Shown one piece after another: positions 1 to 64,000 of a DNA stretch of 64,000 nt (position 1 is the stretch's first letter; each line of letters opens with the position of its first letter). The DNA comes from a bacterium endosymbiont of Escarpia laminata (GTDB lineage Bacteria; Pseudomonadota; Gammaproteobacteria; Chromatiales; Chromatiaceae): contig QGON01000065.1 in NCBI GenBank assembly GCA_003660235.1, forward strand, positions 1-64,000. The letters run 5' to 3'. The notes beneath the pieces were generated by a model. It did not search any database, had not been told where the DNA came from, and saw nothing but the letters and a program-made list of their open reading frames with translations. Both the position numbers and the translations under genes were made by a program.

Positions 1-275
1 GGCAAAATACTTTCGTCTCACTCCTCTTACGCATGGTGGCTTGAGTGCCAACTTTCAGGATGGTAAGAATTTCAGTGAAACTTCAGATCTAAACTACATT
101 GACATGTCCCCTCAAGCATGGCTCTGTGTCGGAGTGTCCATTTCAACATAATCCACGTTTGTTGAGATGTTTAGGTCAAAACATGACTTGATTAGAACTA
201 ATGTTCAGCCAGGCTCACGGATCGAGCCAGCAGTGACCACATAATATCACCAAGATCAGCAAGAGGAGTCCGATT

Positions 276-665
276 ATGGCGATGAACCCGATTCAGTTTC
301 AGGCTGGTATGAGTTTGAGCGAGTTGTTTGAACATTATGATGCCGAGAAACAATGCGAGGCGGCACTGGAAACTGCACGCTGGCCCCAAGGGTTTGATTT
401 CACACATTGTGGTGACAAGACCCATAGCCGATTTCATGAAGGACAACACACGTACTGGCAATGTAGCGCCTACCGCCACCAGACGAGTTTGCGTTCGGGC
501 ACGATTTTTCATGGTTCGAAGTTGCCACTGCGCAAATGGTTTCAGGCGATGTTCCTGATCAGCCAGTCGAAGAACAACAATTCGTATAGGAACTCCGGCT
601 TAATTTTTCCTCGTCTCAGCCAATTATTTGGGCCCACTTCTGTATATCGGAATAAACTCGTATAA
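276..665 (+). pseudogene. Remnant of IS1595-family (ISXO2-like) transposase, N-terminal part
   Basis: The first ~100 residues resemble the N-terminus of ISXO2-like transposases: an opening MAMNPIQFQAGMSLSELFEHY, then a zinc-ribbon region and a segment ending ISQSKNN. A ribosome site (AAGAGGAG, 261-268) precedes the ATG. Similarity stops near position 580 and the last ~28 residues are unrelated, so the catalytic DDE part is absent. The zinc ribbon is also decayed: where the family has CPxC and CxxC, only FTHC and WQCSAY remain, so two of four cysteines are lost. Nothing recognisable lies in 1-275; no terminal inverted repeat could be assigned. Family assignment is from recalled consensus. This is a dead IS fragment. 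Confidence 0.75.
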
Positions 666-701
666 CTGAGTGGACATTGACGAGAGTGGGCGCGCAGCTC
701 T

Positions 702-1436
702 TTAGTTTGCAAAATCCCCCCACAGGGTTTGCATGGCCGAGATAGCTGCCAGTGGGGCGGTTTCGGTACGCAGCACTCTGGGTCCCAACCTGATGCCGGT
801 GAACCCCTTCTCTTTTGCAATCTCTCTCTCTGCACCGGAGAGCCCTCCCTCCGGGCCAACCAGTATCTGCACATCCCCTTTGGGAGCAGGGATGTCTGTT
901 AGCGTGAGATGACTTCGATGGTCAAGCAATATACGGAGACTGGCAGAGCTGTTTTCAACTGCGGAGCTATAGCCGACTGGCTTATGCAGGATGGGGATAC
1001 GGCAGCGCCCGGACTGTTCACAGGCGCCGATGATGATCTTCTGCCAATGATCCATGCGCCGCACAAGCCGTTTGTCGTCCAATTTAACCACGCAGCGTTC
1101 AGAAAAGATCGGTTGGATCTCTGCAACGCCGAGTTCCACCGATTTCTGCAGTGCAAAATCCATGCGTTCGCCACGGGAGATGCCAATGGTCAGATGGATG
1201 TGCAATGGTGGGGGCAGCTCATGCCGAAGACAATTGGTTAATTCAGCTTCAACGGCGTTTTTCTGACATGTCAACAAGCGTGCAGCATATTCATTGCCGT
1301 TACCGTTGAAGAGCAGCAGATCTGCGCCCGGTTTGAGGCGCAGCACTTGGCTGAGGTGGTGTGAGGGTTCCTTCTCCAGAGTGACCGAACCTGTGTCGGC
1401 AAGATCCTGGTTGGTAAAGATGCGGGGGGTACGCAT
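702..1436 (-). CDS. rsmE: 16S rRNA (uracil-1498-N3)-methyltransferase RsmE
   Basis: A 244-residue protein of normal RsmE length. It makes m3U1498 in 16S rRNA of the 30S subunit using S-adenosylmethionine. Visible family signatures are the N-terminal PUA-like part (HHLSQVLRLKPG), the central SRGERMDFALQKSVELGV, and the C-terminal SPOUT knot motifs LVGPEGGLSGAE and IRLGPRVLRTETAPLAA, which form the SAM site. It is the last gene of the rnf run: its start lies 1 bp after the rnfE stop, so it is probably co-transcribed. The pairing with rnf looks positional rather than functional. Confidence 0.96.
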   Translation of the reverse strand: MRTPRIFTNQDLADTGSVTLEKEPSHHLSQVLRLKPGADLLLFNGNGNEYAARLLTCQKNAVEAELTNCLRHELPPPLHIHLTIGISRGERMDFALQKSVELGVAEIQPIFSERCVVKLDDKRLVRRMDHWQKIIIGACEQSGRCRIPILHKPVGYSSAVENSSASLRILLDHRSHLTLTDIPAPKGDVQILVGPEGGLSGAEREIAKEKGFTGIRLGPRVLRTETAPLAAISAMQTLWGDFAN

Positions 1437-1437
1437 C

Positions 1438-2136
1438 TCAGGACGCGCCGGCTTCAGCTCCGGATTCGATGGCCTCAGGTTTTGTCGCAGTTGTCTGTGC
1501 CAGCCGTTTATCGATCAGATTCTTTATTGCAATCATCAGGCCCAGACCGATAAATGCCCCCGGTGGCAGGATTGCAAGCAGCATGCCCTGGAAATCACTG
1601 CCCAGTGACAGACTCATGCCCTCAGCGGCAGCACCGAACATCAGATGGGCCTGGTCGAAAAGTGTGCCCTGGCCGATCAACTCGCGCATGCCTCCCAGTG
1701 TGACCAATACCAGTGTGAAACCCACACCGACACTCAGACCATCCACCAGCGAACGCAGCAGGTTGTTCTTGGATGCAAAGGCTTCAGCGCGACCGATGAT
1801 GGCGCAGTTGGTGACGATCAGAGGGATAAAGATACCGAGGATCTTGTGCAGTTCATGGAAGTAGGCGTTCATGCTCAATTCGATGGCGGTCACGAAGGAG
1901 GCGATGACCAGTACGAAGACCGGCAGCCGCACCTCTGATCTGACCAGATTGCGGATCAGCGATACCGTGCCGTTGGAAGCCACCAGCACCGCAGTGGTGG
2001 CAATGCCAAGCCCCAAGCCGTTGATTGCAGTGTTGGTCACCGCCAGCAGGGGGCAGAGACCGAGTAGGGCTACCAGTGCCTGGTTGCTGCTCCAGAGACC
2101 ATCTTTGATGATCCGGCCGAATCCGCTATTGCTCAT
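1438..2136 (-). CDS. rnfE: Electron transport complex subunit RnfE
   Basis: A 232-residue integral membrane subunit of the Rnf complex, which couples ferredoxin and NAD electron transfer to ion movement across the inner membrane. The N-terminal [20 protein letters not shown] and the [19 protein letters not shown] segment are diagnostic of RnfE and its paralogue RnfA. About six hydrophobic helices are evident, and the charged C-terminal tail is cytoplasmic by inference. The start overlaps the rnfG stop by 4 bp, indicating translational coupling. Confidence 0.96.
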
Positions 2137-2798
2137 GGCTTCTTATTCCCTTGTGGCTCTGGATCGGAGGCGGCTTTTTTATCATAGAGCGCATCACGAT
2201 GGTCTTTGACATAGAGTAGGGTTTTCTTGACCGCTTCGACGATAGAGCGAGGGGTGATGGTGGCGCCGGTGAACTGATCGAAGATGCCGCCGTCCCGTTT
2301 GACCTTCCAGTCCTGGAGTTTTGGATTGTTGAGGGATTTGTTATCGAAGCTGTAGATCCAGTCGGAGCGTGACTCTTCGATCTTGTCTCCCAGACCTGGC
2401 GTCTCTTTATGGGAGATAACGCGCACGCCACCCAATGTGCCGTCGTAACGTACGGCCACCAGCAGCTTAATCGGGCCGCTGTATCCACCGGGCACCACGG
2501 AGGTCAGTACGGTGGCCACTGGCTGTCCCATCAAACGGCCGCGATAGACGGTGGTCTGTGGGCTGCCGAGCATCTCCCGATCATTGATGATCAGGCTGTC
2601 GGTGGTCATGTCATTGTCCACCGTGTTGGAGGGCACCATGGTGCGCAGGCTGCGTAGCAGGGTCTCCCGCTCGTTGGCGGCAATACGATCCTTGGTGAAT
2701 TCATGGGTGAAGGCGACCAGTGTGCTACCGGCAATGGCAAACATGGCCAGAATCGAGCCCGCAATCACTACCGGATGTTTAACCATGGTTATCCCCAT
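2133..2798 (-). CDS. rnfG: Electron transport complex subunit RnfG (covalent FMN subunit)
   Basis: A 221-residue periplasmic-facing Rnf subunit with one N-terminal membrane anchor (about residues 8-30). The flavinylation motif [11 protein letters not shown] lies at residues 177-187; T180 is the threonine that receives FMN through a phosphoester bond in homologues. The upstream [17 protein letters not shown] segment is also conserved. The start shown overlaps rnfD by 20 bp; the internal Met5 (start at 2786) would shorten the overlap to 8 bp and is equally plausible. An ApbE flavin transferase is needed for maturation and none is encoded in this window. Confidence 0.95.
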
Positions 2799-3819
2799 GG
2801 CCGAACACCTGTGGCTGGGTGTAGTAGTCGATGGTGGGGGCCGCCATGTTCAGCAGCAGTACAGCGAAGGCCACGGCATCGGGGTAGCCGCCCCAGGTGC
2901 GGATGATATAGACCAGCATGCCGATGGCGACACCGTAGATCAGTTGTCCCTTTTTGGTGGTGCAGGCAGTCACCGGGTCAGTGGCAATAAAAAAAGCCCC
3001 GAGAATTGCACCGCCGCTAAAGACATGAAACAGGGCGAAGGGATAGCTTTCCGGGTCGAACAGGAAGGTAATCATCGCCAGCCCAGTCAGGCCTGCAAAG
3101 AAGGCCAGTGGGATATGCCAGGTGATGGTGCGCTTGTAGATGAGCCAGAGACCGCCCATCAGAAACCAGTTGCCGACCCACTCCCAACCGAGGCCACCAA
3201 AATCGCCCCACACCGGACTTTGGAAAATCTCGCTGATCATTTGACCCTGGTCGAGATTGGTGCGCATTCCGTCCAGTGGTGTCGCCATGGTAATGGCATC
3301 CCACTCGAGTCCAGTGGGTGGTGAGCTGGTAAAGATAGCACTGACTATCTGCATGAAATCCAGCGGATTGGTGCTGAGTACCGCTGGTGGCAGCCAGCTG
3401 GTCATGGGGATCGGCCAGGAGATCAGCAATAACACATAGGCCGCCATGGCTGGGTTGAATGGGTTGTAACCCAGGCCACCGTATAGCTGTTTCACCATGA
3501 TAATGGCGAAGGCCATGCCGATGACTGTCAGCCACCAGGGCAGCAGTGGTGGCACGGCGATGGCAAACAGAATGGCGGTGACTACGGCGCTGAGGTCATG
3601 GAGGGTGGGCATCACCGGGCGCTTGCGCAGTTTCAGCACCAGCGCCTCGAAGGCCACTGCCGAGAGCGTGGCGATGACAATATTGATCAATACGCCTGGA
3701 CCGAAATACCAGGTCATGGCCAGTACGCCCGGCAGCAGCGCAAGAATCACCTGCAGCATCACCTTATCGACGCTGCTGGAGCGATCGGTGTGGGGGGAAC
3801 TGAAGGTCTGGAACTGCAT
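2779..3819 (-). CDS. rnfD: Electron transport complex subunit RnfD (covalent FMN subunit)
   Basis: A 346-residue polytopic inner-membrane Rnf subunit. It starts with the typical SSPHTDRSSSVDKVM segment and contains GGLGYNPFNPAMAAYVLLLISWP and the flavinylation motif AITMATPLDG, with T180 as the expected FMN-linked threonine. The second half carries GGAILGAFFIATDPVTACTTKKG and the GYPDAVAFAVLLLNMAAPTID ending seen across RnfD/NqrB. It lies 8 bp after rnfC and overlaps rnfG, as in a single operon. Confidence 0.96.
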   Translation of the reverse strand: MQFQTFSSPHTDRSSSVDKVMLQVILALLPGVLAMTWYFGPGVLINIVIATLSAVAFEALVLKLRKRPVMPTLHDLSAVVTAILFAIAVPPLLPWWLTVIGMAFAIIMVKQLYGGLGYNPFNPAMAAYVLLLISWPIPMTSWLPPAVLSTNPLDFMQIVSAIFTSSPPTGLEWDAITMATPLDGMRTNLDQGQMISEIFQSPVWGDFGGLGWEWVGNWFLMGGLWLIYKRTITWHIPLAFFAGLTGLAMITFLFDPESYPFALFHVFSGGAILGAFFIATDPVTACTTKKGQLIYGVAIGMLVYIIRTWGGYPDAVAFAVLLLNMAAPTIDYYTQPQVFGHGDNHG

Positions 3820-3827
3820 TCCGTTAA

Positions 3828-5489
3828 CTACTCCTGGTCGGCTGTTGTTTCAGCTCGGTGTTTATCGACTGCATCGACCTGCTTCTGCTGCGCCGGTGTC
3901 AAATTGTCTGTGTTCTTGGGTGGGCTCTGCCGGGCTGCCTTTTTTGCTGCAGCCCGTTTCATCGCGGCTTCGATGGCTGCCTTTTTTGCATCCTCCCCCT
4001 TGGCGGCCGGTTTTACCGGTTTTTTCTTGCCGATATCTTCCTTCTTCTTGCGCAGACGGGCCTTTCGTTCCGCGTCGAGCCGTTCCAGACGGGCGACACG
4101 GAAGTCGTGGCGCTTCTTGGCGTGATCTGCAGTCTTCTGTTCTTTCTCCTTGGCCCAGCTTTCGGTTTTGGCAAAGCGGAAATAGTGCACCAGGGGGATA
4201 TGGGAGGGGCAGACGTGGGAGCAGCAGCCGCACTCGATACAGTCGAAAAGGTTGTAGTCCTGAACCTTCTCCAGCTCTCTGGCGCGACTGTACCAGTACA
4301 TCTGCTGGGGCAACAGATTCACCGGGCAGACTTCGGCGCAGCGGCCGCAGCGGATACAGGCGAGCGCGGGGCCTGCGGTGGGCACTTCCTCCTCGCTGGG
4401 GACGAGCAGGCAGTTGCTGCCCTTGGTGACCGGAACCTGATCGGTAGAGAGATTGAAGCCCATCATCGGGCCGCCCATGATCAGCTGGGACGATTTGCCG
4501 GTATAACCGCCGGCCTGTTCGATCAGGTCGGCCGCTGTGATACCGAGGGGCACCTCCATGTTGCAGGGGTTCGCGAGGCCCTCTCCCGTGAGGGTCACCA
4601 GACGTGAGATCAGCGGTCGTCCTTCGAGGACCGCATCGGCGATGGCTGCGGCGGTGGCCACATTGTGGCAGATCACGCCGAGTTGTGCGGGAAAGCCGCC
4701 GCTGGGCACCTCTCGCCCGGTCAGGATTTGGATCAGTTGCTTCTCGCCGCCGCTGGGATAGAGGGTGGGGATGCGCACTATCTCAATCGGATCGTCGTCC
4801 GTGAGGTGGCTGCGCAGGATGCTGATGGCGTCTGGTTTGTTGTCTTCGATACCGATCAGACACTCTTCCGCGCCGAGAATGTGCTGCAGGATGCGTACAC
4901 CGTTCAGTACTCTATCCGGGGCGTCCTGCATCAGCCGGTCGTCACAGGTGATGAAAGGTTCGCATTCCGCGCCGTTGATGATCAGGGTTTTGATCGCTTT
5001 ACCCGGTTTTAGCTTGATCGCTGCCGGGAAGGTGGCCCCGCCCAAACCGACGATACCCGCCTCACGAACCCGTTGCAGCAACAAGCTTTTATCAACATTT
5101 TGGAAGTCTTTGATTGGCGCCGGCAGATCGGTCCACTCCTCCTTGCCGTCAACTTCGAGCACTATCGCCGGGCCGTTCATACCGGAGGGGTGGGGAATTG
5201 GATACTCTTTGATGCCTCTGATGATTCCCGATGTGGGGGCATGGATGGGTGCGCAGACGGGAGCAGTATTGTCGGCGATCTTTTCTCCTTTCAGCACCCG
5301 GTCGCCAGGTTTTACCAGAGGGATCGCCGCTTCGCCGATGTGCTGACGCAGCGGCAGGATCAGCAGAGCGGGCATAGTGGCGGATGTCACGTCAGTCTGT
5401 AGAGACTGACGTTTGTTATCCGGCAGGTGCAGGCCGCCATGAAAACCCCATAACCGCCGCATCTTTCCTTTGCTTGATTCAACGTACAT
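3828..5489 (-). CDS. rnfC: Electron transport complex subunit RnfC
   Basis: A 553-residue peripheral subunit that binds NADH and FMN and carries two [4Fe-4S] clusters. The N-terminal FHGGLHLPDNK opening, the AGIVGLGGATFPAAIKL glycine-rich segment, and two ferredoxin motifs, CIRCGRCAEVCP (about residues 370-381) and CIECGCCSHVCP (about 409-420), are clear. The last ~120 residues are a Lys/Ala/Glu-rich tail of low complexity, a common and variable extension in gammaproteobacterial RnfC. The gene sits between rnfB and rnfD with 8-9 bp gaps. Confidence 0.96.
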   Translation of the reverse strand: MYVESSKGKMRRLWGFHGGLHLPDNKRQSLQTDVTSATMPALLILPLRQHIGEAAIPLVKPGDRVLKGEKIADNTAPVCAPIHAPTSGIIRGIKEYPIPHPSGMNGPAIVLEVDGKEEWTDLPAPIKDFQNVDKSLLLQRVREAGIVGLGGATFPAAIKLKPGKAIKTLIINGAECEPFITCDDRLMQDAPDRVLNGVRILQHILGAEECLIGIEDNKPDAISILRSHLTDDDPIEIVRIPTLYPSGGEKQLIQILTGREVPSGGFPAQLGVICHNVATAAAIADAVLEGRPLISRLVTLTGEGLANPCNMEVPLGITAADLIEQAGGYTGKSSQLIMGGPMMGFNLSTDQVPVTKGSNCLLVPSEEEVPTAGPALACIRCGRCAEVCPVNLLPQQMYWYSRARELEKVQDYNLFDCIECGCCSHVCPSHIPLVHYFRFAKTESWAKEKEQKTADHAKKRHDFRVARLERLDAERKARLRKKKEDIGKKKPVKPAAKGEDAKKAAIEAAMKRAAAKKAARQSPPKNTDNLTPAQQKQVDAVDKHRAETTADQE

Positions 5490-5498
5490 GCTGCTGGT

Positions 5499-6068
5499 CT
5501 ACTGCGACTGCGGTGCCGAGACGATCCCGGGGTGTTCACTGTCCGGGAAGGGCCAGCGCCAGCCACCGCTCTCCTGTGAAATCGGTTCCATCACGATGCA
5601 GTCCACCGGACAGGGCGGCAGGCAGAGTTCGCAGCCGGTGCATTCGGAAGCTATGACCACATGCATCTGCTTGGCGGCACCGATGATTGCATCCACTGGG
5701 CAGGCCTGCAGGCAGAGGGTGCAGCCGATGCACTCCTGCTCCTTGATCAGTGCAATCGCCTTGGGTTTCTCTTCGGCGGTTTCTTTGGAGAGCGCTACCG
5801 GATCGCGTCCCAGCAAGTCGGAGAGGGCAATCATGGTGGCTTCACCACCGGGAGGGCATAGATTGATCTCAGATTCCCCGCCGGCGATGGCTTCTGCGTA
5901 GGGGCGACAGCCCGCGAAGCCACACTGACCGCATTGGGTTTGGGGCAGCAGTGCCTCGATCTGATCGGTAACCGGATCGCCCTCAACATGAAAACGGATA
6001 TTGGCATAACCCAGCAGCAGGCCGAAGGCGGTGGCGAGGCAGGTGATGGTTAAGATGGCGATCAGCAT
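5499..6068 (-). CDS. rnfB: Electron transport complex subunit RnfB (iron-sulfur protein)
   Basis: A 189-residue subunit thought to accept electrons from or donate them to ferredoxin. It begins with a membrane anchor ([20 protein letters not shown]), followed by the four-cysteine Fe-S domain [11 protein letters not shown]...NLCPPGG and a two-cluster ferredoxin domain with [14 protein letters not shown] and [14 protein letters not shown]. An in-frame start at 6104 would overlap rnfA by 23 bp and add an atypical leader. The ATG at 6068, 13 bp after the rnfA stop and preceded by GGTGAAA, gives the usual N-terminus and was chosen. Confidence 0.95.
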
Positions 6069-6081
6069 GGTTTCACCACTC

Positions 6082-6663
6082 TCAGTTGGCCACCAGGCCG
6101 GCAAAACCCATAAAGGTCATCGACATCAGACCTGCAGTGATCAATGCAATGGCGTTGCCCTGAAAGGGCTCTGGGACGTCGGCCACGGCGATCCGTTCGC
6201 GTATTGCGGCAAAGAGGACCAGCACCAGGGAGAAGCCGGCGGCAGCACCAAATCCATAGAGGGCGGATTCGACGAAGTTGTGCTGCTCCTGAGTATTCAA
6301 CAGTGCGACGCCGAGCACGGCGCAGTTGGTGGTGATCAGGGGCAGGAAGATGCCGAGCACCTGGTAGAGCATCGGGCTGGTCTTGTGCATCACCATCTCG
6401 GTGAACTGCACCACTACCGCGATCACCAGAATAAAGGCAATGGTGCGCAGGAACTCCAGCCCGAGGGGCAGTAAGAGATATTCGTTGATCAGATAGGCGC
6501 AGACGGATGAAAGTGTGAGCACGAAGGTGGTGGCCAGCCCCATGCCGGTGGCGGTTTCCAGCTTGCGTGAGACGCCCATGAAGGGGCAGAGTCCCAGAAA
6601 CTTCACCAATACGAAGTTGTTCACCAGGACGGTGCTGATTAGGATGAGGGCGTATTCTTTCAT
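6082..6663 (-). CDS. rnfA: Electron transport complex subunit RnfA
   Basis: A 193-residue integral membrane subunit and the first gene of the rnf operon. It shows the family opening [32 protein letters not shown] and the duplicated-helix motif [17 protein letters not shown], matching RnfE. With RnfE it forms the membrane core that holds a [2Fe-2S] cluster in solved Rnf/NQR structures. The operon promoter must lie in the 6664-6921 spacer, but no box stands out. Confidence 0.96.
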
Positions 6664-6921
6664 CTATGGGTGTCAGGGCCTGTTAGCACTAAATTCAAAC
6701 ATCCGTCTAAGAATAGGCAACCGGGCCAATGGAAACAACTATCAGGTTATAGGTTATTTGCAGGAGCCGCTTCTGTTCAGAGGTCCCTTTGTTCATTTGT
6801 GGCTGGATTCCGTTGTCATTATGGGTTGATGGAGCCTTTAATTCCTTGATGATCCGCAACTTAGCGGGTACCTGGGCCGGTTCAAGCTTAGCGGAGCCGG
6901 CAACTGCCTCCTAATCGAACA
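6664..6921. other. Spacer upstream of rnfA
   Basis: No credible gene. It should hold the rnf promoter (minus strand). The part at about 6873-6911 (GGTTCAAGC, then GCGGAGCCGGCAACT) recurs in diverged form at 55215-55250, so it is probably a dispersed intergenic repeat. Confidence 0.5.
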
Positions 6922-7004
6922 TGTAGGATGTGGTGAGGTACGAACCGCATCAGTTGGGTCGGGAAACCTTAAACGATGCGGTTCGCAAGCTCACCGCATC
7001 CTAC
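6922..7004. repeat. Intergenic inverted repeat (REP/palindrome type)
   Basis: Two ~30-bp arms in inverted orientation: 6922-6951 (starting TGTAGGATGTGGTGAG, ending GAACCGCATC) and 6975-7004, whose reverse complement reads TGTAGGATGCGGTGAG and ends GCGAACCGCATC. They differ by about four changes. A 23-bp loop separates them. The element lies between the metG stop and rnfA and could fold in RNA. It has the look of a dispersed bacterial palindromic repeat; copies elsewhere cannot be checked here. Confidence 0.7.
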
Positions 7005-7016
7005 ATCTGCTATGGA

Positions 7017-9068
7017 CTATTTTACCTTCATCCCAGGCTGCGCGCCTTCATCCGGGTTGAGAATAAAGAGCTCCTTACCGCCGGGACCGGCTGCCAACAC
7101 CATGCCCTCGGAGAGACCGAAGCGCATCTTTCGTGGCGCCAGATTGGCCACCATCACCGTCAGCCTGCCCTGCAGATCTTCGGGCCGATAGGCCGACTTG
7201 ATACCGGCAAAGACGTTGCGGGTTTCGCCGCCGATATCCAGTGTCAGTTGCAGCAGCTTGTCAGCGCCCTCCACAGGATTGGCCTCGACGATTTTTGCGA
7301 TACGCAGGTCGAGCTTGGCGAAGTCGTCAAAATCGATAGTGTCGGCGATCGGGTTCTCGGCCAGGGGACCGGCGGTCTTCTCGGGTTCGATCGCCTGTTT
7401 TGCACCCTCTTCCTTCAAGTCTTCCTTGGAGTGTTCCAGCATGGCATCGATCTGTTTTTCATCGACCCGGGTCATCAGCGGTTTGAACTTTGTGATCTGG
7501 TGTCCGGTAAGTGGCGTGGCGAGTCTATCCCAGGTGAGCGGTTCCACCTGCAGGAAAGCCTCGGACTTCTCAGCAGTGCCCGGCAGGATGGGAGACAGAT
7601 AGCCGATCAGCACACGGAACAGGTTGATGCCCATGGAGCAGATGTCGTGCAGCTCCTGGTCCTTGCCTTCCTCCTTGGCGATTACCCAAGGCTGTTTCTC
7701 GTCGATGTACTGGTTGGCCTTGTCGGCAAGTCCCATGATGGCGCGCACGGCATGACCGAATTCTCGCTTCTCGTAGTGTTCTGCGATGGTGTGACCTGCA
7801 GCGATGAATTCGTCGAACAGGGCCGGCTCGGAGAGGCTGTCAGAAAGCTTGCTGTCGAAACGTTTCTTGATGAAACCGGCACAGCGGCTGGCGATGTTGA
7901 CCACCTTGCCCACCAGGTCAGAGTTTACCCGCTGGGCGAAGTCCTTCAGGTTGAGGTCGATGTCGTCGACGCCTGAGCTGAGTTTGGCGGCAAAGTAGTA
8001 GCGCAGATACTCCGGATTCAGATGATCCAGATAGGTGCTGGCTTTGATGAAAGTGCCGCGGGACTTTGACATCTTCTTGCCGTCCACGGTGAGAAAACCG
8101 TGGGCAAAGATGGCGCTGGGGGTGCGGAAACCTGCGCCGTGCAGCATTGCCGGCCAGAACAGCGCGTGGAAATAGATGATGTCCTTGCCGATGAAGTGGT
8201 AGAGCTCGGTGTCGGCATCCGGCTTCCAGAAGGCGTCGAAGTCCAGATCCTCGGTCTTGTCGCAGAGATTGCGGAAACTCGCCATGTAACCGATGGGGGC
8301 GTCGAGCCAGACGTAGAAATATTTACCCGGATGATCGGGAATCTCAAAGCCGAAATAGGGCGCATCACGGGAGATATCCCACTCCTGCAGACCGGTCTCA
8401 AACCACTCGTCGAGTTTGTTGGAGACCTCTGTCTGCAGGTGGCCGCCTTTGGTCCAGTCCTGCAGCATCTCCTCGAAATCGGCCAGTTTGAAGAAGTAGT
8501 GATCCGATTTGCGCGCTTCGGGTTTGGCGCCGGAGACGGCGGAGACCGGGTTTATTAATTCGGCAGGGGAGTAGCTGGCGCCACAGACCTCGCAGTTGTC
8601 GCCATACTGATCCTCGGCCCCGCACTTGGGACAGGTGCCCTTGATGAAACGGTCCGGCAGAAACATCTTCTCCACCGGGTCATAGGCTTGGGTGATCTCG
8701 CGTCGCGCGATGTGTCCACTATCCCGGTTGCGTTCGTAGATGGTGGTGGCGCAGACTTTATTCTCTTCCGAGTGGGTCGAGTGGTAGTTGTCGAAACCGA
8801 CGCGAAAGGCGCTGAAATCAGCCTGGTGTTCTTCGGCAACCCGGGCGATGAGTTGTTCCGGCTCGATCCCTTCCAGCCGGGCACGCAGCATGATCGGTGT
8901 GCCGTGGGCATCGTCGGCGCAGCAGTAGATGCACTGGTTTCCACGCATCTTCTGGAATCGTACCCAGATGTCGGTCTGAATGTACTCCACCATGTGGCCG
9001 ATATGGATCGGTCCGTTGGCATAGGGCAGGGCGCTGGTGACGAGGATTTTGCGCGGTGTGTCGTTCAT
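7017..9068 (-). CDS. metG: Methionyl-tRNA synthetase
   Basis: A 683-residue class I synthetase that charges tRNA-Met in the cytoplasm. The HIGH signature is at residues 22-25 ([11 protein letters not shown]), and [10 protein letters not shown] follows in the second half of the Rossmann domain. The zinc knuckle has four cysteines ([18 protein letters not shown]), as in the E. coli-type enzyme. The C-terminal ~110 residues ([30 protein letters not shown]) are the EMAP/Trbp111-like tRNA-binding and dimerisation domain. The start ATG follows GGAACAG. It is a single-gene unit on the minus strand. Confidence 0.98.
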
Positions 9069-9616
9069 CGTATAGCTGTTCCGGTGGATCGGTTTTCAAG
9101 TTCACCCTGGCGCAGGGTGAAAACGCAACATTGTCGCATATTTAGGTTGGAGAAAGGAGCCTGCGGGATGCCCTCTCCCGCAGTAGGGCGACTTTATCAC
9201 CGGCTGTCCGGCTGTCCATCCGAAGCTGCGGCAGCAGATAAGCCAGAGTTACAAGGCTGTCAATACTTGTGCCGGTCAGGCGGCGGCAGAGGTAACCAGA
9301 TCCCGAGCCTGGACCAGCGCAGCAAATTCCCAGTTTGGCATATTGTCCATCCATTAGTTGCTTGAGAACTTTGGATATGGAGCCTGACACTAACTTATCA
9401 ATACGTATGTGCGTATGTGAAGAAATATGCTGTTTCTCCGCTGAGATAATATGCAGGGGGTTTTCCCGGTAGAGATATTCGGGGCAGTCGTGCTTATTCC
9501 ACGTCGATTACTTCGAGTCCCCCTCTCTCTGTGGTGACAGGTGGGGGCTGGAATACACGCATAGATCAGAGTCGTCGCAAATGGAAACGCTCGGATCGGC
9601 AGGAGAGAGTGACAAA
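9069..9616. other. Spacer between the HD-GYP gene and metG
   Basis: No gene is supported in these ~550 bases. The metG promoter should lie here. A perfect 9-bp hairpin with a 3-base loop (TTCACCCTG/CAGGGTGAA, 9101-9121) sits 32 bp upstream of metG. It has no T-run, so it could be a leader structure rather than a terminator. A minus-strand frame at 9142-9390 has no family resemblance and was not called. A short duplication (GTATGTGC/GTATGTGA) lies near 9403-9420. Confidence 0.5.
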
Positions 9617-11203
9617 TCAATCAGAAAATAGTGCTCGGATCTCCAGCAGCTCTGGAAGCGCATCAAAAAAGGTATCAACGATATCAGGATCGAACTTGCT
9701 GCCTCTATGCTCCCGAAAATAGTCATAGATCCTTTCATCATTCCAGGCTGGGCGATAGATACGATCACTGCTCAGCGCATCGAAAACGTCTGAAACTGCA
9801 ACAATACGGGCAAATATATTGATCTCATCGGCTTTTAGTCCTTGAGGATAGCCGCTGCCATCAAAATGCTCATGATGCTGATGCGCTATGATTGATGCAG
9901 TCTTGAGCATTTCCCGTTTTGATTTTCCAAGAATCTTATGGCCGAGCAGGGCGTGTTCCTTCATTACATCGAACTCTGTTTCTGTCAGAGCGCCAGGTTT
10001 ATTCAATATCGCATCGGGAATACCCACCTTACCCACATCATGCAGAGCAGCGGCTACCTTCAACAGGTTGGCCTGCTTTATATCCAGACCATAGCGGCGA
10101 GCCATTATTCTGGAAAATTCACCCACACGCTTTACATGAAATCCTGTTTCGTAGGATCTGGCCTCAGTCACCTCGCCAAGCGTATAGATAATCTCATGCT
10201 GGGTGTGTTCAATCTCCTGAGTGAGGTGCAGATTTTCGAAGGCGACAGAGATATTGGTGTTGAATACTTCAATCAATTCACGGTCGACTCCCTTTGTCGA
10301 TAAATTTTTTCCATGAACATAGAGCACATGGGTCTGGCCAACGCTATTTTTAACCTGACAGACAAAATAATCAGAACCATACTGATTGGCTTGTTGGCTC
10401 ACCGCATCCCTGATCCGGTTCAGGTCTTCTTCTTTAAGAATCTCATCCACAGGTTCTTCAAGATGATCTGTATAGTAACCAGTACCCGCAAGGATCTTGA
10501 AATCACTGCGTTCCTGTATCGCTGAAAAACCATCAACCTTGGTGTAGATGGAGTGGACATCCACCCCAGACAGACTTTCAAACTGCAACAGTACACCCTG
10601 AGCAAAATTACGCAGAGACTGAAGTTCAAAGATCGAGTTTGAAGCCTGGATGATCTTTTCCAACCCCATCTTGTTAAGTTCTATTGTTTTTCGATTCTCT
10701 TCAATCGTGACGAGATGATCGTATTCACGCAATGAGGCGACCAAGGTGGCGTAAAGTTTCTGATCGGTAAGTTCTGACTTCTCCTTATAGTCATTGATGT
10801 CATAGTCCACAATGACCTTCTTGAGGGGGACTAAACCCGGTTGGCCGGTACGCAGAATAATGCGTACAAAACGATTCTTCAGTACATTGCGAATATACTC
10901 AACCAGTTTCAGACCCGAGTCGTCCTGCTCCATGACAACGTCAAGCAGAATGAGGGAAATATCAGGATGCTGATCCAGCATCTGCCTCGCTTCAACGTCC
11001 GAATAGGCGTGGTGGAACTCCAGGTTACGCCCCATAAAACTGAAGTCACCCAATACCAGACGGGTCACTTGATGAACATCGGGTTCATCGTCAACAATCA
11101 GTAACTTCCAGGGTTCCAGTGCCTCATCGATGGAAGAGGATTCTGTGACTTCTTCGTCAACAAACAGGAGTTCATCTGATTGATTGCCGGTTTCTATGCT
11201 CAT
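9617..11203 (-). CDS. Response regulator REC-DUF3369-HD-GYP, c-di-GMP phosphodiesterase
   Basis: A 528-residue cytoplasmic regulator expected to hydrolyse cyclic di-GMP. Residues ~33-150 form a receiver domain with acidic pocket IVDDEPD and phospho-acceptor D88 in LILLDVVME. A DUF3369 domain follows (~175-330), and then a C-terminal HD-GYP domain with the metal-binding LHDVGKVGIPD (His388-Asp389) and HHEHFDGSGYP. All catalytic residues look intact. A GTG start at 11221 would overlap the kinase stop by GTGA and add six residues; the ATG at 11203, with GGTGAG 6 bp upstream, was chosen. It is the third gene of an operon with a GGDEF regulator and a sensor kinase. Confidence 0.93.
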   Translation of the reverse strand: MSIETGNQSDELLFVDEEVTESSSIDEALEPWKLLIVDDEPDVHQVTRLVLGDFSFMGRNLEFHHAYSDVEARQMLDQHPDISLILLDVVMEQDDSGLKLVEYIRNVLKNRFVRIILRTGQPGLVPLKKVIVDYDINDYKEKSELTDQKLYATLVASLREYDHLVTIEENRKTIELNKMGLEKIIQASNSIFELQSLRNFAQGVLLQFESLSGVDVHSIYTKVDGFSAIQERSDFKILAGTGYYTDHLEEPVDEILKEEDLNRIRDAVSQQANQYGSDYFVCQVKNSVGQTHVLYVHGKNLSTKGVDRELIEVFNTNISVAFENLHLTQEIEHTQHEIIYTLGEVTEARSYETGFHVKRVGEFSRIMARRYGLDIKQANLLKVAAALHDVGKVGIPDAILNKPGALTETEFDVMKEHALLGHKILGKSKREMLKTASIIAHQHHEHFDGSGYPQGLKADEINIFARIVAVSDVFDALSSDRIYRPAWNDERIYDYFREHRGSKFDPDIVDTFFDALPELLEIRALFSD

Positions 11204-11217
11204 GTTAATCTCACCAC

Positions 11218-13098
11218 TCACTCAGGAGATTTGGGGATATTCAGAACAAACTGGACACCCTCATTCAGTTTACTTGAGACGCTGATCGTACCTTTGAGAA
11301 CCGTGTAGATCAGATTGTGACTGATATGCAGTCCGAGACCACTACTTCCTTTACCCCGACGAGTCGTGAAGAATGGTGCAAAAACATCCTCCAGATGCTC
11401 CGGGGCTATACCCTCCCCATCATCCCTGTAGATAATCCGCACAATCTTATCTTCATCCATCACTTCAAAGCGTAAATGACCCGCACCATTTTGCGAAAAA
11501 CCGTGCACCACTGAATTCATGATCAAATTGGTAATAATCTGTGAAAGCGCCCCCGGATAACTCTCCAACTCGATATCATCAGGGCATTCAATCTCTATGT
11601 TCAATTGGGTTTTTTTCAGTTCAGGCCTAAGTGTGCGAACCACATCGTTTATATAGGTATTCAGATTAAAGCGGCTTTTCTGTTCACTGGCCTGATCGGC
11701 AGCAATCTGTTTGAAGCTCTTGATCATCCGCTCTGCACGTTGCAAATTCGAGAGGATGATGGCAGTCGACTCTTTGCAGAGATCAAGATAGGTATCCAGA
11801 GCTGAACGCGAAAGCTTGTTATCTTTCACAACCTGCACAAGATCTTTCGTCTGGTTTTCCAGATAGGATGCTGAGGTAACAGAGACACCGATGGGTGTGT
11901 TAACCTCGTGCGCAACACCCGCAACCATGCCACCCAGAGCTGACATGGTTTCTGATCTCACCAGTGTCTTCTCCATCTCCTTGCGCAGGGTAATATCCTG
12001 AAACAGAGTAACTGTTCCGGAGAATTCCGACCCTTCAAAAATGGGTGAAGATACATAGGAGACAGGTATCGAATGGCCGTCCTGATGTTTAAACACAGCC
12101 TCATTCACACGCACGACTCCGCCACTTTCGGTTTCCACAGTAAGAGCAGCCTGGATGACAGATGCTATCGAGGTCTTGAAACCAGGTGCTTCCGATGCTT
12201 CTTCAGGCTCATATTCACTCAACCTCCAATCACGCCAACCCAGGATGCGTAGCGCCTCAGGGTTGGCAAAAGTCACCGTACCCTGTCGATCCATGCTGAC
12301 AACGCCTTCTCCCACCGCATTGGTGACACTTCTCAGGAAATGCTCACGTCCAGCCAGTACCTCCTTGGTCTCATTCACCAACTGCCATTGTTGGCGCAGT
12401 TTGGAAAGCAGAAACAGCGTCGTCCAGGTCAATAGAATGAATGCCGCCAGATGGATCTGAATCACCTGAGACCTTGCCGTTGACTGGGCCGAGAGAATGG
12501 GATCGGCGGGCAGGGTCACACTGATACCTCCACGCACATCGCCTACCTCATACCCCTGTTTCTCATGGCACTTCATGCAGGCCTTCTTGGTAAACAGTGG
12601 TCCCATATAGCGGTAGACCCGACTGCTATCTTGCTCGATATATTCCAGAATCTCCGGAACATCTTTTTCAAACAGGTTAAGTGCTTTTGACTCCCACACA
12701 TCCGGCACATTATTGGGATTGATTGGTTTGAGTGATGTGATGTGAAGAAGGATCCCACTGTTTTTTCTGGCCACATCGGCTATCTGACGTGTCATATAGG
12801 CAGGATTCAGCTTGGTCAGCTTGACGCCGTCCAACGTCTCCACGTCCCGGTCCGGTACTTCCAGATAGGGATTTGGTGGCGTTGATTCACTGACTGGCAC
12901 ATAAACACCTCCGTGTTGTGCATTCCAGAGCCGTGTCATCTGCACCAGTCTGAACATGCTTTGCGCCCTCTCATGAGCGAGTCTTTCGGCCATGCCATCA
13001 AGTCCGGAGAGATTCCACAGAGCAGACAGTATGGAAAGACCTCCCCAGAGCAGTAGCGGGAAAAACCAGTAGAATCGCCTGTATGCGACAATATTCAT
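11218..13098 (-). CDS. Membrane sensor histidine kinase with DUF3365 (CxxCH) and PAS domains
   Basis: A 626-residue sensor kinase. One N-terminal helix (~11-29) and a second at ~213-233 bracket a periplasmic DUF3365/Tll0287-like domain containing CMKCH at residues 174-178, a c-type haem attachment motif. A PAS domain (~255-375) follows, then the dimerisation/phosphoacceptor box VAHEVNTPIG with His397 and an ATPase domain with the N box (NLIMNSVVHG), DDGEGIAPEHLEDVFAPFF and GKGSSGLGLHIS. It overlaps the GGDEF gene by 4 bp and abuts the HD-GYP gene, so both regulators are its likely partners. The ligand could be redox state, a gas or a haem-bound molecule; that is inference. Confidence 0.92.
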   Translation of the reverse strand: MNIVAYRRFYWFFPLLLWGGLSILSALWNLSGLDGMAERLAHERAQSMFRLVQMTRLWNAQHGGVYVPVSESTPPNPYLEVPDRDVETLDGVKLTKLNPAYMTRQIADVARKNSGILLHITSLKPINPNNVPDVWESKALNLFEKDVPEILEYIEQDSSRVYRYMGPLFTKKACMKCHEKQGYEVGDVRGGISVTLPADPILSAQSTARSQVIQIHLAAFILLTWTTLFLLSKLRQQWQLVNETKEVLAGREHFLRSVTNAVGEGVVSMDRQGTVTFANPEALRILGWRDWRLSEYEPEEASEAPGFKTSIASVIQAALTVETESGGVVRVNEAVFKHQDGHSIPVSYVSSPIFEGSEFSGTVTLFQDITLRKEMEKTLVRSETMSALGGMVAGVAHEVNTPIGVSVTSASYLENQTKDLVQVVKDNKLSRSALDTYLDLCKESTAIILSNLQRAERMIKSFKQIAADQASEQKSRFNLNTYINDVVRTLRPELKKTQLNIEIECPDDIELESYPGALSQIITNLIMNSVVHGFSQNGAGHLRFEVMDEDKIVRIIYRDDGEGIAPEHLEDVFAPFFTTRRGKGSSGLGLHISHNLIYTVLKGTISVSSKLNEGVQFVLNIPKSPE

Positions 13099-14561
13099 GA
13101 ATCAGCATCCTTGCCGGATTCATCGGCGGCATCTCCATCCATTTCAGGGAGAAAAAAGCTAGAGGTGTTTCTTCCTTTCTGTTTGGCGTGATACATAGCT
13201 AAGTCTGCCGTATGCAGGAGATCTTCAATCTCCTGGGCATCATCCGGATATCGGCTTATCCCGATGCTACATGCGATGCATACCTCCTTTCCGCCCAGAT
13301 CAAAGGGTTTGGCTATAGCGACATTAATTTTTCTCGCAATTATTTCGATATGGGTGCAGTTAATGGTGTTTGTGACAATAGCCGTGAATTCGTCGCCACC
13401 CACCCTGGCCACAGTATCTGATCGGCGAAGACATTGACTCAAACGATGCGCCACTTCAATCAGCAGTTGATCACCATATTTGTGCCCCAACTTGTCATTC
13501 ACACTCTTGAAATAATCCAGATCGATAAAAAGCAGTGCAAAACTCTGACCTCCCCGTTCAGAGAGTGATATAGCATTCTCAAGACGATCCAGAAAAAGGT
13601 TTCTGTTGGGCAACGACGTCAATGGATCACGGGTTGCCCGTTCCAGAAGCTGTCTTTCTTGCGCCTTGATATCTGTGATATCTGAAAACTGCATCGCAAT
13701 TTCACGATGGTGGTGATCTGTTATCTTTACTACGGAAGCAGAGAGCCGAATATTGATATCGTTGAGAAATTTCGTTGCGCACCACAACTCCCCCTCCCAC
13801 GAACCACTATCGAGTAGATTCTCCCAGGCTGCATTAAGAAGGGTCTCATCGTTCTTGTTCGACTTGAGGAAGTCAGCTCGTCTGCCAATTGAATACTTCG
13901 CTGAAAAACCGGTCACTTTTTCAAACGCAGGATTTACCGCTTTGATCCGGTATTGATCATCAAGAACCAGTGTTGCCAACGATGTTTCCTGGAACACACT
14001 TGCTAGTGCCTTGAGTTGGTCGATGTTCTTTTGCAGATTTACGTACTGTTGCCGCATCTCCTGCAGGCCGGAATATTCGCGCAGTAGTGTCGTGATAGAG
14101 GCAAACAGCTTTTCAACCGTTAGGCTCGCTTTGTCTTTAAAATCATTGATACTGTACTGAGCGGCAATCTGATACTGATTGAACATCCCTGGTTGTCCTG
14201 TCCTGATAAAGATTCGAACATCGCTGTTCCCCAACTCGTTTCGAATCCTCTCTACCAGTTCCAGTCCTGCGGTATCCGATTCCATGACGACATCAAGAAG
14301 AATCAAGGCGACATCCGAGTGCTCCTGCATCACCTCAATGGCCTGCTCGGAAGAGTAGGCGTCAATGATGAAGACGGGGCGTCCCAGATAGTAATAATCA
14401 CCAAGCACCATACGTGTGACCTGGTGGATATCCTTCTCGTCATCCACCACCATGATTTTCCACGGATGAGTGTCATCAGAACCCAGGCGTTTCGAATCCT
14501 CGGTTTCTGCCGCAAAGGAAAACCCGTTATCGGTGTTCGTCAAGTAATCTGTCGACGTCAT
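13095..14561 (-). CDS. Response regulator REC-PAS-GGDEF, diguanylate cyclase
   Basis: A 488-residue cytoplasmic regulator expected to make cyclic di-GMP from GTP. The receiver domain (~34-150) has VVDDEKD and phospho-acceptor D90 in LILLDVVME. A PAS domain (~190-305) follows, and then a GGDEF domain starting at RDPLTSLPNRNLFLDRL with an intact active site GGDEF at 388-392. An RRSD inhibitory I-site lies five residues upstream, so product inhibition is likely. The receiver is close in sequence to that of the HD-GYP partner (shared HQVTR, RTGQPG), suggesting an internal duplication. It is the first gene of the operon. Confidence 0.94.
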   Translation of the reverse strand: MTSTDYLTNTDNGFSFAAETEDSKRLGSDDTHPWKIMVVDDEKDIHQVTRMVLGDYYYLGRPVFIIDAYSSEQAIEVMQEHSDVALILLDVVMESDTAGLELVERIRNELGNSDVRIFIRTGQPGMFNQYQIAAQYSINDFKDKASLTVEKLFASITTLLREYSGLQEMRQQYVNLQKNIDQLKALASVFQETSLATLVLDDQYRIKAVNPAFEKVTGFSAKYSIGRRADFLKSNKNDETLLNAAWENLLDSGSWEGELWCATKFLNDINIRLSASVVKITDHHHREIAMQFSDITDIKAQERQLLERATRDPLTSLPNRNLFLDRLENAISLSERGGQSFALLFIDLDYFKSVNDKLGHKYGDQLLIEVAHRLSQCLRRSDTVARVGGDEFTAIVTNTINCTHIEIIARKINVAIAKPFDLGGKEVCIACSIGISRYPDDAQEIEDLLHTADLAMYHAKQKGRNTSSFFLPEMDGDAADESGKDADS

Positions 14562-14849
14562 CTCATACGCTGTTCAGTATCTTCTCCAGGAAGCCCCAGA
14601 GAGTTACCAATTCGGACTGCAAAAGCACCCTGCTCAAACAAAGGAATGGGTAGTAACCATAAAAGCGGCAGCTTTTATAGATTCTTTAAATATTGGGTGA
14701 ACAATCGCTTCTGTACCTGCACGTCCATCGCCATCAACAATCGGCAATCATTCGCTTCGTGCCATGGAGAGCGGAGCCATGGCGTGGCGAAGCGGCAGGG
14801 GCGCAGGGCGACCTGGGCACAGTAGGTTCGTAACCAGTCGGGTCAAACG
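14562..14849. other. Spacer upstream of the GGDEF operon with an inverted repeat
   Basis: Non-coding. It should hold the promoter for the c-di-GMP operon (minus strand). At about 14753-14802, CGCTTCGTGCCATGG is followed after 9 bases by CCATGGCGTGGCGAAGCG, an imperfect inverted repeat. The GCCATGGAGAGCG core also occurs near 55349. Confidence 0.5.
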
Positions 14850-15863
14850 CTACTCCATGGATGGATCATACTCCCCCTTTCTTGCCAGACTGTTGAGTCT
14901 GGCCCGCTTTAACAGGGCCAGCTGGGCTGCGGCGCTATTTTCTGCCTTGCCTATCCATGCGTGCAAAGCAGGCTGTTGCAGCGCTCTGCCGTAGGAGATG
15001 CTCAACTGCCAGGGCGCATTGCCGCCCAGCTGGTTTATGGTGTTCAGATTGGCAGTGGCCTCCTCGTCGCCCTGGCCGCCGGACAGGAAGTTAATGCTCG
15101 GGACGGCAGCAGGCACTGTCCGGCGCAGCATCCTCAACGTCGCTGCAGCCACCGCTTGCGGATCTGCTCGCGGACACGCCTTACCCGGCAGCACCATATT
15201 GGGTTTAAGGATCATATGTTCGAGGGAGACGTGATGCTGGTGCAGGGCGTGGAAGACGGCGTGCAGCACCTGCTCGGTGACTTCGGCACAGCGGTCGATA
15301 TCGTGTTCACCCTCCATCAGCACCTCCGGCTCCACGATGGGAACCACTCCCAGTTCCTGGCAGACTGCCGCATAGCGTGCCAACACCTCGGCATTGCTCT
15401 GCCGGCCAAGCGGTGTGGGGTTGTGGCGAGTGATGGGATAGACCTCGCGCCACTTGGCGAAACGAGCCCCCTGCGCTTTGTAGCCCTGTAACCGTTCACC
15501 CAATCCATCCAGACCTCGAGTGATCAGGTCACCTGGGACCCCGGAGAGAGGCGCCGTCCCCTTGTCCACCTTGATGCCTGGGACGATCTTCTGCTTCCAG
15601 GCCACTTGCGGCAGAAGGGCGCCTTCCTCGCTCTTCTGCCCCAGGGTCTCTTCAAACAGGATGGTGCCGGAGATGTAGTCGCCCAATCCGGGAGTGGCCA
15701 GCAGCAGGGAGCGCCAGACGCGTCGACTCTCCTCAGTGGATTCCACATCAATGGCCTTGAAGCGCTTGGCAATGGTGGGGTGGCTCTCATCTACGGCAAG
15801 AATGCCCCGATGGTCGTCCACCATATCCTCGATGGTCTGTTGGAGTTCTGATTGCGTACTCAT
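14850..15863 (-). CDS. Class I fructose-bisphosphate aldolase
   Basis: A 337-residue Schiff-base aldolase of the animal/plant type, interconverting fructose 1,6-bisphosphate with dihydroxyacetone phosphate and glyceraldehyde 3-phosphate. Visible motifs include GILAVDESHPTIAKRF, FAKWREVYPI, IVEPEVL and ILKPNMVLPG, where K220 is the expected Schiff-base lysine, plus SINFLSGGQGDEEATANLN. It is slightly shorter than the eukaryotic form (about 360) and lacks the conserved C-terminal tyrosine tail. The ATG follows AAGGAGCACAACG. It stands alone, back to back with apbC. Confidence 0.94.
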   Translation of the reverse strand: MSTQSELQQTIEDMVDDHRGILAVDESHPTIAKRFKAIDVESTEESRRVWRSLLLATPGLGDYISGTILFEETLGQKSEEGALLPQVAWKQKIVPGIKVDKGTAPLSGVPGDLITRGLDGLGERLQGYKAQGARFAKWREVYPITRHNPTPLGRQSNAEVLARYAAVCQELGVVPIVEPEVLMEGEHDIDRCAEVTEQVLHAVFHALHQHHVSLEHMILKPNMVLPGKACPRADPQAVAAATLRMLRRTVPAAVPSINFLSGGQGDEEATANLNTINQLGGNAPWQLSISYGRALQQPALHAWIGKAENSAAAQLALLKRARLNSLARKGEYDPSME

Positions 15864-16074
15864 CGTTGTGCTCCTTCCCTGCCGGGAAAATGAAAACTAT
15901 CATTACTGAATATAGTCACTACTTGAGGGCAGAGTGGTGGAGAAGCGATAGGTGATGCGTTTTCTGTTTCACTCATCGCGAGGGGACGTGCGCACGCTAA
16001 ATTTGACTCCAGGCCGACCAGATAGCCTTTTCACAGCGCTGAGAGGGGGCTGCGGCAAAAACCCAGCAAAATAC

Positions 16075-16105
16075 TTGGTATATCCTCGTGATTTTGGTGT
16101 AGAAT
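16075..16105 (+). promoter_or_regulatory. Possible sigma-70 promoter for apbC
   Basis: TTGGTA (16075-16080) and TAGAAT (16100-16105) are 19 bp apart, about 70 bp upstream of the apbC ATG. The spacing is slightly long and both boxes are imperfect, so this is a weak prediction. The rest of 15864-16172 holds no gene. Confidence 0.3.
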
Positions 16106-16172
16106 TGCCCGCCATCATTTTATGTGAATAGTTCAGGCGCCGTTGGTTGCCTGGCGGCAGGAGAAATCAGCG

Positions 16173-17264
16173 ATGTCTGAAGTAACACAAGATCAGATCA
16201 AAGAGGCGATCAAAGGCTACGTCGAGCCTCATCTGGAGAAGGACCTGGTTAGCGCGCATGCTATCAAAGGCATCGATATCGATGGCGACAAGGTCAAGGT
16301 TACGGTCGAGGTTGGTTTTCCCGCCAGGGGTTGTATGGATGACATTGTGGCTGCAGTGAAGGCTCAGGTAGAAGGGGTTGACGGCGTGGCCACTGCTGAG
16401 GTGAACGCCAGCTGGAAGATCGTTGCCCACTCTGTGCAGAAGGCCCTCAAGCCGATCGATAATATCAAAAACATCATTGCCATTGCTTCCGGTAAGGGTG
16501 GCGTGGGTAAATCGACCACCGCCGTCAATATGGCGCTTGCGCTGGTGGAAGAGGGCGCCAAAGTGGGCCTGCTCGATGCGGATATCTACGGCCCGTCACA
16601 GCCGCGTATGTTGGGTATCACTGGTAAGCCGGAGTCGAAGGACGGCAAGTCCCTGGAGCCCATGAAGGGTTATGGTCTCGAGGCGATGTCTATCGGTTTT
16701 CTGATCGACGAAGAGACTCCCATGATCTGGCGTGGTCCTATGGTTACCCAGGCATTGGAACAGCTGCTCAATGACACCAACTGGTCAGAGCTTGATTATC
16801 TGGTGGTCGATCTGCCTCCGGGCACGGGTGACACCCAGCTGACCCTGGCACAGAAGGTGCCGGTCTCCGGTGCAGTCATTGTTACCACTCCCCAGGATAT
16901 CGCCCTGCTCGATGCCCGCAAAGGTCTGAAGATGTTCGAGAAGGTAGAGGTGCCGGTATTGGGTATCGTGGAGAACATGAGCACTCACATCTGTTCGAAT
17001 TGCGGCCACGAAGAGCATATATTCGGTGAAGGTGGCGGTTCCTCCATGGCGAAACAGTACAATGTCGACCTGCTGGGTTCACTGCCTCTCGATATCCGTA
17101 TCCGCGAAGAGACCGATGGCGGCAAACCGACCGTGGTTGCCGAGCCTGATGCACGCATCTCCATGATCTACCGTGAGATTGCCCGTAAGACGGCAGCTAA
17201 ACTCTCGCTGCAGGCTAAGGATTACGCAGCGAAGTTCCCGAATATCGTGATTCAGAATAACTGA
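16173..17264 (+). CDS. apbC: Iron-sulfur cluster carrier protein ApbC/Mrp
   Basis: A 363-residue P-loop ATPase that binds and transfers Fe-S clusters to target apoproteins in the cytoplasm. An N-terminal MIP18/DUF59 domain (~1-90) precedes the Mrp/NBP35 domain with the deviant Walker A GKGGVGKST (107-115), DADIYGPSQPRM, DLPPGTGDTQLT, and the cluster-binding CxxC at C274/C277 (CSNCG). A TTG at 16143 opens the same frame, but the ATG at 16173 follows AGGAGAAATCAGCG and gives the family N-terminus. A hairpin terminator follows the stop. Confidence 0.97.
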   Translation: MSEVTQDQIKEAIKGYVEPHLEKDLVSAHAIKGIDIDGDKVKVTVEVGFPARGCMDDIVAAVKAQVEGVDGVATAEVNASWKIVAHSVQKALKPIDNIKNIIAIASGKGGVGKSTTAVNMALALVEEGAKVGLLDADIYGPSQPRMLGITGKPESKDGKSLEPMKGYGLEAMSIGFLIDEETPMIWRGPMVTQALEQLLNDTNWSELDYLVVDLPPGTGDTQLTLAQKVPVSGAVIVTTPQDIALLDARKGLKMFEKVEVPVLGIVENMSTHICSNCGHEEHIFGEGGGSSMAKQYNVDLLGSLPLDIRIREETDGGKPTVVAEPDARISMIYREIARKTAAKLSLQAKDYAAKFPNIVIQNN

Positions 17265-17294
17265 TCAATATCAGTAGATACTCAGGTCTAACTT

Positions 17295-17319
17295 AAGCCC
17301 GCGTTATGCGGGCTTTTTT
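17295..17319 (+). terminator. Rho-independent terminator of apbC
   Basis: An 8-bp perfect stem AAGCCCGC/GCGGGCTT with loop GTTAT and a TTTTTT run, 30 bp after the apbC stop. Confidence 0.9.
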
Positions 17320-17452
17320 GTGCCCTTTGTACTGCTCCCAGTCTGCGTGATCACACCGGGACGCCACAGTTAGATGTTCGAAACCCGTCGTGGCGGGGAA
17401 GGGTCTCAGCAGCACATCTGCCTCTGCGCCGCGCTGTTACGTTAGCGCGATA

Positions 17453-18004
17453 TCACGGACCAAAGAACATGGCGATGATGGACATATCCTGGGAAATCGT
17501 GATGTCACAGTAGTTGTCGCCACTACCGTCGACACCCGTTGAATCGCACGGATCGGTTCCACCCCAGCCCTCGAAGAAATTCGACTCGGCGGGTAATGCT
17601 GTCAATCTCACGACAGTACCCTTGGCAAATCCATAGAGGCAGGTATCTGGCGTGTTGCAGTCGATGCCGGCGGGGTCACTTGTCACGCTGCCGGAAGCGT
17701 CGTTTAAACCGTAGGCCTGGACCGACAGCTCGAAGGTAACGCCACCGACTGTTGGTATTGCCGAAATCTCGCTTGATGGCGCGCTCTCTCCGGTCGGGCC
17801 GATTGCGGTGACGACATAATGATAGGGTGTCCCGTTTGTAAGGCCGGTGTGGTCATAGGACGAGCTGACGCCGCCGATCAGATTGTCCGCAGTGTTCACG
17901 TTGCCGGTCGTGTTCCAGTAGAGATTGTACAAGGTCGCGCCGCTGACAGAGTCCCAGCTCACGGTGACCTGCCCGTCTCCGGCGCTGGCCTGAACATTCT
18001 GCGG
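17453..18004 (-). pseudogene. C-terminal part of the RCC1/PKD/FN3 surface protein, separated by a frameshift
   Basis: This frame carries on the protein encoded upstream at 17853-20273. Read from 18004 it gives PQNVQASAGDGQVTVSWDS, the classic start of a fibronectin type III domain, followed by GATLYNLYWNTTGNVNTADN and YHYVVTAIGPTGESAPSSE. A C-terminal module with GYGF-type and WGG segments (FFEGWGGTDPCDS) then ends at a stop. The first codon of this frame joins the upstream frame at base 18005, where one extra base separates them. A short internal Met (17962) exists but would cut the FN3 domain. It is a broken piece of one gene or a sequencing error. Confidence 0.75.
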
Positions 18005-20273
18005 CGACAGTCACGGACCTGGTGGTCTCGATGGTTTGTGTTCCGTCGTAGGTGATCCGCAGGAGCACGTCATAGTTCCCGGCATTCGCATAGACGTGAG
18101 CTGCCGTAGCATCGTCCGTGGCTTCTGGCGGGCTGCCATCTCCGAAATCCCAGAGGTAGCCGATGACGGTTGCATCGCGGAGCTCACCTGCTTCGAAGAT
18201 CACTTCCTGGCCGGCCTGTGGTGATGCAGGATCGAAAGTGAAACTCGCTACCGGCCGGTAGTCAGCGAAGCAATTCTTGCTCTCGTTCATGATGAGCTGA
18301 ATGGCTTCAGCCTCTCCCGCACAATCGCCCCGCCATCCGGCGAACTCAAATCCCTCGACCGCTGAGGCGGTGAGGCTCACTGCAGCGTCGACTTCGAACC
18401 CGGCGGCGCACAGGCCCTCGCAGCCTGGGGGCTCAAAGCCCGATGGCGCCGACATGACCAGTCCGCCAGTGGTCTGATATACCCGCAGCACGACCTCGCA
18501 ACCGGCGCCGATGCCCGCCTCGCCAAGGCCGTAGACCTGCAGCGGCGTCTCCTGATTTTGGAACGCCGCCATGCCATGACCGAGTTGTCCGAAGGAGTTC
18601 TGTCCCCATGACCAGACGTTGCCGCAGACGTTGTGGCTTGCCAGTGAGTGCCGTTGACCGGCCGCGACACTGCTCACTGAGTCCAGGGCAGGCACGTGGA
18701 CGGGGTAGCTTTGCGGGAACTGGAGCGCCGCCCCCGCCATCTGCCCGAAGGTATTGTCACCCCAGGTCCAGAGTTGGCCGTCGACCAGGGCCGCCAGGGT
18801 GTGTCCGTCGCCGGCGGCGAGCCCGGCGATGCTCAGATGGGCGGCGGTCTGCACCGGCTGGTATCTTGTGTCGGTGGTCCCGTCGCCGAGCTGGCCAAAG
18901 CTGTTGGCGCCCCAGCCGCGGAACCCCGGCTCGCCGCTGACAAGCGCAACCGTGTAGTCATCGCCCGACCGGATCTGCTGCACGCCGCTGATGAATGGAA
19001 TGTCGACGGGAATCAAGTGGTCGACCGGCGTGTTGGCGCCCAACTGTCTGACGTCGTTTCGCCCCCAGCCCCACACGGTCCCATCGTTCAGCAGGGCCAG
19101 AGAGAACCCCGTGCCGGCGCTCACGGCGATCGGTGTGTCCGGCAGTTTCTCAACCGGTTTGGCAAACCGACTCACGGCATGTAACCTATCGAGTTCATCC
19201 GCTGTATCGCGCCCTAGCTGTCCGTGGGCGTTGGTGTTGGTGCCCCAGGAGGTGACCGGGCCGCCCACCTGCAGAGCTAGGGAATGGGCATCGCCGGCAG
19301 CGATCGCGACCACGTTCTCGAGCGGGTAGGGTATATTGCCGTCGCAATCTTTACTCTTCGTGAAGCCTGCCAATACTGGCCGCCCAATCGAGAAGTTGAG
19401 TTCGCGTTCGTTGAGATCGAATCTCCCCTCGGGACAGCCCTGTGTCGTGATGAAGTCCCAGGACGCGCCCAGCTGGCGCCGGTCGTTGGCCCCCCAGGTA
19501 TAGACTCGGCCGTCCTCGCCGAGCGCCAGGGAGTAGTTGTCGCCCGCAACGATGTTGCGCACCGGACCCTCGAGCCCCTGCACTGGAACGGGCGCGTTGC
19601 GGTCGATGCGGGTGCCGTCGCCGTGCTGGTTGTCGCCCCAGGCCCAGACGGCGCCGTCCTCCAGCAGTGCGAGCGAATGTCCGAACCCGGCGGCGACCCG
19701 GGCGACCTTCGAGGTCTTGACGGCGCCGCCGGTGGGCACCACCACAAGGCCGAGACGCGCCGCCGTGTTCACCTTAAAGCTGGCATCATCGGGCTCCCGC
19801 ATACTCCAGATTTTGATCTGGTGCGGGTAGATTCCCGGCCGCGTCGTGGCCTGCGTCTCGATGGTCAGCAGGGCCGCGCGCGGGGAGTCCGGTGTCCGGA
19901 TGCTGTAGTCGAAGCTGTAGCTGGCGTTCAGATTCTGAACCGTCTTGCGGATCGGATAGACGACGTACTTGATGTCCGTTGGCAGGGTAAGGCCGTGGGT
20001 ATTGTTCGTCGTCGTGTCAACTCTGACGGACACAGAGTCGCCTTCCGTGAGGAAGACCCAGTCTTCGTCGACAACGATATTCAGGTATACCGTCGGCCCG
20101 CTGCTGGAAGCCAGGATTGTCAGTACGCCAAACGTGACGACGGTTAAGGCAGCGAGGAATCGCGCGAGGGATAGGAATTTGCTTTTCGCGGATGCAGCGC
20201 CTTGCGCCATCAACCCGCCCAAAAGTCCGGCAAACACTTGTTGGACATAAGCCCGATTATCCGTGTTGGCCAT
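17853..20273 (-). CDS. RCC1-repeat, PKD-domain surface or secreted protein (frameshifted at 3' end)
   Basis: A large protein with an N-terminal hydrophobic anchor (FLAALTVVTFGVLTILASS) and then a beta-rich domain. At least seven RCC1-type repeats follow (GHSLALLEDGAVWAWGDN, YSLALGEDGRVYTWGAND and similar), predicting a beta-propeller. A glycine/cysteine segment with FEFAGWRGDCAGEAE and a PKD domain (YLWDFGDGSPP) come next. After VTVAA the frame turns to Arg-rich nonsense (from ~18005 down to the stop), while the adjacent frame continues as an FN3 domain, so the true protein is about 930 residues. A good site (GGGGGGTGAG) precedes the ATG. Function is unknown; RCC1-like propellers mediate protein binding. 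Confidence 0.85.
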   Translation of the reverse strand: MANTDNRAYVQQVFAGLLGGLMAQGAASAKSKFLSLARFLAALTVVTFGVLTILASSSGPTVYLNIVVDEDWVFLTEGDSVSVRVDTTTNNTHGLTLPTDIKYVVYPIRKTVQNLNASYSFDYSIRTPDSPRAALLTIETQATTRPGIYPHQIKIWSMREPDDASFKVNTAARLGLVVVPTGGAVKTSKVARVAAGFGHSLALLEDGAVWAWGDNQHGDGTRIDRNAPVPVQGLEGPVRNIVAGDNYSLALGEDGRVYTWGANDRRQLGASWDFITTQGCPEGRFDLNERELNFSIGRPVLAGFTKSKDCDGNIPYPLENVVAIAAGDAHSLALQVGGPVTSWGTNTNAHGQLGRDTADELDRLHAVSRFAKPVEKLPDTPIAVSAGTGFSLALLNDGTVWGWGRNDVRQLGANTPVDHLIPVDIPFISGVQQIRSGDDYTVALVSGEPGFRGWGANSFGQLGDGTTDTRYQPVQTAAHLSIAGLAAGDGHTLAALVDGQLWTWGDNTFGQMAGAALQFPQSYPVHVPALDSVSSVAAGQRHSLASHNVCGNVWSWGQNSFGQLGHGMAAFQNQETPLQVYGLGEAGIGAGCEVVLRVYQTTGGLVMSAPSGFEPPGCEGLCAAGFEVDAAVSLTASAVEGFEFAGWRGDCAGEAEAIQLIMNESKNCFADYRPVASFTFDPASPQAGQEVIFEAGELRDATVIGYLWDFGDGSPPEATDDATAAHVYANAGNYDVLLRITYDGTQTIETTRSVTVAAECSGQRRRRAGHRELGLCQRRDLVQSLLEHDRQREHCGQSDRRRQLVL

Positions 20274-20329
20274 CTCACCCCCCCTACTTTTGTGAGAATC
20301 TGAATCCTTTCTGTTATGCGTTCATCATT

Positions 20330-20795
20330 TCAAGGATTACTGACTTTTTTACTAACCGGATTCAGGTCTATCTCCTCTCCTGACCAGGGCCTGAGCAGTG
20401 GCTTGAAGATTTCAGGCGCGTGAGTATCAGGATCTAGCCAGGCTTCATGATTTTCAGTATGCAGCATGATAAGCACCCGGCCATGAACGGGATTTACCCT
20501 CGTTGGCCTTATCTATCAGTATAGTGCAGGAATCGATGCTCTTGCCTGCCTGGTTGTCCCAGTGCTCATACAATCCAGCGAAAGAAAACAGTGGTGCTTT
20601 GCTGGTCGGAAGCAATATGGCTGTTTGCCATCCTTCTCCGCCTTCCACGATGATCCTCAAGCCGAAATGGCTCTGCAGCTCATCTTGTTGTACATTCAGA
20701 TTGAATACGATCTCCCGCTTCAGGGGATGGGGTCTATGCTGATCCGGTGGGGGGGGCCTTTCCTGTCGATACCTACGAGTACGACATGTTCTCAT
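20330..20795 (-). pseudogene. Broken SRAP (YedK/HMCES-like) gene, truncated and frameshifted
   Basis: The frame ending near 20500 gives APLFSFAGLYEHWDN and SCTILIDKANE, typical of the middle of SRAP proteins, which shield abasic sites in single-stranded DNA. It then runs to a false C-terminus. A second frame continues the family with VNPVHGRVLIML, ENHEAWLDPDTHAPEI and LLRPWSGEEIDLNPVSKKV, stopping at 20330-20332. The N-terminal part with the catalytic Cys2 (MCGR...) is missing: residues before ~APLFSF do not resemble the family. The gene is therefore inactive by both truncation and frameshift. Confidence 0.75.
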
Positions 20796-20895
20796 TTACC
20801 AACAGTCTCCCAATCAGATTGTGATCAGATTCCTAAAACACCTCAGATTAGTGCCGATAATACAAGCGCATTCGGTTTCTCTGGATTAGGATCAT

Positions 20896-21225
20896 ATGAC
20901 CATGAAGCTTAGACACTTGTTTTTTATCACTGCGTTTCTTGCCATCGAGGTGAACGCGGACAGTTCGACCCTAGATGCGGCAATTGGTGGTGCCATCGGT
21001 GGCGCCACTGGCGCGGCAATCGGTAATGAGATCGGTGGCCGCGATGGTGCCATTCTCGGAGGTGCTTTAGGAGCAGCTGTAGGGGCTGCGATTAATACAG
21101 ATAAAGAACCACGCTACTCTCCCCCTCCGTCGCCACAAGTGCGTTATGAAAGCAACCCACCTCGAGGAGGACATTCTCGGGGCTACCACTGCCCGCCTGG
21201 CCAAAGGAAAAAAGGTCGTTGCTGA
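20896..21225 (+). CDS. Secreted glycine-zipper (YMGG-like) protein
   Basis: A 109-residue protein with a signal peptide (LRHLFFITAFLAIEVNA). A strongly repetitive glycine zipper (AAIGGAIGGATGAAIGNEIGG through GALGAAVGAAI, residues ~28-66) could form a helical hairpin in the envelope. The basic proline/glycine tail ends RKKGRC. Glycine-zipper proteins of this size are common envelope proteins of unknown role. Met3 (20902) is an alternative start. It is followed 45 bp later by the 11-residue-repeat gene, probably in one transcript. Confidence 0.8.
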   Translation: MTMKLRHLFFITAFLAIEVNADSSTLDAAIGGAIGGATGAAIGNEIGGRDGAILGGALGAAVGAAINTDKEPRYSPPPSPQVRYESNPPRGGHSRGYHCPPGQRKKGRC

Positions 21226-21270
21226 TGCCATCTAATCCCGTTCGCACTAATACCTTGAAGGAGAAGTAGA

Positions 21271-21645
21271 ATGAAATATCAAATTTGGAGGATCGTGTGC
21301 GCCAGTCTGCTTGCATTTTTTGCAGTTGTCGTCCAAGCCGAAGGAGATGAACCCAGTGCCTGGGAGAAGAGCAAGCAGTTTAGTTCAGAGGCATGGGATG
21401 CCACCAAGAAAGCCTCAGGAAATGCCTGGAAGGCGACTAAAGAGACATCTGGCGAGGTTTGGGACGTCACCAGGGAGACCTCTGTGAAAGCCTGGAAGGC
21501 GACCAAGCAGAAGTCGGGTGTGGTCTGGCATGCTACCAAGAAGATGAGTAAGGAAGTGTGGGATGATTCCAAGAGGATGGTCGGCAGCAAGGATAGACCT
21601 GATAATGAAAAACAGATGCAGGGTGCTCCGGTCAGTGAAATCTGA
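21271..21645 (+). CDS. Secreted protein of tandem 11-residue tryptophan repeats
   Basis: A 124-residue protein with a signal peptide (cleavage likely after VVQA, residue 23). The mature part is built from an 11-residue repeat of pattern W-x-A-T-K-x-x-S-x-x-x (for example WDATKKASGNA, WKATKETSGEV). Tryptophans fall at residues 31, 42, 53, 64, 75, 86 and 97, an exact 11-residue period over seven copies. Such a period suits a continuous amphipathic helix or right-handed coiled coil lying on a membrane. A strong site (AAGGAGAAG) precedes the ATG, and a terminator follows. No function is known to me. Confidence 0.85.
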   Translation: MKYQIWRIVCASLLAFFAVVVQAEGDEPSAWEKSKQFSSEAWDATKKASGNAWKATKETSGEVWDVTRETSVKAWKATKQKSGVVWHATKKMSKEVWDDSKRMVGSKDRPDNEKQMQGAPVSEI

Positions 21646-21688
21646 GTCACTGATTCAGAATAACTAATCGTTCTCCCGGATCTCCCTC

Positions 21689-21733
21689 AAACCCCTGTTA
21701 TGTCCTTGTTCCAGGGCATTCAGGGGTTTTTTA
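21689..21733 (+). terminator. Rho-independent terminator after the 11-residue-repeat gene
   Basis: AAACCCCTG (21689-21697) pairs with CAGGGGTTTT (21721 on), with a longer loop and a TTTTTT run, 43 bp after the stop. Confidence 0.75.
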
Positions 21734-21941
21734 TGTGCTCCAGTTTTCCAGGGCCGGCTAACCTTTCGGTAACATTAGGGTCGATAGTGGACAAGGGACG
21801 GTTCTGCTGAATTGCACTGCCGGGCAACTAAACCACAAAAGGCGCTCCAGCGGGGCGGCGGATCGTCTCTATTTTCTGTAGAGTAAGTCATCAGACTCTA
21901 TCTGCCTGAGTCTTTTCTCATTGCTATTTCCGGGGTATGGG

Positions 21942-24900
21942 ATGCACCGCTTTCTTCCAATGCTTTTGTTCCTGCTGCTTCTTGGGTTTTTGTCGGGGCC
22001 CGCGTCGGTGCAGGCGCTGGAGGCGGCAAAGATCGAGGAGAGGATCTCCCTTCTGGAAAAGCTGGAAGAGCCAAGGGATGAGGCGGTCCAGGTGGAACTG
22101 AATCTCTATCGGGAGGCGGTTGCTTCGTTGAAGTCGGCGAAGGCGTATGCCGAAAAGACGGCGCTCTTTAAACAGGCGGCGGTGGATACGCCGGCAGAGC
22201 TCAAACGGCTGCATGCCGAGAGCGAGGGACTGGTGCGTCAATCCACGGAAGAGACTGTATCTTCGCTTGGTCGGCTGCCGGACACTCTGTTGGAGGCCCG
22301 GGTGAGGGAGGAGAGTGCCGCAATCGTCAGTCTTGGTGGGAGATTGGCGGAACTCGTCCAATCCATTAGCACATTGCAGGCCAGTCCCGAAACAAATCGT
22401 CAGATGCTCTCTCTGGCCAATACCCGCCTGGAAGAGGTGGATGAGACCCTGCGAAAGACACCGCCGGCAGATAAGAGTCACGAAGCCACCGAGGCCATGC
22501 TGGTTACTGCCCAAGCTGTGCGTAAGGCGCTGCTGGCAGAAATAGAGATGCTCAACAATGAGCGTTTGAGTCACGATCTCCGTTTGCAGCTGCTTCAGGC
22601 CAAACGCCAGTTGCTTGAAAAACGGCTTGTCACGGCCAAACGAAATGAGCAGGAGGGCAGGGACGAGATCAACCGGCGGCAAGCCAGCGAGGCGAAGGCG
22701 GCGGAAGCGGAAGCTGCCCAGGCGAGGCAGGAGGCGGTAGGTAAGCATATCCTCATCACTGCTGCGGCAGAGATGAATTCGGAGTTGAGTCGCCTGCTCA
22801 GTGAGTTGAGCCGGACCAATGAGGATGAGACCGCACAGCTGAAATTGACTCGGGCTCAATATCAGCGGATCGATCGCAACTACCAACGCTCCCTGCAACA
22901 GTTGGAAATCACCAGACTGGATCAACAGTTGGGGCAGTTTCTTCGCACCCAACAGACCAAATTACCCAAGATTGCAGAGTATGAGAAAAAACGCTTGCTG
23001 AAACAGCGTGCACTGGATGAATCGCGGTTGGCCCAATTCCGGCTACAGGAATCGCTGAACGAGTTGCAGGATATTGAACAGGTGGTGGCGAGGACGCTCA
23101 CCAGCGAAAAGAAGGAGACCGAAACACTATCCCCCAGTCAACTGGAACAGCTGACCGGTGAGCTGCATCGACTGATGGAAGATCGGAAGGCGTTTCTCTC
23201 CAAGCTCGATGTTGCCTACACACTCAAGATAAAGTTGTTGGGGGAGTCGATCCATGAACAGCAGAATCTTATCGGCCGTGTACACCAGTACGATCAGCTT
23301 CTGGATGAGAATCTATTGTGGATCGCAAATGCGGAACCGGTGGATTTCAGGTGGGTCGGAAGTTTTGGCGAACCATTACTGATTCTGTTCTCCCCGGCAA
23401 ATTGGTTTTCCGTGTTGCAGGCATTGGTAAAAGCGGCCATACAGTCTGCGCCATTCACACTGATTGTGCTGCTCTTATCAGCGGCGCTGCTGCTGGGCAG
23501 GCGCCGATTGAAAAAACGTTTGGGGGATATTGCCGCCAAGGTAGGGCTGGTCAAACAGGATCGATTCAGTTACACACTGGTCGTATTGGTTATCACATTG
23601 CTGCTGGCCATGCCCTGGCCGGTGCTGATGGCCTATACAGGGTGGTTGTTGGGTCATGTACGGGCAGATGCCTTTGTCGAGGCGGCGGGATTTGGCTTCA
23701 GGCGCAGTGCCTTTATCTTGGCAGCCTTCCTCTTTCTGCAGGCACTCTATGTCTCCAACGGTCTGGCAGAGATCCATTTTCGCTGGAAAGCCAGAACCCG
23801 TCGGCGTGTATCCGGCAACCTGACCTGGTTGATCCCGATCATGGTATGGGTCGCATTTTTGGTCGCGATGACGGAATCATCCAATGCAGGCCTCTATCGG
23901 GATACTATCGGCAGGCTGGTGTTCAGCGTAGCAATGCTGGCTCTGTTGCTCTTTATCTGGCGAGTGATTCGGTTAAAAGAGAGTAATGTTGAGCGCCGTA
24001 CCACCAGCCTCGTCTGGCGCAGTCGATATATCTGGTATCCGCTACTGTTGTTGATCCCCTTTGCCCTAGTCATGTTGGCGGCGCAAGGCTACCACTACAC
24101 CAGTCTGCGGGTTGCCGGACTGATATTCAGCTCTCTCATTGTCTTTCTGATAGCACTGTTGATCTATTTTCTCGCGGTACGCTGGTTGTTGGTGGCGCAG
24201 CGCCGTCTTGCTCTCGCCAGGGCATTGGCCAAACGTCAGGCAGATATTGATTCACGGGCCAGTAGGGAGGCGGTGGAGCAGACGGGGGAGATTACACCGG
24301 AAGCGATCGAAGTCCCCGAGATCGGTCTCGCCACCATCAATGACCAGACCCGTCGGTTGCTGCGGTTGGTGCTTACCGTTTTTGTGGGTTTGGTTCTCTG
24401 GACACACTGGTCTGCGATAACCCCGGCCTTGGGTGTGTTGGACAACGTTACCATTTGGGAGCATATGGCTACGGCGGAAGCGGGCGGCCAACTGTTACCG
24501 ATTACGCTTGCAGACATTGGTCTGGCCGCTCTGGTTCTTTTCTTGACCTTCGTTGCCGAACGCAATCTGCCAGGCTTGTTGGAGATTGCGCTACTGCAGC
24601 CTCTCCATGTGGAGCAGGGCAATCGCTACGCAGTTTCCGCTCTGATTCGTTACCTCATACTGGCGGTCGGCATCGTCATGTCGATCAACTTGGTTGGCGT
24701 TGGCTGGGGAGAGGTGCAGTGGCTGGTTGCGGCCATCGGCGTTGGCTTGGGGTTTGGCCTGAAGGAGATCTTCGCCAACTTCATATCTGGAATAATCGTC
24801 CTGTTTGAACGACCGGTTCGGGTCGGCGATACCGTCACTCTCGGTGATATCAGTGGTGTGGTGACGCGGATACGGATGCGAGCAACGACCATTACAGATT

Positions 24901-25316
24901 TCGATAACAAGGAGTTGATCATCCCCAATCAGAATCTTATCGTCGAGCCGTTGGTGAACTGGACCCTTAGCGATCAGATCACCCGTGTAACCTTTATGGT
25001 GGGCATTGCCTATGGATCCGATACTGAACTGGCCCATCGCATTATGCTCAAAACGGTAACCGAACATTCGTTGGTGCTGGATGAACCCAAGCCGACGGTC
25101 TTTTTTACGGGCTTCGGCGACAGCTCCCTCGACTTTCAGGTGGCAGTGCATGTCAAGGAGAGAATCCAACGCCGTCTGTTGACCCATGATCTCCACATGG
25201 CGCTGGAAAAAACATTGCGCGAAAATGGCGTGGAGATCCCTTTTCCTCAGCGTGACCTACACTTGCGCAGTGTTGATGAGAACATTCAGCCTCTGGCCAA
25301 TAGCAAGGAAAATTAG
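21942..25316 (+). CDS. MscK/KefA-type mechanosensitive channel
   Basis: A 1124-residue inner-membrane channel with a signal peptide (MHRFLPMLLFLLLLGFLSGPASVQA) and a long periplasmic coiled-coil region (~30-480, rich in Glu, Arg, Leu, Gln). About eleven helices follow, ending in the MscS core: pore helix with GVGLGFGLKEIFANFISGIIVLFERPVRVGD and the cytoplasmic vestibule (IIPNQNLIVEPLVNWT, GIAYGSD). It releases solutes during osmotic down-shock. Length and layout match MscK (about 1120) rather than MscS (about 290). A TTG at 21921 also opens the frame, but the ATG with GGGG upstream begins the signal peptide. Confidence 0.92.
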   Translation: MHRFLPMLLFLLLLGFLSGPASVQALEAAKIEERISLLEKLEEPRDEAVQVELNLYREAVASLKSAKAYAEKTALFKQAAVDTPAELKRLHAESEGLVRQSTEETVSSLGRLPDTLLEARVREESAAIVSLGGRLAELVQSISTLQASPETNRQMLSLANTRLEEVDETLRKTPPADKSHEATEAMLVTAQAVRKALLAEIEMLNNERLSHDLRLQLLQAKRQLLEKRLVTAKRNEQEGRDEINRRQASEAKAAEAEAAQARQEAVGKHILITAAAEMNSELSRLLSELSRTNEDETAQLKLTRAQYQRIDRNYQRSLQQLEITRLDQQLGQFLRTQQTKLPKIAEYEKKRLLKQRALDESRLAQFRLQESLNELQDIEQVVARTLTSEKKETETLSPSQLEQLTGELHRLMEDRKAFLSKLDVAYTLKIKLLGESIHEQQNLIGRVHQYDQLLDENLLWIANAEPVDFRWVGSFGEPLLILFSPANWFSVLQALVKAAIQSAPFTLIVLLLSAALLLGRRRLKKRLGDIAAKVGLVKQDRFSYTLVVLVITLLLAMPWPVLMAYTGWLLGHVRADAFVEAAGFGFRRSAFILAAFLFLQALYVSNGLAEIHFRWKARTRRRVSGNLTWLIPIMVWVAFLVAMTESSNAGLYRDTIGRLVFSVAMLALLLFIWRVIRLKESNVERRTTSLVWRSRYIWYPLLLLIPFALVMLAAQGYHYTSLRVAGLIFSSLIVFLIALLIYFLAVRWLLVAQRRLALARALAKRQADIDSRASREAVEQTGEITPEAIEVPEIGLATINDQTRRLLRLVLTVFVGLVLWTHWSAITPALGVLDNVTIWEHMATAEAGGQLLPITLADIGLAALVLFLTFVAERNLPGLLEIALLQPLHVEQGNRYAVSALIRYLILAVGIVMSINLVGVGWGEVQWLVAAIGVGLGFGLKEIFANFISGIIVLFERPVRVGDTVTLGDISGVVTRIRMRATTITDFDNKELIIPNQNLIVEPLVNWTLSDQITRVTFMVGIAYGSDTELAHRIMLKTVTEHSLVLDEPKPTVFFTGFGDSSLDFQVAVHVKERIQRRLLTHDLHMALEKTLRENGVEIPFPQRDLHLRSVDENIQPLANSKEN

Positions 25317-25345
25317 CCGTTCTTTCAACTCAGGAACGCATCTGT

Positions 25346-25495
25346 TTGGCTGATGTGAGTGTCTGCGCGAAAAGGACACTGTTGCGCGAGGAGGAGGGGG
25401 TGGCCCGCCGTTTCAAACAGGAGGAAGATAGGCAAACTGAAGAGCCGGCGCCGGACAACGTCGCATATCTGGAGAAGAAAGAGTCCGGAGAGTGA
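25346..25495 (+). CDS. Possible small charged protein (49 aa)
   Basis: An open frame between the channel and the dCMP deaminase starts at TTG 25346 (or GTG 25355) with AGGA ten bases upstream. It encodes a Glu/Arg/Lys-rich peptide (LLREEEGVARRFKQEEDR) ending YLEKKESGE. There is no ATG and no family resemblance. The composition is peptide-like rather than random, so it is listed as tentative. Confidence 0.25.
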   Translation: MADVSVCAKRTLLREEEGVARRFKQEEDRQTEEPAPDNVAYLEKKESGE

Positions 25496-25536
25496 TAGTC
25501 TCCCTCGAACAGCAACAGAAAACAGGAGAATGATCC

Positions 25537-26055
25537 ATGAGCATGAAGTGGGATACCCGTTTTCTCGGGCTGGCTGCTCATATCTCGGGGTGGAGTAAAG
25601 ACCCTTCATCCCAGGTGGGCGCCGTCATAACGGACGGCAATCGTATTATCTCGCTGGGCTACAACGGCTTTGCGGCCGGGGTGGAGGATACGCAGAGCCG
25701 CCTCTCCAACAGGGAGTGCAAACTGAACCTCACCATTCATGCGGAAGAGAACGCCATGATCTTCGCCAAGCGTGATCTGCGCGGCTGCACCGTCTATGTG
25801 ACGCATCCCCCCTGTCCCCGCTGCGCCTCGAAGCTGATCCAGGAGGAGATCGGCCGGGTGGTGTTTATCAATCCGAGTCAGGATTTTCTTTCACGCTGGG
25901 CCGGTGACATCGAGTTGTCGCAGCAGATGTACGGTGAAGCCGGAGTCGAAATAACAGGTTACGAGGTGGATCAGGTCAATGTTGAGGATGCGCAGATAAC
26001 CGTGGCGCCTGGCGGCTTCTTTACCAAGATCTTGAGCCGGTTGCTGCGATTGTAG
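25537..26055 (+). CDS. dCMP deaminase-like cytidine/deoxycytidylate deaminase
   Basis: A 172-residue zinc-dependent deaminase. Zinc motif HAE (68-70) with E70 as proton shuttle and PPCPRC (91-96) are intact, with the preceding SSQVGAVITDGNRIISLGYNGF typical of ComEB/dCMP deaminases. The likely reaction is dCMP to dUMP in the cytoplasm, feeding thymidylate synthesis. The C-terminal 40 residues (VDQVNVEDAQITVAPGGFFTK) extend past the minimal domain. A good site (AGGAGAATGATCC) precedes the ATG. Substrate is inferred from family. Confidence 0.88.
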   Translation: MSMKWDTRFLGLAAHISGWSKDPSSQVGAVITDGNRIISLGYNGFAAGVEDTQSRLSNRECKLNLTIHAEENAMIFAKRDLRGCTVYVTHPPCPRCASKLIQEEIGRVVFINPSQDFLSRWAGDIELSQQMYGEAGVEITGYEVDQVNVEDAQITVAPGGFFTKILSRLLRL

Positions 26056-26486
26056 GCCCTCTTCAACCATTCAGGCCAGAATCAGCATTATCTATAGTGC
26101 CTTGACACTCCATAGCTGACTGTCGGCGATGCATGGTAGCGATGTGCCTTGATTAGCGTATACACGATCTTCCGCTTTACACGTCATGTTGTGTTACGGG
26201 AACTGCACCTCTTCCCCGAGCCTGAAACTAACTGGATGGCAGCCGCCAAGCCAATGCGCTTTTGAATAGGCCGGCATAAGGTGAACTGAATGCGTTTCTA
26301 GTAGCCGTGCTGCTGAAAAGCAGCCAGACTCTCAATATGTGTTTGGGCAGAACCCAGCCATGAAGCCAAAGCAGTTAGCCCTATGGCACAGCATTTATTC
26401 TCTTGATTGTTAAAGAGCAGGTTTTCTATTTCCTATTGACAGGGCGGCGGCTCATATGTGTTATGCATTTTCCCACATTTTTATTG
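26056..26486. other. Non-coding stretch
   Basis: About 430 bases with no supported gene and stop codons in all frames at short intervals. Composition turns AT-rich towards 26486. I recognise no RNA, IS end or terminator. Confidence 0.5.
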
Positions 26487-27026
26487 TTAAAGTAGTGAAT
26501 CAGTAGAATTCACTTGAGTCTTAGGTATATTCGCTTTTGCATCATAAATAAACAAAGCACGCAACTTCTCCCAAAATTCTCCTCCCAGCACAAACAATGT
26601 AACAATAAATAGAAAATCCGCGATTATGTTCATGGTTATCCGGTTCTCTGCATACCACATGATTAGGTCAGGAGCATAGAAGGTTAAATAGGCGTATATG
26701 ATATGAAGCAGTAGTAACATCAGTCCGAACCTGTAACGTGTGCGACTGACTTCACCTCGTGGTACAGCACGCTTCAGGAGTGAGAATGCTTTATTCTTTA
26801 TATAAACATATCCAGGCTTGCCAAGTAGAATGATAGAAAGAACACTAAATATTTCAGGTGCCCCAATTAACAAAAAACCTGAAAGAAAAGCCTTTGTAGC
26901 AGTTTCTAAGTTTAAGTTAGTAACAAGAGGTATGAATAAAGGGCATACCCAACCAAATATGAATAAAAAGAGGCCTAAACAAAACCGCCAACTTTTAGGG
27001 TTAAACTGTTCTTTGTCTTCATCCAT
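26487..27026 (-). CDS. Transporter-suffix-domain membrane protein
   Basis: A 179-residue integral membrane protein with four to five helices. The opening WRFCLGLFLFIFGWVCPLFIPLV, then GFLLIGAPEIFSVLSIILLGKPGYVYIKNKAF and RYRFGLMLLLLHIIYAYLTFYAPDL match small proteins annotated as transporter suffix domain. In other genomes this module is found alone or fused after a transporter. Its role is unknown. The gene is AT-rich compared with its neighbours, suggesting recent acquisition. AGGT precedes the ATG. Confidence 0.65.
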   Translation of the reverse strand: MDEDKEQFNPKSWRFCLGLFLFIFGWVCPLFIPLVTNLNLETATKAFLSGFLLIGAPEIFSVLSIILLGKPGYVYIKNKAFSLLKRAVPRGEVSRTRYRFGLMLLLLHIIYAYLTFYAPDLIMWYAENRITMNIIADFLFIVTLFVLGGEFWEKLRALFIYDAKANIPKTQVNSTDSLL

Positions 27027-27252
27027 AGATGTGATACCTGATTTTTCTGGATATTAGTGTTTAGTAAAAATACAATGTTGCAGCCTTGAGGTTACTATTA
27101 CTATGCATAACAGTGAATTAGAATGCCCCGATTATTTTTTATCAGTCGTTTACGAACCAAGCTGGCTGGCGTTCGAGTTTGGGATGTAACAACCCATTCG
27201 AATAATGCATGTAACCAAAACCGTACTTGTCAAACAAAATCAGGAGTGATTC

Positions 27253-27660
27253 ATGCGCATCAAATTCATCCTTGCGAGTCTGCTTCTCATCAGCTTCGCC
27301 GCCTCTGGAGCCCCTCCTCCCCTCGCCGGGGTAGTGTGGCAATGGCAAGGCTCCAAATATGGCAATGACACCCAAGCCAAACCGGACGATCCGACACACT
27401 ACAGCCTGCAGCTAAAGAAGGACGGCTCGGTGGCAGCCCGCCTCGATTGCAACAGAGGGAATGGTAAATGGGAAGAGAGCGAAGGGCATAAGCTAAAGGT
27501 CGAGATCCTCACCTCCACACGGGCCATGTGCCCTCCCAGTTCACTGGATGGAAAATTCACCAAAGATCTGGCTGCGGTGCAGAGCTACCTCTTCAAGGGG
27601 GGTGAACTCTACCTGCAACTGAAATTCGACAGTGGCGTGATGCGTTTCGCTAAACCCTGA
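27253..27660 (+). CDS. Secreted META-domain protein
   Basis: A 135-residue exported protein with a signal peptide (FILASLLLISFAASG) and one META domain. Characteristic features are the GVVWQWQGSKYG opening, LDCNRGNGKW, and MCPPSSLDGKFTKDLAAVQSYLFKGGELYLQL. The family includes HslJ and other small envelope proteins with a beta-sheet fold; no enzymatic role is known. Two cysteines (in LDCN and MCPP) could pair. CAGGAGTG precedes the ATG. It is ~100 bp upstream of the ligand-gated channel gene on the same strand. Confidence 0.8.
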   Translation: MRIKFILASLLLISFAASGAPPPLAGVVWQWQGSKYGNDTQAKPDDPTHYSLQLKKDGSVAARLDCNRGNGKWEESEGHKLKVEILTSTRAMCPPSSLDGKFTKDLAAVQSYLFKGGELYLQLKFDSGVMRFAKP

Positions 27661-27758
27661 TCAAGGAGTTGAAACACTTCTGTGGTGATGCCATCCGCAA
27701 TGCCGACACCTAATCATCTATCATTGTTCAGCAGGATAACCCGCATGCCACATTTGCC

Positions 27759-28751
27759 ATGAAGCGACTCATATTCTGCCTCTTATCATTGATCAGCTTG
27801 GCCAGCCCGGCGACTGAACCCAGCGAGGTACTCATTGGCCTGAAGATCGATCAGATCACCGGTATCAATCAAAAGGCGGAGAACTTCAGCGTTGTCGGTA
27901 GTCTTCGTATCGATTGGCATCAGCCGCTGCTCGCGTTTGAACCCGTCCCAGGTGAAGCAGGATATCGCACCTATACCCTTGCCACCTTTCTCAAACTGCT
28001 GGAACAGAAACAGATCCGCTGGCCAGTCATCACCTACCATAACCAGCAAGGACGAACAGACTTCCAAAATCGTCTTATCTCCCTCGCGGAGGATGGCACG
28101 GTGATGTATCTCGAACGTTTCACCGCGACCTTTCAGGCACCCGCCTTCGACTTCCGGCTGTTTCCATTCGACAACCAGCTCTTTTTTATCTATGTGGATT
28201 CAATCTTCCCGCAGAGTCTGTTCCGATTCAAAGAGATGCCGGGGTTCAGTGGATTGGGGCAGCAATTGGGCGAAGAGGAGGGGATCGTTACCGATGTGCA
28301 TACCCGCTTGGCGACCCACAACGAATTCACCAAGGGGGAAGCCTCCCGCTTCGTGCTGGAGTTCCACGCCAAACGTCATCTCAACTACTATCTGATACGG
28401 ATCTTGATCCCGGCCCTGCTGATCATCACCGTTGCCTGGTTTACCTTCTTTCTGCAGGACTACACCAAACGCATCGATCTGGCTGGTGGTAACCTGCTGC
28501 TCTTCATCGCCTTCAACTTCACCATCTCCAGTGATCTACCCCGGCTCGGCTATATCACCCTGATGGATGCGTTTCTGGTCGGCACATTCTTCATCACCGC
28601 CCTGGTGGTTTTGGGTAATGTCTGGCTGCGGCGGCTGGAAAATCATGGCAGAAAAGCACTCGCGAAAAGACTCGATATCTACGCTATTACCAGCTATCCA
28701 TTGGCCTACCTGCTTGGTGCCCTTACTCTCTGGCTGCTCTTTTTCTGGTAA
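27759..28751 (+). CDS. Prokaryotic pentameric ligand-gated ion channel (GLIC/ELIC-like)
   Basis: A 330-residue homologue of the Cys-loop receptor superfamily. A signal peptide (MKRLIFCLLSLISLASPA) leads an extracellular beta-sandwich (~20-208). In it lies the conserved Pro-loop APAFDFRLFPFDNQ (128-140), without the two cysteines of animal receptors, as is usual in bacteria. Four helices follow: M1 (~210-232, YYLIRILIPALLIITVAWFTFFL), M2 lining the pore (~240-258), M3 (~265-290) and M4 (~310-330). The intracellular M3-M4 link is very short. Ligand and ion selectivity cannot be read from sequence; the M2 residues lack a GLIC-like EXSXA pattern that I can align securely. Confidence 0.88.
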   Translation: MKRLIFCLLSLISLASPATEPSEVLIGLKIDQITGINQKAENFSVVGSLRIDWHQPLLAFEPVPGEAGYRTYTLATFLKLLEQKQIRWPVITYHNQQGRTDFQNRLISLAEDGTVMYLERFTATFQAPAFDFRLFPFDNQLFFIYVDSIFPQSLFRFKEMPGFSGLGQQLGEEEGIVTDVHTRLATHNEFTKGEASRFVLEFHAKRHLNYYLIRILIPALLIITVAWFTFFLQDYTKRIDLAGGNLLLFIAFNFTISSDLPRLGYITLMDAFLVGTFFITALVVLGNVWLRRLENHGRKALAKRLDIYAITSYPLAYLLGALTLWLLFFW

Positions 28752-28861
28752 TCAGGTTTCTACTATTCCGTTTGATTAATTCTCCACCATGAATATCAAA
28801 CCATTGACTTTAGATGACATCTTTCATCTTCTTTGTTGTCGTTGTAGAAAAATGAGCATTA

Positions 28862-30055
28862 TCATTGGTTGGGAAATATCGCACCTGACCAACTTTTGTT
28901 GAAACTAAAAGATGCACGCAACCCAACGACAGTCTCTAACCTATCATCACGGTTACGTAAAAACTGAACTGAGGGTGTAATATGAAACCAGCTCTCGGGT
29001 TGGAACTTCCAGTACAGCTCTGCCCCGTACTGGTTATTGAACCCCTGCATTTTTTTGAAACTGCTGGCCTGACCATAGAGTGCTGCGGCCGCGAGCTGCT
29101 GGTTCGCTCTGCCGAAAGGCCGGTTCCAGGCAGCCCCGATGAAACCGCCGTCTTTTACCGATAGCGAGGAGCTCTGGGCCGCAGCCGTCTTGCCCGTGCC
29201 GCCGTTTTTGACAGTATAACGCCCAAAAGTCGCGTACTCTGCCTGCTCCCCGAACTCATGCGTGAATTGCCCCACCAGCCCGCGCTCAGTCGTGAGATCG
29301 TCATGCTCATCCACAAGGTAGCCGAGCGCCGACAGTGACGTCGTACCGTTCGGGTTACCGGGTTCATAAGCCAATTCCAGCATATAGGCATATTTCCCCT
29401 TGCTGAAACTGGAGAAATCCAGGCCGTCGGCCGTGGCCTGAGCATCGACCACGCCTGCCTGAACTGTCCACTGATCACCGTGCCAGGCGCCGGCAACCCC
29501 CAGGCCGATCGACTCCCAGAAGGACGCCACCGGATTCCCGGAGATCATCTTGTTGGTGAAGGTGTTCGAGTTGTCCGCCGTATAATCGCTTAGCAGAAAG
29601 AACTGGCCTGGGAAATATTTACCCAGGCCAACCGATAAACGATGGTCAAAAAACCACTGATCAACAGCCAAAACCAGCAAAGAGGTACTCGCGCTGTCAG
29701 ACCCGTTATCCGTGGTATCCCACAGGAGGCCGGCCTGGCCGGCGAGTTCCGGTGCTGAATGTAAGTCGCCGATCTTGTCGGCTGAATTCATCCAGATAAC
29801 CAGATTGGTGCTACCGAAGGTACCTGAATCCCGCCGGAAGAGATTGATATTGGCAATCGCGTCCAGCGTGTAATTGCCGGTGTCCCCTTCCTCACGCAGG
29901 GCATACTGGTATGCCGGCACGGCCGACAGGTCGAGATATTGCTGTGACTGTGCGGACGCTTCCAGCGCATCATTAAGGCGGCTGGCCTCGACCGTCTGAG
30001 TCATCACCGCAATCGTGGCGATGACCCGGATAGCTTGAGCCAGAGAAGTTCTCAT
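28862..30055 (-). CDS. OprB-type carbohydrate porin (outer-membrane beta-barrel)
   Basis: A 397-residue predicted outer-membrane barrel with a signal sequence (SLAQAIRVIATIAVMTQTVEA). It has repeating amphipathic strands with aromatic girdles, DTGNYTLDAIANINLF, SVGLGKYFPGQFFLLSDYTADNSNTF (an OprB-like segment) and a strand-like end. The family passes sugars and other small solutes. It is the last gene of the amide-hydrolase cluster and overlaps or abuts the dimethylformamidase-like gene: the ATG at 30067 overlaps its stop, while the one at 30055 follows GAGGTG and was preferred. The solute is probably the substrate or product of that cluster. Confidence 0.82.
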   Translation of the reverse strand: MRTSLAQAIRVIATIAVMTQTVEASRLNDALEASAQSQQYLDLSAVPAYQYALREEGDTGNYTLDAIANINLFRRDSGTFGSTNLVIWMNSADKIGDLHSAPELAGQAGLLWDTTDNGSDSASTSLLVLAVDQWFFDHRLSVGLGKYFPGQFFLLSDYTADNSNTFTNKMISGNPVASFWESIGLGVAGAWHGDQWTVQAGVVDAQATADGLDFSSFSKGKYAYMLELAYEPGNPNGTTSLSALGYLVDEHDDLTTERGLVGQFTHEFGEQAEYATFGRYTVKNGGTGKTAAAQSSSLSVKDGGFIGAAWNRPFGRANQQLAAAALYGQASSFKKMQGFNNQYGAELYWKFQPESWFHITPSVQFLRNRDDRLETVVGLRASFSFNKSWSGAIFPNQ

Positions 30056-30063
30056 GGCGCACC

Positions 30064-32589
30064 TCATTTCTTCGTGGTATCAATCGCTCTGTCATATTCC
30101 GGTTCAGGCGCTGCCCGGTCTACATCATCGATATCAGCTTTCGGAATGGCTGGAAACGGTTTGGCATCGAGGAAGCGCTGAATTACATTGCCAGTGATCC
30201 TCGCGACATCATTGTCAAAGTTGTTTTCCAGCAACGAGCCAAGCCAGGTAATTGACCCGGTTGAAAACATGGCGCCGCCATTTGCTGTTTCAAAGAACAC
30301 AAGATCAGCCTGAGCCGTGATTTCACCCTTACTCGGTGTGTATTTTACTGAGACCGGGAGGATACCAAGGGTAGTATTTGAAATGGTTGGCCTAAGTGGT
30401 TCAGAGGTTGCCAGCTGCAGTGCATGGCGCGGCACACCATTATCGGGGTTGTAGCGATCAATCTCATATCCAGCGGCTCCGCCATGCACTTTATCAATGC
30501 CGTAATCCCCAAACACGTCACCTTCTTTGGTACCAGAAAAGATCCAGGTCGCACGCGGGTTCCCTGCATCTTCCCCTTTTCGATAGGCACTGGAACCGTG
30601 AAAGTTCTCCCCCGACATTTCAACACCAAATACCGGACCTGAAGGTCGTCCAGTTTCAATCATCAGGCCGCCACGCAGGCCACTGGTCAGGTAACGATCA
30701 GCGATACCGTGAAAATTACGGGATTCCATAACACCTGGTAGAGTTGGATGACCGTCGGCACTCCAGAACCAGCCATTAGCCCCCATGTACATAAAGCGCC
30801 CGCCCTGTTCGGTGTAGTCAGCAACATTATCAAACATAACAGGTGTCACATACTCGGGATGGCTTGAGCTCACGATCACCTGATATTGCTTTAGCAGTTC
30901 CAGGCCTTCGGCATCGACCAGCTCGTCGGTAATAATGTCATAGTCAATTCCCTTATGCTCAAGAAAACTGGTGAGGTGCGTATCTAAAGGGAAGTTATAC
31001 AGCAAGCCCCCCGGTTTCATATGAATATCAGGACGCAGCCGGGTGCCATAGTCGAAGAAGGTTCCATCAAGATGGAGGGAGTAGACACCCGTGGTGGCGT
31101 ACTCCAGGTGAGTCTTCAGGAACCTGGTGTCGGCTTCATTAATGTTCATGCCTGAGTAGTTTTGCGGTACGGTCGCAATATAGCTGATATTGGAGTAGGC
31201 AAGATAATTGTAGTCAGACAACCAGACGGCAAGTTTTGCCTGTGGTTTCCCTGTAGGAGCAGCCACAAAGAAGGGGATGTACTCCACAAAATCGCCCTGT
31301 TTCAGCCGCGCCGCATAAATGCCGCTGTCAAGATCCATTGGCACGGTGTAACTGAAATTAACCTGCCACTCGGCATTGTAGATATCATCGGCGTGAAAGG
31401 CGATGGCATCATACTGATTTGGATCATCGGTCCACTTGATGGTGTCGCCGTTCCAGAATACCCCGCGTAATGCCCGCTCTGGCAGGTTAATGACGCTGCC
31501 ATTGTGTTCTTTGCCGGAGATATCATGGATTATTGTGCTGCCGATGCCCTGAGCAAAATCCCAATCGCCCACCAGACTAGGTTGCAACTTTTTCGGTGTT
31601 TCTTCAACAGAGAGCTGATTGATTTCGGATTCTGATAGTACCCGGTTGGCAAGCCGTACATCCTGGATGCGACCATTGAACACGTCTACCGGTTTTTCCT
31701 GTTTGGCATTGGCAGCACCCGGGCCACCTCGCACTGCAGCAATACGCAATGGTCCTGCCTGAACTATAGGCTTGCTGAGAGTGCCGGTTACGTGCAGGTT
31801 GCGAGCAGTGAACTTATCACCTGGTGATGAGGGTTTTTCCATCAAATATACCGTGATCTTCCGGCCATCAGCGTCATAGCTGACGGCGACATAGGTCCAG
31901 TCCCAGTCACGGGCGGCCTCGGTAAGCTTGACCGTATCCAGTTTGCCGTCACCGGAGCCAGTAACAAATTGCAGACGTGCTTGCTCGTCAAGCTGTAATG
32001 CCCATCCCGTTCCTGTGACCTTGTCGAATCGGGACACAATGGTTTGATCCACAATCGATGCGGCGATAGTGAGCGTTGGCGGGTGAAACGGATCGGGATT
32101 CTCCAGGTCAGGCGCCACATACTCGGATGGTGTAAAGGTCGGAAACACCCAGGCCGAAATGGTGAAGCTCTTAAGTTCGTCGAGTGTCTTGCCGGCTTCG
32201 ACCTGAACATAGGAACCCAGGTTTAGGGGCTGCTCCTTACCCTCGTAGCTGCCTGCAAACGGTGCATCAACCGGGTCTACTCTGAAGTGCTCTTTGTAAC
32301 GGCTCAGCGAGTCGCCGTTAACGACTCTCACCAGATCCGCTTTATAAGTGCCTCCGCCGATGACATTCGCCATAAAATCGACCTTGTCACCCGGACGCAC
32401 AGACAGTGGTGCCGCATAGCCGATTATGGAGCGGACTGGCGTCTTTTCCGCGGCGTGCAGCGGCATTATCTGGGCAAATGTAAGCAGCAATATAGTGATG
32501 AGCCCACTGAGGGATAGCGGCCACGCCCCAGTTAGCCTCAAAAAACCCGGCAGTGGATTTGTGACACGCTCTTCCATACTCATATTCAT
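30064..32589 (-). CDS. Secreted N,N-dimethylformamidase beta-subunit-like protein with LamG domain
   Basis: An 841-residue exported protein (signal LSGLITILLLTFAQIMPLHA). An N-terminal domain is followed by a LamG/concanavalin-like jelly roll (~115-300, FTISAWVFPTF, NGRIQDVRLANRVLSESEI). The C-terminal half is shared with the large subunit of N,N-dimethylformamidase: AVWLSDYNYLAYSN, VIVSSSHPEYVTP and GGRFMYMGANGWFW. The HPE at residues 577-579 matches the His-x-Glu of the mononuclear iron site in that enzyme. A separate small alpha subunit is not present. Iron-dependent amide hydrolysis is inferred; substrate unknown. The start used is the ATG at 32589 preceded by AGGAG. Confidence 0.8.
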   Translation of the reverse strand: MNMSMEERVTNPLPGFLRLTGAWPLSLSGLITILLLTFAQIMPLHAAEKTPVRSIIGYAAPLSVRPGDKVDFMANVIGGGTYKADLVRVVNGDSLSRYKEHFRVDPVDAPFAGSYEGKEQPLNLGSYVQVEAGKTLDELKSFTISAWVFPTFTPSEYVAPDLENPDPFHPPTLTIAASIVDQTIVSRFDKVTGTGWALQLDEQARLQFVTGSGDGKLDTVKLTEAARDWDWTYVAVSYDADGRKITVYLMEKPSSPGDKFTARNLHVTGTLSKPIVQAGPLRIAAVRGGPGAANAKQEKPVDVFNGRIQDVRLANRVLSESEINQLSVEETPKKLQPSLVGDWDFAQGIGSTIIHDISGKEHNGSVINLPERALRGVFWNGDTIKWTDDPNQYDAIAFHADDIYNAEWQVNFSYTVPMDLDSGIYAARLKQGDFVEYIPFFVAAPTGKPQAKLAVWLSDYNYLAYSNISYIATVPQNYSGMNINEADTRFLKTHLEYATTGVYSLHLDGTFFDYGTRLRPDIHMKPGGLLYNFPLDTHLTSFLEHKGIDYDIITDELVDAEGLELLKQYQVIVSSSHPEYVTPVMFDNVADYTEQGGRFMYMGANGWFWSADGHPTLPGVMESRNFHGIADRYLTSGLRGGLMIETGRPSGPVFGVEMSGENFHGSSAYRKGEDAGNPRATWIFSGTKEGDVFGDYGIDKVHGGAAGYEIDRYNPDNGVPRHALQLATSEPLRPTISNTTLGILPVSVKYTPSKGEITAQADLVFFETANGGAMFSTGSITWLGSLLENNFDNDVARITGNVIQRFLDAKPFPAIPKADIDDVDRAAPEPEYDRAIDTTKK

Positions 32590-32654
32590 TCTAGTTCTCC
32601 TGGATGACTTGGCCGTAGAGTTCTCAGTCCAAGGCACTCTTTCGGATTTACAAT

Positions 32655-33233
32655 CTATGATCGCTCTAGTAATTCTTTTGTTCCTAACCCCCAGTAACGC
32701 TGACAGTCAAGAATATCAACCCTGGATGCATTGAGTTTTCTGACACGCTCAGGACCGACACACTGAACAGCTCCTGAAACGCTCATGGGTGCATGGGGGA
32801 TAAATACGGTCAAGCGTTTATTAATATGTTCTTCAATGATAAAAACAAGCATCTGTGTATCACCATCTGTTAGTACCGCAGGAAGATAACCCTCCACATC
32901 ATTGTTATTATTAAACTGCTGAGTAAAATGCTTTAACATCGAGTAGATGCCTAACTTCTCAAGGATTGCTTTTTCCAACCAGCGACCAATATATTTTCCA
33001 GTTCTGCATCTTGCAGTAAAACCAACAAAGAAAAACAGTAAAAACAGCAAAACAACAGCGATGGCAGTGCCGCTAAGAAAATTATTTCCTGAAAAGTATG
33101 AAGCAATAGGCTGAGTAATTAAGATAACAACATCAAACAACTCTTCTATTGCGACTATTGCTAGTCCAACCGGGAGCAATATAAGAAAACCTTTCACAGA
33201 CGTTGTTTTTAAAAATTCAAATACAGGTTTCAT
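32655..33233 (-). CDS. DUF502 membrane protein
   Basis: A 192-residue protein with two N-terminal membrane helices (VKGFLILLPVGLAIVAIEELF and FLSGTAIAVVLLFLLFFFVGFTA) and a soluble domain. The order matches DUF502: KGFLILLP opening, GRWLEKAILEKLGIYSMLKHFTQQF, then the MLVFIIEEHINKRLTVFIPHAPMSVSGAVQCV stretch. No function is known for the family. It sits between the two amide-hydrolase genes on the same strand, with ~45-65 bp gaps. It may help assemble or export their products; this is a guess from position. Confidence 0.85.
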   Translation of the reverse strand: MKPVFEFLKTTSVKGFLILLPVGLAIVAIEELFDVVILITQPIASYFSGNNFLSGTAIAVVLLFLLFFFVGFTARCRTGKYIGRWLEKAILEKLGIYSMLKHFTQQFNNNNDVEGYLPAVLTDGDTQMLVFIIEEHINKRLTVFIPHAPMSVSGAVQCVGPERVRKLNASRVDILDCQRYWGLGTKELLERS

Positions 33234-33277
33234 GTTTAGTCACTTCCAATAGTGAACGCAGCTTATTTATAAGCCTA

Positions 33278-34393
33278 TTACTTCCTGAATGATATCTCTT
33301 TTATATCTTGTTCTTTCTTATCATCCAGAGGAATGTGGACTATCTCATGAGCTTGCTTTGAAAAATCTATTTTCTTTAAATCTAATTTCCGTATTCTTCT
33401 ATTATGTTGGGTATGATAATAAAGAACTCGTTCAGTAAGATCCCAGGCTGTTGTCCAAATGGTTGAACTGCGCATACCTTCTAAATTAGCGGCATTATTC
33501 GATCCTTCAGCACTGCCTAATGGTAAATTAAAGTTATCAAGAATTCTAAATAGTTCATAAATAGTTTCCTCTGATTTCGCTGTTGGACGTGCGGTCTGAG
33601 TCCATGCTACAGCACGGACAAAACGTGATGGCGGTGTAAAGTCGCCAGGCAAACCAATCATACCGCTACCACCGCCTATTGGGGTAAAGTCAAGCTCTTC
33701 AATCTTTTTATCTGGTATAGCTACAGCAGAAAGATTTACATAATTGCGTAGATTAGTCATATGCCAATCATAGTTAGGGGCGTTTGTTATAACTCCCAAT
33801 GGGTTTTCATGAATCTTGAGCTGACCATCAGTAAACTCAATGACAATTGATATTCCTGTGGCATCAGTCACTATCCAATGGGCATTAACAGGAATACCCA
33901 ATGCTTTCTCAATAACGGGAACCACCTGAACGGTTTTCATTCCAGCTCTGACTTCTTCAACGCTGGCAAACTGGCTTAAAATAAAGTTAACAATATTAAC
34001 CGCAGTAATAGTTTCCTCAGCCATAGAAGGCTTGTATTCCATGTAACTCGCGAAACCCGGATGATAAAAAAGCCCTACAGCAAGTCCTTTTTCGTTCATT
34101 CCATCAGCGAGATAGTCTTTGTGCAACATATCAAGACCAACAACGGCATATTTTCCTTTCCACTTTTTGCCATTATTGCCATCAGGTGTGAGACCTGTAA
34201 AAGAATGACCACGAGGAATGGTGGCAACTCTGGAATTGAGATCAAAAGTCCCCCACTCCATCGAACGCCCGTAAACTACCGATCCATCTCCAGCAGTTAA
34301 TCTGATACCCGTACATGCATTCGATTGATTGATATTGAAGCCAAATACTAATAGAGCTAATAAGTTCAGTGCGACTAATTTTACTGTTTTCAT
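33278..34393 (-). CDS. Exported linear amide C-N hydrolase (choloylglycine hydrolase family)
   Basis: A 371-residue Ntn-type hydrolase. The signal peptide ends at SNA, so processing exposes Cys27 (NACTGIRL), the N-terminal nucleophile. Other expected active-site elements are RSMEWGTFD, the TNAPNYDWHMTNLRNY segment with its Asn, and PPSRFVRAV with the conserved Arg. Relatives cleave penicillin V, conjugated bile acids or N-acyl homoserine lactones. The protein is periplasmic or secreted by inference. It is 40 bp downstream of the beta-barrel gene and part of an operon with it. AT-rich relative to the housekeeping genes nearby. Confidence 0.9.
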   Translation of the reverse strand: MKTVKLVALNLLALLVFGFNINQSNACTGIRLTAGDGSVVYGRSMEWGTFDLNSRVATIPRGHSFTGLTPDGNNGKKWKGKYAVVGLDMLHKDYLADGMNEKGLAVGLFYHPGFASYMEYKPSMAEETITAVNIVNFILSQFASVEEVRAGMKTVQVVPVIEKALGIPVNAHWIVTDATGISIVIEFTDGQLKIHENPLGVITNAPNYDWHMTNLRNYVNLSAVAIPDKKIEELDFTPIGGGSGMIGLPGDFTPPSRFVRAVAWTQTARPTAKSEETIYELFRILDNFNLPLGSAEGSNNAANLEGMRSSTIWTTAWDLTERVLYYHTQHNRRIRKLDLKKIDFSKQAHEIVHIPLDDKKEQDIKEISFRK

Positions 34394-34433
34394 ATTGTTT
34401 CCTTTTTCAATTTGCCACTAAAATTAGGTGATA

Positions 34434-35288
34434 TTAAAAATAGGTAGTAAAATTTAGAAACGCGTTATAGTCATTTTTCAACCCTGAATTCTCATCACGA
34501 CGATAGGTTCTAAGATCCTTGTCATAGTTTTTTTGTACTAATACAGACCAGGTTACTGTCGGTGTGACCTTACCCATAACAGTGATATCCATATTACCGG
34601 AACCCTCCCCTGAAAGATCGCCTGAGAAGAAACGTGTATAACCAGGCCAGAATTGAACACTGGCACCATCCCACCAGTTGCCCGGCACATAAACCAACAA
34701 TGGTGATACATTTATGCCCGCACCATTGTGTTTTTCAAACTTTTTGTCCCATGTATTCACCAGATTTATCGGTAAAAATAAACTCCACCTTTTGTTAATG
34801 CCGAATGCAGGAAGCCCTCCGATCGACAGCACATTTTGTCCATCCGTACCTTTCAGTGCGCCCGCTATCTGCAGGTCGATCTGGGTTGCCCAGCCTCGGT
34901 ATCCTGATGTCACTGTGTAGTCCATATCGAAAAGGTGAAACCATCTTGCGCGGGGACCGGTAAGCCCTGAATTGCTGCCTGAAACCTTGTCACCAGAGTG
35001 TTTGCCGTAGCCAAGATTAAAAAATACCATGTCGCTTTTCGATAACCCAATATTGCCTGCTACCCGCAACTCCAACATACTTTCACCGTTGGTGTAGTCG
35101 ACATACTTCGGGCCTACTCCGATATAGGTATAAATTTTCGTGGGATCCGACGCATCGATTTTTTCACTCTGTGCATAGGCACTATCAAGCATTACTGCAA
35201 AGAAGAGCAGAATAAACAACGTGGAGAGCATTGCTTTCGTTAAAATACCTTTGCTTCTGAATAATGGATTGAACGTATAAAATTTCAT
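34434..35288 (-). CDS. Outer-membrane beta-barrel protein, first gene of the amide-hydrolase operon
   Basis: A 284-residue exported protein (signal LSTLFILLFFAVMLDSAYA, cleavage before QSEKID). The mature sequence shows alternating aromatic beta-strands (MVFFNLGYGKHSGD, YRGWATQIDLQIAGAL, WWDGASVQFWPGYTRF) and ends FLNFTTYF, a terminal phenylalanine as recognised by the BAM machinery. It resembles transporter-type or phenol-MetA-like barrels, but I cannot assign a named family. It is the promoter-proximal gene of the cluster, facing the divergent AraC gene, so it is likely the uptake pore for the inducing compound. Confidence 0.75.
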   Translation of the reverse strand: MKFYTFNPLFRSKGILTKAMLSTLFILLFFAVMLDSAYAQSEKIDASDPTKIYTYIGVGPKYVDYTNGESMLELRVAGNIGLSKSDMVFFNLGYGKHSGDKVSGSNSGLTGPRARWFHLFDMDYTVTSGYRGWATQIDLQIAGALKGTDGQNVLSIGGLPAFGINKRWSLFLPINLVNTWDKKFEKHNGAGINVSPLLVYVPGNWWDGASVQFWPGYTRFFSGDLSGEGSGNMDITVMGKVTPTVTWSVLVQKNYDKDLRTYRRDENSGLKNDYNAFLNFTTYF

Positions 35289-35350
35289 AATTTATTTATT
35301 TCCATTTCAGAATAATTTCGTTAAACGATCAGAATGTCTCACCATCATCC

Positions 35351-35379
35351 ATTACTTATTACTTATTACTTATTTACTT
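35351..35379. repeat. Heptanucleotide tandem repeat (ATTACTT)
   Basis: Three perfect ATTACTT units (35351-35371) followed by ATTTACTT, ~60 bp upstream of the beta-barrel start and within the divergent promoter region. Changes in copy number would shift promoter spacing by seven bases. Confidence 0.8.
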
Positions 35380-35426
35380 ATCTAAATTAAGGCATTGCAG
35401 TTAAGTTCGGAAATGAATTTCAGATA

Positions 35427-35460
35427 GAAAATAATTTTCGTCTATGTGAAAATAATTTTC
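35427..35460. promoter_or_regulatory. Twin 13-bp palindromic operators in divergent promoter region
   Basis: GAAAATAATTTTC occurs at 35427-35439 and again at 35448-35460, exactly 21 bp apart, i.e. two helical turns. Each copy is palindromic around one central base. The pair also sits in an outer inverted repeat, GATA-/-TATC. A related GAAATGAATTTC lies at 35410-35421. The region divides the operon at 35288 and the AraC-type gene. These are probable regulator binding sites; the regulator identity is inferred from position. Confidence 0.6.
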
Positions 35461-35672
35461 TATCCAAATTGCGCACACTTTGCAAAAATAACCACTTCAG
35501 CGATATCTGGAGATCACCGCAACCACGCACAAAGTAGCTTATAACCTATTGATATTAGGTTTATTTCCTACCCTTATCCTAATTCGGACAGGGGGGCGTG
35601 ATCGCTGCCCCTCGGCGAAGGTGGGGTAAGCCCCCTATTGCACTCACAGATATCACTGAAAAACCCAAAAAC

Positions 35673-36683
35673 ATGAATTTCACTCAAGATAAAGACAAAA
35701 ATAGAAACCTGTTTCTATCATCTCAGTTTCATGACGTAGATCAGTATCTTGAACACATTGCGCTTATGCCTCAGATGGATTCGGATATGATTCAGCTGGA
35801 TAAGGGACCCTTTCATCTTTTTGAACAGGTATTTATGTTCGGGGATGTAGGCATAGTTCATCTCGGTAGTAATAAGGCCGTATTTGAACGCTACTCTCTG
35901 TCAGCCGACCACACACTTTTTGGATTTACACCACCGCAAGGGAACGTGCAATCTCGCTGGTGTGGGATGGTGGCTCCCCCTGACTGTGTTGGTATTGTCC
36001 ATTCTAATCGAGAATATTCTGGTTACGCCCCTTCGGGTCATAATGTATTGGACTTGATAATTCCACAAACCTGGCTACTGGAACAGGGTGTTGTTGATGA
36101 GAGGTTATGGAGAAACTCTTTGATACCAGAAAAAGCAATTTTTCCTCTACCGTACCAGCAAGCTTTTCGCTTCCGCGACATACTTTACAATCTGGTAAAT
36201 AATAAGAGTATGCAAGAATTACTAAAACAAGATCAAGAAATGGCAAGTCTGTTTCGCGAATGGGTTCTGGATGAATTCCTATTATTAATAACAGCCTGCT
36301 TCAAGGTGACGAATAAAAAAATGAGGATCGCCAGTCAGTCTCGTTTTGAGATTTTTCAGACCGCCATCAATATGATTGATAATCAAATTATGAATCCACT
36401 ATCCACCAGCAACCTGGCGTTACAGATAGGGACCTCACCAAGAAGTTTGCAATACGCCTTTCAGGAAAATATTGGGGTAACGCCCCTACAGTATATTCTT
36501 CACCGGAAACTCCATGCTGCTCGAACCCAATTGCAACAGAAATTTTCTGATACACACGCTAACGTAGCAAGCATTGCTATGCTCTATAGCATGACACATC
36601 TTGGTAGATTTAGCTTGAATTACAAAAGCCTGTTTGGTGAGCTACCCTCTGCAACACTGAAGCAGATAAATGCAAAAAATTGA
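35673..36683 (+). CDS. AraC-family transcriptional regulator
   Basis: A 336-residue regulator. An N-terminal sensing domain of ~230 residues precedes a C-terminal double helix-turn-helix: LSTSNLALQIGTSPRSLQYAFQENIGVTPLQYILHRKL and VASIAMLYSMTHLGRFSLNYKSLFGELPS. The overall layout resembles the EutR/ethanolamine-type subgroup. It is divergent from the amide-hydrolase operon and 140-210 bp from repeated palindromes, so it likely controls that operon and itself. No ribosome site precedes this ATG; a GTG at 35598 (after AGGGGGG) would add 25 Arg/Pro-rich residues and cannot be excluded. Confidence 0.85.
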   Translation: MNFTQDKDKNRNLFLSSQFHDVDQYLEHIALMPQMDSDMIQLDKGPFHLFEQVFMFGDVGIVHLGSNKAVFERYSLSADHTLFGFTPPQGNVQSRWCGMVAPPDCVGIVHSNREYSGYAPSGHNVLDLIIPQTWLLEQGVVDERLWRNSLIPEKAIFPLPYQQAFRFRDILYNLVNNKSMQELLKQDQEMASLFREWVLDEFLLLITACFKVTNKKMRIASQSRFEIFQTAINMIDNQIMNPLSTSNLALQIGTSPRSLQYAFQENIGVTPLQYILHRKLHAARTQLQQKFSDTHANVASIAMLYSMTHLGRFSLNYKSLFGELPSATLKQINAKN

Positions 36684-36748
36684 TGGCAGCAAGTTGCTTA
36701 TGTACATTCTAAACTCTTATTTTATCGACTAAACAACAAAGGATCATT

Positions 36749-37033
36749 ATGGTTGACCTAGTTGGTTATACTGCTGGTTTTTTTCTAATGTGGAGTTTTC
36801 TCCCGCAGATCATTAAAACAGCAAAAACTCATAAAACAGATGGCTTATCAGTTGGCATGTTGATAATTTCACTAATTTCTGCGGCACTATCTGAACTCTA
36901 TGCCTTTATGCTGGGACTGACCCCAATGCTTATCATGAATGGCATATTTCTACTGTTATTATTGATACAGTTGGTGATGACTCTATTGATTGACAGGTCA
37001 TCTGCGAATATTGAAATCGCAGTTGAATCGTAG
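36749..37033 (+). CDS. SemiSWEET sugar transporter
   Basis: A 94-residue protein with three predicted helices and the PQ motif in FLMWSFLPQIIKTAKTHKT (P19-Q20), followed by DGLSVGMLIIS, the SemiSWEET hallmark. Homologues dimerise and allow sugar diffusion across the inner membrane. AAAGGATCATT precedes the ATG. It lies 65 bp downstream of the AraC gene on the same strand; whether it serves the amide cluster is unknown. Confidence 0.85.
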   Translation: MVDLVGYTAGFFLMWSFLPQIIKTAKTHKTDGLSVGMLIISLISAALSELYAFMLGLTPMLIMNGIFLLLLLIQLVMTLLIDRSSANIEIAVES

Positions 37034-37169
37034 CGGGAATAATGATTACCAAAAGTAGATACTCCAGGGTTTAATCCGGATGTTTCACTCGACACTTGAT
37101 TCTACGTTTTTTCACACCAACTCGCTGGACCAAAGGAAAAATGGGAATCAAAAACAATAGGTAACTACT

Positions 37170-37215
37170 AATAATAGGGGACGCACCACGTTTTCCGCGT
37201 GCGTCCACTATTATT
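37170..37215. repeat. Imperfect inverted repeat beside the IS200 remnant
   Basis: AATAATAG..GACGCAC and GTGCGTCC.CTATTATT are in inverted orientation around a CCACGTTTTCCGC loop. A shorter hairpin CCGGCT-AA-AGCCGG follows at 37229-37242. Subterminal hairpins are a feature of IS200/IS605 right ends, so one of them is probably the recognition structure of the adjacent broken element. Confidence 0.6.
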
Positions 37216-37261
37216 TGTGAATACTCCACCGGCTAAAGCCGGATTGATCGGCCGATTACCG

Positions 37262-37522
37262 TCATACGACGGTAAAGTCATCATCCGGCTCCGGTGGCTT
37301 CTGATTCTTGATGTATTCCTTCCATACCTCATCAGTCACATTTCCGCTTGATGCCACCCAATATCCTCTGGACCATAGATGCTGGCCCCAATATCTCTTT
37401 CTCAGGGCCTTATACTCCGATAACAGCCTGTGAGAGCTCTTCCCCTTCAGATACTGCACTGCCCGTGACACCGATAGCTGAGGCGGAATACCAATCAACT
37501 CAGGAACCAGCCTTAATGCATC
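37262..37522 (-). pseudogene. IS200/IS605-family transposase TnpA, C-terminal fragment
   Basis: The frame encodes GIPPQLSVSRAVQYLKGKSSHRLL, KRYWGQHLWSRGYWVASSGNVTDEVWKEYIKNQ, the C-terminal half of the Y1 transposase, including the catalytic Tyr helix region. The N-terminal half with the HUH motif is absent: upstream residues (ALRLVPEL) are unrelated and stop at 37523. It is an inactive remnant, cut at the junction with the IS4 fragment. Confidence 0.8.
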
Positions 37523-37526
37523 CTAG

Positions 37527-37887
37527 CCAACGCGTCCGCATCTGTTGGCCTATAATCTAATCAGACTTTTGATGGCTCAGGCAGCTCTGCTGGCCGACCT
37601 GTTACCCCGCCAACTTAGCTTCAAGCACACCTTGCAGTTGTGGTTTGGCTGGAGGCGAAGCGGTCCTGGAAATTACGATGACGAAAAACTTGGCTGCTTG
37701 TTCATCCTAATTGCACAACAGCAAGTCGGGAAGCGACCAGGACGCATTGAACCGAGGGCACTCAAGCGACGAGCAAAATCCTTTCCTCTACTCGTCAAAC
37801 ACAGGCATGCAGCGAGGGAGGAAGTCAGGAAAAATGGACATCCCAAAAAGCTTAAGTCAGTGCCATTCGGGTCGGACTCAAATTGAT
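37527..37887 (+). pseudogene. IS4-family transposase, C-terminal fragment
   Basis: The frame encodes HLLAYNLIRLLMAQAALLADLLPRQLSFKHTLQLW and ends with RPGRIEPRALKRRAKSFPLLVKHR and RKNGHPKKLK, a typical C-terminus of IS4-type transposases. There is no in-frame start for a whole transposase: a stop at 37524-37526 precedes it and the DDE core is missing. It begins within a few bases of the IS200 fragment, on the opposite strand. Confidence 0.8.
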
Positions 37888-37935
37888 TCCGGCCTTTCCC
37901 CTGGGAATTGGAGGGGAGGGAATCCTACCGGGCTG

Positions 37936-38664
37936 CTATTTCAGCGTTAAATGTTTCAACTCCATGCGATAGCGGCCCAAGATCCGATCCCGCTCGATGC
38001 GCACCGGCAGGTAGTCGAGTGAAGGGGCGAACCAGATGGTGTAGTCGGGTGCCAGACCCTCTTTGCTGCGGTTGACCTTGAGACACTTCAGCCGGCCCAG
38101 AGGGGTCTGAATCCACTCCCTGCCCACCACCCGGAACTGATAGCGCTTCAGACGTCCGCCGTCCGCCACCTGATAGCTGACTTGCTGCCGGCCATTGGCA
38201 AGATCGAAGCGAATCGCCAGTTGTTGGCTGAACTTGTCCTGCACGCCTGGTGAGATCTCCTGCGCCCAGCGGGTGCCGCCACTCTCTGTCCAGACCCGTT
38301 GGTCGGGCCAGTCGAACTGGAGCCGGGTCAGGTTCCTGGTCTCCCCGTTGCCGAGCCGGTATTCGTAGGCGTGGGGCACGATGCTGCTGTTTTGCAGCAC
38401 GCCTTCGCTGGTCTCCTGAACCTCGTCGGCCTGAAACCAATCGACCAGTCGTTCGGGACGGGTGTGCGCATGATAGAGGTATTCGCCACCCTCAGTGAGG
38501 GTGAGTTGAAGCGTCAGAGTTCCCAGGGGTACGCCGTAGTTGGTGACCTGAAATCCGGCATCGAAGGATCTGAGCTGGAAGGGGGATTCCGCACTGAGCA
38601 GCGAACTGCACAGCAGTAGTGGGATACCAGCCAGCCAGTAGCGGAGGAATCCGGTATCCTTCAT
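37936..38664 (-). CDS. DUF3108 exported protein
   Basis: A 242-residue protein with a signal peptide (WLAGIPLLLCSSLLSA) and a DUF3108 beta-rich domain (FDAGFQVTNYGVPLGTLTLQLT, YLYHAHTRPERLVDWF, DYTIWFAPSLDYLPVRIERDR). Members fold like lipid-binding beta barrels (LolA-like) and are thought to act in the envelope; no activity is established. It lies 3 bp after purN, an arrangement common in gammaproteobacteria. Confidence 0.9.
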   Translation of the reverse strand: MKDTGFLRYWLAGIPLLLCSSLLSAESPFQLRSFDAGFQVTNYGVPLGTLTLQLTLTEGGEYLYHAHTRPERLVDWFQADEVQETSEGVLQNSSIVPHAYEYRLGNGETRNLTRLQFDWPDQRVWTESGGTRWAQEISPGVQDKFSQQLAIRFDLANGRQQVSYQVADGGRLKRYQFRVVGREWIQTPLGRLKCLKVNRSKEGLAPDYTIWFAPSLDYLPVRIERDRILGRYRMELKHLTLK

Positions 38665-38667
38665 GGA

Positions 38668-39336
38668 TCAGGCGATCTCCTGACCCGGTGTGAAGAGGAC
38701 TGGCTGCAGTAACGGCCGGTCGTCCAGATAGACCTGGCCATTTTCCGCCAATCGCAGTCTCTGCTGGGCAAACCAGCGTATCGCCAGCGGATAGATGAGG
38801 TGCTCGCGTTGCAGTACACGGTCGGCTAAAGTCCGGGCATCGTCACCATCCTGGACAGGTACCTGGGCCTGCACGATCAATGGGCCGCCATCCAACTCCT
38901 CGGTGACGAAGTGTACACTGGCGCCATGCAGGGTCTCTCCTTCATCCAGGGCCTGCTGATGGGTGTTGAGGCCACGGAACTTCGGTAGCAGTGAAGGGTG
39001 GATATTGAACATCCGGCCAGCGTAGTGGCGCACGAATCCGGGGGTGAGGATGCGCATGAAACCCGCCAGCACTACCAGCTCTGGTTGATACTCATCGATG
39101 AGTTCGATCAGCGCCTGATCGTAACTCTCCCGGTCGGAAAAGGTCTTGTGATTCAGCACCCGGATAGGGATGCCGGCGTTTTCTGCACGGGTAAGGCCAT
39201 ACACATCGGGCCGGCTGCTGATGACGGCGCGGATCTCCACCGGCAGATCGCCCACTGCGCCGTCGATGATCGCCTGCAGATTGGTGCCGCCACCGGAGAT
39301 CAGGGCGACCAGCGGTAGTTTATGGTTATCGCTCAT
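38668..39336 (-). CDS. purN: Phosphoribosylglycinamide formyltransferase 1
   Basis: A 222-residue enzyme that transfers a formyl group from 10-formyl-THF to GAR in purine synthesis. The motifs [50 protein letters not shown] and [20 protein letters not shown] are complete, including the catalytic N-H-D residues (NIHPS, THQ, ELDGGP). The start overlaps the purM stop by 4 bp, so the two are translationally coupled. Confidence 0.97.
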
Positions 39337-40406
39337 CTACCCAGGCTTCCGCTGATCTCGACCCCCGGTTCATCGCTGTCGCTGGTTTCGATCTGTCCCA
39401 GTCGCCAGGCGGTCTCGCCGGCATCGTTCAGCATCTGCATCGCCCGTTCTGAGTCTTCGGCGGCGACGCAGACCACCATACCCACGCCACAGTTGAAGGT
39501 GCGCAGCATCTCCGGCTGCGCCACGTTGCCTTTCGACTGCAGCCAGCTGAAGACCTCCGGCAGTTGCCAGGAGTCACCGTCGATGACTGCCTTGCTTCCG
39601 GCAGGCAGGACGCGGGGCAGGTTCTCCGGCAGGCCGCCGCCGGTGATGTGGGCGAGGGCGTGGATCTCAACCTCAGCCATCAGCGCCAGCAGGGATTTGA
39701 CGTAGATATGGGTCGGCGCCAGCAGTGCTTCGCCCAGCGTCCCTTCGCCCATGGGTTCGGCAAGATCGGCGCCGCTCACTTCGAGGATCTTGCGGATCAG
39801 GGAATAGCCGTTGGAGTGGGGGCCGGAAGCGGCGAGACCGATCAGCACGTCGCCGGGCTTTACCTGTTCGCCCTGGATCAGCTTGCGTTTCTCCACGATG
39901 CCGACACAGAAACCGGCCAGATCGTAATCCCCTTCGCTATACATGCCGGGCATCTCGGCGGTCTCGCCGCCGGTGAGGGCTGCGCCCGCCAGTTCGCACC
40001 CTTTGGCGATGCCGCTGATCACATCGGTGGCTACGTCCAGCTCCAGCTTGCCGGTGGCGTAGTAGTCGAGAAAGAAGAGCGGCTCGGCGCCTGCCACCAC
40101 GATGTCGTTGACACACATGGCTACCAGATCGATGCCGATGGTGTCGTGGCGGTTGAGTTCCAGCGCCAGTTTCAGCTTGGTGCCCACCCCGTCGGTGCCG
40201 GAGACCAGTACCGGCTCGGAATAGCGGTCGAGGGGCAGTTCGAACAGTGCGCCAAAACCGCCGAGGCCGGACAGCACACCGGGTCTGAAGGTTTTTTTGA
40301 CGATAGGCTTGATGCGTTCTATCAGGCTGTTGCCGGCATCTATGTCTACACCGGCATCCCGGTAACTGAGTTGGGTTTCGCTGTTGCGGGTACTGTCTTG
40401 GGCCAC
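39333..40406 (-). CDS. purM: Phosphoribosylformylglycinamidine cyclo-ligase
   Basis: A 357-residue enzyme closing the imidazole ring (FGAM to AIR) with ATP. Expected signatures are [71 protein letters not shown] and [15 protein letters not shown]. It starts at GTG with GGGAG seven bases upstream. It heads the purM-purN-DUF3108 operon, divergent from the DUF2066 gene across a 200-bp spacer. Confidence 0.97.
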
Positions 40407-40609
40407 AGGTTGACTCCCTGGTGGACGGTTACTGTTGGCGGGGAATTTTAGCAGATCTTCCGGTACACCGTGATAGAGTTGCTGTTGGAGGATTTGTCCG
40501 GCTCTTCCGTTTCTGGATGAAGACTTACCACTTAGACAGGCTTTCTGCTCCGCGCTAGAATCCCAGCGGTCAAAACAACTGTGATGAATTTAACTGGACT
40601 CATATTTCA

Positions 40610-41731
40610 ATGATCTTTAAACAGATATGGCTGATATTGCTGCTTCTGTTCTGGTGTGCCGGAGCAGTGGCGGAGCGTGTGTCCGGACTCTATGAAGCGG
40701 CGGTGCCGGTGGTAGGGCAGGGTGCCGAAGCCCGCGCCCCGGCCATACGGGAGGCCTTCGGTCATGTGCTGATCAAGGTCTCCGGCAACCGCGACCTGTT
40801 ACAACAGAAAGACCTTGCCAAGAGGCTGAAAAGAGCTCCCAGGTATGTTCAGCAGTACCGCTACCGCATGTTGGAACAGCCGCTATCGGATGATCCTGCA
40901 CCTGTGGTGAATCCGGAAAACCCACTGCCGGACCGGATGCTCTGGGTGCGTTTCGATGAAAAAGCCGTGAATCGCTTGCTGCGTGAGGCCGGAGTGCCGG
41001 TCTGGGGCGGCACCCGGCCATCCACGCTGGTCTGGCTGACTCGTGATGCCAAAGGCCGTCGCACCCTCTACCAGCAGGATATGGAGCCGGAACTGGCAAC
41101 TGCGGTGACTGAAACGGCGGATCAGCGAGGTCTGCCGGTGGTGATGCCGCTGATGGATCTTGAAGATAGAAACACCCTTCAGGTAAGTGACCTCTGGGGC
41201 GGTTTTGAAGAGAACATTCGTCGTGCCTCACAACGTTATCTGCCCGATGTGATCCTGGCCGGTCGCCTGCACCGGCAGGGCAGTCAAGCCTGGAGTGGTG
41301 ACTGGACGCTCTATCTGCCTGATGGAGTGGAGCAGTGGCAGATTCAGGGCAAGAGCGATCTGGCGCTGGCCCGCGAGGGAGTGCATCGGGCGGTGGATCT
41401 GCTGGCCGCCAGGTTTGCGCCCCAGAGTGCTTCTCAGGGAGTTGAGGCATTACGGATAAGGGTTTCAGGTATGCTCAATCTGGCTGACTATGTTCTGGTC
41501 AAAGACTATCTGCGATCACTGGTGATGATAGAGCAGCTGGATCTGCTGGCAGCGGGTCCGGAGCAAGTCAGTTTTCTGGCCAGAGTGCAGGGGGGGCGTG
41601 AAGCACTGGAGCGGGGCATCGTACTCGGCGGTGTGCTGGAGTCGGTGGTTACCCCCGATGAGGTGGTGGAAGCAGAGGCGTCGCCACCGGAAGATTTCGA
41701 TGTGCAGAGTCTTGACTACCGTTTGCGGTAG
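40610..41731 (+). CDS. DUF2066 exported protein
   Basis: A 373-residue protein with a signal peptide (IWLILLLLFWCAGAVA) and a DUF2066 domain (GLYEAAVPVVGQGAEARAPAIREAFGHVLIKVSGNRDLL, LPLMDLEDRNTLQVSDLWGGF). It is conserved next to purM in many gammaproteobacteria, but its role is unknown. The ATG at 40610 has no strong ribosome site. It is followed by a repeat and the PgsA-like gene. Confidence 0.9.
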   Translation: MIFKQIWLILLLLFWCAGAVAERVSGLYEAAVPVVGQGAEARAPAIREAFGHVLIKVSGNRDLLQQKDLAKRLKRAPRYVQQYRYRMLEQPLSDDPAPVVNPENPLPDRMLWVRFDEKAVNRLLREAGVPVWGGTRPSTLVWLTRDAKGRRTLYQQDMEPELATAVTETADQRGLPVVMPLMDLEDRNTLQVSDLWGGFEENIRRASQRYLPDVILAGRLHRQGSQAWSGDWTLYLPDGVEQWQIQGKSDLALAREGVHRAVDLLAARFAPQSASQGVEALRIRVSGMLNLADYVLVKDYLRSLVMIEQLDLLAAGPEQVSFLARVQGGREALERGIVLGGVLESVVTPDEVVEAEASPPEDFDVQSLDYRLR

Positions 41732-41788
41732 TGAGCCGGTTTGGATTGTCATTCACTGAATGAGTGTTCGTCCAGAATACTGTTTTAT

Positions 41789-41922
41789 TACCACGAAGAG
41801 TACGAAGTACACGCGACTGCATGGATGCAGGAGGTAGAGCAATGCAGGGAGCAGTTGCCGAAAGAAAATTTATGGTTAATCAATCTCTTTGCCTTAGTGC
41901 TCTTCTCGTGTTCTTTGTGGTT
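41789..41922. repeat. Inverted repeat (ACCACGAAG type) between DUF2066 and pgsA-like genes
   Basis: TACCACGAAGAGTACGAAG (41789-41807) and, inverted, AACCACAAAGAACACGAGAAG (41902-41922) frame ~90 bases. Such ACCACGAAG-type arms are common dispersed palindromes. Small open frames inside have no family resemblance. Confidence 0.55.
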
Positions 41923-41985
41923 AGATATGAATTTTCGGACGGACACAAATTAATCTGTCCAGTATCATCTGATAGTTTGTAAAAA

Positions 41986-42540
41986 ATGCAGCCCAGAGAC
42001 ATACCCAACCTCATCAGTTTTTTACGCATACTGCTCTCGGTGCCAGTCGTCTGGCTGCTCTTTGAGCGGGAGTTTTCTGCGGCACTGATATTATTCGCCA
42101 TCGCGGGTTTCTCCGATGGCCTGGATGGCTTCCTGGCCAAACACTACGGTTGGGAGAGCCGCCTCGGCGGGATGCTCGATCCCCTGGCGGACAAGGCGCT
42201 GTTGATGAGTTCTTTTCTGGTGCTCGGCGCGTTGGGACTGGTCCCTGTCTGGTTGGTGATTCTGGTGATATTCCGGGACCTTGTAATTATTGGCGGTGCG
42301 CTCTATTACCACTTCAGTGTCGAGGAACTGCAGGCCGATCCAAGTCTGATCAGCAAACTCAACACCCTGTTGCAGATATTGCTGGTCATCCTCGTGGTGA
42401 CGGATGCAGGCCCCTATCCACTTCCTGCAGTGCTGATTTCAGCCCTGGTCTGGAGCACGTTGGCCACTACGGTAGCCAGCGGAGTGGGTTATGTCTGGGT
42501 TTGGTCGCGTAAGGCGAAGGAGAAAGGGTTGCGGAGTTGA
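41986..42540 (+). CDS. CDP-alcohol phosphatidyltransferase (PgsA-like)
   Basis: A 184-residue integral membrane enzyme. The family signature D-x2-D-G-x2-A-x-R-G-x3-D-x3-D is seen in GFSDGLDGFLAKHYGWESRLGGMLDPLADK, with the usual AR replaced by AK and four aspartates kept. It starts IPNLISFLRILLSVPVVWLL, as phosphatidylglycerophosphate synthases do. Likely reaction: CDP-diacylglycerol plus an alcohol, probably glycerol 3-phosphate. In this neighbourhood (purM, DUF2066, hda) such a paralogue of PgsA is common. Confidence 0.85.
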   Translation: MQPRDIPNLISFLRILLSVPVVWLLFEREFSAALILFAIAGFSDGLDGFLAKHYGWESRLGGMLDPLADKALLMSSFLVLGALGLVPVWLVILVIFRDLVIIGGALYYHFSVEELQADPSLISKLNTLLQILLVILVVTDAGPYPLPAVLISALVWSTLATTVASGVGYVWVWSRKAKEKGLRS

Positions 42541-42613
42541 TGGCTGCCGTTCTATAAACTAACGGCTGGCACCCACATTGGCTTTCTGATGTGCAGGGTA
42601 TTTGGTGTGGGTC

Positions 42614-43294
42614 CTATAGTCCAAGCACTTCCCGTACAAACGGGATGGTCAGTTTTCTTTTCGCGGCAAGCGATGCCTGATCGAGCTGTTCCAATAGACC
42701 GGTTATCGAACTGATGTCCCGGGGAATTCGGTGCAGCAGGTAGCTTGCAGTGTCTTTCGAAAGTTCCAGTCCACGTTGCTGCGAGAGCTGGGACAGCAGT
42801 ATCAGGCGGCCATCGTCGTTCAAGGGTAGCAGGTGGTAACAGGGGCCCCAGGTGAGGCGGGAGGCGAGATCCGGTAGACGGATCTCCACTCCGGCAGGCG
42901 CAGAGTTTGCCGTTATCAGCAGTCGGGCATCACGCTCCCGAAGCTGGTTGAAGAGGTTGAAGAGGGCGATCTCCCATGCCTGGTTGCCGGCCACTCTTTC
43001 CAGATCGTCCAGACAGACCAGATCCAGGGCCTCCAGTCCCTCCAGAATGCCGGGCTCCAACTCGTTGATTTGTGCCAGGGGAATATAGGCGCAGGTACCG
43101 CCGGACTCATCCTGTTGGTGGCAGGATGCCTGCAACAGATGGGTTTTGCCTGAACCGCTCTCCCCCCAAAGATAGATGAACGGATCGGTTCCCGTCAGTA
43201 GACGCGAAAGGGCCTCACCATTACGGCCGGGAATAAAGCCGCTGAAGTTGACCGCAGGTTTTAACCCTATTCCCAGGGCCAGCTGACTGGACAT
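42614..43294 (-). CDS. hda: DnaA regulatory inactivator Hda
   Basis: A 226-residue AAA+ ATPase related to DnaA domain III that, with the sliding clamp, stimulates DnaA-ATP hydrolysis after initiation. It shows the N-terminal clamp-binding peptide (SQLALGIGL), Walker A GESGSGKTHLLQA, Walker B LVCLDDLERV and sensor-2 region RDISSITGLLEQLD. A longer frame runs to 43474, but the ATG at 43294, 13 bp after the wrbA stop, gives the standard N-terminus. Confidence 0.95.
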   Translation of the reverse strand: MSSQLALGIGLKPAVNFSGFIPGRNGEALSRLLTGTDPFIYLWGESGSGKTHLLQASCHQQDESGGTCAYIPLAQINELEPGILEGLEALDLVCLDDLERVAGNQAWEIALFNLFNQLRERDARLLITANSAPAGVEIRLPDLASRLTWGPCYHLLPLNDDGRLILLSQLSQQRGLELSKDTASYLLHRIPRDISSITGLLEQLDQASLAAKRKLTIPFVREVLGL

Positions 43295-43307
43295 GATTCT
43301 GCCGTGG

Positions 43308-44256
<949 letters not shown>

Positions 44257-44368
44257 TGGATTATTCTCCGGCTGAAAAATGCCTATTGTAACCATCGTTT
44301 AGGACGACGTCTCCCCACAGCCGCAGGTTGGTGGCATACTGTTCATCTGCTCTTTTCAAGGTAATGAC

Positions 44369-45607
44369 ATGAGCATGGACCCCGTGGCGAGAGGCCGTTT
44401 CTATCTGTACCGTATGCGGCAGTTCAGCGCGCTGCTGTTGCACCATTTCATCAAGGATGGGGGGGTGCAGAATACGGCGGCCCTGACCTACACCACGCTG
44501 CTCTCGCTGGTTCCCCTGATGACCGTCATGCTGGCACTGTTTTCGGTCTTTCCCGCCTCGGAACGGGTGGCGGTGGAGATCGAGGAGTTTGTCTTCAAAA
44601 ACTTTGTCCCTGCGGCGGGGGAAGTGGTGCATGAGCATCTGAGCAATTTTAGCAGTAAGGCGGCAAAACTCTCTGGTGTGGGGTTCGCTTTTCTGCTGGT
44701 TGCTGCGCTGATGCTGATGGGCAATATCGACAAGGCGTTCAACACCATCTGGCATGTGCGCAAGAAACGTGGGGCCATGTCGACCTTCATGGTCTACTGG
44801 GCAATCCTCTCTTTGGGACCGGTGTTGATCGTGGTCAGTGTGGGCGTGACCTCCTATCTGGTCTCAATTCCGATTCTCAATGATGATGAGACGGTGCAGC
44901 AGTTGCGTTCGCGCTTTTTGAGTATGAGCCCGGTCCTTATCTCCGCTTTTGCCTTTACCCTGCTCTATGCTGTGGTGCCGAATCGGAAGGTGCCGCTGCG
45001 CCATGCCCTCGCAGGCGGTATTCTCGCTGCCCTGTTGTTTGAGAGTGCAAAGCGGGGTTTTGCACTTTATGTCACCCATTTCCCCACCTACGAGGCAATC
45101 TACGGTGCGATGGCGGTGATCCCGATATTCCTGATCTGGATCTACCTCTCCTGGTTGGTGACACTGCTGGGGGCGGAGTTTACCTACTGCCTCGGCATCT
45201 TCCGGGACGACTGGCACGAGCGGTTAAACACCCGCGGCAGCAACTTTCTGTTGGCGCTTCGTCTGATTGGCCATCTGCGGGAGGCGCAGATGCTGGGGGA
45301 GCAGCGTTCATGCCAGGATCTGTCAAAGCGGGAACCGGAAGTCTCTGAAGAGCACCTGGAGGCAGCGCTGTTTACCCTGCAAGGGGCGAAGCTGGTGTTG
45401 CGTACCGAGGAGAAGAATTGGGCGCTTGCCAGGAACCTGCAGGAGGTGAAACTCAGTGATCTCTACCGTGCAGCGCCTTTTGTGTTGCCGGATGCAGATA
45501 AGCTGGATGAGGGGTCAGTGGTATTGTCGAGTATTCTGCAGACTATCGAGAGAGATGTTGAAAAGGGTATGAATTGCCCGCTGGAAGAGCTCTACCGTCA
45601 GGATTAG
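44369..45607 (+). CDS. YihY/BrkB family inner-membrane protein
   Basis: A 412-residue protein with six predicted helices in the first ~280 residues. Family motifs are ALTYTTLLSLVPLMTVMLALF, MGNIDKAFNTIWHVRKKRG, and FPTYEAIYGAMAVIPIFLIWIYLSWLVTLLGAEFTYCL. The C-terminal 130 residues look like a cytoplasmic winged-helix tail, common in this subgroup. It was once named RNase BN by mistake. A transport or lipid-related role has been suggested but not settled. AAGGTAATGAC precedes the ATG. Confidence 0.93.
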   Translation: MSMDPVARGRFYLYRMRQFSALLLHHFIKDGGVQNTAALTYTTLLSLVPLMTVMLALFSVFPASERVAVEIEEFVFKNFVPAAGEVVHEHLSNFSSKAAKLSGVGFAFLLVAALMLMGNIDKAFNTIWHVRKKRGAMSTFMVYWAILSLGPVLIVVSVGVTSYLVSIPILNDDETVQQLRSRFLSMSPVLISAFAFTLLYAVVPNRKVPLRHALAGGILAALLFESAKRGFALYVTHFPTYEAIYGAMAVIPIFLIWIYLSWLVTLLGAEFTYCLGIFRDDWHERLNTRGSNFLLALRLIGHLREAQMLGEQRSCQDLSKREPEVSEEHLEAALFTLQGAKLVLRTEEKNWALARNLQEVKLSDLYRAAPFVLPDADKLDEGSVVLSSILQTIERDVEKGMNCPLEELYRQD

Positions 45608-45629
45608 AATCAGAATTGCTGAAGCGATG

Positions 45630-47276
45630 CTATTTGTATCTGACCTTCAGCCGCTCGTAATAGGGAGTCGATGAAGCCTGTTCCGTCGGCACTATAACCG
45701 GTGCCGGTATCTGTTCTGCCACAAGATATTCACGCCCGGTTTTGAGCTGTCCTTTGGTAGACAGTAGGGTGTTTTTTTTCGGGGCTCCCCGGTCGACGTA
45801 GAGACAGGGCTGTGTGCGAAGGTCGCCACCCCCCCCTCCGATGGGGTTGAGAGTAACCGGCATTACGTGCCCCTTTAGAAACTGTATCCCCAACTCCAAC
45901 ATTTCACCGCCTCTCTTGAGCGCGCGTCTGACTTCACCGATTTTCAGGCTGTCCGGCTGATCGGGATGTTTTTCAGTGATCAATACCAGTTGACCGACCA
46001 GTTTAAGACTCGAACTCTGCAGTGGCAGATGAATGGCCACACCGGTTTTGCTGCAGTTGGTCAGTTTGCAGGTGAGGCGTTGGTGACGGGGTTTGAAGCC
46101 GCCGCCCAGATTGCCGGATGCCAGGGTCACCGACTCTCCTTCCTCCTCATCGGGTTTGCTGGCGGCAGGAGTGGCGATAGCAAGAAAGTGGTGGATCGAA
46201 CTGATGCCGATGGCAACGGTAACCTGACCATAGGCATCCTGTCTTTTGCTGCTGCGTTCCTTGCGGATATGCCAGGATTTCAGCATGTCGCGCAGCGTCC
46301 CTGCAGCATCTTTCGAACTGAGGTGCTGCAGTCCCATTGGAGGCGCTTCACCACGTAACTCGATCTTTCGCAGACTCTGGTGCAGGCGTTTGCTGACTGG
46401 ATTGATATTGAGCAGGCGGAAGCGGGGAGATGCCAATGTGCCGGAGGTATCCGGATCGAAAAGCCGGGGTGGTACCTCGCCCAGCATATCGATGATATAG
46501 CGCCCGGCCGGGTCCGCTTCGGATTTCAGCTCTTCGAAACGTGCTTTGCCTGCAAATTGGTTCAGGTAGCCGTAGCAGAGTCGTGCCTCCCCTGCCTTCA
46601 GATGGCAGGGGTCGAGTAGCGCCAGCAGCAGGATACGTTTCAGCTGGTGGGCGGCAGAGGCGTTCTTTGGTACGGCTTGGTCACGGTCGTCAATCAGATC
46701 GTGTTGTTGGTTCTGCTGTTCCGCCAGATTGTAGAGCTGGAGAATTTCACGCCAGGCATTGGTGGCATGGCAGTCATAGCCTTCGAAAGTGGTCAGTTGG
46801 TCAAGAGAGAGGAACTTGATGGCGTAGTAGACCCCCCCCAACAGTCTTTTGCGGTGCTTGAGCCATGATTTCTGGCGCAGACATTCATTGACGATATGTT
46901 TGTGACCGTAGGCCATCTCCTGCATCAGCTGGCGGATCTGCTTCACGCTGGGTGCGCCGGGTTTGTTTGAGGCGATCCGGCAGAGCCGGGTGGTGGGTAA
47001 TCGGTAGAGTTCCATCAACTCTATGCGGTCAGGGACCCGTCCAGGAAAACGGTTGAGTTGTGCAAGATTGGTGATGATCGCCTCAGCCACGCGCGCTGGA
47101 CTGGCGTAAGGGAGGGAAGCGATCCATTGGCGCAGGGATCCGGGATGTATCTCCACATGCGGGTTTTCGATGGTATCGGGTGCAGGAACAGTAAACTTGG
47201 GGCGCCGCATCGAATCATTTGGTCTGCTGAAAATCTGAAACATATTGATAGTATCGATATTCCGTGGCGGGTTCAC
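45630..47276 (-). CDS. Large uncharacterised protein with C-terminal PilZ-like region
   Basis: A 548-residue predicted cytoplasmic protein. The first ~300 residues are helical and unrecognised (SPARVAEAIITNLAQLNRFP). The C-terminal 160 residues contain RHQRLTCKLTNCSKTGVAIHLP, an RxxxR followed by (D/N)-x-S-x-x-G, the two parts of a PilZ c-di-GMP site, although the first Arg spacing is imperfect. It would be a plausible target of the c-di-GMP operon at 9.6-14.6 kb. The start is uncertain: GTG 47276 or ATG 47243, neither with a clear ribosome site. Convergent with yihY. Confidence 0.75.
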   Translation of the reverse strand: MNPPRNIDTINMFQIFSRPNDSMRRPKFTVPAPDTIENPHVEIHPGSLRQWIASLPYASPARVAEAIITNLAQLNRFPGRVPDRIELMELYRLPTTRLCRIASNKPGAPSVKQIRQLMQEMAYGHKHIVNECLRQKSWLKHRKRLLGGVYYAIKFLSLDQLTTFEGYDCHATNAWREILQLYNLAEQQNQQHDLIDDRDQAVPKNASAAHQLKRILLLALLDPCHLKAGEARLCYGYLNQFAGKARFEELKSEADPAGRYIIDMLGEVPPRLFDPDTSGTLASPRFRLLNINPVSKRLHQSLRKIELRGEAPPMGLQHLSSKDAAGTLRDMLKSWHIRKERSSKRQDAYGQVTVAIGISSIHHFLAIATPAASKPDEEEGESVTLASGNLGGGFKPRHQRLTCKLTNCSKTGVAIHLPLQSSSLKLVGQLVLITEKHPDQPDSLKIGEVRRALKRGGEMLELGIQFLKGHVMPVTLNPIGGGGGDLRTQPCLYVDRGAPKKNTLLSTKGQLKTGREYLVAEQIPAPVIVPTEQASSTPYYERLKVRYK

Positions 47277-47482
47277 CCTTTATTAAGTTTCTGCTGATTG
47301 CTGCAGTCGGCGTCTCTTGAATGGTTATCGGCGGTCACCGTCAAATCTTGAAAAATTGGGCTGCGGTATACTGTTCATGATTGAAATCCCCGGAATTTAT
47401 CCCGACAATGGGGGTCGGATAATTGAGGGTGCCGTTGCCGGCGCTTCTCTCCAGAAGAATCAACAAGTACCAGAGGCACCCT

Positions 47483-47965
47483 ATGCGCAATCCACCCCCA
47501 GTGTGGCGGCTACTACTATTGGGCTGTTTGGCCCTGTTCAGCACGACATCGTTCTCAGAGCCCGTGGACTTTGAGTTGCCGGGACTCGATGGCAAGACTC
47601 ACAAGCTTTCCGACTACCGGGGCAAGTGGGTGTTGGTCAACTACTGGGCGACCTGGTGTCCTCCCTGCAGGGAGGAGTTGCCGGAGCTGGAGGTCTTTCA
47701 CTCCAACCACAAGGACAAGGATGCTGTGGTGTTGGGTGTTGCCTTTGAGCGCATTGATAAAAAACGCCTGAGCCGCTTTGTCGAAGAGCAGTTTCTCAGC
47801 TATCCGATTTTGTTGGGCAAACCTGCCGCTGGCTCGGAGTTAGGGAAAATTCCCGGTCTGCCGACCTCTTTTTTAATCTCGCCAAGTGGTGAAGTGGTGG
47901 CTCGGCAGGTGGGGCCGTTAACCGCACAGGACCTGGAAAGTTTTATTGCCAACAATGCTGAGTAG
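47483..47965 (+). CDS. TlpA-family thiol:disulfide oxidoreductase
   Basis: A 160-residue exported thioredoxin-fold protein (signal LLLLGCLALFSTTSFS) with WATWCPPCREEL, C59-x-x-C62, and the cis-proline loop GLPTSFLI. It reduces disulfides in the periplasm or acts in cytochrome maturation or copper handling. The ATG at 47483 follows AGAGG. An upstream start at 47423 would add a basic leader and was rejected. It overlaps the next gene. Confidence 0.92.
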   Translation: MRNPPPVWRLLLLGCLALFSTTSFSEPVDFELPGLDGKTHKLSDYRGKWVLVNYWATWCPPCREELPELEVFHSNHKDKDAVVLGVAFERIDKKRLSRFVEEQFLSYPILLGKPAAGSELGKIPGLPTSFLISPSGEVVARQVGPLTAQDLESFIANNAE

Positions 47966-48506
47966 GTGGCTCGATGTGAGGATTTCCCTCTCCATTGTCC
48001 TGATGTTGTTCATGCTCTCTGCCGGGGCGGTGAGCAGAGACCCGGCTGTTCACTTTTTTGATCAGTCGCTGGGGGATTTCAGTGAGGAGTTGGAGCTTGC
48101 CCGCGAGGAGGGTAAAACGGGTATCCTCATCATGTTCGAGATGGATGAGTGTCCCTTTTGTCACCGTATGAAAGGCACCGTGCTGAATCAGTCCGAGGTT
48201 CAGGACTACTATAGACAGCACTTTCTGATCTTCACCGTGGACATCGAGGGTGACGTGGCGATCACCGACTTTCAGGGGGAGCAGGTCTCGCAGAAGGATT
48301 TCGCCTTTAAACAGTTTCGTGTGCGAGCCACGCCGGTATTCGGTTTTTTCGATCTGGAGGGTAAACTGATCAGTCGTTTTACAGGTGCCACCCGCGATGC
48401 CCAGGAGTTTCTCTGGCTCGGGGAGTATGTAGTGAATGGCGAGTATAAAAAGATCAGTTTTTCCCGCTATAAACGACAAAAGAGAAAGGAAAAAAGAGCG
48501 CGGTGA
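47955..48506 (+). CDS. SoxW-like exported thioredoxin
   Basis: A 183-residue protein with a signal peptide (ISLSIVLMLFMLSAGA) and a thioredoxin fold containing DECPFCHRMKG (CPFC at 66-69), FLIFTVDIEG and VRATPVFGFFD, in which the Pro is the cis-proline. SoxW-type and similar disulfide reductases act with sulfur-oxidation or cytochrome assembly systems. The basic tail (KRQKRKEKRAR) is unusual. It overlaps TlpA's stop and TolC's start. Confidence 0.85.
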   Translation: MLSRWLDVRISLSIVLMLFMLSAGAVSRDPAVHFFDQSLGDFSEELELAREEGKTGILIMFEMDECPFCHRMKGTVLNQSEVQDYYRQHFLIFTVDIEGDVAITDFQGEQVSQKDFAFKQFRVRATPVFGFFDLEGKLISRFTGATRDAQEFLWLGEYVVNGEYKKISFSRYKRQKRKEKRAR

Positions 48507-49834
48507 CTCGCCTTCGAATCCCGATAACCTTGATTTTCACTCTGGCTGGATGGATCTGTTTCGCGCCGGTCCGGGCGACTGACAGCCTATCTGAGCCACT
48601 CCCATCCCCTCTGACGCTGCAACAGGCACTGAAACTGGCCGATGGCGTGCATCCCGATCGGGAGCTGGCTGATGCGGCGCTGCAACGCGCCCGGGCGGAA
48701 CAGTCCGGTGTCGATGCCAGCGATGACCTGCAGTTTGGTTTCGAGGCGGCCCTGAAGGTGGTCAACCCTTCGTACAACGCCGTCGATCAATCCAGCAATG
48801 ACAGTTGGGCGAAACTGAAACTGAGCAAACGGTTGTATGATTTTGGCCGCACCGACAATGCGCTGGCCGCAGCGGATGCGGCACGGCGGAGCGAGGAGTG
48901 GAATCTGTTGGATGTACGCCAACAGCGGCGACTGGAGGTGATGGCCAGATTCTTCGATGTGCTGCTGGCCGACCTGGAATATGCGCGGGAGAATGAGGCG
49001 ATGTCGATCGCCTTCGTCCGGCTGGACAAGGCTCGCAGCCGATCCGAACTGGGCGGGATCTCCGACCTGGAGCTGCTGCGGCTCGAAAACCTCTTTCAGA
49101 AGGTAAGGCGGCGTACCATCAGCAGTCAGAACAAGCAGCGTATTACCCGCTCGCGTCTCGCCATCAGTCTCAATCGTCCCGATGACCTGCCTGCCGATCT
49201 TGTCTCTCCCGACCTGCCGGACCGGTCGGTGCCTGAGAGTGTGGAAGCGCTGACCCAGCGTATCATTGATAGTAATCCCAGGTTGAAATCGCTGCGTGCA
49301 CAGAGGGATGCAGTTGAACAGCAGATGCGTGCAGCCCGGGCGGGCGACAATCCGATCATCCGCGGGGAAGTCGTAGCCGCCACCTATAATCGGGAGTTGG
49401 GGGGGCGTAATCCTCTGTCGGCGGCACTGGTGCTGGAGGTGCCGCTCTTTACCGGCAACCGGGTCGGCGCCGAGGTTGCCCTGGAGCGCGCCCGTCTACG
49501 GGAGCGCCGGGCTGCGCTGGCCGTGATGGAACTCGATCTGCGGCAGTCGGCGTTGGAACTCTGGCTGGAGCTTGACCGGCTACGGGTAAGGCGGGAGGAG
49601 TTGGTGGTGACCGGCGACTATCGTGATCTCTCTCTTGATCGCAGCCGTACCCTCTACGACCTGGAGGTCTCCACCGATCTGGGTGATGCCATGGTAAGAA
49701 TCTCCGACTGGCGCCTGCAGCAGGCTGAGACCGATTTTGAAATTGCGCTGGCGCATGCACGACTTGATGCATTGGCCGGGGTGCTGTTGGATGAATTTGG
49801 TATCACAGTGGAAAGTAAGGGGGAAGGAAAATGA
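48503..49834 (+). CDS. TolC-family outer-membrane protein
   Basis: A 443-residue exported protein (signal LIFTLAGWICFAPVRA) of the outer-membrane efflux family. It has two tandem TolC repeats with long coiled-coil helices; LTLQQALKLADGVHPDRELADAAL and LEVPLFTGNRVGAEVALERARL mark the repeat starts. It begins at GTG overlapping the previous stop (GTGA). It is coupled to the HlyD-like gene, but no pump gene is present nearby. Confidence 0.92.
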   Translation: MTRLRIPITLIFTLAGWICFAPVRATDSLSEPLPSPLTLQQALKLADGVHPDRELADAALQRARAEQSGVDASDDLQFGFEAALKVVNPSYNAVDQSSNDSWAKLKLSKRLYDFGRTDNALAAADAARRSEEWNLLDVRQQRRLEVMARFFDVLLADLEYARENEAMSIAFVRLDKARSRSELGGISDLELLRLENLFQKVRRRTISSQNKQRITRSRLAISLNRPDDLPADLVSPDLPDRSVPESVEALTQRIIDSNPRLKSLRAQRDAVEQQMRAARAGDNPIIRGEVVAATYNRELGGRNPLSAALVLEVPLFTGNRVGAEVALERARLRERRAALAVMELDLRQSALELWLELDRLRVRREELVVTGDYRDLSLDRSRTLYDLEVSTDLGDAMVRISDWRLQQAETDFEIALAHARLDALAGVLLDEFGITVESKGEGK

Positions 49835-50604
49835 AGAGAATGATTCGTGTGGCTGTCTGTTGTGGAGTGCTCTTTTGCGGCACATTGCAGGCCCAGGATC
49901 TGGATGCCCAGTTGGAGTGGCAGCAACGGGTGGAGTTGGGAACTGTGGTGAACGGGATCGTGGGCCGGGTCAATGTGACTGCAGGCGAGCCGGTTACCCG
50001 GGGCGCATTGCTGGTCGAGTTGGACCAACGGCCGTTGCAAGCCAGACTGGTAAAGGCAGTAGCGCAGAAAGAGGCAGCCAAGCAACAGATGGATGAGGCC
50101 AAGCGGGAGTTGGACCGTTCCCTGGAACTCTATGATCGAACATTGCTCTCTGACCATGAGCGGCAGCTTGCTGAGATCGATGTTGCCAAAGCGGATGCCT
50201 ATCTGCGTGGAGCGGAGGCGGAGCTGATTCTGATAAAACTTACGCGTGAATACAGCCGCATCAAGGCGCCTTTCAACGGCCGGGTGCTGGTGGTGAACGT
50301 CCAGCAGGGGCAGGCTGTGGTCAACTATCTGCAGATCATGCCGTTGGTGGTAATGGTCAATGATCGGGAGATGAAAGCGGTGACTGCTGTTGATAGTGAA
50401 ATGGCAGCAAGGCTGCGGCCGGGGCAGGCAGCCAAGGTCGGTGTTCATGGCGAATGGCTGCCGGGGGTCATTCAGTCCGTCGGGTTGGAACCTTTGGCCG
50501 GTAGCGGTACGCCACGTCACTACCGTCTCGTAGTCGGCTTCAAAACCCCGAGGGGGCAGCAGTTGCGTCTTGGTGAGAAAGCCGTGGTGAGAATCGATGG
50601 GTAA
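49831..50604 (+). CDS. Periplasmic adaptor (HlyD/MFP family), short
   Basis: A 257-residue exported protein (signal AVCCGVLFCGTLQA) with biotinyl-lipoyl-like halves (VVNGIVGRVNVTAGEPVTRGALLVELDQRPL and SRIKAPFNGRVLVVNVQQGQAV), a short alpha-hairpin (~75-130) and a beta-barrel. It lacks a clear N-terminal membrane anchor, and the hairpin is short. Its start overlaps tolC's stop (ATGA). Without a pump gene it may serve a transporter elsewhere. Confidence 0.9.
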   Translation: MKRMIRVAVCCGVLFCGTLQAQDLDAQLEWQQRVELGTVVNGIVGRVNVTAGEPVTRGALLVELDQRPLQARLVKAVAQKEAAKQQMDEAKRELDRSLELYDRTLLSDHERQLAEIDVAKADAYLRGAEAELILIKLTREYSRIKAPFNGRVLVVNVQQGQAVVNYLQIMPLVVMVNDREMKAVTAVDSEMAARLRPGQAAKVGVHGEWLPGVIQSVGLEPLAGSGTPRHYRLVVGFKTPRGQQLRLGEKAVVRIDG

Positions 50605-50890
50605 AGCGGTGCAAACAGTACACCCGGTCTGTGTCCGCTGTCTTGTGGCAGGTCGGGTGCAGGGGGTCTTCTTTCGGGCCAGCACCCGTTACGAGGCCCA
50701 GAGACGGGGTATCACCGGATATGCAAAAAATCTTCATGACGGCCGAGTCGAAGTGATTGCCTGCGGTGATCCAGAGGCAGTCAATGAACTGCGCGACTGG
50801 TTGCGTCAGGGACCGGCCAATGCCGATGTTTCAGGCGTTGCCTGTGAAAACCTGCATTTCCAGGAGTATTCCCACTTCTCCATTGCCTGA
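50597..50890 (+). CDS. acyP: Acylphosphatase
   Basis: A 97-residue enzyme that hydrolyses carboxyl-phosphate bonds in small acyl phosphates. Key residues are Arg27 in GRVQGVFFRAST, which binds phosphate, and Asn45 in GYAKNLHDGRVEV, which positions water. It overlaps the adaptor gene by 8 bp, the last member of the operon. Small basic fold with the usual HFSIA-like end. Confidence 0.95.
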   Translation: MGKAVQTVHPVCVRCLVAGRVQGVFFRASTRYEAQRRGITGYAKNLHDGRVEVIACGDPEAVNELRDWLRQGPANADVSGVACENLHFQEYSHFSIA

Positions 50891-50950
50891 CTACCTTGCT
50901 TGTAACTCCCCCGGATGTACGTTGCTTCAAACTTTCGTTTTGCCAGCAAG

Positions 50951-51004
50951 CTTCGCGCGCATCTTAACCCAACAGGGGCTCGTCGGGTTAAGATGCGCGC
51001 GAAG
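50951..51004. repeat. Perfect 20-bp inverted repeat with 14-base loop
   Basis: CTTCGCGCGCATCTTAACCC (50951-50970) is followed 14 bases later by its exact reverse complement (50985-51004). It lies between acyP (end 50890) and the convergent gene (51085). No T-run follows, so it is not a classical terminator but may block transcription or be a mobile palindrome. Confidence 0.75.
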
Positions 51005-51084
51005 GTGCAGTGCCCCATTTTGGTTTTGTGCTGTCGCGCGGCTAACCCGACTTACGCTGAGTTGTGTTGAACACGAAACGATTT

Positions 51085-52152
51085 CTACTGATGCTGAGGG
51101 GCTGCCGGGACGTCCACGCTCTCATTGGTTGCATCGGTTGCGATATCCTTCATCGGACGGAAGACGGCGGGTTGCCCATTGGCCAGGGTGGCTGTCTGTT
51201 CCTCCTTGAGAACAGGCGCTGTGGGAACCGCCGCTGTCTCTTTAGCCATAGGGGCAGGTTCCGGGTAGCTGAGGGGCGCTAGAGGTTCCTGGAAAGCAGG
51301 GGCAGGAGTCGGCACTGTGGGGCGCTCAATCGGTGCGGGTTGTGATACCACTGGCGCCATTGGCTCTGGCATCTCCATTGGTGGGGGTGTCATTTCACCA
51401 ATCGCTGCTGGTTGCATCGGACGATAACTGTATTCGACCGGTGGGCTGTAATCACTTTGCGGTGGCTGTTGTGGCGCGTAGCTGGGGTATTGCGGATAAG
51501 TTTGGCTGTTGCCGCTGGTTTCGTAGTCGTAGCTCGGCGCATATTGCTGTTGTGGAGCTGTGTCATAGGTTGGTGGGTTATAGGCCGGCGCTCCGTAGAC
51601 GGATTGCTGCTCACTATATGGCTGGGTGGCTGGGTAGTCGCTGTATTGTTGCGGGTAGCCGCCCTGAGGAGGGGCATTGTAGTAGCCGGGGCTGTTTCCA
51701 TAGGGGGCATAACCGCCGCCAGGCTGAGCGCCATAACCGTAGACCGGTGGGGCCTGGTAGGCCGGTGCACCGCCATACCCGTATCCATATCCCTGGTTAT
51801 AATTCGGTTGTTGTGCGGGATAGTAGGGTTCTGGGTAGCGTTCTTCACGCCGATTGGAATTGAACATGTTATTCATGGGGTTTGGCCCCCCCCTCATCAT
51901 GTTCATTGGATTCATATTGAGCTGTTGATTGTTGTTCCGGTTGTCGCCGCGGTATGCCGGAGCGGCGTATTGAGGCGTTTGTGTGCCGTAGCCCTGAGCG
52001 CCATAAACCGGTTCGTTGTAGGCGGGGGCCTGCTGTCCCATTGCGGAAGGATTGTCGTAGTATCCCCACTGCGCGGGATAGCCATCGTCAGCCTGCGCAT
52101 TTGTCAGGCAGAACGTAGTGATACAGGCGGTGAGCCATAGTTCACGCTTCAT
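51085..52152 (-). CDS. Secreted Pro/Tyr/Gln-rich low-complexity protein
   Basis: A 355-residue exported protein (signal WLTACITTFCLTNAQA) with no folded domain visible. The mature sequence is built of Tyr, Pro, Gln, Gly and Asn repeats (YGAQGYGTQTPQYAAPAYRG, YNQGYGYGYGGAPAYQAPPVYGYG, QYPSYAPQQPPQSDYSPP). A second half is richer in Pro, Met, Ala and Glu. It would be disordered or phase-separating and could coat the envelope or help attachment. GAGGAGTGAATA before the ATG is a strong ribosome site, which supports it as a real gene. I know of no close family. Confidence 0.8.
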   Translation of the reverse strand: MKRELWLTACITTFCLTNAQADDGYPAQWGYYDNPSAMGQQAPAYNEPVYGAQGYGTQTPQYAAPAYRGDNRNNNQQLNMNPMNMMRGGPNPMNNMFNSNRREERYPEPYYPAQQPNYNQGYGYGYGGAPAYQAPPVYGYGAQPGGGYAPYGNSPGYYNAPPQGGYPQQYSDYPATQPYSEQQSVYGAPAYNPPTYDTAPQQQYAPSYDYETSGNSQTYPQYPSYAPQQPPQSDYSPPVEYSYRPMQPAAIGEMTPPPMEMPEPMAPVVSQPAPIERPTVPTPAPAFQEPLAPLSYPEPAPMAKETAAVPTAPVLKEEQTATLANGQPAVFRPMKDIATDATNESVDVPAAPQHQ

Positions 52153-52246
52153 TATTCACTCCTCTTTAGAGAGTTTTTCCGTTGATTCGGCGAAGGCCCT
52201 AATATAAGCCCCAGTCGTGGTCGTGTAAAATTAGGGATTGCCCTAG

Positions 52247-52406
52247 GAGACTGTCGGATTTAACGCTGTTTGGCTGCAAATCCCTGGATGGCGATCAACT
52301 CAGCTTATCGAACTCGTTAAATAGGCCCACTATTCGCCTCATTCGATAAACTGATTTGATTTGCCCCCAGTGATTTTCGCTTCAAACGGATAAACCCGAC
52401 AGCCTC
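52247..52406. mobile_element. MITE-like element with CTAG target duplication
   Basis: Termini are GAGACTGTCGGATTTA (52247-52262) and, inverted, GAGGCTGTCGGGTTTA (52391-52406), with two mismatches. Both are flanked by CTAG (52243-52246 and 52407-52410), a 4-bp target duplication. The 160-bp body has no coding frame. The ends resemble those of some transposons that use palindromic CTAG-type targets, but the parent cannot be named here. It ends 24 bp before the sfsA ATG and may supply its promoter or interrupt it. Confidence 0.75.
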
Positions 52407-52430
52407 CTAGGAGTTTCCCGAGTCAGGCCC

Positions 52431-53144
52431 ATGTTGCTTCCACTACTCACCAACGGACATATACTGAAACGCTACAAACGCTTTCTGGCGGATGTCGAAT
52501 TGGCCGATGGTTCCGTCGTAACCGCCCATTGTCCCAATACCGGTAGCATGCGTGGATGCTGGGAGCCTGGAGCACTGGTACAGATCAGCCACAGTGACAA
52601 TCCGCGCCGTAAGCTTGCCTGGACGCTGGAACGGGTGGATATGGGCGCAGGCTGGATCGGCGTACATACCGGCCGTACGAATCCGGTGATCAGCGAGGCG
52701 TTGCGTGAAGAGAGGATCCCAGGTCTGAAGGGGTACCGGAATGTGCGGACAGAAGTGACCTTCGAGGCACCAGGTTTTCCCCGTTCCCGCTTCGATATGT
52801 TCCTGAGTGATGGTCCGGCGGCGGATGTCTGGGTCGAGGTCAAAAATGTCACGCTCTGGGAGGGGGATGAGTCACTCAGTTTTCCGGATGCGGTCACTGC
52901 GCGTGGATTAAAGCATCTTGAGCTACTCGCGGAGGCCTGTCGCCAGGGCTTTCGTGGCGTGATGATCTATGCGCTCAATCGGCCGGAGGGGGCGTGTTTC
53001 CGCCCAGCCGATGAGATTGACCCCGTATATGGAAAAACGCTGCGCAGGGTGGTGGAGGCTGGTGTTGAAGTGGTGGCTGTGCGTATTCTGCATCTGCCGC
53101 AGGCGATGAAGGTGGGTGATCCGGTGGCGGTGGATTTGAGCTGA
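52431..53144 (+). CDS. sfsA: Sugar fermentation stimulation protein SfsA
   Basis: A 237-residue cytoplasmic protein with a nuclease-like fold and reported DNA binding. Conserved segments are LKRYKRFLADVEL, HCPNTGSMRGC, RIPGLKGYRNVRTEV, the RFDMFLSD region, VWVEVKNVTL, FPDAVTARGLKHL and the YALNRPEG stretch. It fits the E. coli length (234). The ATG comes 24 bp after the MITE, and no typical ribosome site is evident. Confidence 0.95.
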   Translation: MLLPLLTNGHILKRYKRFLADVELADGSVVTAHCPNTGSMRGCWEPGALVQISHSDNPRRKLAWTLERVDMGAGWIGVHTGRTNPVISEALREERIPGLKGYRNVRTEVTFEAPGFPRSRFDMFLSDGPAADVWVEVKNVTLWEGDESLSFPDAVTARGLKHLELLAEACRQGFRGVMIYALNRPEGACFRPADEIDPVYGKTLRRVVEAGVEVVAVRILHLPQAMKVGDPVAVDLS

Positions 53145-53147
53145 AAT

Positions 53148-53165
53148 TTTTCGAGGGGTCGAAAA
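53148..53165. terminator. Possible bidirectional terminator between sfsA and cpdA
   Basis: TTTTCGA-GGGG-TCGAAAA stem-loop of 7 bp in the 39-bp gap between convergent genes, with short A/T tracts within the stem. Weak but well placed. Confidence 0.4.
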
Positions 53166-53183
53166 GCAGCAGGGATGTTCGGT

Positions 53184-54011
53184 TCAATAGCCGCTGGAAT
53201 TGAACTCCACGCCCTCAGGCATTTTCGGCAGTAGTTCCACGCCGCTACGGATTTCACCATCCGGCAGCAGGGCAAGCCAGCGATAACCCGGCGGGTTGTC
53301 GGCAATGCCGAATTTGTCCTGGCCTGCAATGAACTGGATACAGGTAGAGGGTGAACCAAGCAGCAACAGGTTGTGGTAGTTGCGCTCAAATACCTGGTGG
53401 ATATGACCGCATAGGATGCCTTTCACCTGTTTGTGTTTTGCCAGCAGTTCGAAGAGCGGTTCAGGATTGTCCAGGGCCATGCTATCCATCCACGCGCTGT
53501 CCACCGGAATCGGATGGTGATGCATGCAGATCAGCGTATGCTTGTCCGGGTGTTTTTGCAGTTCATCCTCGAGCAGTTCCAGCTGACTCTCATCGAGATG
53601 GCCGCCTGGCTCTTTGGGAATGGTGGAGTCCAGAAAGATCAATGACCAGTTTCCCTGCTGTGTGCTGGGAATGGTGGATATACCGTCCTGATTCAACAAG
53701 CGGGCCATAACCTCGGGAATGTCGTGGTTCCCCGGCAGGCAGAAGGTTGGAGCGCCGAATCCGGCAAACTGCGCCCTGAATCGCTGGTAGCCGGTTTCAG
53801 AAGCGTCGTGGATCAGATCGCCGGTGGCAAGGATCATGTCTGGCGTCCCCAGCTGCTCCAGCGCCATTGCCGAGACCAGATTGAGCGTCTCCTGTGTATT
53901 CAAACCGAGCAGACAGCGCGAGGTGTCAGCATAGAGATGACAGTCTGTCAGCTGTAGTACTTTCAGGCTGCCCTCAGGCAGGTTTTGGAATATGTTGGTG
54001 TCTGCGGACAT
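53184..54011 (-). CDS. cpdA: 3',5'-cyclic AMP phosphodiesterase CpdA
   Basis: A 275-residue binuclear metallophosphoesterase. All five motif blocks are present in order: LTDCHLYAD, ATGDLIHDAS, LPGNHDIPEV, CMHHHPIPV and GHIHQVFE, which coordinate Fe/Mn. It lowers cAMP and thereby the CRP regulon. The length matches E. coli CpdA (275). It is convergent with sfsA and divergent from oxyR across 234 bp. Confidence 0.93.
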   Translation of the reverse strand: MSADTNIFQNLPEGSLKVLQLTDCHLYADTSRCLLGLNTQETLNLVSAMALEQLGTPDMILATGDLIHDASETGYQRFRAQFAGFGAPTFCLPGNHDIPEVMARLLNQDGISTIPSTQQGNWSLIFLDSTIPKEPGGHLDESQLELLEDELQKHPDKHTLICMHHHPIPVDSAWMDSMALDNPEPLFELLAKHKQVKGILCGHIHQVFERNYHNLLLLGSPSTCIQFIAGQDKFGIADNPPGYRWLALLPDGEIRSGVELLPKMPEGVEFNSSGY

Positions 54012-54245
54012 CGTTGAAGGTTGGTCAAGCCTTGAAAGTTCTGGTTACCGGGCAACCCCGGCGAACCCTTGTAAAACAGATTTTCAGTCTGATTATAGTA
54101 GTCTAATAAAATCTGTAGAAACAATGAAGCGGGTGCGCTTTTTATGAAAAATGTGCATTAGATTCTGTTTAATGTGCATAATTTAACTTTTATTGTGGGC
54201 TTTAGTGCTGTTGCATGCCTATTTTTTCCTTAAGGCCAGTTTGCC

Positions 54246-55172
54246 ATGACCCTAAATGAACTCCGATACATCGTAGCTGTTGCTCGTGAGCGTCACTTTG
54301 GGCGTGCTGCGGAAGCCTGTTTTGTCAGCCAACCTACCTTGAGCGTGGCAGTGAAAAAGCTGGAGGCCGATCTGGGCGTCAGTCTGTTTGAACGTGGTCA
54401 GGGTGAAGTTACACTGACACCGGCGGGTGAACGCATCGTTGTTCAGGCTCAGAAGGTGCTGGAGGAGGCTGGTTTCATCCGAACCCTGGCAATGCAGAGT
54501 AAAGATCAACTGGTGGATCCCTTACGGGTCGGTGCCATCTACACCATTGGTCCCTATCTTTTTCCCCATCTGATTCCGGAACTGACCCGGCGGGTCTCCA
54601 GGATGCCGCTGGTCATTCGGGAAAACTTCACCGCAGTGCTGTCAGAGCAGCTGAAGCAGGGTGAATTGGATGTGGTTATCATCTCGCTTCCCTATGATGA
54701 GCCGGGCATCCAGACCCGGCCACTCTATGATGAGCCCTTCTCCGTGCTACTGCCCGTAGCGCATCGGCTGACTGAGTTGGATGCCATCTCCACCGCTGAT
54801 CTCAGCAAGGAGAGTGTGCTCCTGTTGGGTGATGGGCACTGCTTCCGCGATCAGGTGCTGCAGGTCTGCCCGGGCTGTCTGCAGTCCAGTTCCAGTGAAG
54901 GCAGCCTGCAACGCAATCTGGAAGGGGGCTCTTTGGAGACCATCCGCTACATGGTCGCTGGTGGTATCGGGATAACCGTGTTGCCGGATACAGCGATCAA
55001 CCCAAATCCTTCGTCGGAGGAATTGGTCACTACCCGCCCCTTCAAGGGAGATCCCCCCTATCGCCGGGTCGCCCTTGCCTGGCGCAAGAGTTTCCCCCGT
55101 CCCAAAGCTGTCGATCTGCTCTGGGAGACGATACGGGCCTGCCCGATTCAAGGCATTTCTCTGGTCGATTAG
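54246..55172 (+). CDS. oxyR: LysR-type peroxide regulator OxyR
   Basis: A 308-residue LysR-family regulator of the peroxide response. The N-terminal winged helix is typical (LNELRYIVAVARERHFGRAAEACFVSQPTLSVAVKKLE). The redox pair is Cys199 and Cys208 in GHCFRDQVLQVCPG, exactly the E. coli positions. The C-terminal part retains GGSLETIRYMVAGGIGITVLP. Oxidation to a disulfide converts it to an activator of catalase and peroxiredoxin genes. No catalase gene lies next to it in the window. Confidence 0.96.
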   Translation: MTLNELRYIVAVARERHFGRAAEACFVSQPTLSVAVKKLEADLGVSLFERGQGEVTLTPAGERIVVQAQKVLEEAGFIRTLAMQSKDQLVDPLRVGAIYTIGPYLFPHLIPELTRRVSRMPLVIRENFTAVLSEQLKQGELDVVIISLPYDEPGIQTRPLYDEPFSVLLPVAHRLTELDAISTADLSKESVLLLGDGHCFRDQVLQVCPGCLQSSSSEGSLQRNLEGGSLETIRYMVAGGIGITVLPDTAINPNPSSEELVTTRPFKGDPPYRRVALAWRKSFPRPKAVDLLWETIRACPIQGISLVD

Positions 55173-55691
55173 TCGTTCCTGCAACCGCAACCCTCACCAG
55201 AAATCCGGCGGGTGCAGGCTGGTTCAAGCGCCGCGGAACCGGCAACTTCTGCGCCCTGTGGATTTGAAAAATCGGAGATCACTTTTCATTTTGTGAACTG
55301 AGTCACAAAAAACCACCACTGGATAGGATTTTTTTTCCCTCGCTGCCAGCCATGGAGAGCGAAGCGAAGGCTGGTAGTCCCCGGTAGCCGCGAGGCCGCA
55401 CTGCTTACCCGGCGTGCCTTGCGCCAGAGGGGAAGCAAAGTAGGCATCCGAGCGCGGCGTCCAGTCATCGGGAGCTGGCAACGGAGCGGCAACGAGCTTG
55501 CGAGGTTGTCGCGTAGTGCCAGTGACCGGGACGGCCGGGGCACAAACAGGTTGTCGAAGGCCGAGTCGATTTTGGGGACTGGGATGTCCCAAAATCTATC
55601 ACGAGGTCGAAGACTCACTTGTTCTGTGTTATCTATTCCACCGCGAACCGGGAACGTTCGCCAGACAGGGATTTGATGCAGCGTCATCAAC
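55173..55691. repeat. Repeat-rich non-coding spacer
   Basis: About 520 bases with no credible gene. At ~55213-55250, GGTTCAAGC then GCGGAACCGGCAACT mirrors the motif near 6880. From ~55340 to 55600 a GC-rich block holds GCCATGGAGAGCGAAGCG, paired tags such as GGTAGCCGCGAGG, and a hairpin GATTTTGGG(G)AC/GTCCCAAAATC (55568-55596, 11 bp with one bulge). Minus-strand frames across it are long but rich in Pro, Arg and Ser without a family. It is most like a composite of dispersed repeats. Confidence 0.6.
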
Positions 55692-57254
55692 ATGAAAAAA
55701 CAGTACATGGACAGTATGAAAAAGAACAATATCGGACTGGATATTTTGGCCCTGCTTGCCGGCGTGGTTTTGGTTTTTGCCTTCGCCCCCTTTCATCTGC
55801 CGTGGCTGGCGCTGGTCTCCTTTGCTGCTCTGTTTCTGATCTGGAGCCGTTCAACACCCCTACGTGCCGCATGGCGCGGTTTTCTCTTCGGTTTGGCCTT
55901 CTACAGTGTGGGATTCCATTGGCTCTTCAGCACACTGGGTGGGGTTGACGAGAGCTTTCTGCCGATACTCACGGTTGTCATGGCTGGTGTGGTCTTGATG
56001 AACATCTGTCTTCCCGGGGTTTGCGGTTACATCCATGTCAACCTGAGCCGACAAAGATCACCTCTGATTTCTGTTCTGCTGTTTGCCTCGGTCTGGACAC
56101 TTGGTGAGTGGGTCAGAACCTGGTGGATGAGCGGTTTTCCCCACTATATGGCGGGTTACGGCTTTATCGATACTCCGCTGGCGGGGTTTGCCCCATACAT
56201 TGGCGTTCTAGGTCTAACTTTTTTTGTTTTACTGGCGGGTGGTTTGCTGGCGTTGGTGTTGGCCGGTCCGGGGAAAAAGATGAGGCTGCCGGCATCAGCT
56301 GCACTATTGTCGCTGTTCCTGTCAGGAACAGTTTTGGGTCATCTGGAATGGACTCAGCCAATCTCCCAACCGCTTGAAGTGCGTCTGATACATGGAAATC
56401 AGGATGAGGAGCGGAAGTTTCGGCGCTACAAGGTGATCGATACCATCGAACGTTATCTGGCGATGAGCCAGGTGGAACCTCGTCCGGATCTTGTATTGTG
56501 GCATGAGTCCTCAGTGGCCTACGACCTGAAGGGCGTCTACCGTTTTCTGGATGAGCAGGTGGAGAGCTTGCGTGCAGCGGGAACAGAGCTGTTGCTGGGC
56601 AGCTATATCGAACGTGACGGCAAATCCTATAACGCCCTGTTTGTCGGCGCGGAACCAAAACTTCGCTATTTAAAACGTCACCTGATCCCTTTTGGTGAGT
56701 TTACCCCCGATATCCCGCTTTTGAGCGATATGGGAGATATGCCCAATGTCGAAATGGACTCTCTGACAAGTGGTCCGCCAGAGCAGGGGCTACTGGAGGT
56801 AAAAGGTGTGCCACTGGCCAGTTCCATCTGTTTTGAAAACCACTTCGGCAACGAATTACGGCACGACTGGAAAGATGCGCAGCTACTTGTGCATGTGAGC
56901 GATGTGAGTTGGTTCGAAGAGACGTGGTTACCGGAGCAGGCCCTGCAGATAGCCAGAATGCGGGCGTTGGAGAGCGGCAAGCCCATGCTGCATGCCACCA
57001 ATAAGGGGATTAGTGCCATTATTGGCCCTCGCGGCGAACTCGTTGAGACCCGAAGCGGGGGAGAGAGCTGGTTCGACGGCAGCATCCAGCCTAGGCGTGG
57101 TCAGACCCCTTATGCGGTCTGGGGTGAGTGGCCTCTGCTGCTATTGATGTTCACTCTCCTGTTGCTCGCACTGGCGGCAAAGATACGGATTTTTCGATTT
57201 ACGTCATTTTCAACGCATAGAACTTCGATGCCTATTGCGTCGACGGTTGAATGA
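55692..57254 (+). CDS. Apolipoprotein N-acyltransferase-like protein (Lnt family)
   Basis: A 520-residue protein with ~6-7 N-terminal helices (GLDILALLAGVVLVFAFAPFHLPWLALVSFAALFLIW) and a nitrilase-type domain plus a C-terminal helix. The catalytic triad is E272 in LWHESS, K328 in LKRHLIPFGEF and C380 in SICFENHF, matching Lnt's E267-K335-C387. Lnt transfers an acyl chain to the N-terminus of lipoproteins. Here the WPE motif of Lnt is WHE. It is 25 bp upstream of a coiled-coil gene and an RHS gene, not in the usual Lnt neighbourhood with ybeX or leuS, so it may be a paralogue. No strong ribosome site at the ATG; Met9 is possible. Confidence 0.85.
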   Translation: MKKQYMDSMKKNNIGLDILALLAGVVLVFAFAPFHLPWLALVSFAALFLIWSRSTPLRAAWRGFLFGLAFYSVGFHWLFSTLGGVDESFLPILTVVMAGVVLMNICLPGVCGYIHVNLSRQRSPLISVLLFASVWTLGEWVRTWWMSGFPHYMAGYGFIDTPLAGFAPYIGVLGLTFFVLLAGGLLALVLAGPGKKMRLPASAALLSLFLSGTVLGHLEWTQPISQPLEVRLIHGNQDEERKFRRYKVIDTIERYLAMSQVEPRPDLVLWHESSVAYDLKGVYRFLDEQVESLRAAGTELLLGSYIERDGKSYNALFVGAEPKLRYLKRHLIPFGEFTPDIPLLSDMGDMPNVEMDSLTSGPPEQGLLEVKGVPLASSICFENHFGNELRHDWKDAQLLVHVSDVSWFEETWLPEQALQIARMRALESGKPMLHATNKGISAIIGPRGELVETRSGGESWFDGSIQPRRGQTPYAVWGEWPLLLLMFTLLLLALAAKIRIFRFTSFSTHRTSMPIASTVE

Positions 57255-57278
57255 ATAAACAAAAATGGAAAACAGAGA

Positions 57279-57851
57279 ATGAAGAAACCCATCGTAATTT
57301 TTGGGGCGAGTGTTATCTCAGTTATGGCGGTGTTAGTTGTCGCAATGAATACCGGTGAGATTGAGCCGGTGTCAGTTGACGAAACGGTCTCACTGCAGGA
57401 ACGAACATTACGCAATGTGGTAAAGGATTTTCTGCAGATTGAGGATGATGCACCTGAAGGTCCGGCCAGTGAACTTGCTGTGGGTGAACTGCGAAAAGAG
57501 CGAGACCGCCTGGTGGTGAATGACGCACTACCCCCCGCGGCGGAAACGTTGCGAATATCGGTGGAAGAGATGCGGCTGGAGGTTGAACGGATCAACCAGG
57601 AAGCGGACGAAGCGGCAGGCCGGGTGGGTGGCATGGATGTTTCCAGCAAAGAGACCGAACGATTGCTTGCCGCAGCGGATCTTCTGATTGCGGAGGTTAG
57701 CCTGAAGTACGGCATTACCCAGGATGAAATCTCCGCGTTGACAAACATGCAGCCCGAGACAACCGACCCTGAACTGATCGAACTGAATAGTAAACTCGAA
57801 CAACTCGATGATGAGATGATCGAACTGGAACGCCGTGCCGGCAGTTTCTGA
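57279..57851 (+). CDS. Membrane-anchored periplasmic coiled-coil protein
   Basis: A 190-residue protein with an N-terminal hydrophobic helix (IVIFGASVISVMAVLVVAMN) and a Glu/Arg/Leu-rich helical body (SVEEMRLEVERINQEADEAA, IELNSKLEQLDDEMIELERR). No family is recognised. It lies 25 bp after the Lnt-like gene and 38 bp before the RHS gene, with which it is probably co-transcribed. It could be an anchor, chaperone or accessory for export of the RHS protein; position is the only evidence. Confidence 0.7.
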   Translation: MKKPIVIFGASVISVMAVLVVAMNTGEIEPVSVDETVSLQERTLRNVVKDFLQIEDDAPEGPASELAVGELRKERDRLVVNDALPPAAETLRISVEEMRLEVERINQEADEAAGRVGGMDVSSKETERLLAAADLLIAEVSLKYGITQDEISALTNMQPETTDPELIELNSKLEQLDDEMIELERRAGSF

Positions 57852-57889
57852 TAACGAATAAAAAACACTAAATTAAGGGAATTTAACTC

Positions 57890-60800
57890 ATGGATATGAG
57901 GCTTGCGGCCAGGTTTTCTGGTGTTTTCTGCGCATCATTGATTTTTCTTTCAAACGCGGCAGCCAATAGCGGGCTGGTCGGCTCCCTGGAGGGCGAGGCC
58001 CAAGTCAATCAGGGTACCCTCGACTACACGTTGCCGGTTGATCTGCCGGAAGGGCCGAATGGACTGGCGCCGGGATTGTCGATCAGCTACAGCCCGCGTA
58101 ATCCCAATGGTGTCCTGGGTATCGGTTTCAAACTGACTGGTGAGTCCGCCATTACCCGCTGCCCGGCCAACAAGGAGATCGACGGTGAACGGGGCGGTGT
58201 GGGATTTGATAACAGGGATCGCTACTGTCTCGACGGACAGCGGCTGATCGCCATAGCGGGTCAGGATGGCGAAGACGGCACTGAATACCGCACCGTTGCC
58301 GAGAGTTACGCACGAATCGAATCCCACGGCTCGTTGGGCAGTGGGCCGAAGCGCTGGACGGTTTGGAGCAAGCAGGGTTATATCCTTGAGTACGGAGACT
58401 CATCAAATACGCGAACCTCTGCAGCCGGGAGGGATGAAGCTGCCGCCTGGAAACTCAGTAGTCGGCGTGACCGTTTTGATAATCGGGTTCAATACCATTA
58501 CCGCAAAGATGGAGGGCTGAGTGTCCCAGATTTTATCGAGTACAGCGTGCATCGGGTCGAGTTTGAATATGAGACCCGTCCTGACAACCTCAGCGCCTAT
58601 CAGTTTGGTGAAAGACGCGATCTGAACCTGCGCCTCGCTTCGCTGAATATTTACAGTAATGAAGAGAAGTTGAGAGCGTACCGTTTCAGCTACGAGATCG
58701 ACGAAACACTGCCCTTCAGCCGTATCAGCGCCATCCAGCTCTGTGATGGCCTGGGTGAGTGCAGTCCTGCTACGCGGTTTGAGTGGAATGAAAATACCGG
58801 TTTCGACTTTTTCAACGATCCCTCTATTCTGACCGGCAATACCTTCTCATCCTTTGCCCTGGGAGACCTAAACCAGGACGGACTGACTGATCTCTGTTAT
58901 CTCAATCATGGACTCTATTGTGGACTGAGCAATGGGGATCATCCAGTTGGATACACGAAATGGGCGGACCGGCTTGATGCAAAACATTGGCATAAGCCAA
59001 AAATCTCTGGAACTTTAATGTTGCTGGATCTCAACGGCGACATGAAGGCCGATTACTGCATCCAGGATGATTTCGGCATCATGTGCGGCTTGAGTGATGG
59101 TCAGAGGTTCAACAATAGTCACTACTGGACCAAGTCGTTCAGTCGCAAGGATACCCTGCGTTTTTCCGATATCAACAGTGACGGATATGTGGATATCTGC
59201 GCTTTTGGCAGCGATGGCGTCACCTGTGTACTGAATCGAGATGGTAAAAGGTTCGGGCCGCCCGTGACACTCTCAGAGAGTGGCTGGCCCGCTGGCAGTG
59301 ACGATATCAAGAACAACACCCTGAATTTTAGTGACATCAATGGCGACAGCCTTATCGATATCTGTGGCGCAGATAACCAGGGTTTTCGTTGCGCCCTCGG
59401 TCTGGGGGTCGATGCGGATGATCTGCCGCTGTTTGGCGGGAAAGAGATATGGTCAGCGGAATTTGGCCGCCAGTGGGCGAGCAAAAGCTTTGCCGGTACC
59501 TTTCGTTATGGCGATCTCAATGCGGATGGTCTCTCGGATATCTGCTTTCGTCAGTCGCGCAACTACTCCTGCGCCATCAATACCGGAAAGGCCTTTACGC
59601 CACTCAAAAAATGGGCGGACGTTACCTATGAGTGGGGAACGGACGATGATCTGGAGAAGAACCATAACGACAACAGTCTGAATCTGCTCGACATCAATGT
59701 GGATGGACGAGCAGATGTCTGTACCGGTTCCGGGAGCGAAGCCTTCAGTTGTGCGTTGAACAATGGTGAAGGCTTCGATGCCATGCGCAAGTATGCCAGT
59801 CTGAAGCCGAGTGTGGACGTCATGACTTTGTACGACGGCACCAAGGTCATGCCGAAAGAGAACCCGTTGCGTATGACCGATATCAACAACGATGGTTCGC
59901 CGGATGTCTGTTACCGGAGTTACAAGGGCATCAACTGCACCATCGGCACTGACAACAAGGCCAGTCTGCTGGCAGCGGTTACCACAGGATATGGAGCCCG
60001 CACGGAATTCGAATATGGCCGCCTGAGTGACGAGGATCTTTACGACCGTTATGAGGATGCAGTAGCGCCCGTATTTGATATGCGGGGCGTTACCAGGGTC
60101 GTGCGCAGTATATCCTCCTCCGATGGCATCGGCGGCATGAACCGCATCAGTTACCACTATGCCGGGCTGAAGACCCACAAAGATGACGGCAGTCTTGGGT
60201 TTGCCGAAGTCAGCAGCCATAACCTCACTAGCAACAGAAAACATATCACCCGCTACTATCAGCTTGGTGATTTCAGCGGCCGGGTGCGGGAGATAGAAGA
60301 GCTTGTTGGTGATGTGGTCATCCTCAGGAACAGGTTGACCTATCGCGAAATGCCGATGGTCTACGATAATGTCGTCAGCGTACAGCCCCATACCCAAGTG
60401 CTAGAGCATTATGAAATTGACGGCAGTCACATCAAAACCGAACAGACCAACCATGCGGAGTACGATGAATATGGCAATGTGCTGCGGATGGTGGTGGAGA
60501 TCAACGGGGCAAATGGCGATTTTGTCAGAAAGGAGACCAGTAGTGTCTACCGCAACGATGAGTCTGCCTGGCTGATCGGAAAGCCGCTCAACGTGGAGGT
60601 TACCCACTCCACCCGTGACGGTACGCTGACTCGCTCGACCGGTTTTGATTACGATCACGTCACCGGCGCATTGCGCAGGGAGGTTATCGAACCGGGCAGC
60701 AGTCTCAGTCTGACCAGTGAGTTTGAATACGACGAATATGGTAACCGCATCAGCAGCGTCTTGAGCGGACAGGGTGTGCAACCGCGCCACTCAGCTGCAA

Positions 60801-63800
60801 CCTATGATGGATCTGGACGTTTCCCTATCAATCGTGCCAATGCCCTGGGTCACCGGGAAACCATTGAATACGACCCGCATTGCGGCCTGCCAGTCAGACA
60901 GACCGGTCCCAACGGCATCAGCACACGCTGGAGTTACGATAGTCTCTGCCGTAAAACAATGGAACGCCGCGCCGATGGCACAGAGACCCACTGGGACTAC
61001 GAGTGGAGTGATGGCGCCAACGCCAGCCTTATCTTTGATGACTTCAGCGGCTACAAAATCACTGAGAGCGCCACAGGTGCACCACCCAAGACCGTCTACT
61101 ACGATGCCCTGAACCGTGAGGTGAGAAACGTCACCCGCGGCTTCAACGGCAAGAATGTTTACCAGGACAAACAGTACAACGCAAAGGGGCAGATCATCGC
61201 CGCCACCCTGCCCTATTTTGAGGGCGAGTTCCCCGGCGCGAACTCATATTGGGTCACCAGTGAGTACGACGAGATGGGCCGGGTGGTGGTGCAGAACAGA
61301 CCCTCCGAGACGGGCCATATTCCAACCTACTATAGCTACCAGGGGCTGACTACTACTGTGATCGACCCGGAAGGTCGCGCAAGGGTGGTAACTAAAAACC
61401 TGCTGGAAAAAGATGCGCAGGTGGTCGAGGCAGGCATATCCACCATTACCTACACCTACGACCCCATCGGCAACCTGATCGCAACAGACACCAACGGATT
61501 CATCATCCGCAACCGCTATGACAACCGTGGCAACAAGGTCTCTATGGATGATCCCTCAATGGGACATTGGACGTATCGCTACAACGTCTATGGTGAATTA
61601 TTACGGCAGCGGGATGCCAAGGGGCATGTGGTCAAACAATCCCACGATTTGCTTGGTCGTTTGGTTAGGCGTGAAACCACCGAAGGTGTCGCAACCTGGG
61701 AGTACGACACAGCGGAAAACGGCATCAGTAAACTCGCCAGAACCACATCACCCGGCAACAGCCGTACGTTCGAATACGATACCCTTGGCCGTGCTGTCTC
61801 CACCGAGACAAAAATAGGAGAGAAAAGCTTTACCAAACAGGTCGCCTACGATGCCCAATCCCGTCCCTTCAAAGAGACATTTCCTGACGGTATAGAGATC
61901 GAACGGGTCTACAACCAAGACGGCTATCTAAAAACCGTGCGCATGCCGAAAAAACAGGTGTGGGATTATGACTATATACGGCTTGAAGAGTCGCTGAGCG
62001 CTTTTGCAAAAGAGATTTTTGCACTACAAGACCGCATGATGACCTATGAAAAAGAGGCAATGGCGCTCTATGAAAAGGCGGATAAGCTGCGTGCTGTTGA
62101 GCAGCTTGCTCTGCAAAAATCGCAAGATGTTTCTGCAGATGTACAAAGGCTGGAAGTGCTCGCGAAAAACCTCTCAACAGAAGCTGAAGATAATCGACAG
62201 AAAGCGGCTTACTACCGTCAGGAGGCGAATAAATATACCAGGGCCTATGGCAATATCTACTTTAACTATATTGGTTCATCAGGTGGCAGGGCACGGTATC
62301 GCTATACCTACTGCAATGACTACAACTGGAAAGGGGAGTGTGTGGGGCATGGGCATCATGATGTCCAGGTACCGGTTGCAGTTTTTCCAAACAAAGAATG
62401 TACGGTAATCACAATAAATTGGAAAGGGGGTGTGCTTACGCCGCGTATTTGCGCAGGTGGTCCTCCAACGAATATCAATTTTGGTAGATATTTTAGGGGC
62501 AAATCTACAAATGCTTCAACTCGTGCCACGATGTTGACAAATCAGGCTAAAGATAATCAGCGGGAAGCTGAGGTAAAGCGACAGCTTGAGGCTCAATACA
62601 GAGAAGAAGCCAGCAGGGCAAAAGCACTGGCTACGAGCTACTATGCACAAGCGAAAGAGCAGATGCAATTCTTGTCTGAAGTCACCACAAAATTGGAAGA
62701 CTATCAAACTGCATCAGATACCATCCAGCGTCAACTCGACGGGTACAACAACAATGAGGGGTACGTCACCCTCTGGTCAGCCACCAGCCGTGACGCATCC
62801 GGTCGTCTGAAAGGCGAATTCACTGGCAACGGCTACCTGACTCAACGCATCTTCGATCCCTATAGCGGCCGTCTCAAGGAGATCAAAACCGGCGTCGCAG
62901 AGAACGACCCGATCCGCAACCTGCACTACAGCTACGACAACGCCAACAACGTTACCCAGCGAGACGACCGGGTCAACGGCATCAGCGAGAGCTACCAGTA
63001 TGATAGTCTCGACCGCCTGCAACAGGCTGGCTACTACGATGCTGCTACCGGTGTAAGCGACAGTCTCAGCTATAGCTACGACATCAACGGTAACATCCTG
63101 CACAAATCCAACACAGGAACCATGTCGTATGATCAGGGCAACCGCATCCTCACGCTGAACCGCAACAACGGTACCTACGAAGACTATACTTACGACGCCA
63201 ACGGAAACATGGTCAGCGGCAGCGGACGTGAGATCGAATGGACCTCTTTCAACAAACCGTCGAGGATCAAGACAAAAGAGGCCGATGTCAGATTTGAATA
63301 CGGACCTGACAACAATCGTGTCACCAAACAGAGCCTCGACAAAAACGGCCAGGAGACCACTTGGTACATCGGCAAAGGCTACGAGTTGATCACCTCCGTA
63401 GACATGGATGGCAACCACCTCGAGCGTAAAAAACACTTCATTTACGCCGATGGCGAAGTTATCGCAATCCAGGTCAGGACCATCGAAAACGGCCAGAAGC
63501 AGGCGGATCAGACTCGCTATTTGCACAAAGATGCGTTGGGCAGCGTCGACACCATCACCGACTCCCACGGCGCAATCATCGCCCGCATGGGTTATACCCC
63601 CTTCGGCCAGCGCAGGGCGGTAAATGGACAAGAGATCGACCAGTCGTTCCAGCGCAAACTGACCAACCGGGGCTACACCGGCCACGAACAGATCGACAAC
63701 ATCGGTCTGATCCACATGAACGCCCGGCTCTACGACCCCGAGATAGGCCGATTCCTTTCAGCGGACATCTACATCCAGGAACCCGGCCTGTCGCAGAACT

Positions 63801-64000
63801 TCAACCGCTACATCTATGTGATGAACAACCCGTTGAAGTACAACGATCCCAGCGGCCACTTTCTCAATTTCATCATTGGTGCGATCATCATGATCGGCTC
63901 CCAATTCATCGACAATCCCTATATCAGGATGATAGGGATGGTAGTGGGAATGGCGATGATGGGGGGTGCGTTTTTTGGAGAAGCGTTATTTACCGCAGCA
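57890..64000 (+). CDS. Giant SpvB/FG-GAP/RHS-repeat polymorphic toxin-like protein (partial, 3' end beyond window)
   Basis: An uninterrupted frame of 2037 codons that reaches the window end. Signal-like start ([23 protein letters not shown]), then an SpvB-like N-terminal domain ([37 protein letters not shown]), seven FG-GAP/VCBS repeats (~318-690), YD repeats (~840-1355), a coiled-coil/Cys insertion (~1357-1623), more YD repeats, and the RHS core ([32 protein letters not shown]) ending DPSGH near residue 1990. A hydrophobic segment ([16 protein letters not shown]) begins the variable tail, which is cut off. AAGGGA precedes the ATG. RHS/Tc-type shells carry a C-terminal effector; identity unknown here. 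Confidence 0.92.
   Translation, partial: [2037 protein letters not shown]

Follow-up and report, generated by a model that had tools for sequence, protein, structure and literature searches.

An apparently exported branch of DMFase-like predicted iron amidohydrolases and its companion OprB-like porin in an endosymbiont of Escarpia laminata

Two known systems stand close to the enzyme described here: the N,N-dimethylformamidase (DMFase) of Paracoccus (DmfA1/DmfA2; PDB 6lvb; plasmid pAMI2) and the N-acetyl-(R)-beta-phenylalanine acylase (PDB 8huy, 8i59, 8i5a). To our knowledge, neither export nor pairing with a porin has been described for the acylase. A further comparison is offered by the fmd system of Methylophilus methylotrophus, in which a formamidase, cytoplasmic and of another family than DMFase, goes together with the short-chain amide porin FmdC and an ABC transporter. 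No paper on a formamidase with an outer-membrane amide porin was found in our literature search; in PMC4807772, FmdC is the name of a formylmethanofuran dehydrogenase gene. The Paracoccus enzyme is better documented here: PMC7686228 describes an iron site of two tyrosinates and one glutamate, which it calls unique, and an essential, catalytic histidine. The large subunit, whose domain II has a pentraxin fold, is inactive by itself and needs the small (alpha) subunit (PMC7686228).

The window analysed here is a stretch of 64,000 nucleotides from the genome of an endosymbiont of Escarpia laminata (4.25 Mb in 71 contigs). In this window a first-pass annotation had marked out a cluster of six open reading frames, all of which were found at the coordinates it gave; an ORF check together with Pfam and NCBIfam searches also upheld its family names. 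The features of the cluster and its edge are as follows.

28862..30067, minus strand: OprB-like porin of a rare subfamily (Pfam OprB 43.1 bits, cut-off 22.9, in two stretches)
30064..32637, minus strand: DMFase-like predicted iron amidohydrolase with an export-type N-terminus (DMFA2_C 208.2 bits, cut-off 27; Laminin_G_3 47.8 bits, cut-off 27.6)
32047..32121, minus strand: branch-specific 25-residue insert in the LamG/pentraxin domain of the DMFase-like protein (residues 173-197; coordinates confirmed by translation)
32655..33233, minus strand: DUF502-like membrane protein (Pfam DUF502 23.1 bits, slightly below the cut-off of 23.8)
33278..34393, minus strand: Ntn acylase of the choloylglycine hydrolase family (CBAH) with an export-type N-terminus (Pfam CBAH 244.1 bits, cut-off 20.4)
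34434..35288, minus strand: small predicted outer-membrane barrel of 284 aa, likely 12-stranded (without a Pfam family; from structure prediction)
35427..35460, no strand: operator-like element, two copies of GAAAATAATTTTC (within the inverted repeat 35423-35464)
35598..36683, plus strand: divergent AraC-family regulator (HTH_18 57.2 bits, cut-off 33.6; alternative ATG at 35673)
36749..37033, plus strand: SemiSWEET/PQ-loop transporter ORF, 3' of the regulator (PQ-loop 42.3 bits; MtN3_slv 24.2 bits, cut-off 23.7)
37265..37522, minus strand: remnant of an IS200-type transposase at the cluster edge (Y1_Tnp 74.1 bits, profile positions 56-121 of 121)

From barrel to porin, the five genes of the minus strand are separated by 40, 44, and 17 bp and then, between the DMFase-like gene and the porin, overlap by 4 bp; the AraC gene diverges from this array across 309 bp. 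Whether the SemiSWEET/PQ-loop ORF is a member of the cluster is uncertain.

The DMFase-like protein belongs to the large-subunit family of DMFase (PF20254) and shares about 30% identity with the Paracoccus enzyme. It counts 857 residues from its GTG start and 841 from an ATG at 32589, the latter being the length of its database copy (P0001). The HPE motif that had been placed at residues 577-579 does lie there when counted from the ATG, and at 593-595 from the GTG. Residues Y481, Y519, E595, and H593 align with Y399, Y440, E521, and H519 of Paracoccus DMFase; with the roles taken from PMC7686228, the first three are predicted to be iron ligands and H593 the catalytic residue. The first-pass annotation had named the lack of the tyrosine ligand and iron site as grounds for refuting its reading, and on this point the sequence did not contradict it, since both tyrosines, the glutamate, and the histidine are present. 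The Ig-like, pentraxin, and alpha/beta/alpha domains of the large subunit were likewise all found. The LamG match reported earlier is also real (Laminin_G_3), but it is not an extra module: it coincides with domain II of the DMFase large subunit as described in PMC7686228, which rules out a sugar-binding add-on.

On the tree, the proteins grouped with the DMFase-like protein form a branch set off by one change, with 100% SH-aLRT support and a stem 1.06 changes per column long. This tree, made by a quick method, holds 107 rows, including 24 of 120 database proteins and leaving out the pieces of a broken gene in locus L005; the program flags L013, which joins next to the branch, as a long branch. 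Branch members are at least 46% identical to the window protein (41-row alignment), and the next loci at most 37% (best 80 of 566). The branch is rare. Of the 369 genomes in the class sample, one gave a full-strength match and eight gave weaker matches (332-497 bits vs 1416); in a family with known members, two of 140 genomes matched at full strength and two more did so weakly. Among 55 relatives, host included, the whole-protein query at E 1e-10 matched only the host and one genome of the same genus (G002, 85% identity). The coordinates of the G002 match coincide with those of L004, a contig of the endosymbiont of Escarpia spicata, and the two are taken as one record on that ground.

Membership in the branch goes together with an export-type N-terminus. 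The test asked for at least 20 N-terminal extension residues including a hydrophobic stretch, and was applied to 118 branch rows (database proteins longer than 740 aa, the loci, and the window). The median extension is 39 residues (n = 118), and 88 of the branch rows passed, against 0 of 73 distant rows; the remaining 30 failed, owing to uncertain starts or to the threshold. Outside the branch there were originally 75 rows, of which one passed; this was a piece of the broken L005 gene, itself a branch member, and removal of the two L005 pieces gives the count of 73. By eye, the protein of L012 starts with a twin-arginine-like signal and those of L006 and L010 with lipoprotein-like signals. The DMFase-like protein is predicted from its sequence to be exported, presumably to the periplasm. 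The 25-residue insert also distinguishes the two sets, with its columns filled in at least 80% of the 118 branch rows and in at most 20% of the 73 distant rows.

That the large subunit of the Paracoccus enzyme has no activity alone (PMC7686228) weighs against a single-subunit enzyme. Alpha-like genes were sought with the small subunit of pAMI2 (L114) as a start and with a profile of its relatives, and were counted as adjoining when they lay on the same strand and ended no more than 300 bp ahead of the large-subunit start and no more than 200 bp past it. Such a gene adjoins the large subunit in 43 of 71 distant loci and in none of the nine branch loci, and the window, too, lacks the adjacent small-subunit gene that a two-subunit N,N-dimethylformamidase would have. 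In the remaining 28 distant loci no alpha-like gene turned up either, so that absence alone is no marker of the branch. At the genome level, a profile of eleven alpha-like proteins found none in ten branch genomes, some of which are draft assemblies, and was positive in all three controls, one of which had lent it a row. The single small-subunit sequence also found none in these ten genomes; among its controls, the pAMI2 plasmid and one genome were positive and one genome was missed. In the host genome, neither the single sequence at E 0.1 nor the profile at E 0.01 found a small subunit. The DMFase-like enzyme is likely to work without the usual partner. On pAMI2 itself, a resistance gene predicted by rgi (L114:6096-6359) is contained entirely in a gene annotated as an IS3 transposase, and for this reason looks like a false call.

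The second element that recurs with the branch is the porin. The window protein belongs to the OprB porin family (PF04966), and the same OprB-like porin lies near the DMFase-like gene in six of the nine related loci (L004, L005, L007, L009, L010, and L011). This is not an unbiased rate, as the porins were first found by looking beside the enzyme. The two reading frames overlap by 1-8 bp in the window and in five of the six porin loci; in L005 the order differs, with the porin preceding the DMFase-like gene. No porin was found within 10 kb on either side of the DMFase-like gene in L008 and L012, and the sequence of L006 ends 447 bases after that gene. The porin was detected at E 1e-3 in none of the 71 distant loci, some of which are short. 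A profile of seven porins (A4), one row of which came from the host, was run at E 1e-10 against the class sample, which contains only one member of the branch; it matched the host genome and none of the remaining 368. The enzyme-porin pair is thus often kept in related bacteria, and the other genes of the cluster are not. In L007 (4151-4450) and L009 (5212-6033), a further barrel-like protein, similar by eye, lies 3' of the porin, on opposite strands.

We consider it rather probable that the core of this locus is an exported enzyme of the DMFase family, with the two-tyrosine, one-glutamate residues, that likely hydrolyses amides in the periplasm as a single subunit and is likely fed by the porin. 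Small amides would enter the periplasm through the OprB-like porin and bind Fe(III) held by Y481, Y519, and E595; H593 would then help to hydrolyse the amide to a carboxylate and an amine. As a guess, the absent small subunit may be replaced in function by the pentraxin-domain insert of 25 residues. Formamide-like compounds and N-acetyl amines are both possible substrates of the DMFase-like enzyme. The foremost alternative, which we hold to be possible though somewhat unlikely, keeps the same mechanism and assigns it a larger substrate than formamides: the protein would be an exported acylase of N-acyl amino acids or N-acetyl amines, like the N-acetyl-(R)-beta-phenylalanine acylase mentioned above, and the porin would admit amino-acid-like solutes. 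Against this, DMFase scores slightly higher in both sequence and fold.

The remaining genes of the array behave differently from the pair. The first-pass annotation had read the five-gene set as one pathway, and this did not hold: a conserved five-gene pathway is rejected because joint recurrence is limited to the DMFase-like gene and the porin (the six of nine loci listed above), because the CBAH gene is absent from the other five genomes of the genus, and because of a deletion in L004. The DNA of L004 matches the window up to 33271 and resumes from 35121, so that L004 lacks about 1.85 kb, in which the acylase and most of the barrel lie. At L004:1655-2083 the scar of this deletion still holds the start of the barrel gene as a stub, and DUF502, the DMFase-like gene, and the porin are retained. 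Among the nine loci, the DUF502 gene (401.6 bits) and the window-type AraC gene (786.9 bits to L004:521-1654) recur in L004 only, and the DUF502 gene was found in none of L005-L012. Of the DUF502 assignment itself, the open reading frame and the family name stand, with a score that falls just under the Pfam cut-off. The SemiSWEET/PQ-loop ORF lies within a stretch that is 95.5% identical to L004. A larger array occupies L005:564-14239, with a TonB-type plug protein, a barrel, three DMFase-family genes, a porin, and a sulfatase. The three are the DMFase-like gene and genes for two further DMFA2_C proteins; one of the three is broken into two frames. The AraC gene at the upstream side of this array is of another subfamily than that of the window.

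Two outer-membrane barrels had been claimed for the cluster, and both were recovered, one as the OprB match and the other as the 284-aa protein, which is predicted to form a barrel of 12 long strands (pLDDT 87.0). The best structural matches of this model are outer-membrane channels, the class for comparison being the FapF/COG4313-type 12-stranded channels. Searches of the PDB for sequence relatives of either barrel returned unrelated proteins (best E-values 0.52 and 0.12). The host genome gave the sole match to the second barrel among 369 genomes of the class (single sequence) and 398 of the phylum (profile). In the protein database there are 274 relatives, and one lies in L005; among the nine related loci, the barrel is whole in L005 (369 bits) and a stub in L004.

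The acylase carries C27, R43, E46, W47, F109, N204, and R257. Its membership in PF02275 and the alignment of Cys27 with the N-terminal nucleophile of choloylglycine hydrolases support the earlier description of an Ntn-type amide hydrolase, with Cys27 as the predicted nucleophile. With its export-type N-terminus and that of the DMFase-like protein, two unrelated families of amide hydrolase do appear to be exported from the same cluster, as had been proposed. Compared with the catalytic set Cys2, Arg18, Asp21, Asn81 (aromatic in penicillin V acylases, PVAs), Asn175, and Arg228, five of six positions fit a PVA; the Asp21 position is held by Glu46. An aromatic residue at the Asn81 position is the mark of PVAs in PMC8066178. 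The protein is not a member of the bile salt hydrolase equivalog NF038245 (224.7 bits against 350; Phe109 in place of Asn at position 81), and it falls below the NCBIfam PVA cut-off (218 against 600). Glutamate holds the Asp21 position throughout the 121 rows of the comparison (the window protein, the copy of it in the database, and the best 119 other matches out of 6737), which delimits a subgroup of choloylglycine hydrolases. The names of the relatives span Desulfobacteraceae, Bacteroidales, Planctomycetaceae, and WOR-3. At E 1e-10 the gene is absent from the other five genomes of the genus and from seven of the eight genomes that harbour L005-L012; the eighth has one match, 28% identical and outside the locus. 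The acylase would likely handle larger, hydrophobic N-acyl amides, with the second barrel as its possible uptake channel; the AHLs or formamide-type compounds proposed earlier as substrates of the cluster are a guess.

The divergent AraC regulator reported earlier is confirmed by its HTH_18 match, and an operator-like repeat lies in the intergenic region. Two perfect copies of GAAAATAATTTTC lie between the AraC and barrel genes, 21 bp from start to start, and a repeat search places them inside a 17-nt inverted repeat (35423-35464). The pair, with up to three mismatches allowed, was found at no other place in the window (0.00 expected from shuffles), and a near copy is readable in L004. A spacing of two helix turns between the copies suits an AraC-type dimer. 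From this arrangement, the array is likely to be under AraC control through the predicted operator: bound to the tandem 21-bp repeat, the AraC protein would turn the array on in response to an amide or a product.

The genes also differ in base composition. GC is 0.39-0.40 in the DUF502 and CBAH genes (CBAH 0.40), 0.42-0.44 in the AraC and barrel genes, 0.52-0.56 in the DMFase-like and porin genes (DMFase-like 0.52), and 0.60-0.63 in purM, purN, and DUF3108. This suggests a composite cluster, although GC is also mixed among the genes of the other flank (0.37, 0.53, and 0.56), which makes base composition a mere hint at such an origin. A homolog of pentameric ligand-gated ion channels adjoins the cluster (27759-28751; Neur_chan_LBD 33.8 bits) and is present in five of the six genomes of the genus, host included. 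Beyond it (26487-27026) lies the gene of a small membrane protein that scores 49.9 bits (cut-off 40) for the transporter suffix domain of NCBIfam, here a separate protein. Regions of some 20 kb taken from each of G001, G003, and G004, three genus mates, were compared with window positions 20001-50000; they share only the channel gene with it (79% DNA identity over 996 bases, counting pieces longer than 100 bases), so no empty site is readable in them.

The GC classes, the IS200 remnant at one edge, and the L004 deletion would fit a reading in which acquired genes gathered by chance at an insertion-prone site and have no common function apart from the enzyme-porin pair. We judge this unlikely, given that the genes share a strand with gaps of at most 44 bp, that the divergent regulator and its tandem operator-like repeat are kept in L004, and that L005 again has the barrel, next to the same porin and to DMFase-family genes. 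The opposite extreme, in which the array as a whole serves as a single quorum-quenching or N-acyl-amide-degrading unit with the Ntn acylase and the DMFase-like enzyme acting in sequence, is in agreement with the tight spacing, the common regulator, and the PVA-like aromatics W47 and F109 (two Gram-negative PVAs degrade AHLs, according to PMC8066178), but is quite improbable in view of the distribution of the acylase set out above, its GC (0.40 against 0.52 for the DMFase-like gene), and its loss from a genus mate that retained the rest. A function of the cluster as a whole is weakened by this deletion and by the differing GC of its genes. The best reading of the locus is an enzyme-porin pair placed here with further acquired genes and a divergent AraC regulator.

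What is new is not the five-gene set; it is a branch of apparently exported, apparently single-subunit iron amidohydrolases with a porin of their own, for which our literature search found no publication. For the branch as a whole we tentatively suggest, with less than even confidence, that it left the cytoplasm, built a replacement for the small subunit into its pentraxin domain, and joined a private porin, thereby becoming a two-gene unit for amide scavenging in the periplasm of marine and symbiotic bacteria. If true, iron-tyrosinate chemistry would take place in the periplasm beside a porin, and this suggests that its substrates in the sea and in symbioses include natural amides as well as industrial DMF. 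In addition, such a branch, which keeps the site but seemingly lacks the small subunit, would open a direct way to test what that subunit does.

Compared with known systems, the window protein resembles Paracoccus DMFase in keeping both tyrosines, the glutamate, and the histidine. Unlike that enzyme, it has an export-type N-terminus, the 25-residue insert, and a porin partner, and no small-subunit gene was found nearby or in the genome. The acylase is like PVAs and bile salt hydrolases in its Cys nucleophile and its equivalents of Arg18, Asn175, and Arg228, and like PVAs in the aromatic F109 at the Asn81 position and in W47; unlike both, it has Glu46 for Asp21 and scores below the respective NCBIfam cut-offs. 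The porin is like the OprB carbohydrate-selective porins in exceeding the Pfam cut-off, a match which alone is no proof of amide passage; unlike typical OprB proteins, it matches the profile only partially, has no solved sequence relative, and represents a rare subfamily beside the exported DMFase-like branch. Finally, the pair would work like the fmd system, in which an amidase gene is grouped with a small-amide porin, and is unlike it in that the fmd formamidase is cytoplasmic, belongs to another family, and is accompanied by an ABC transporter.
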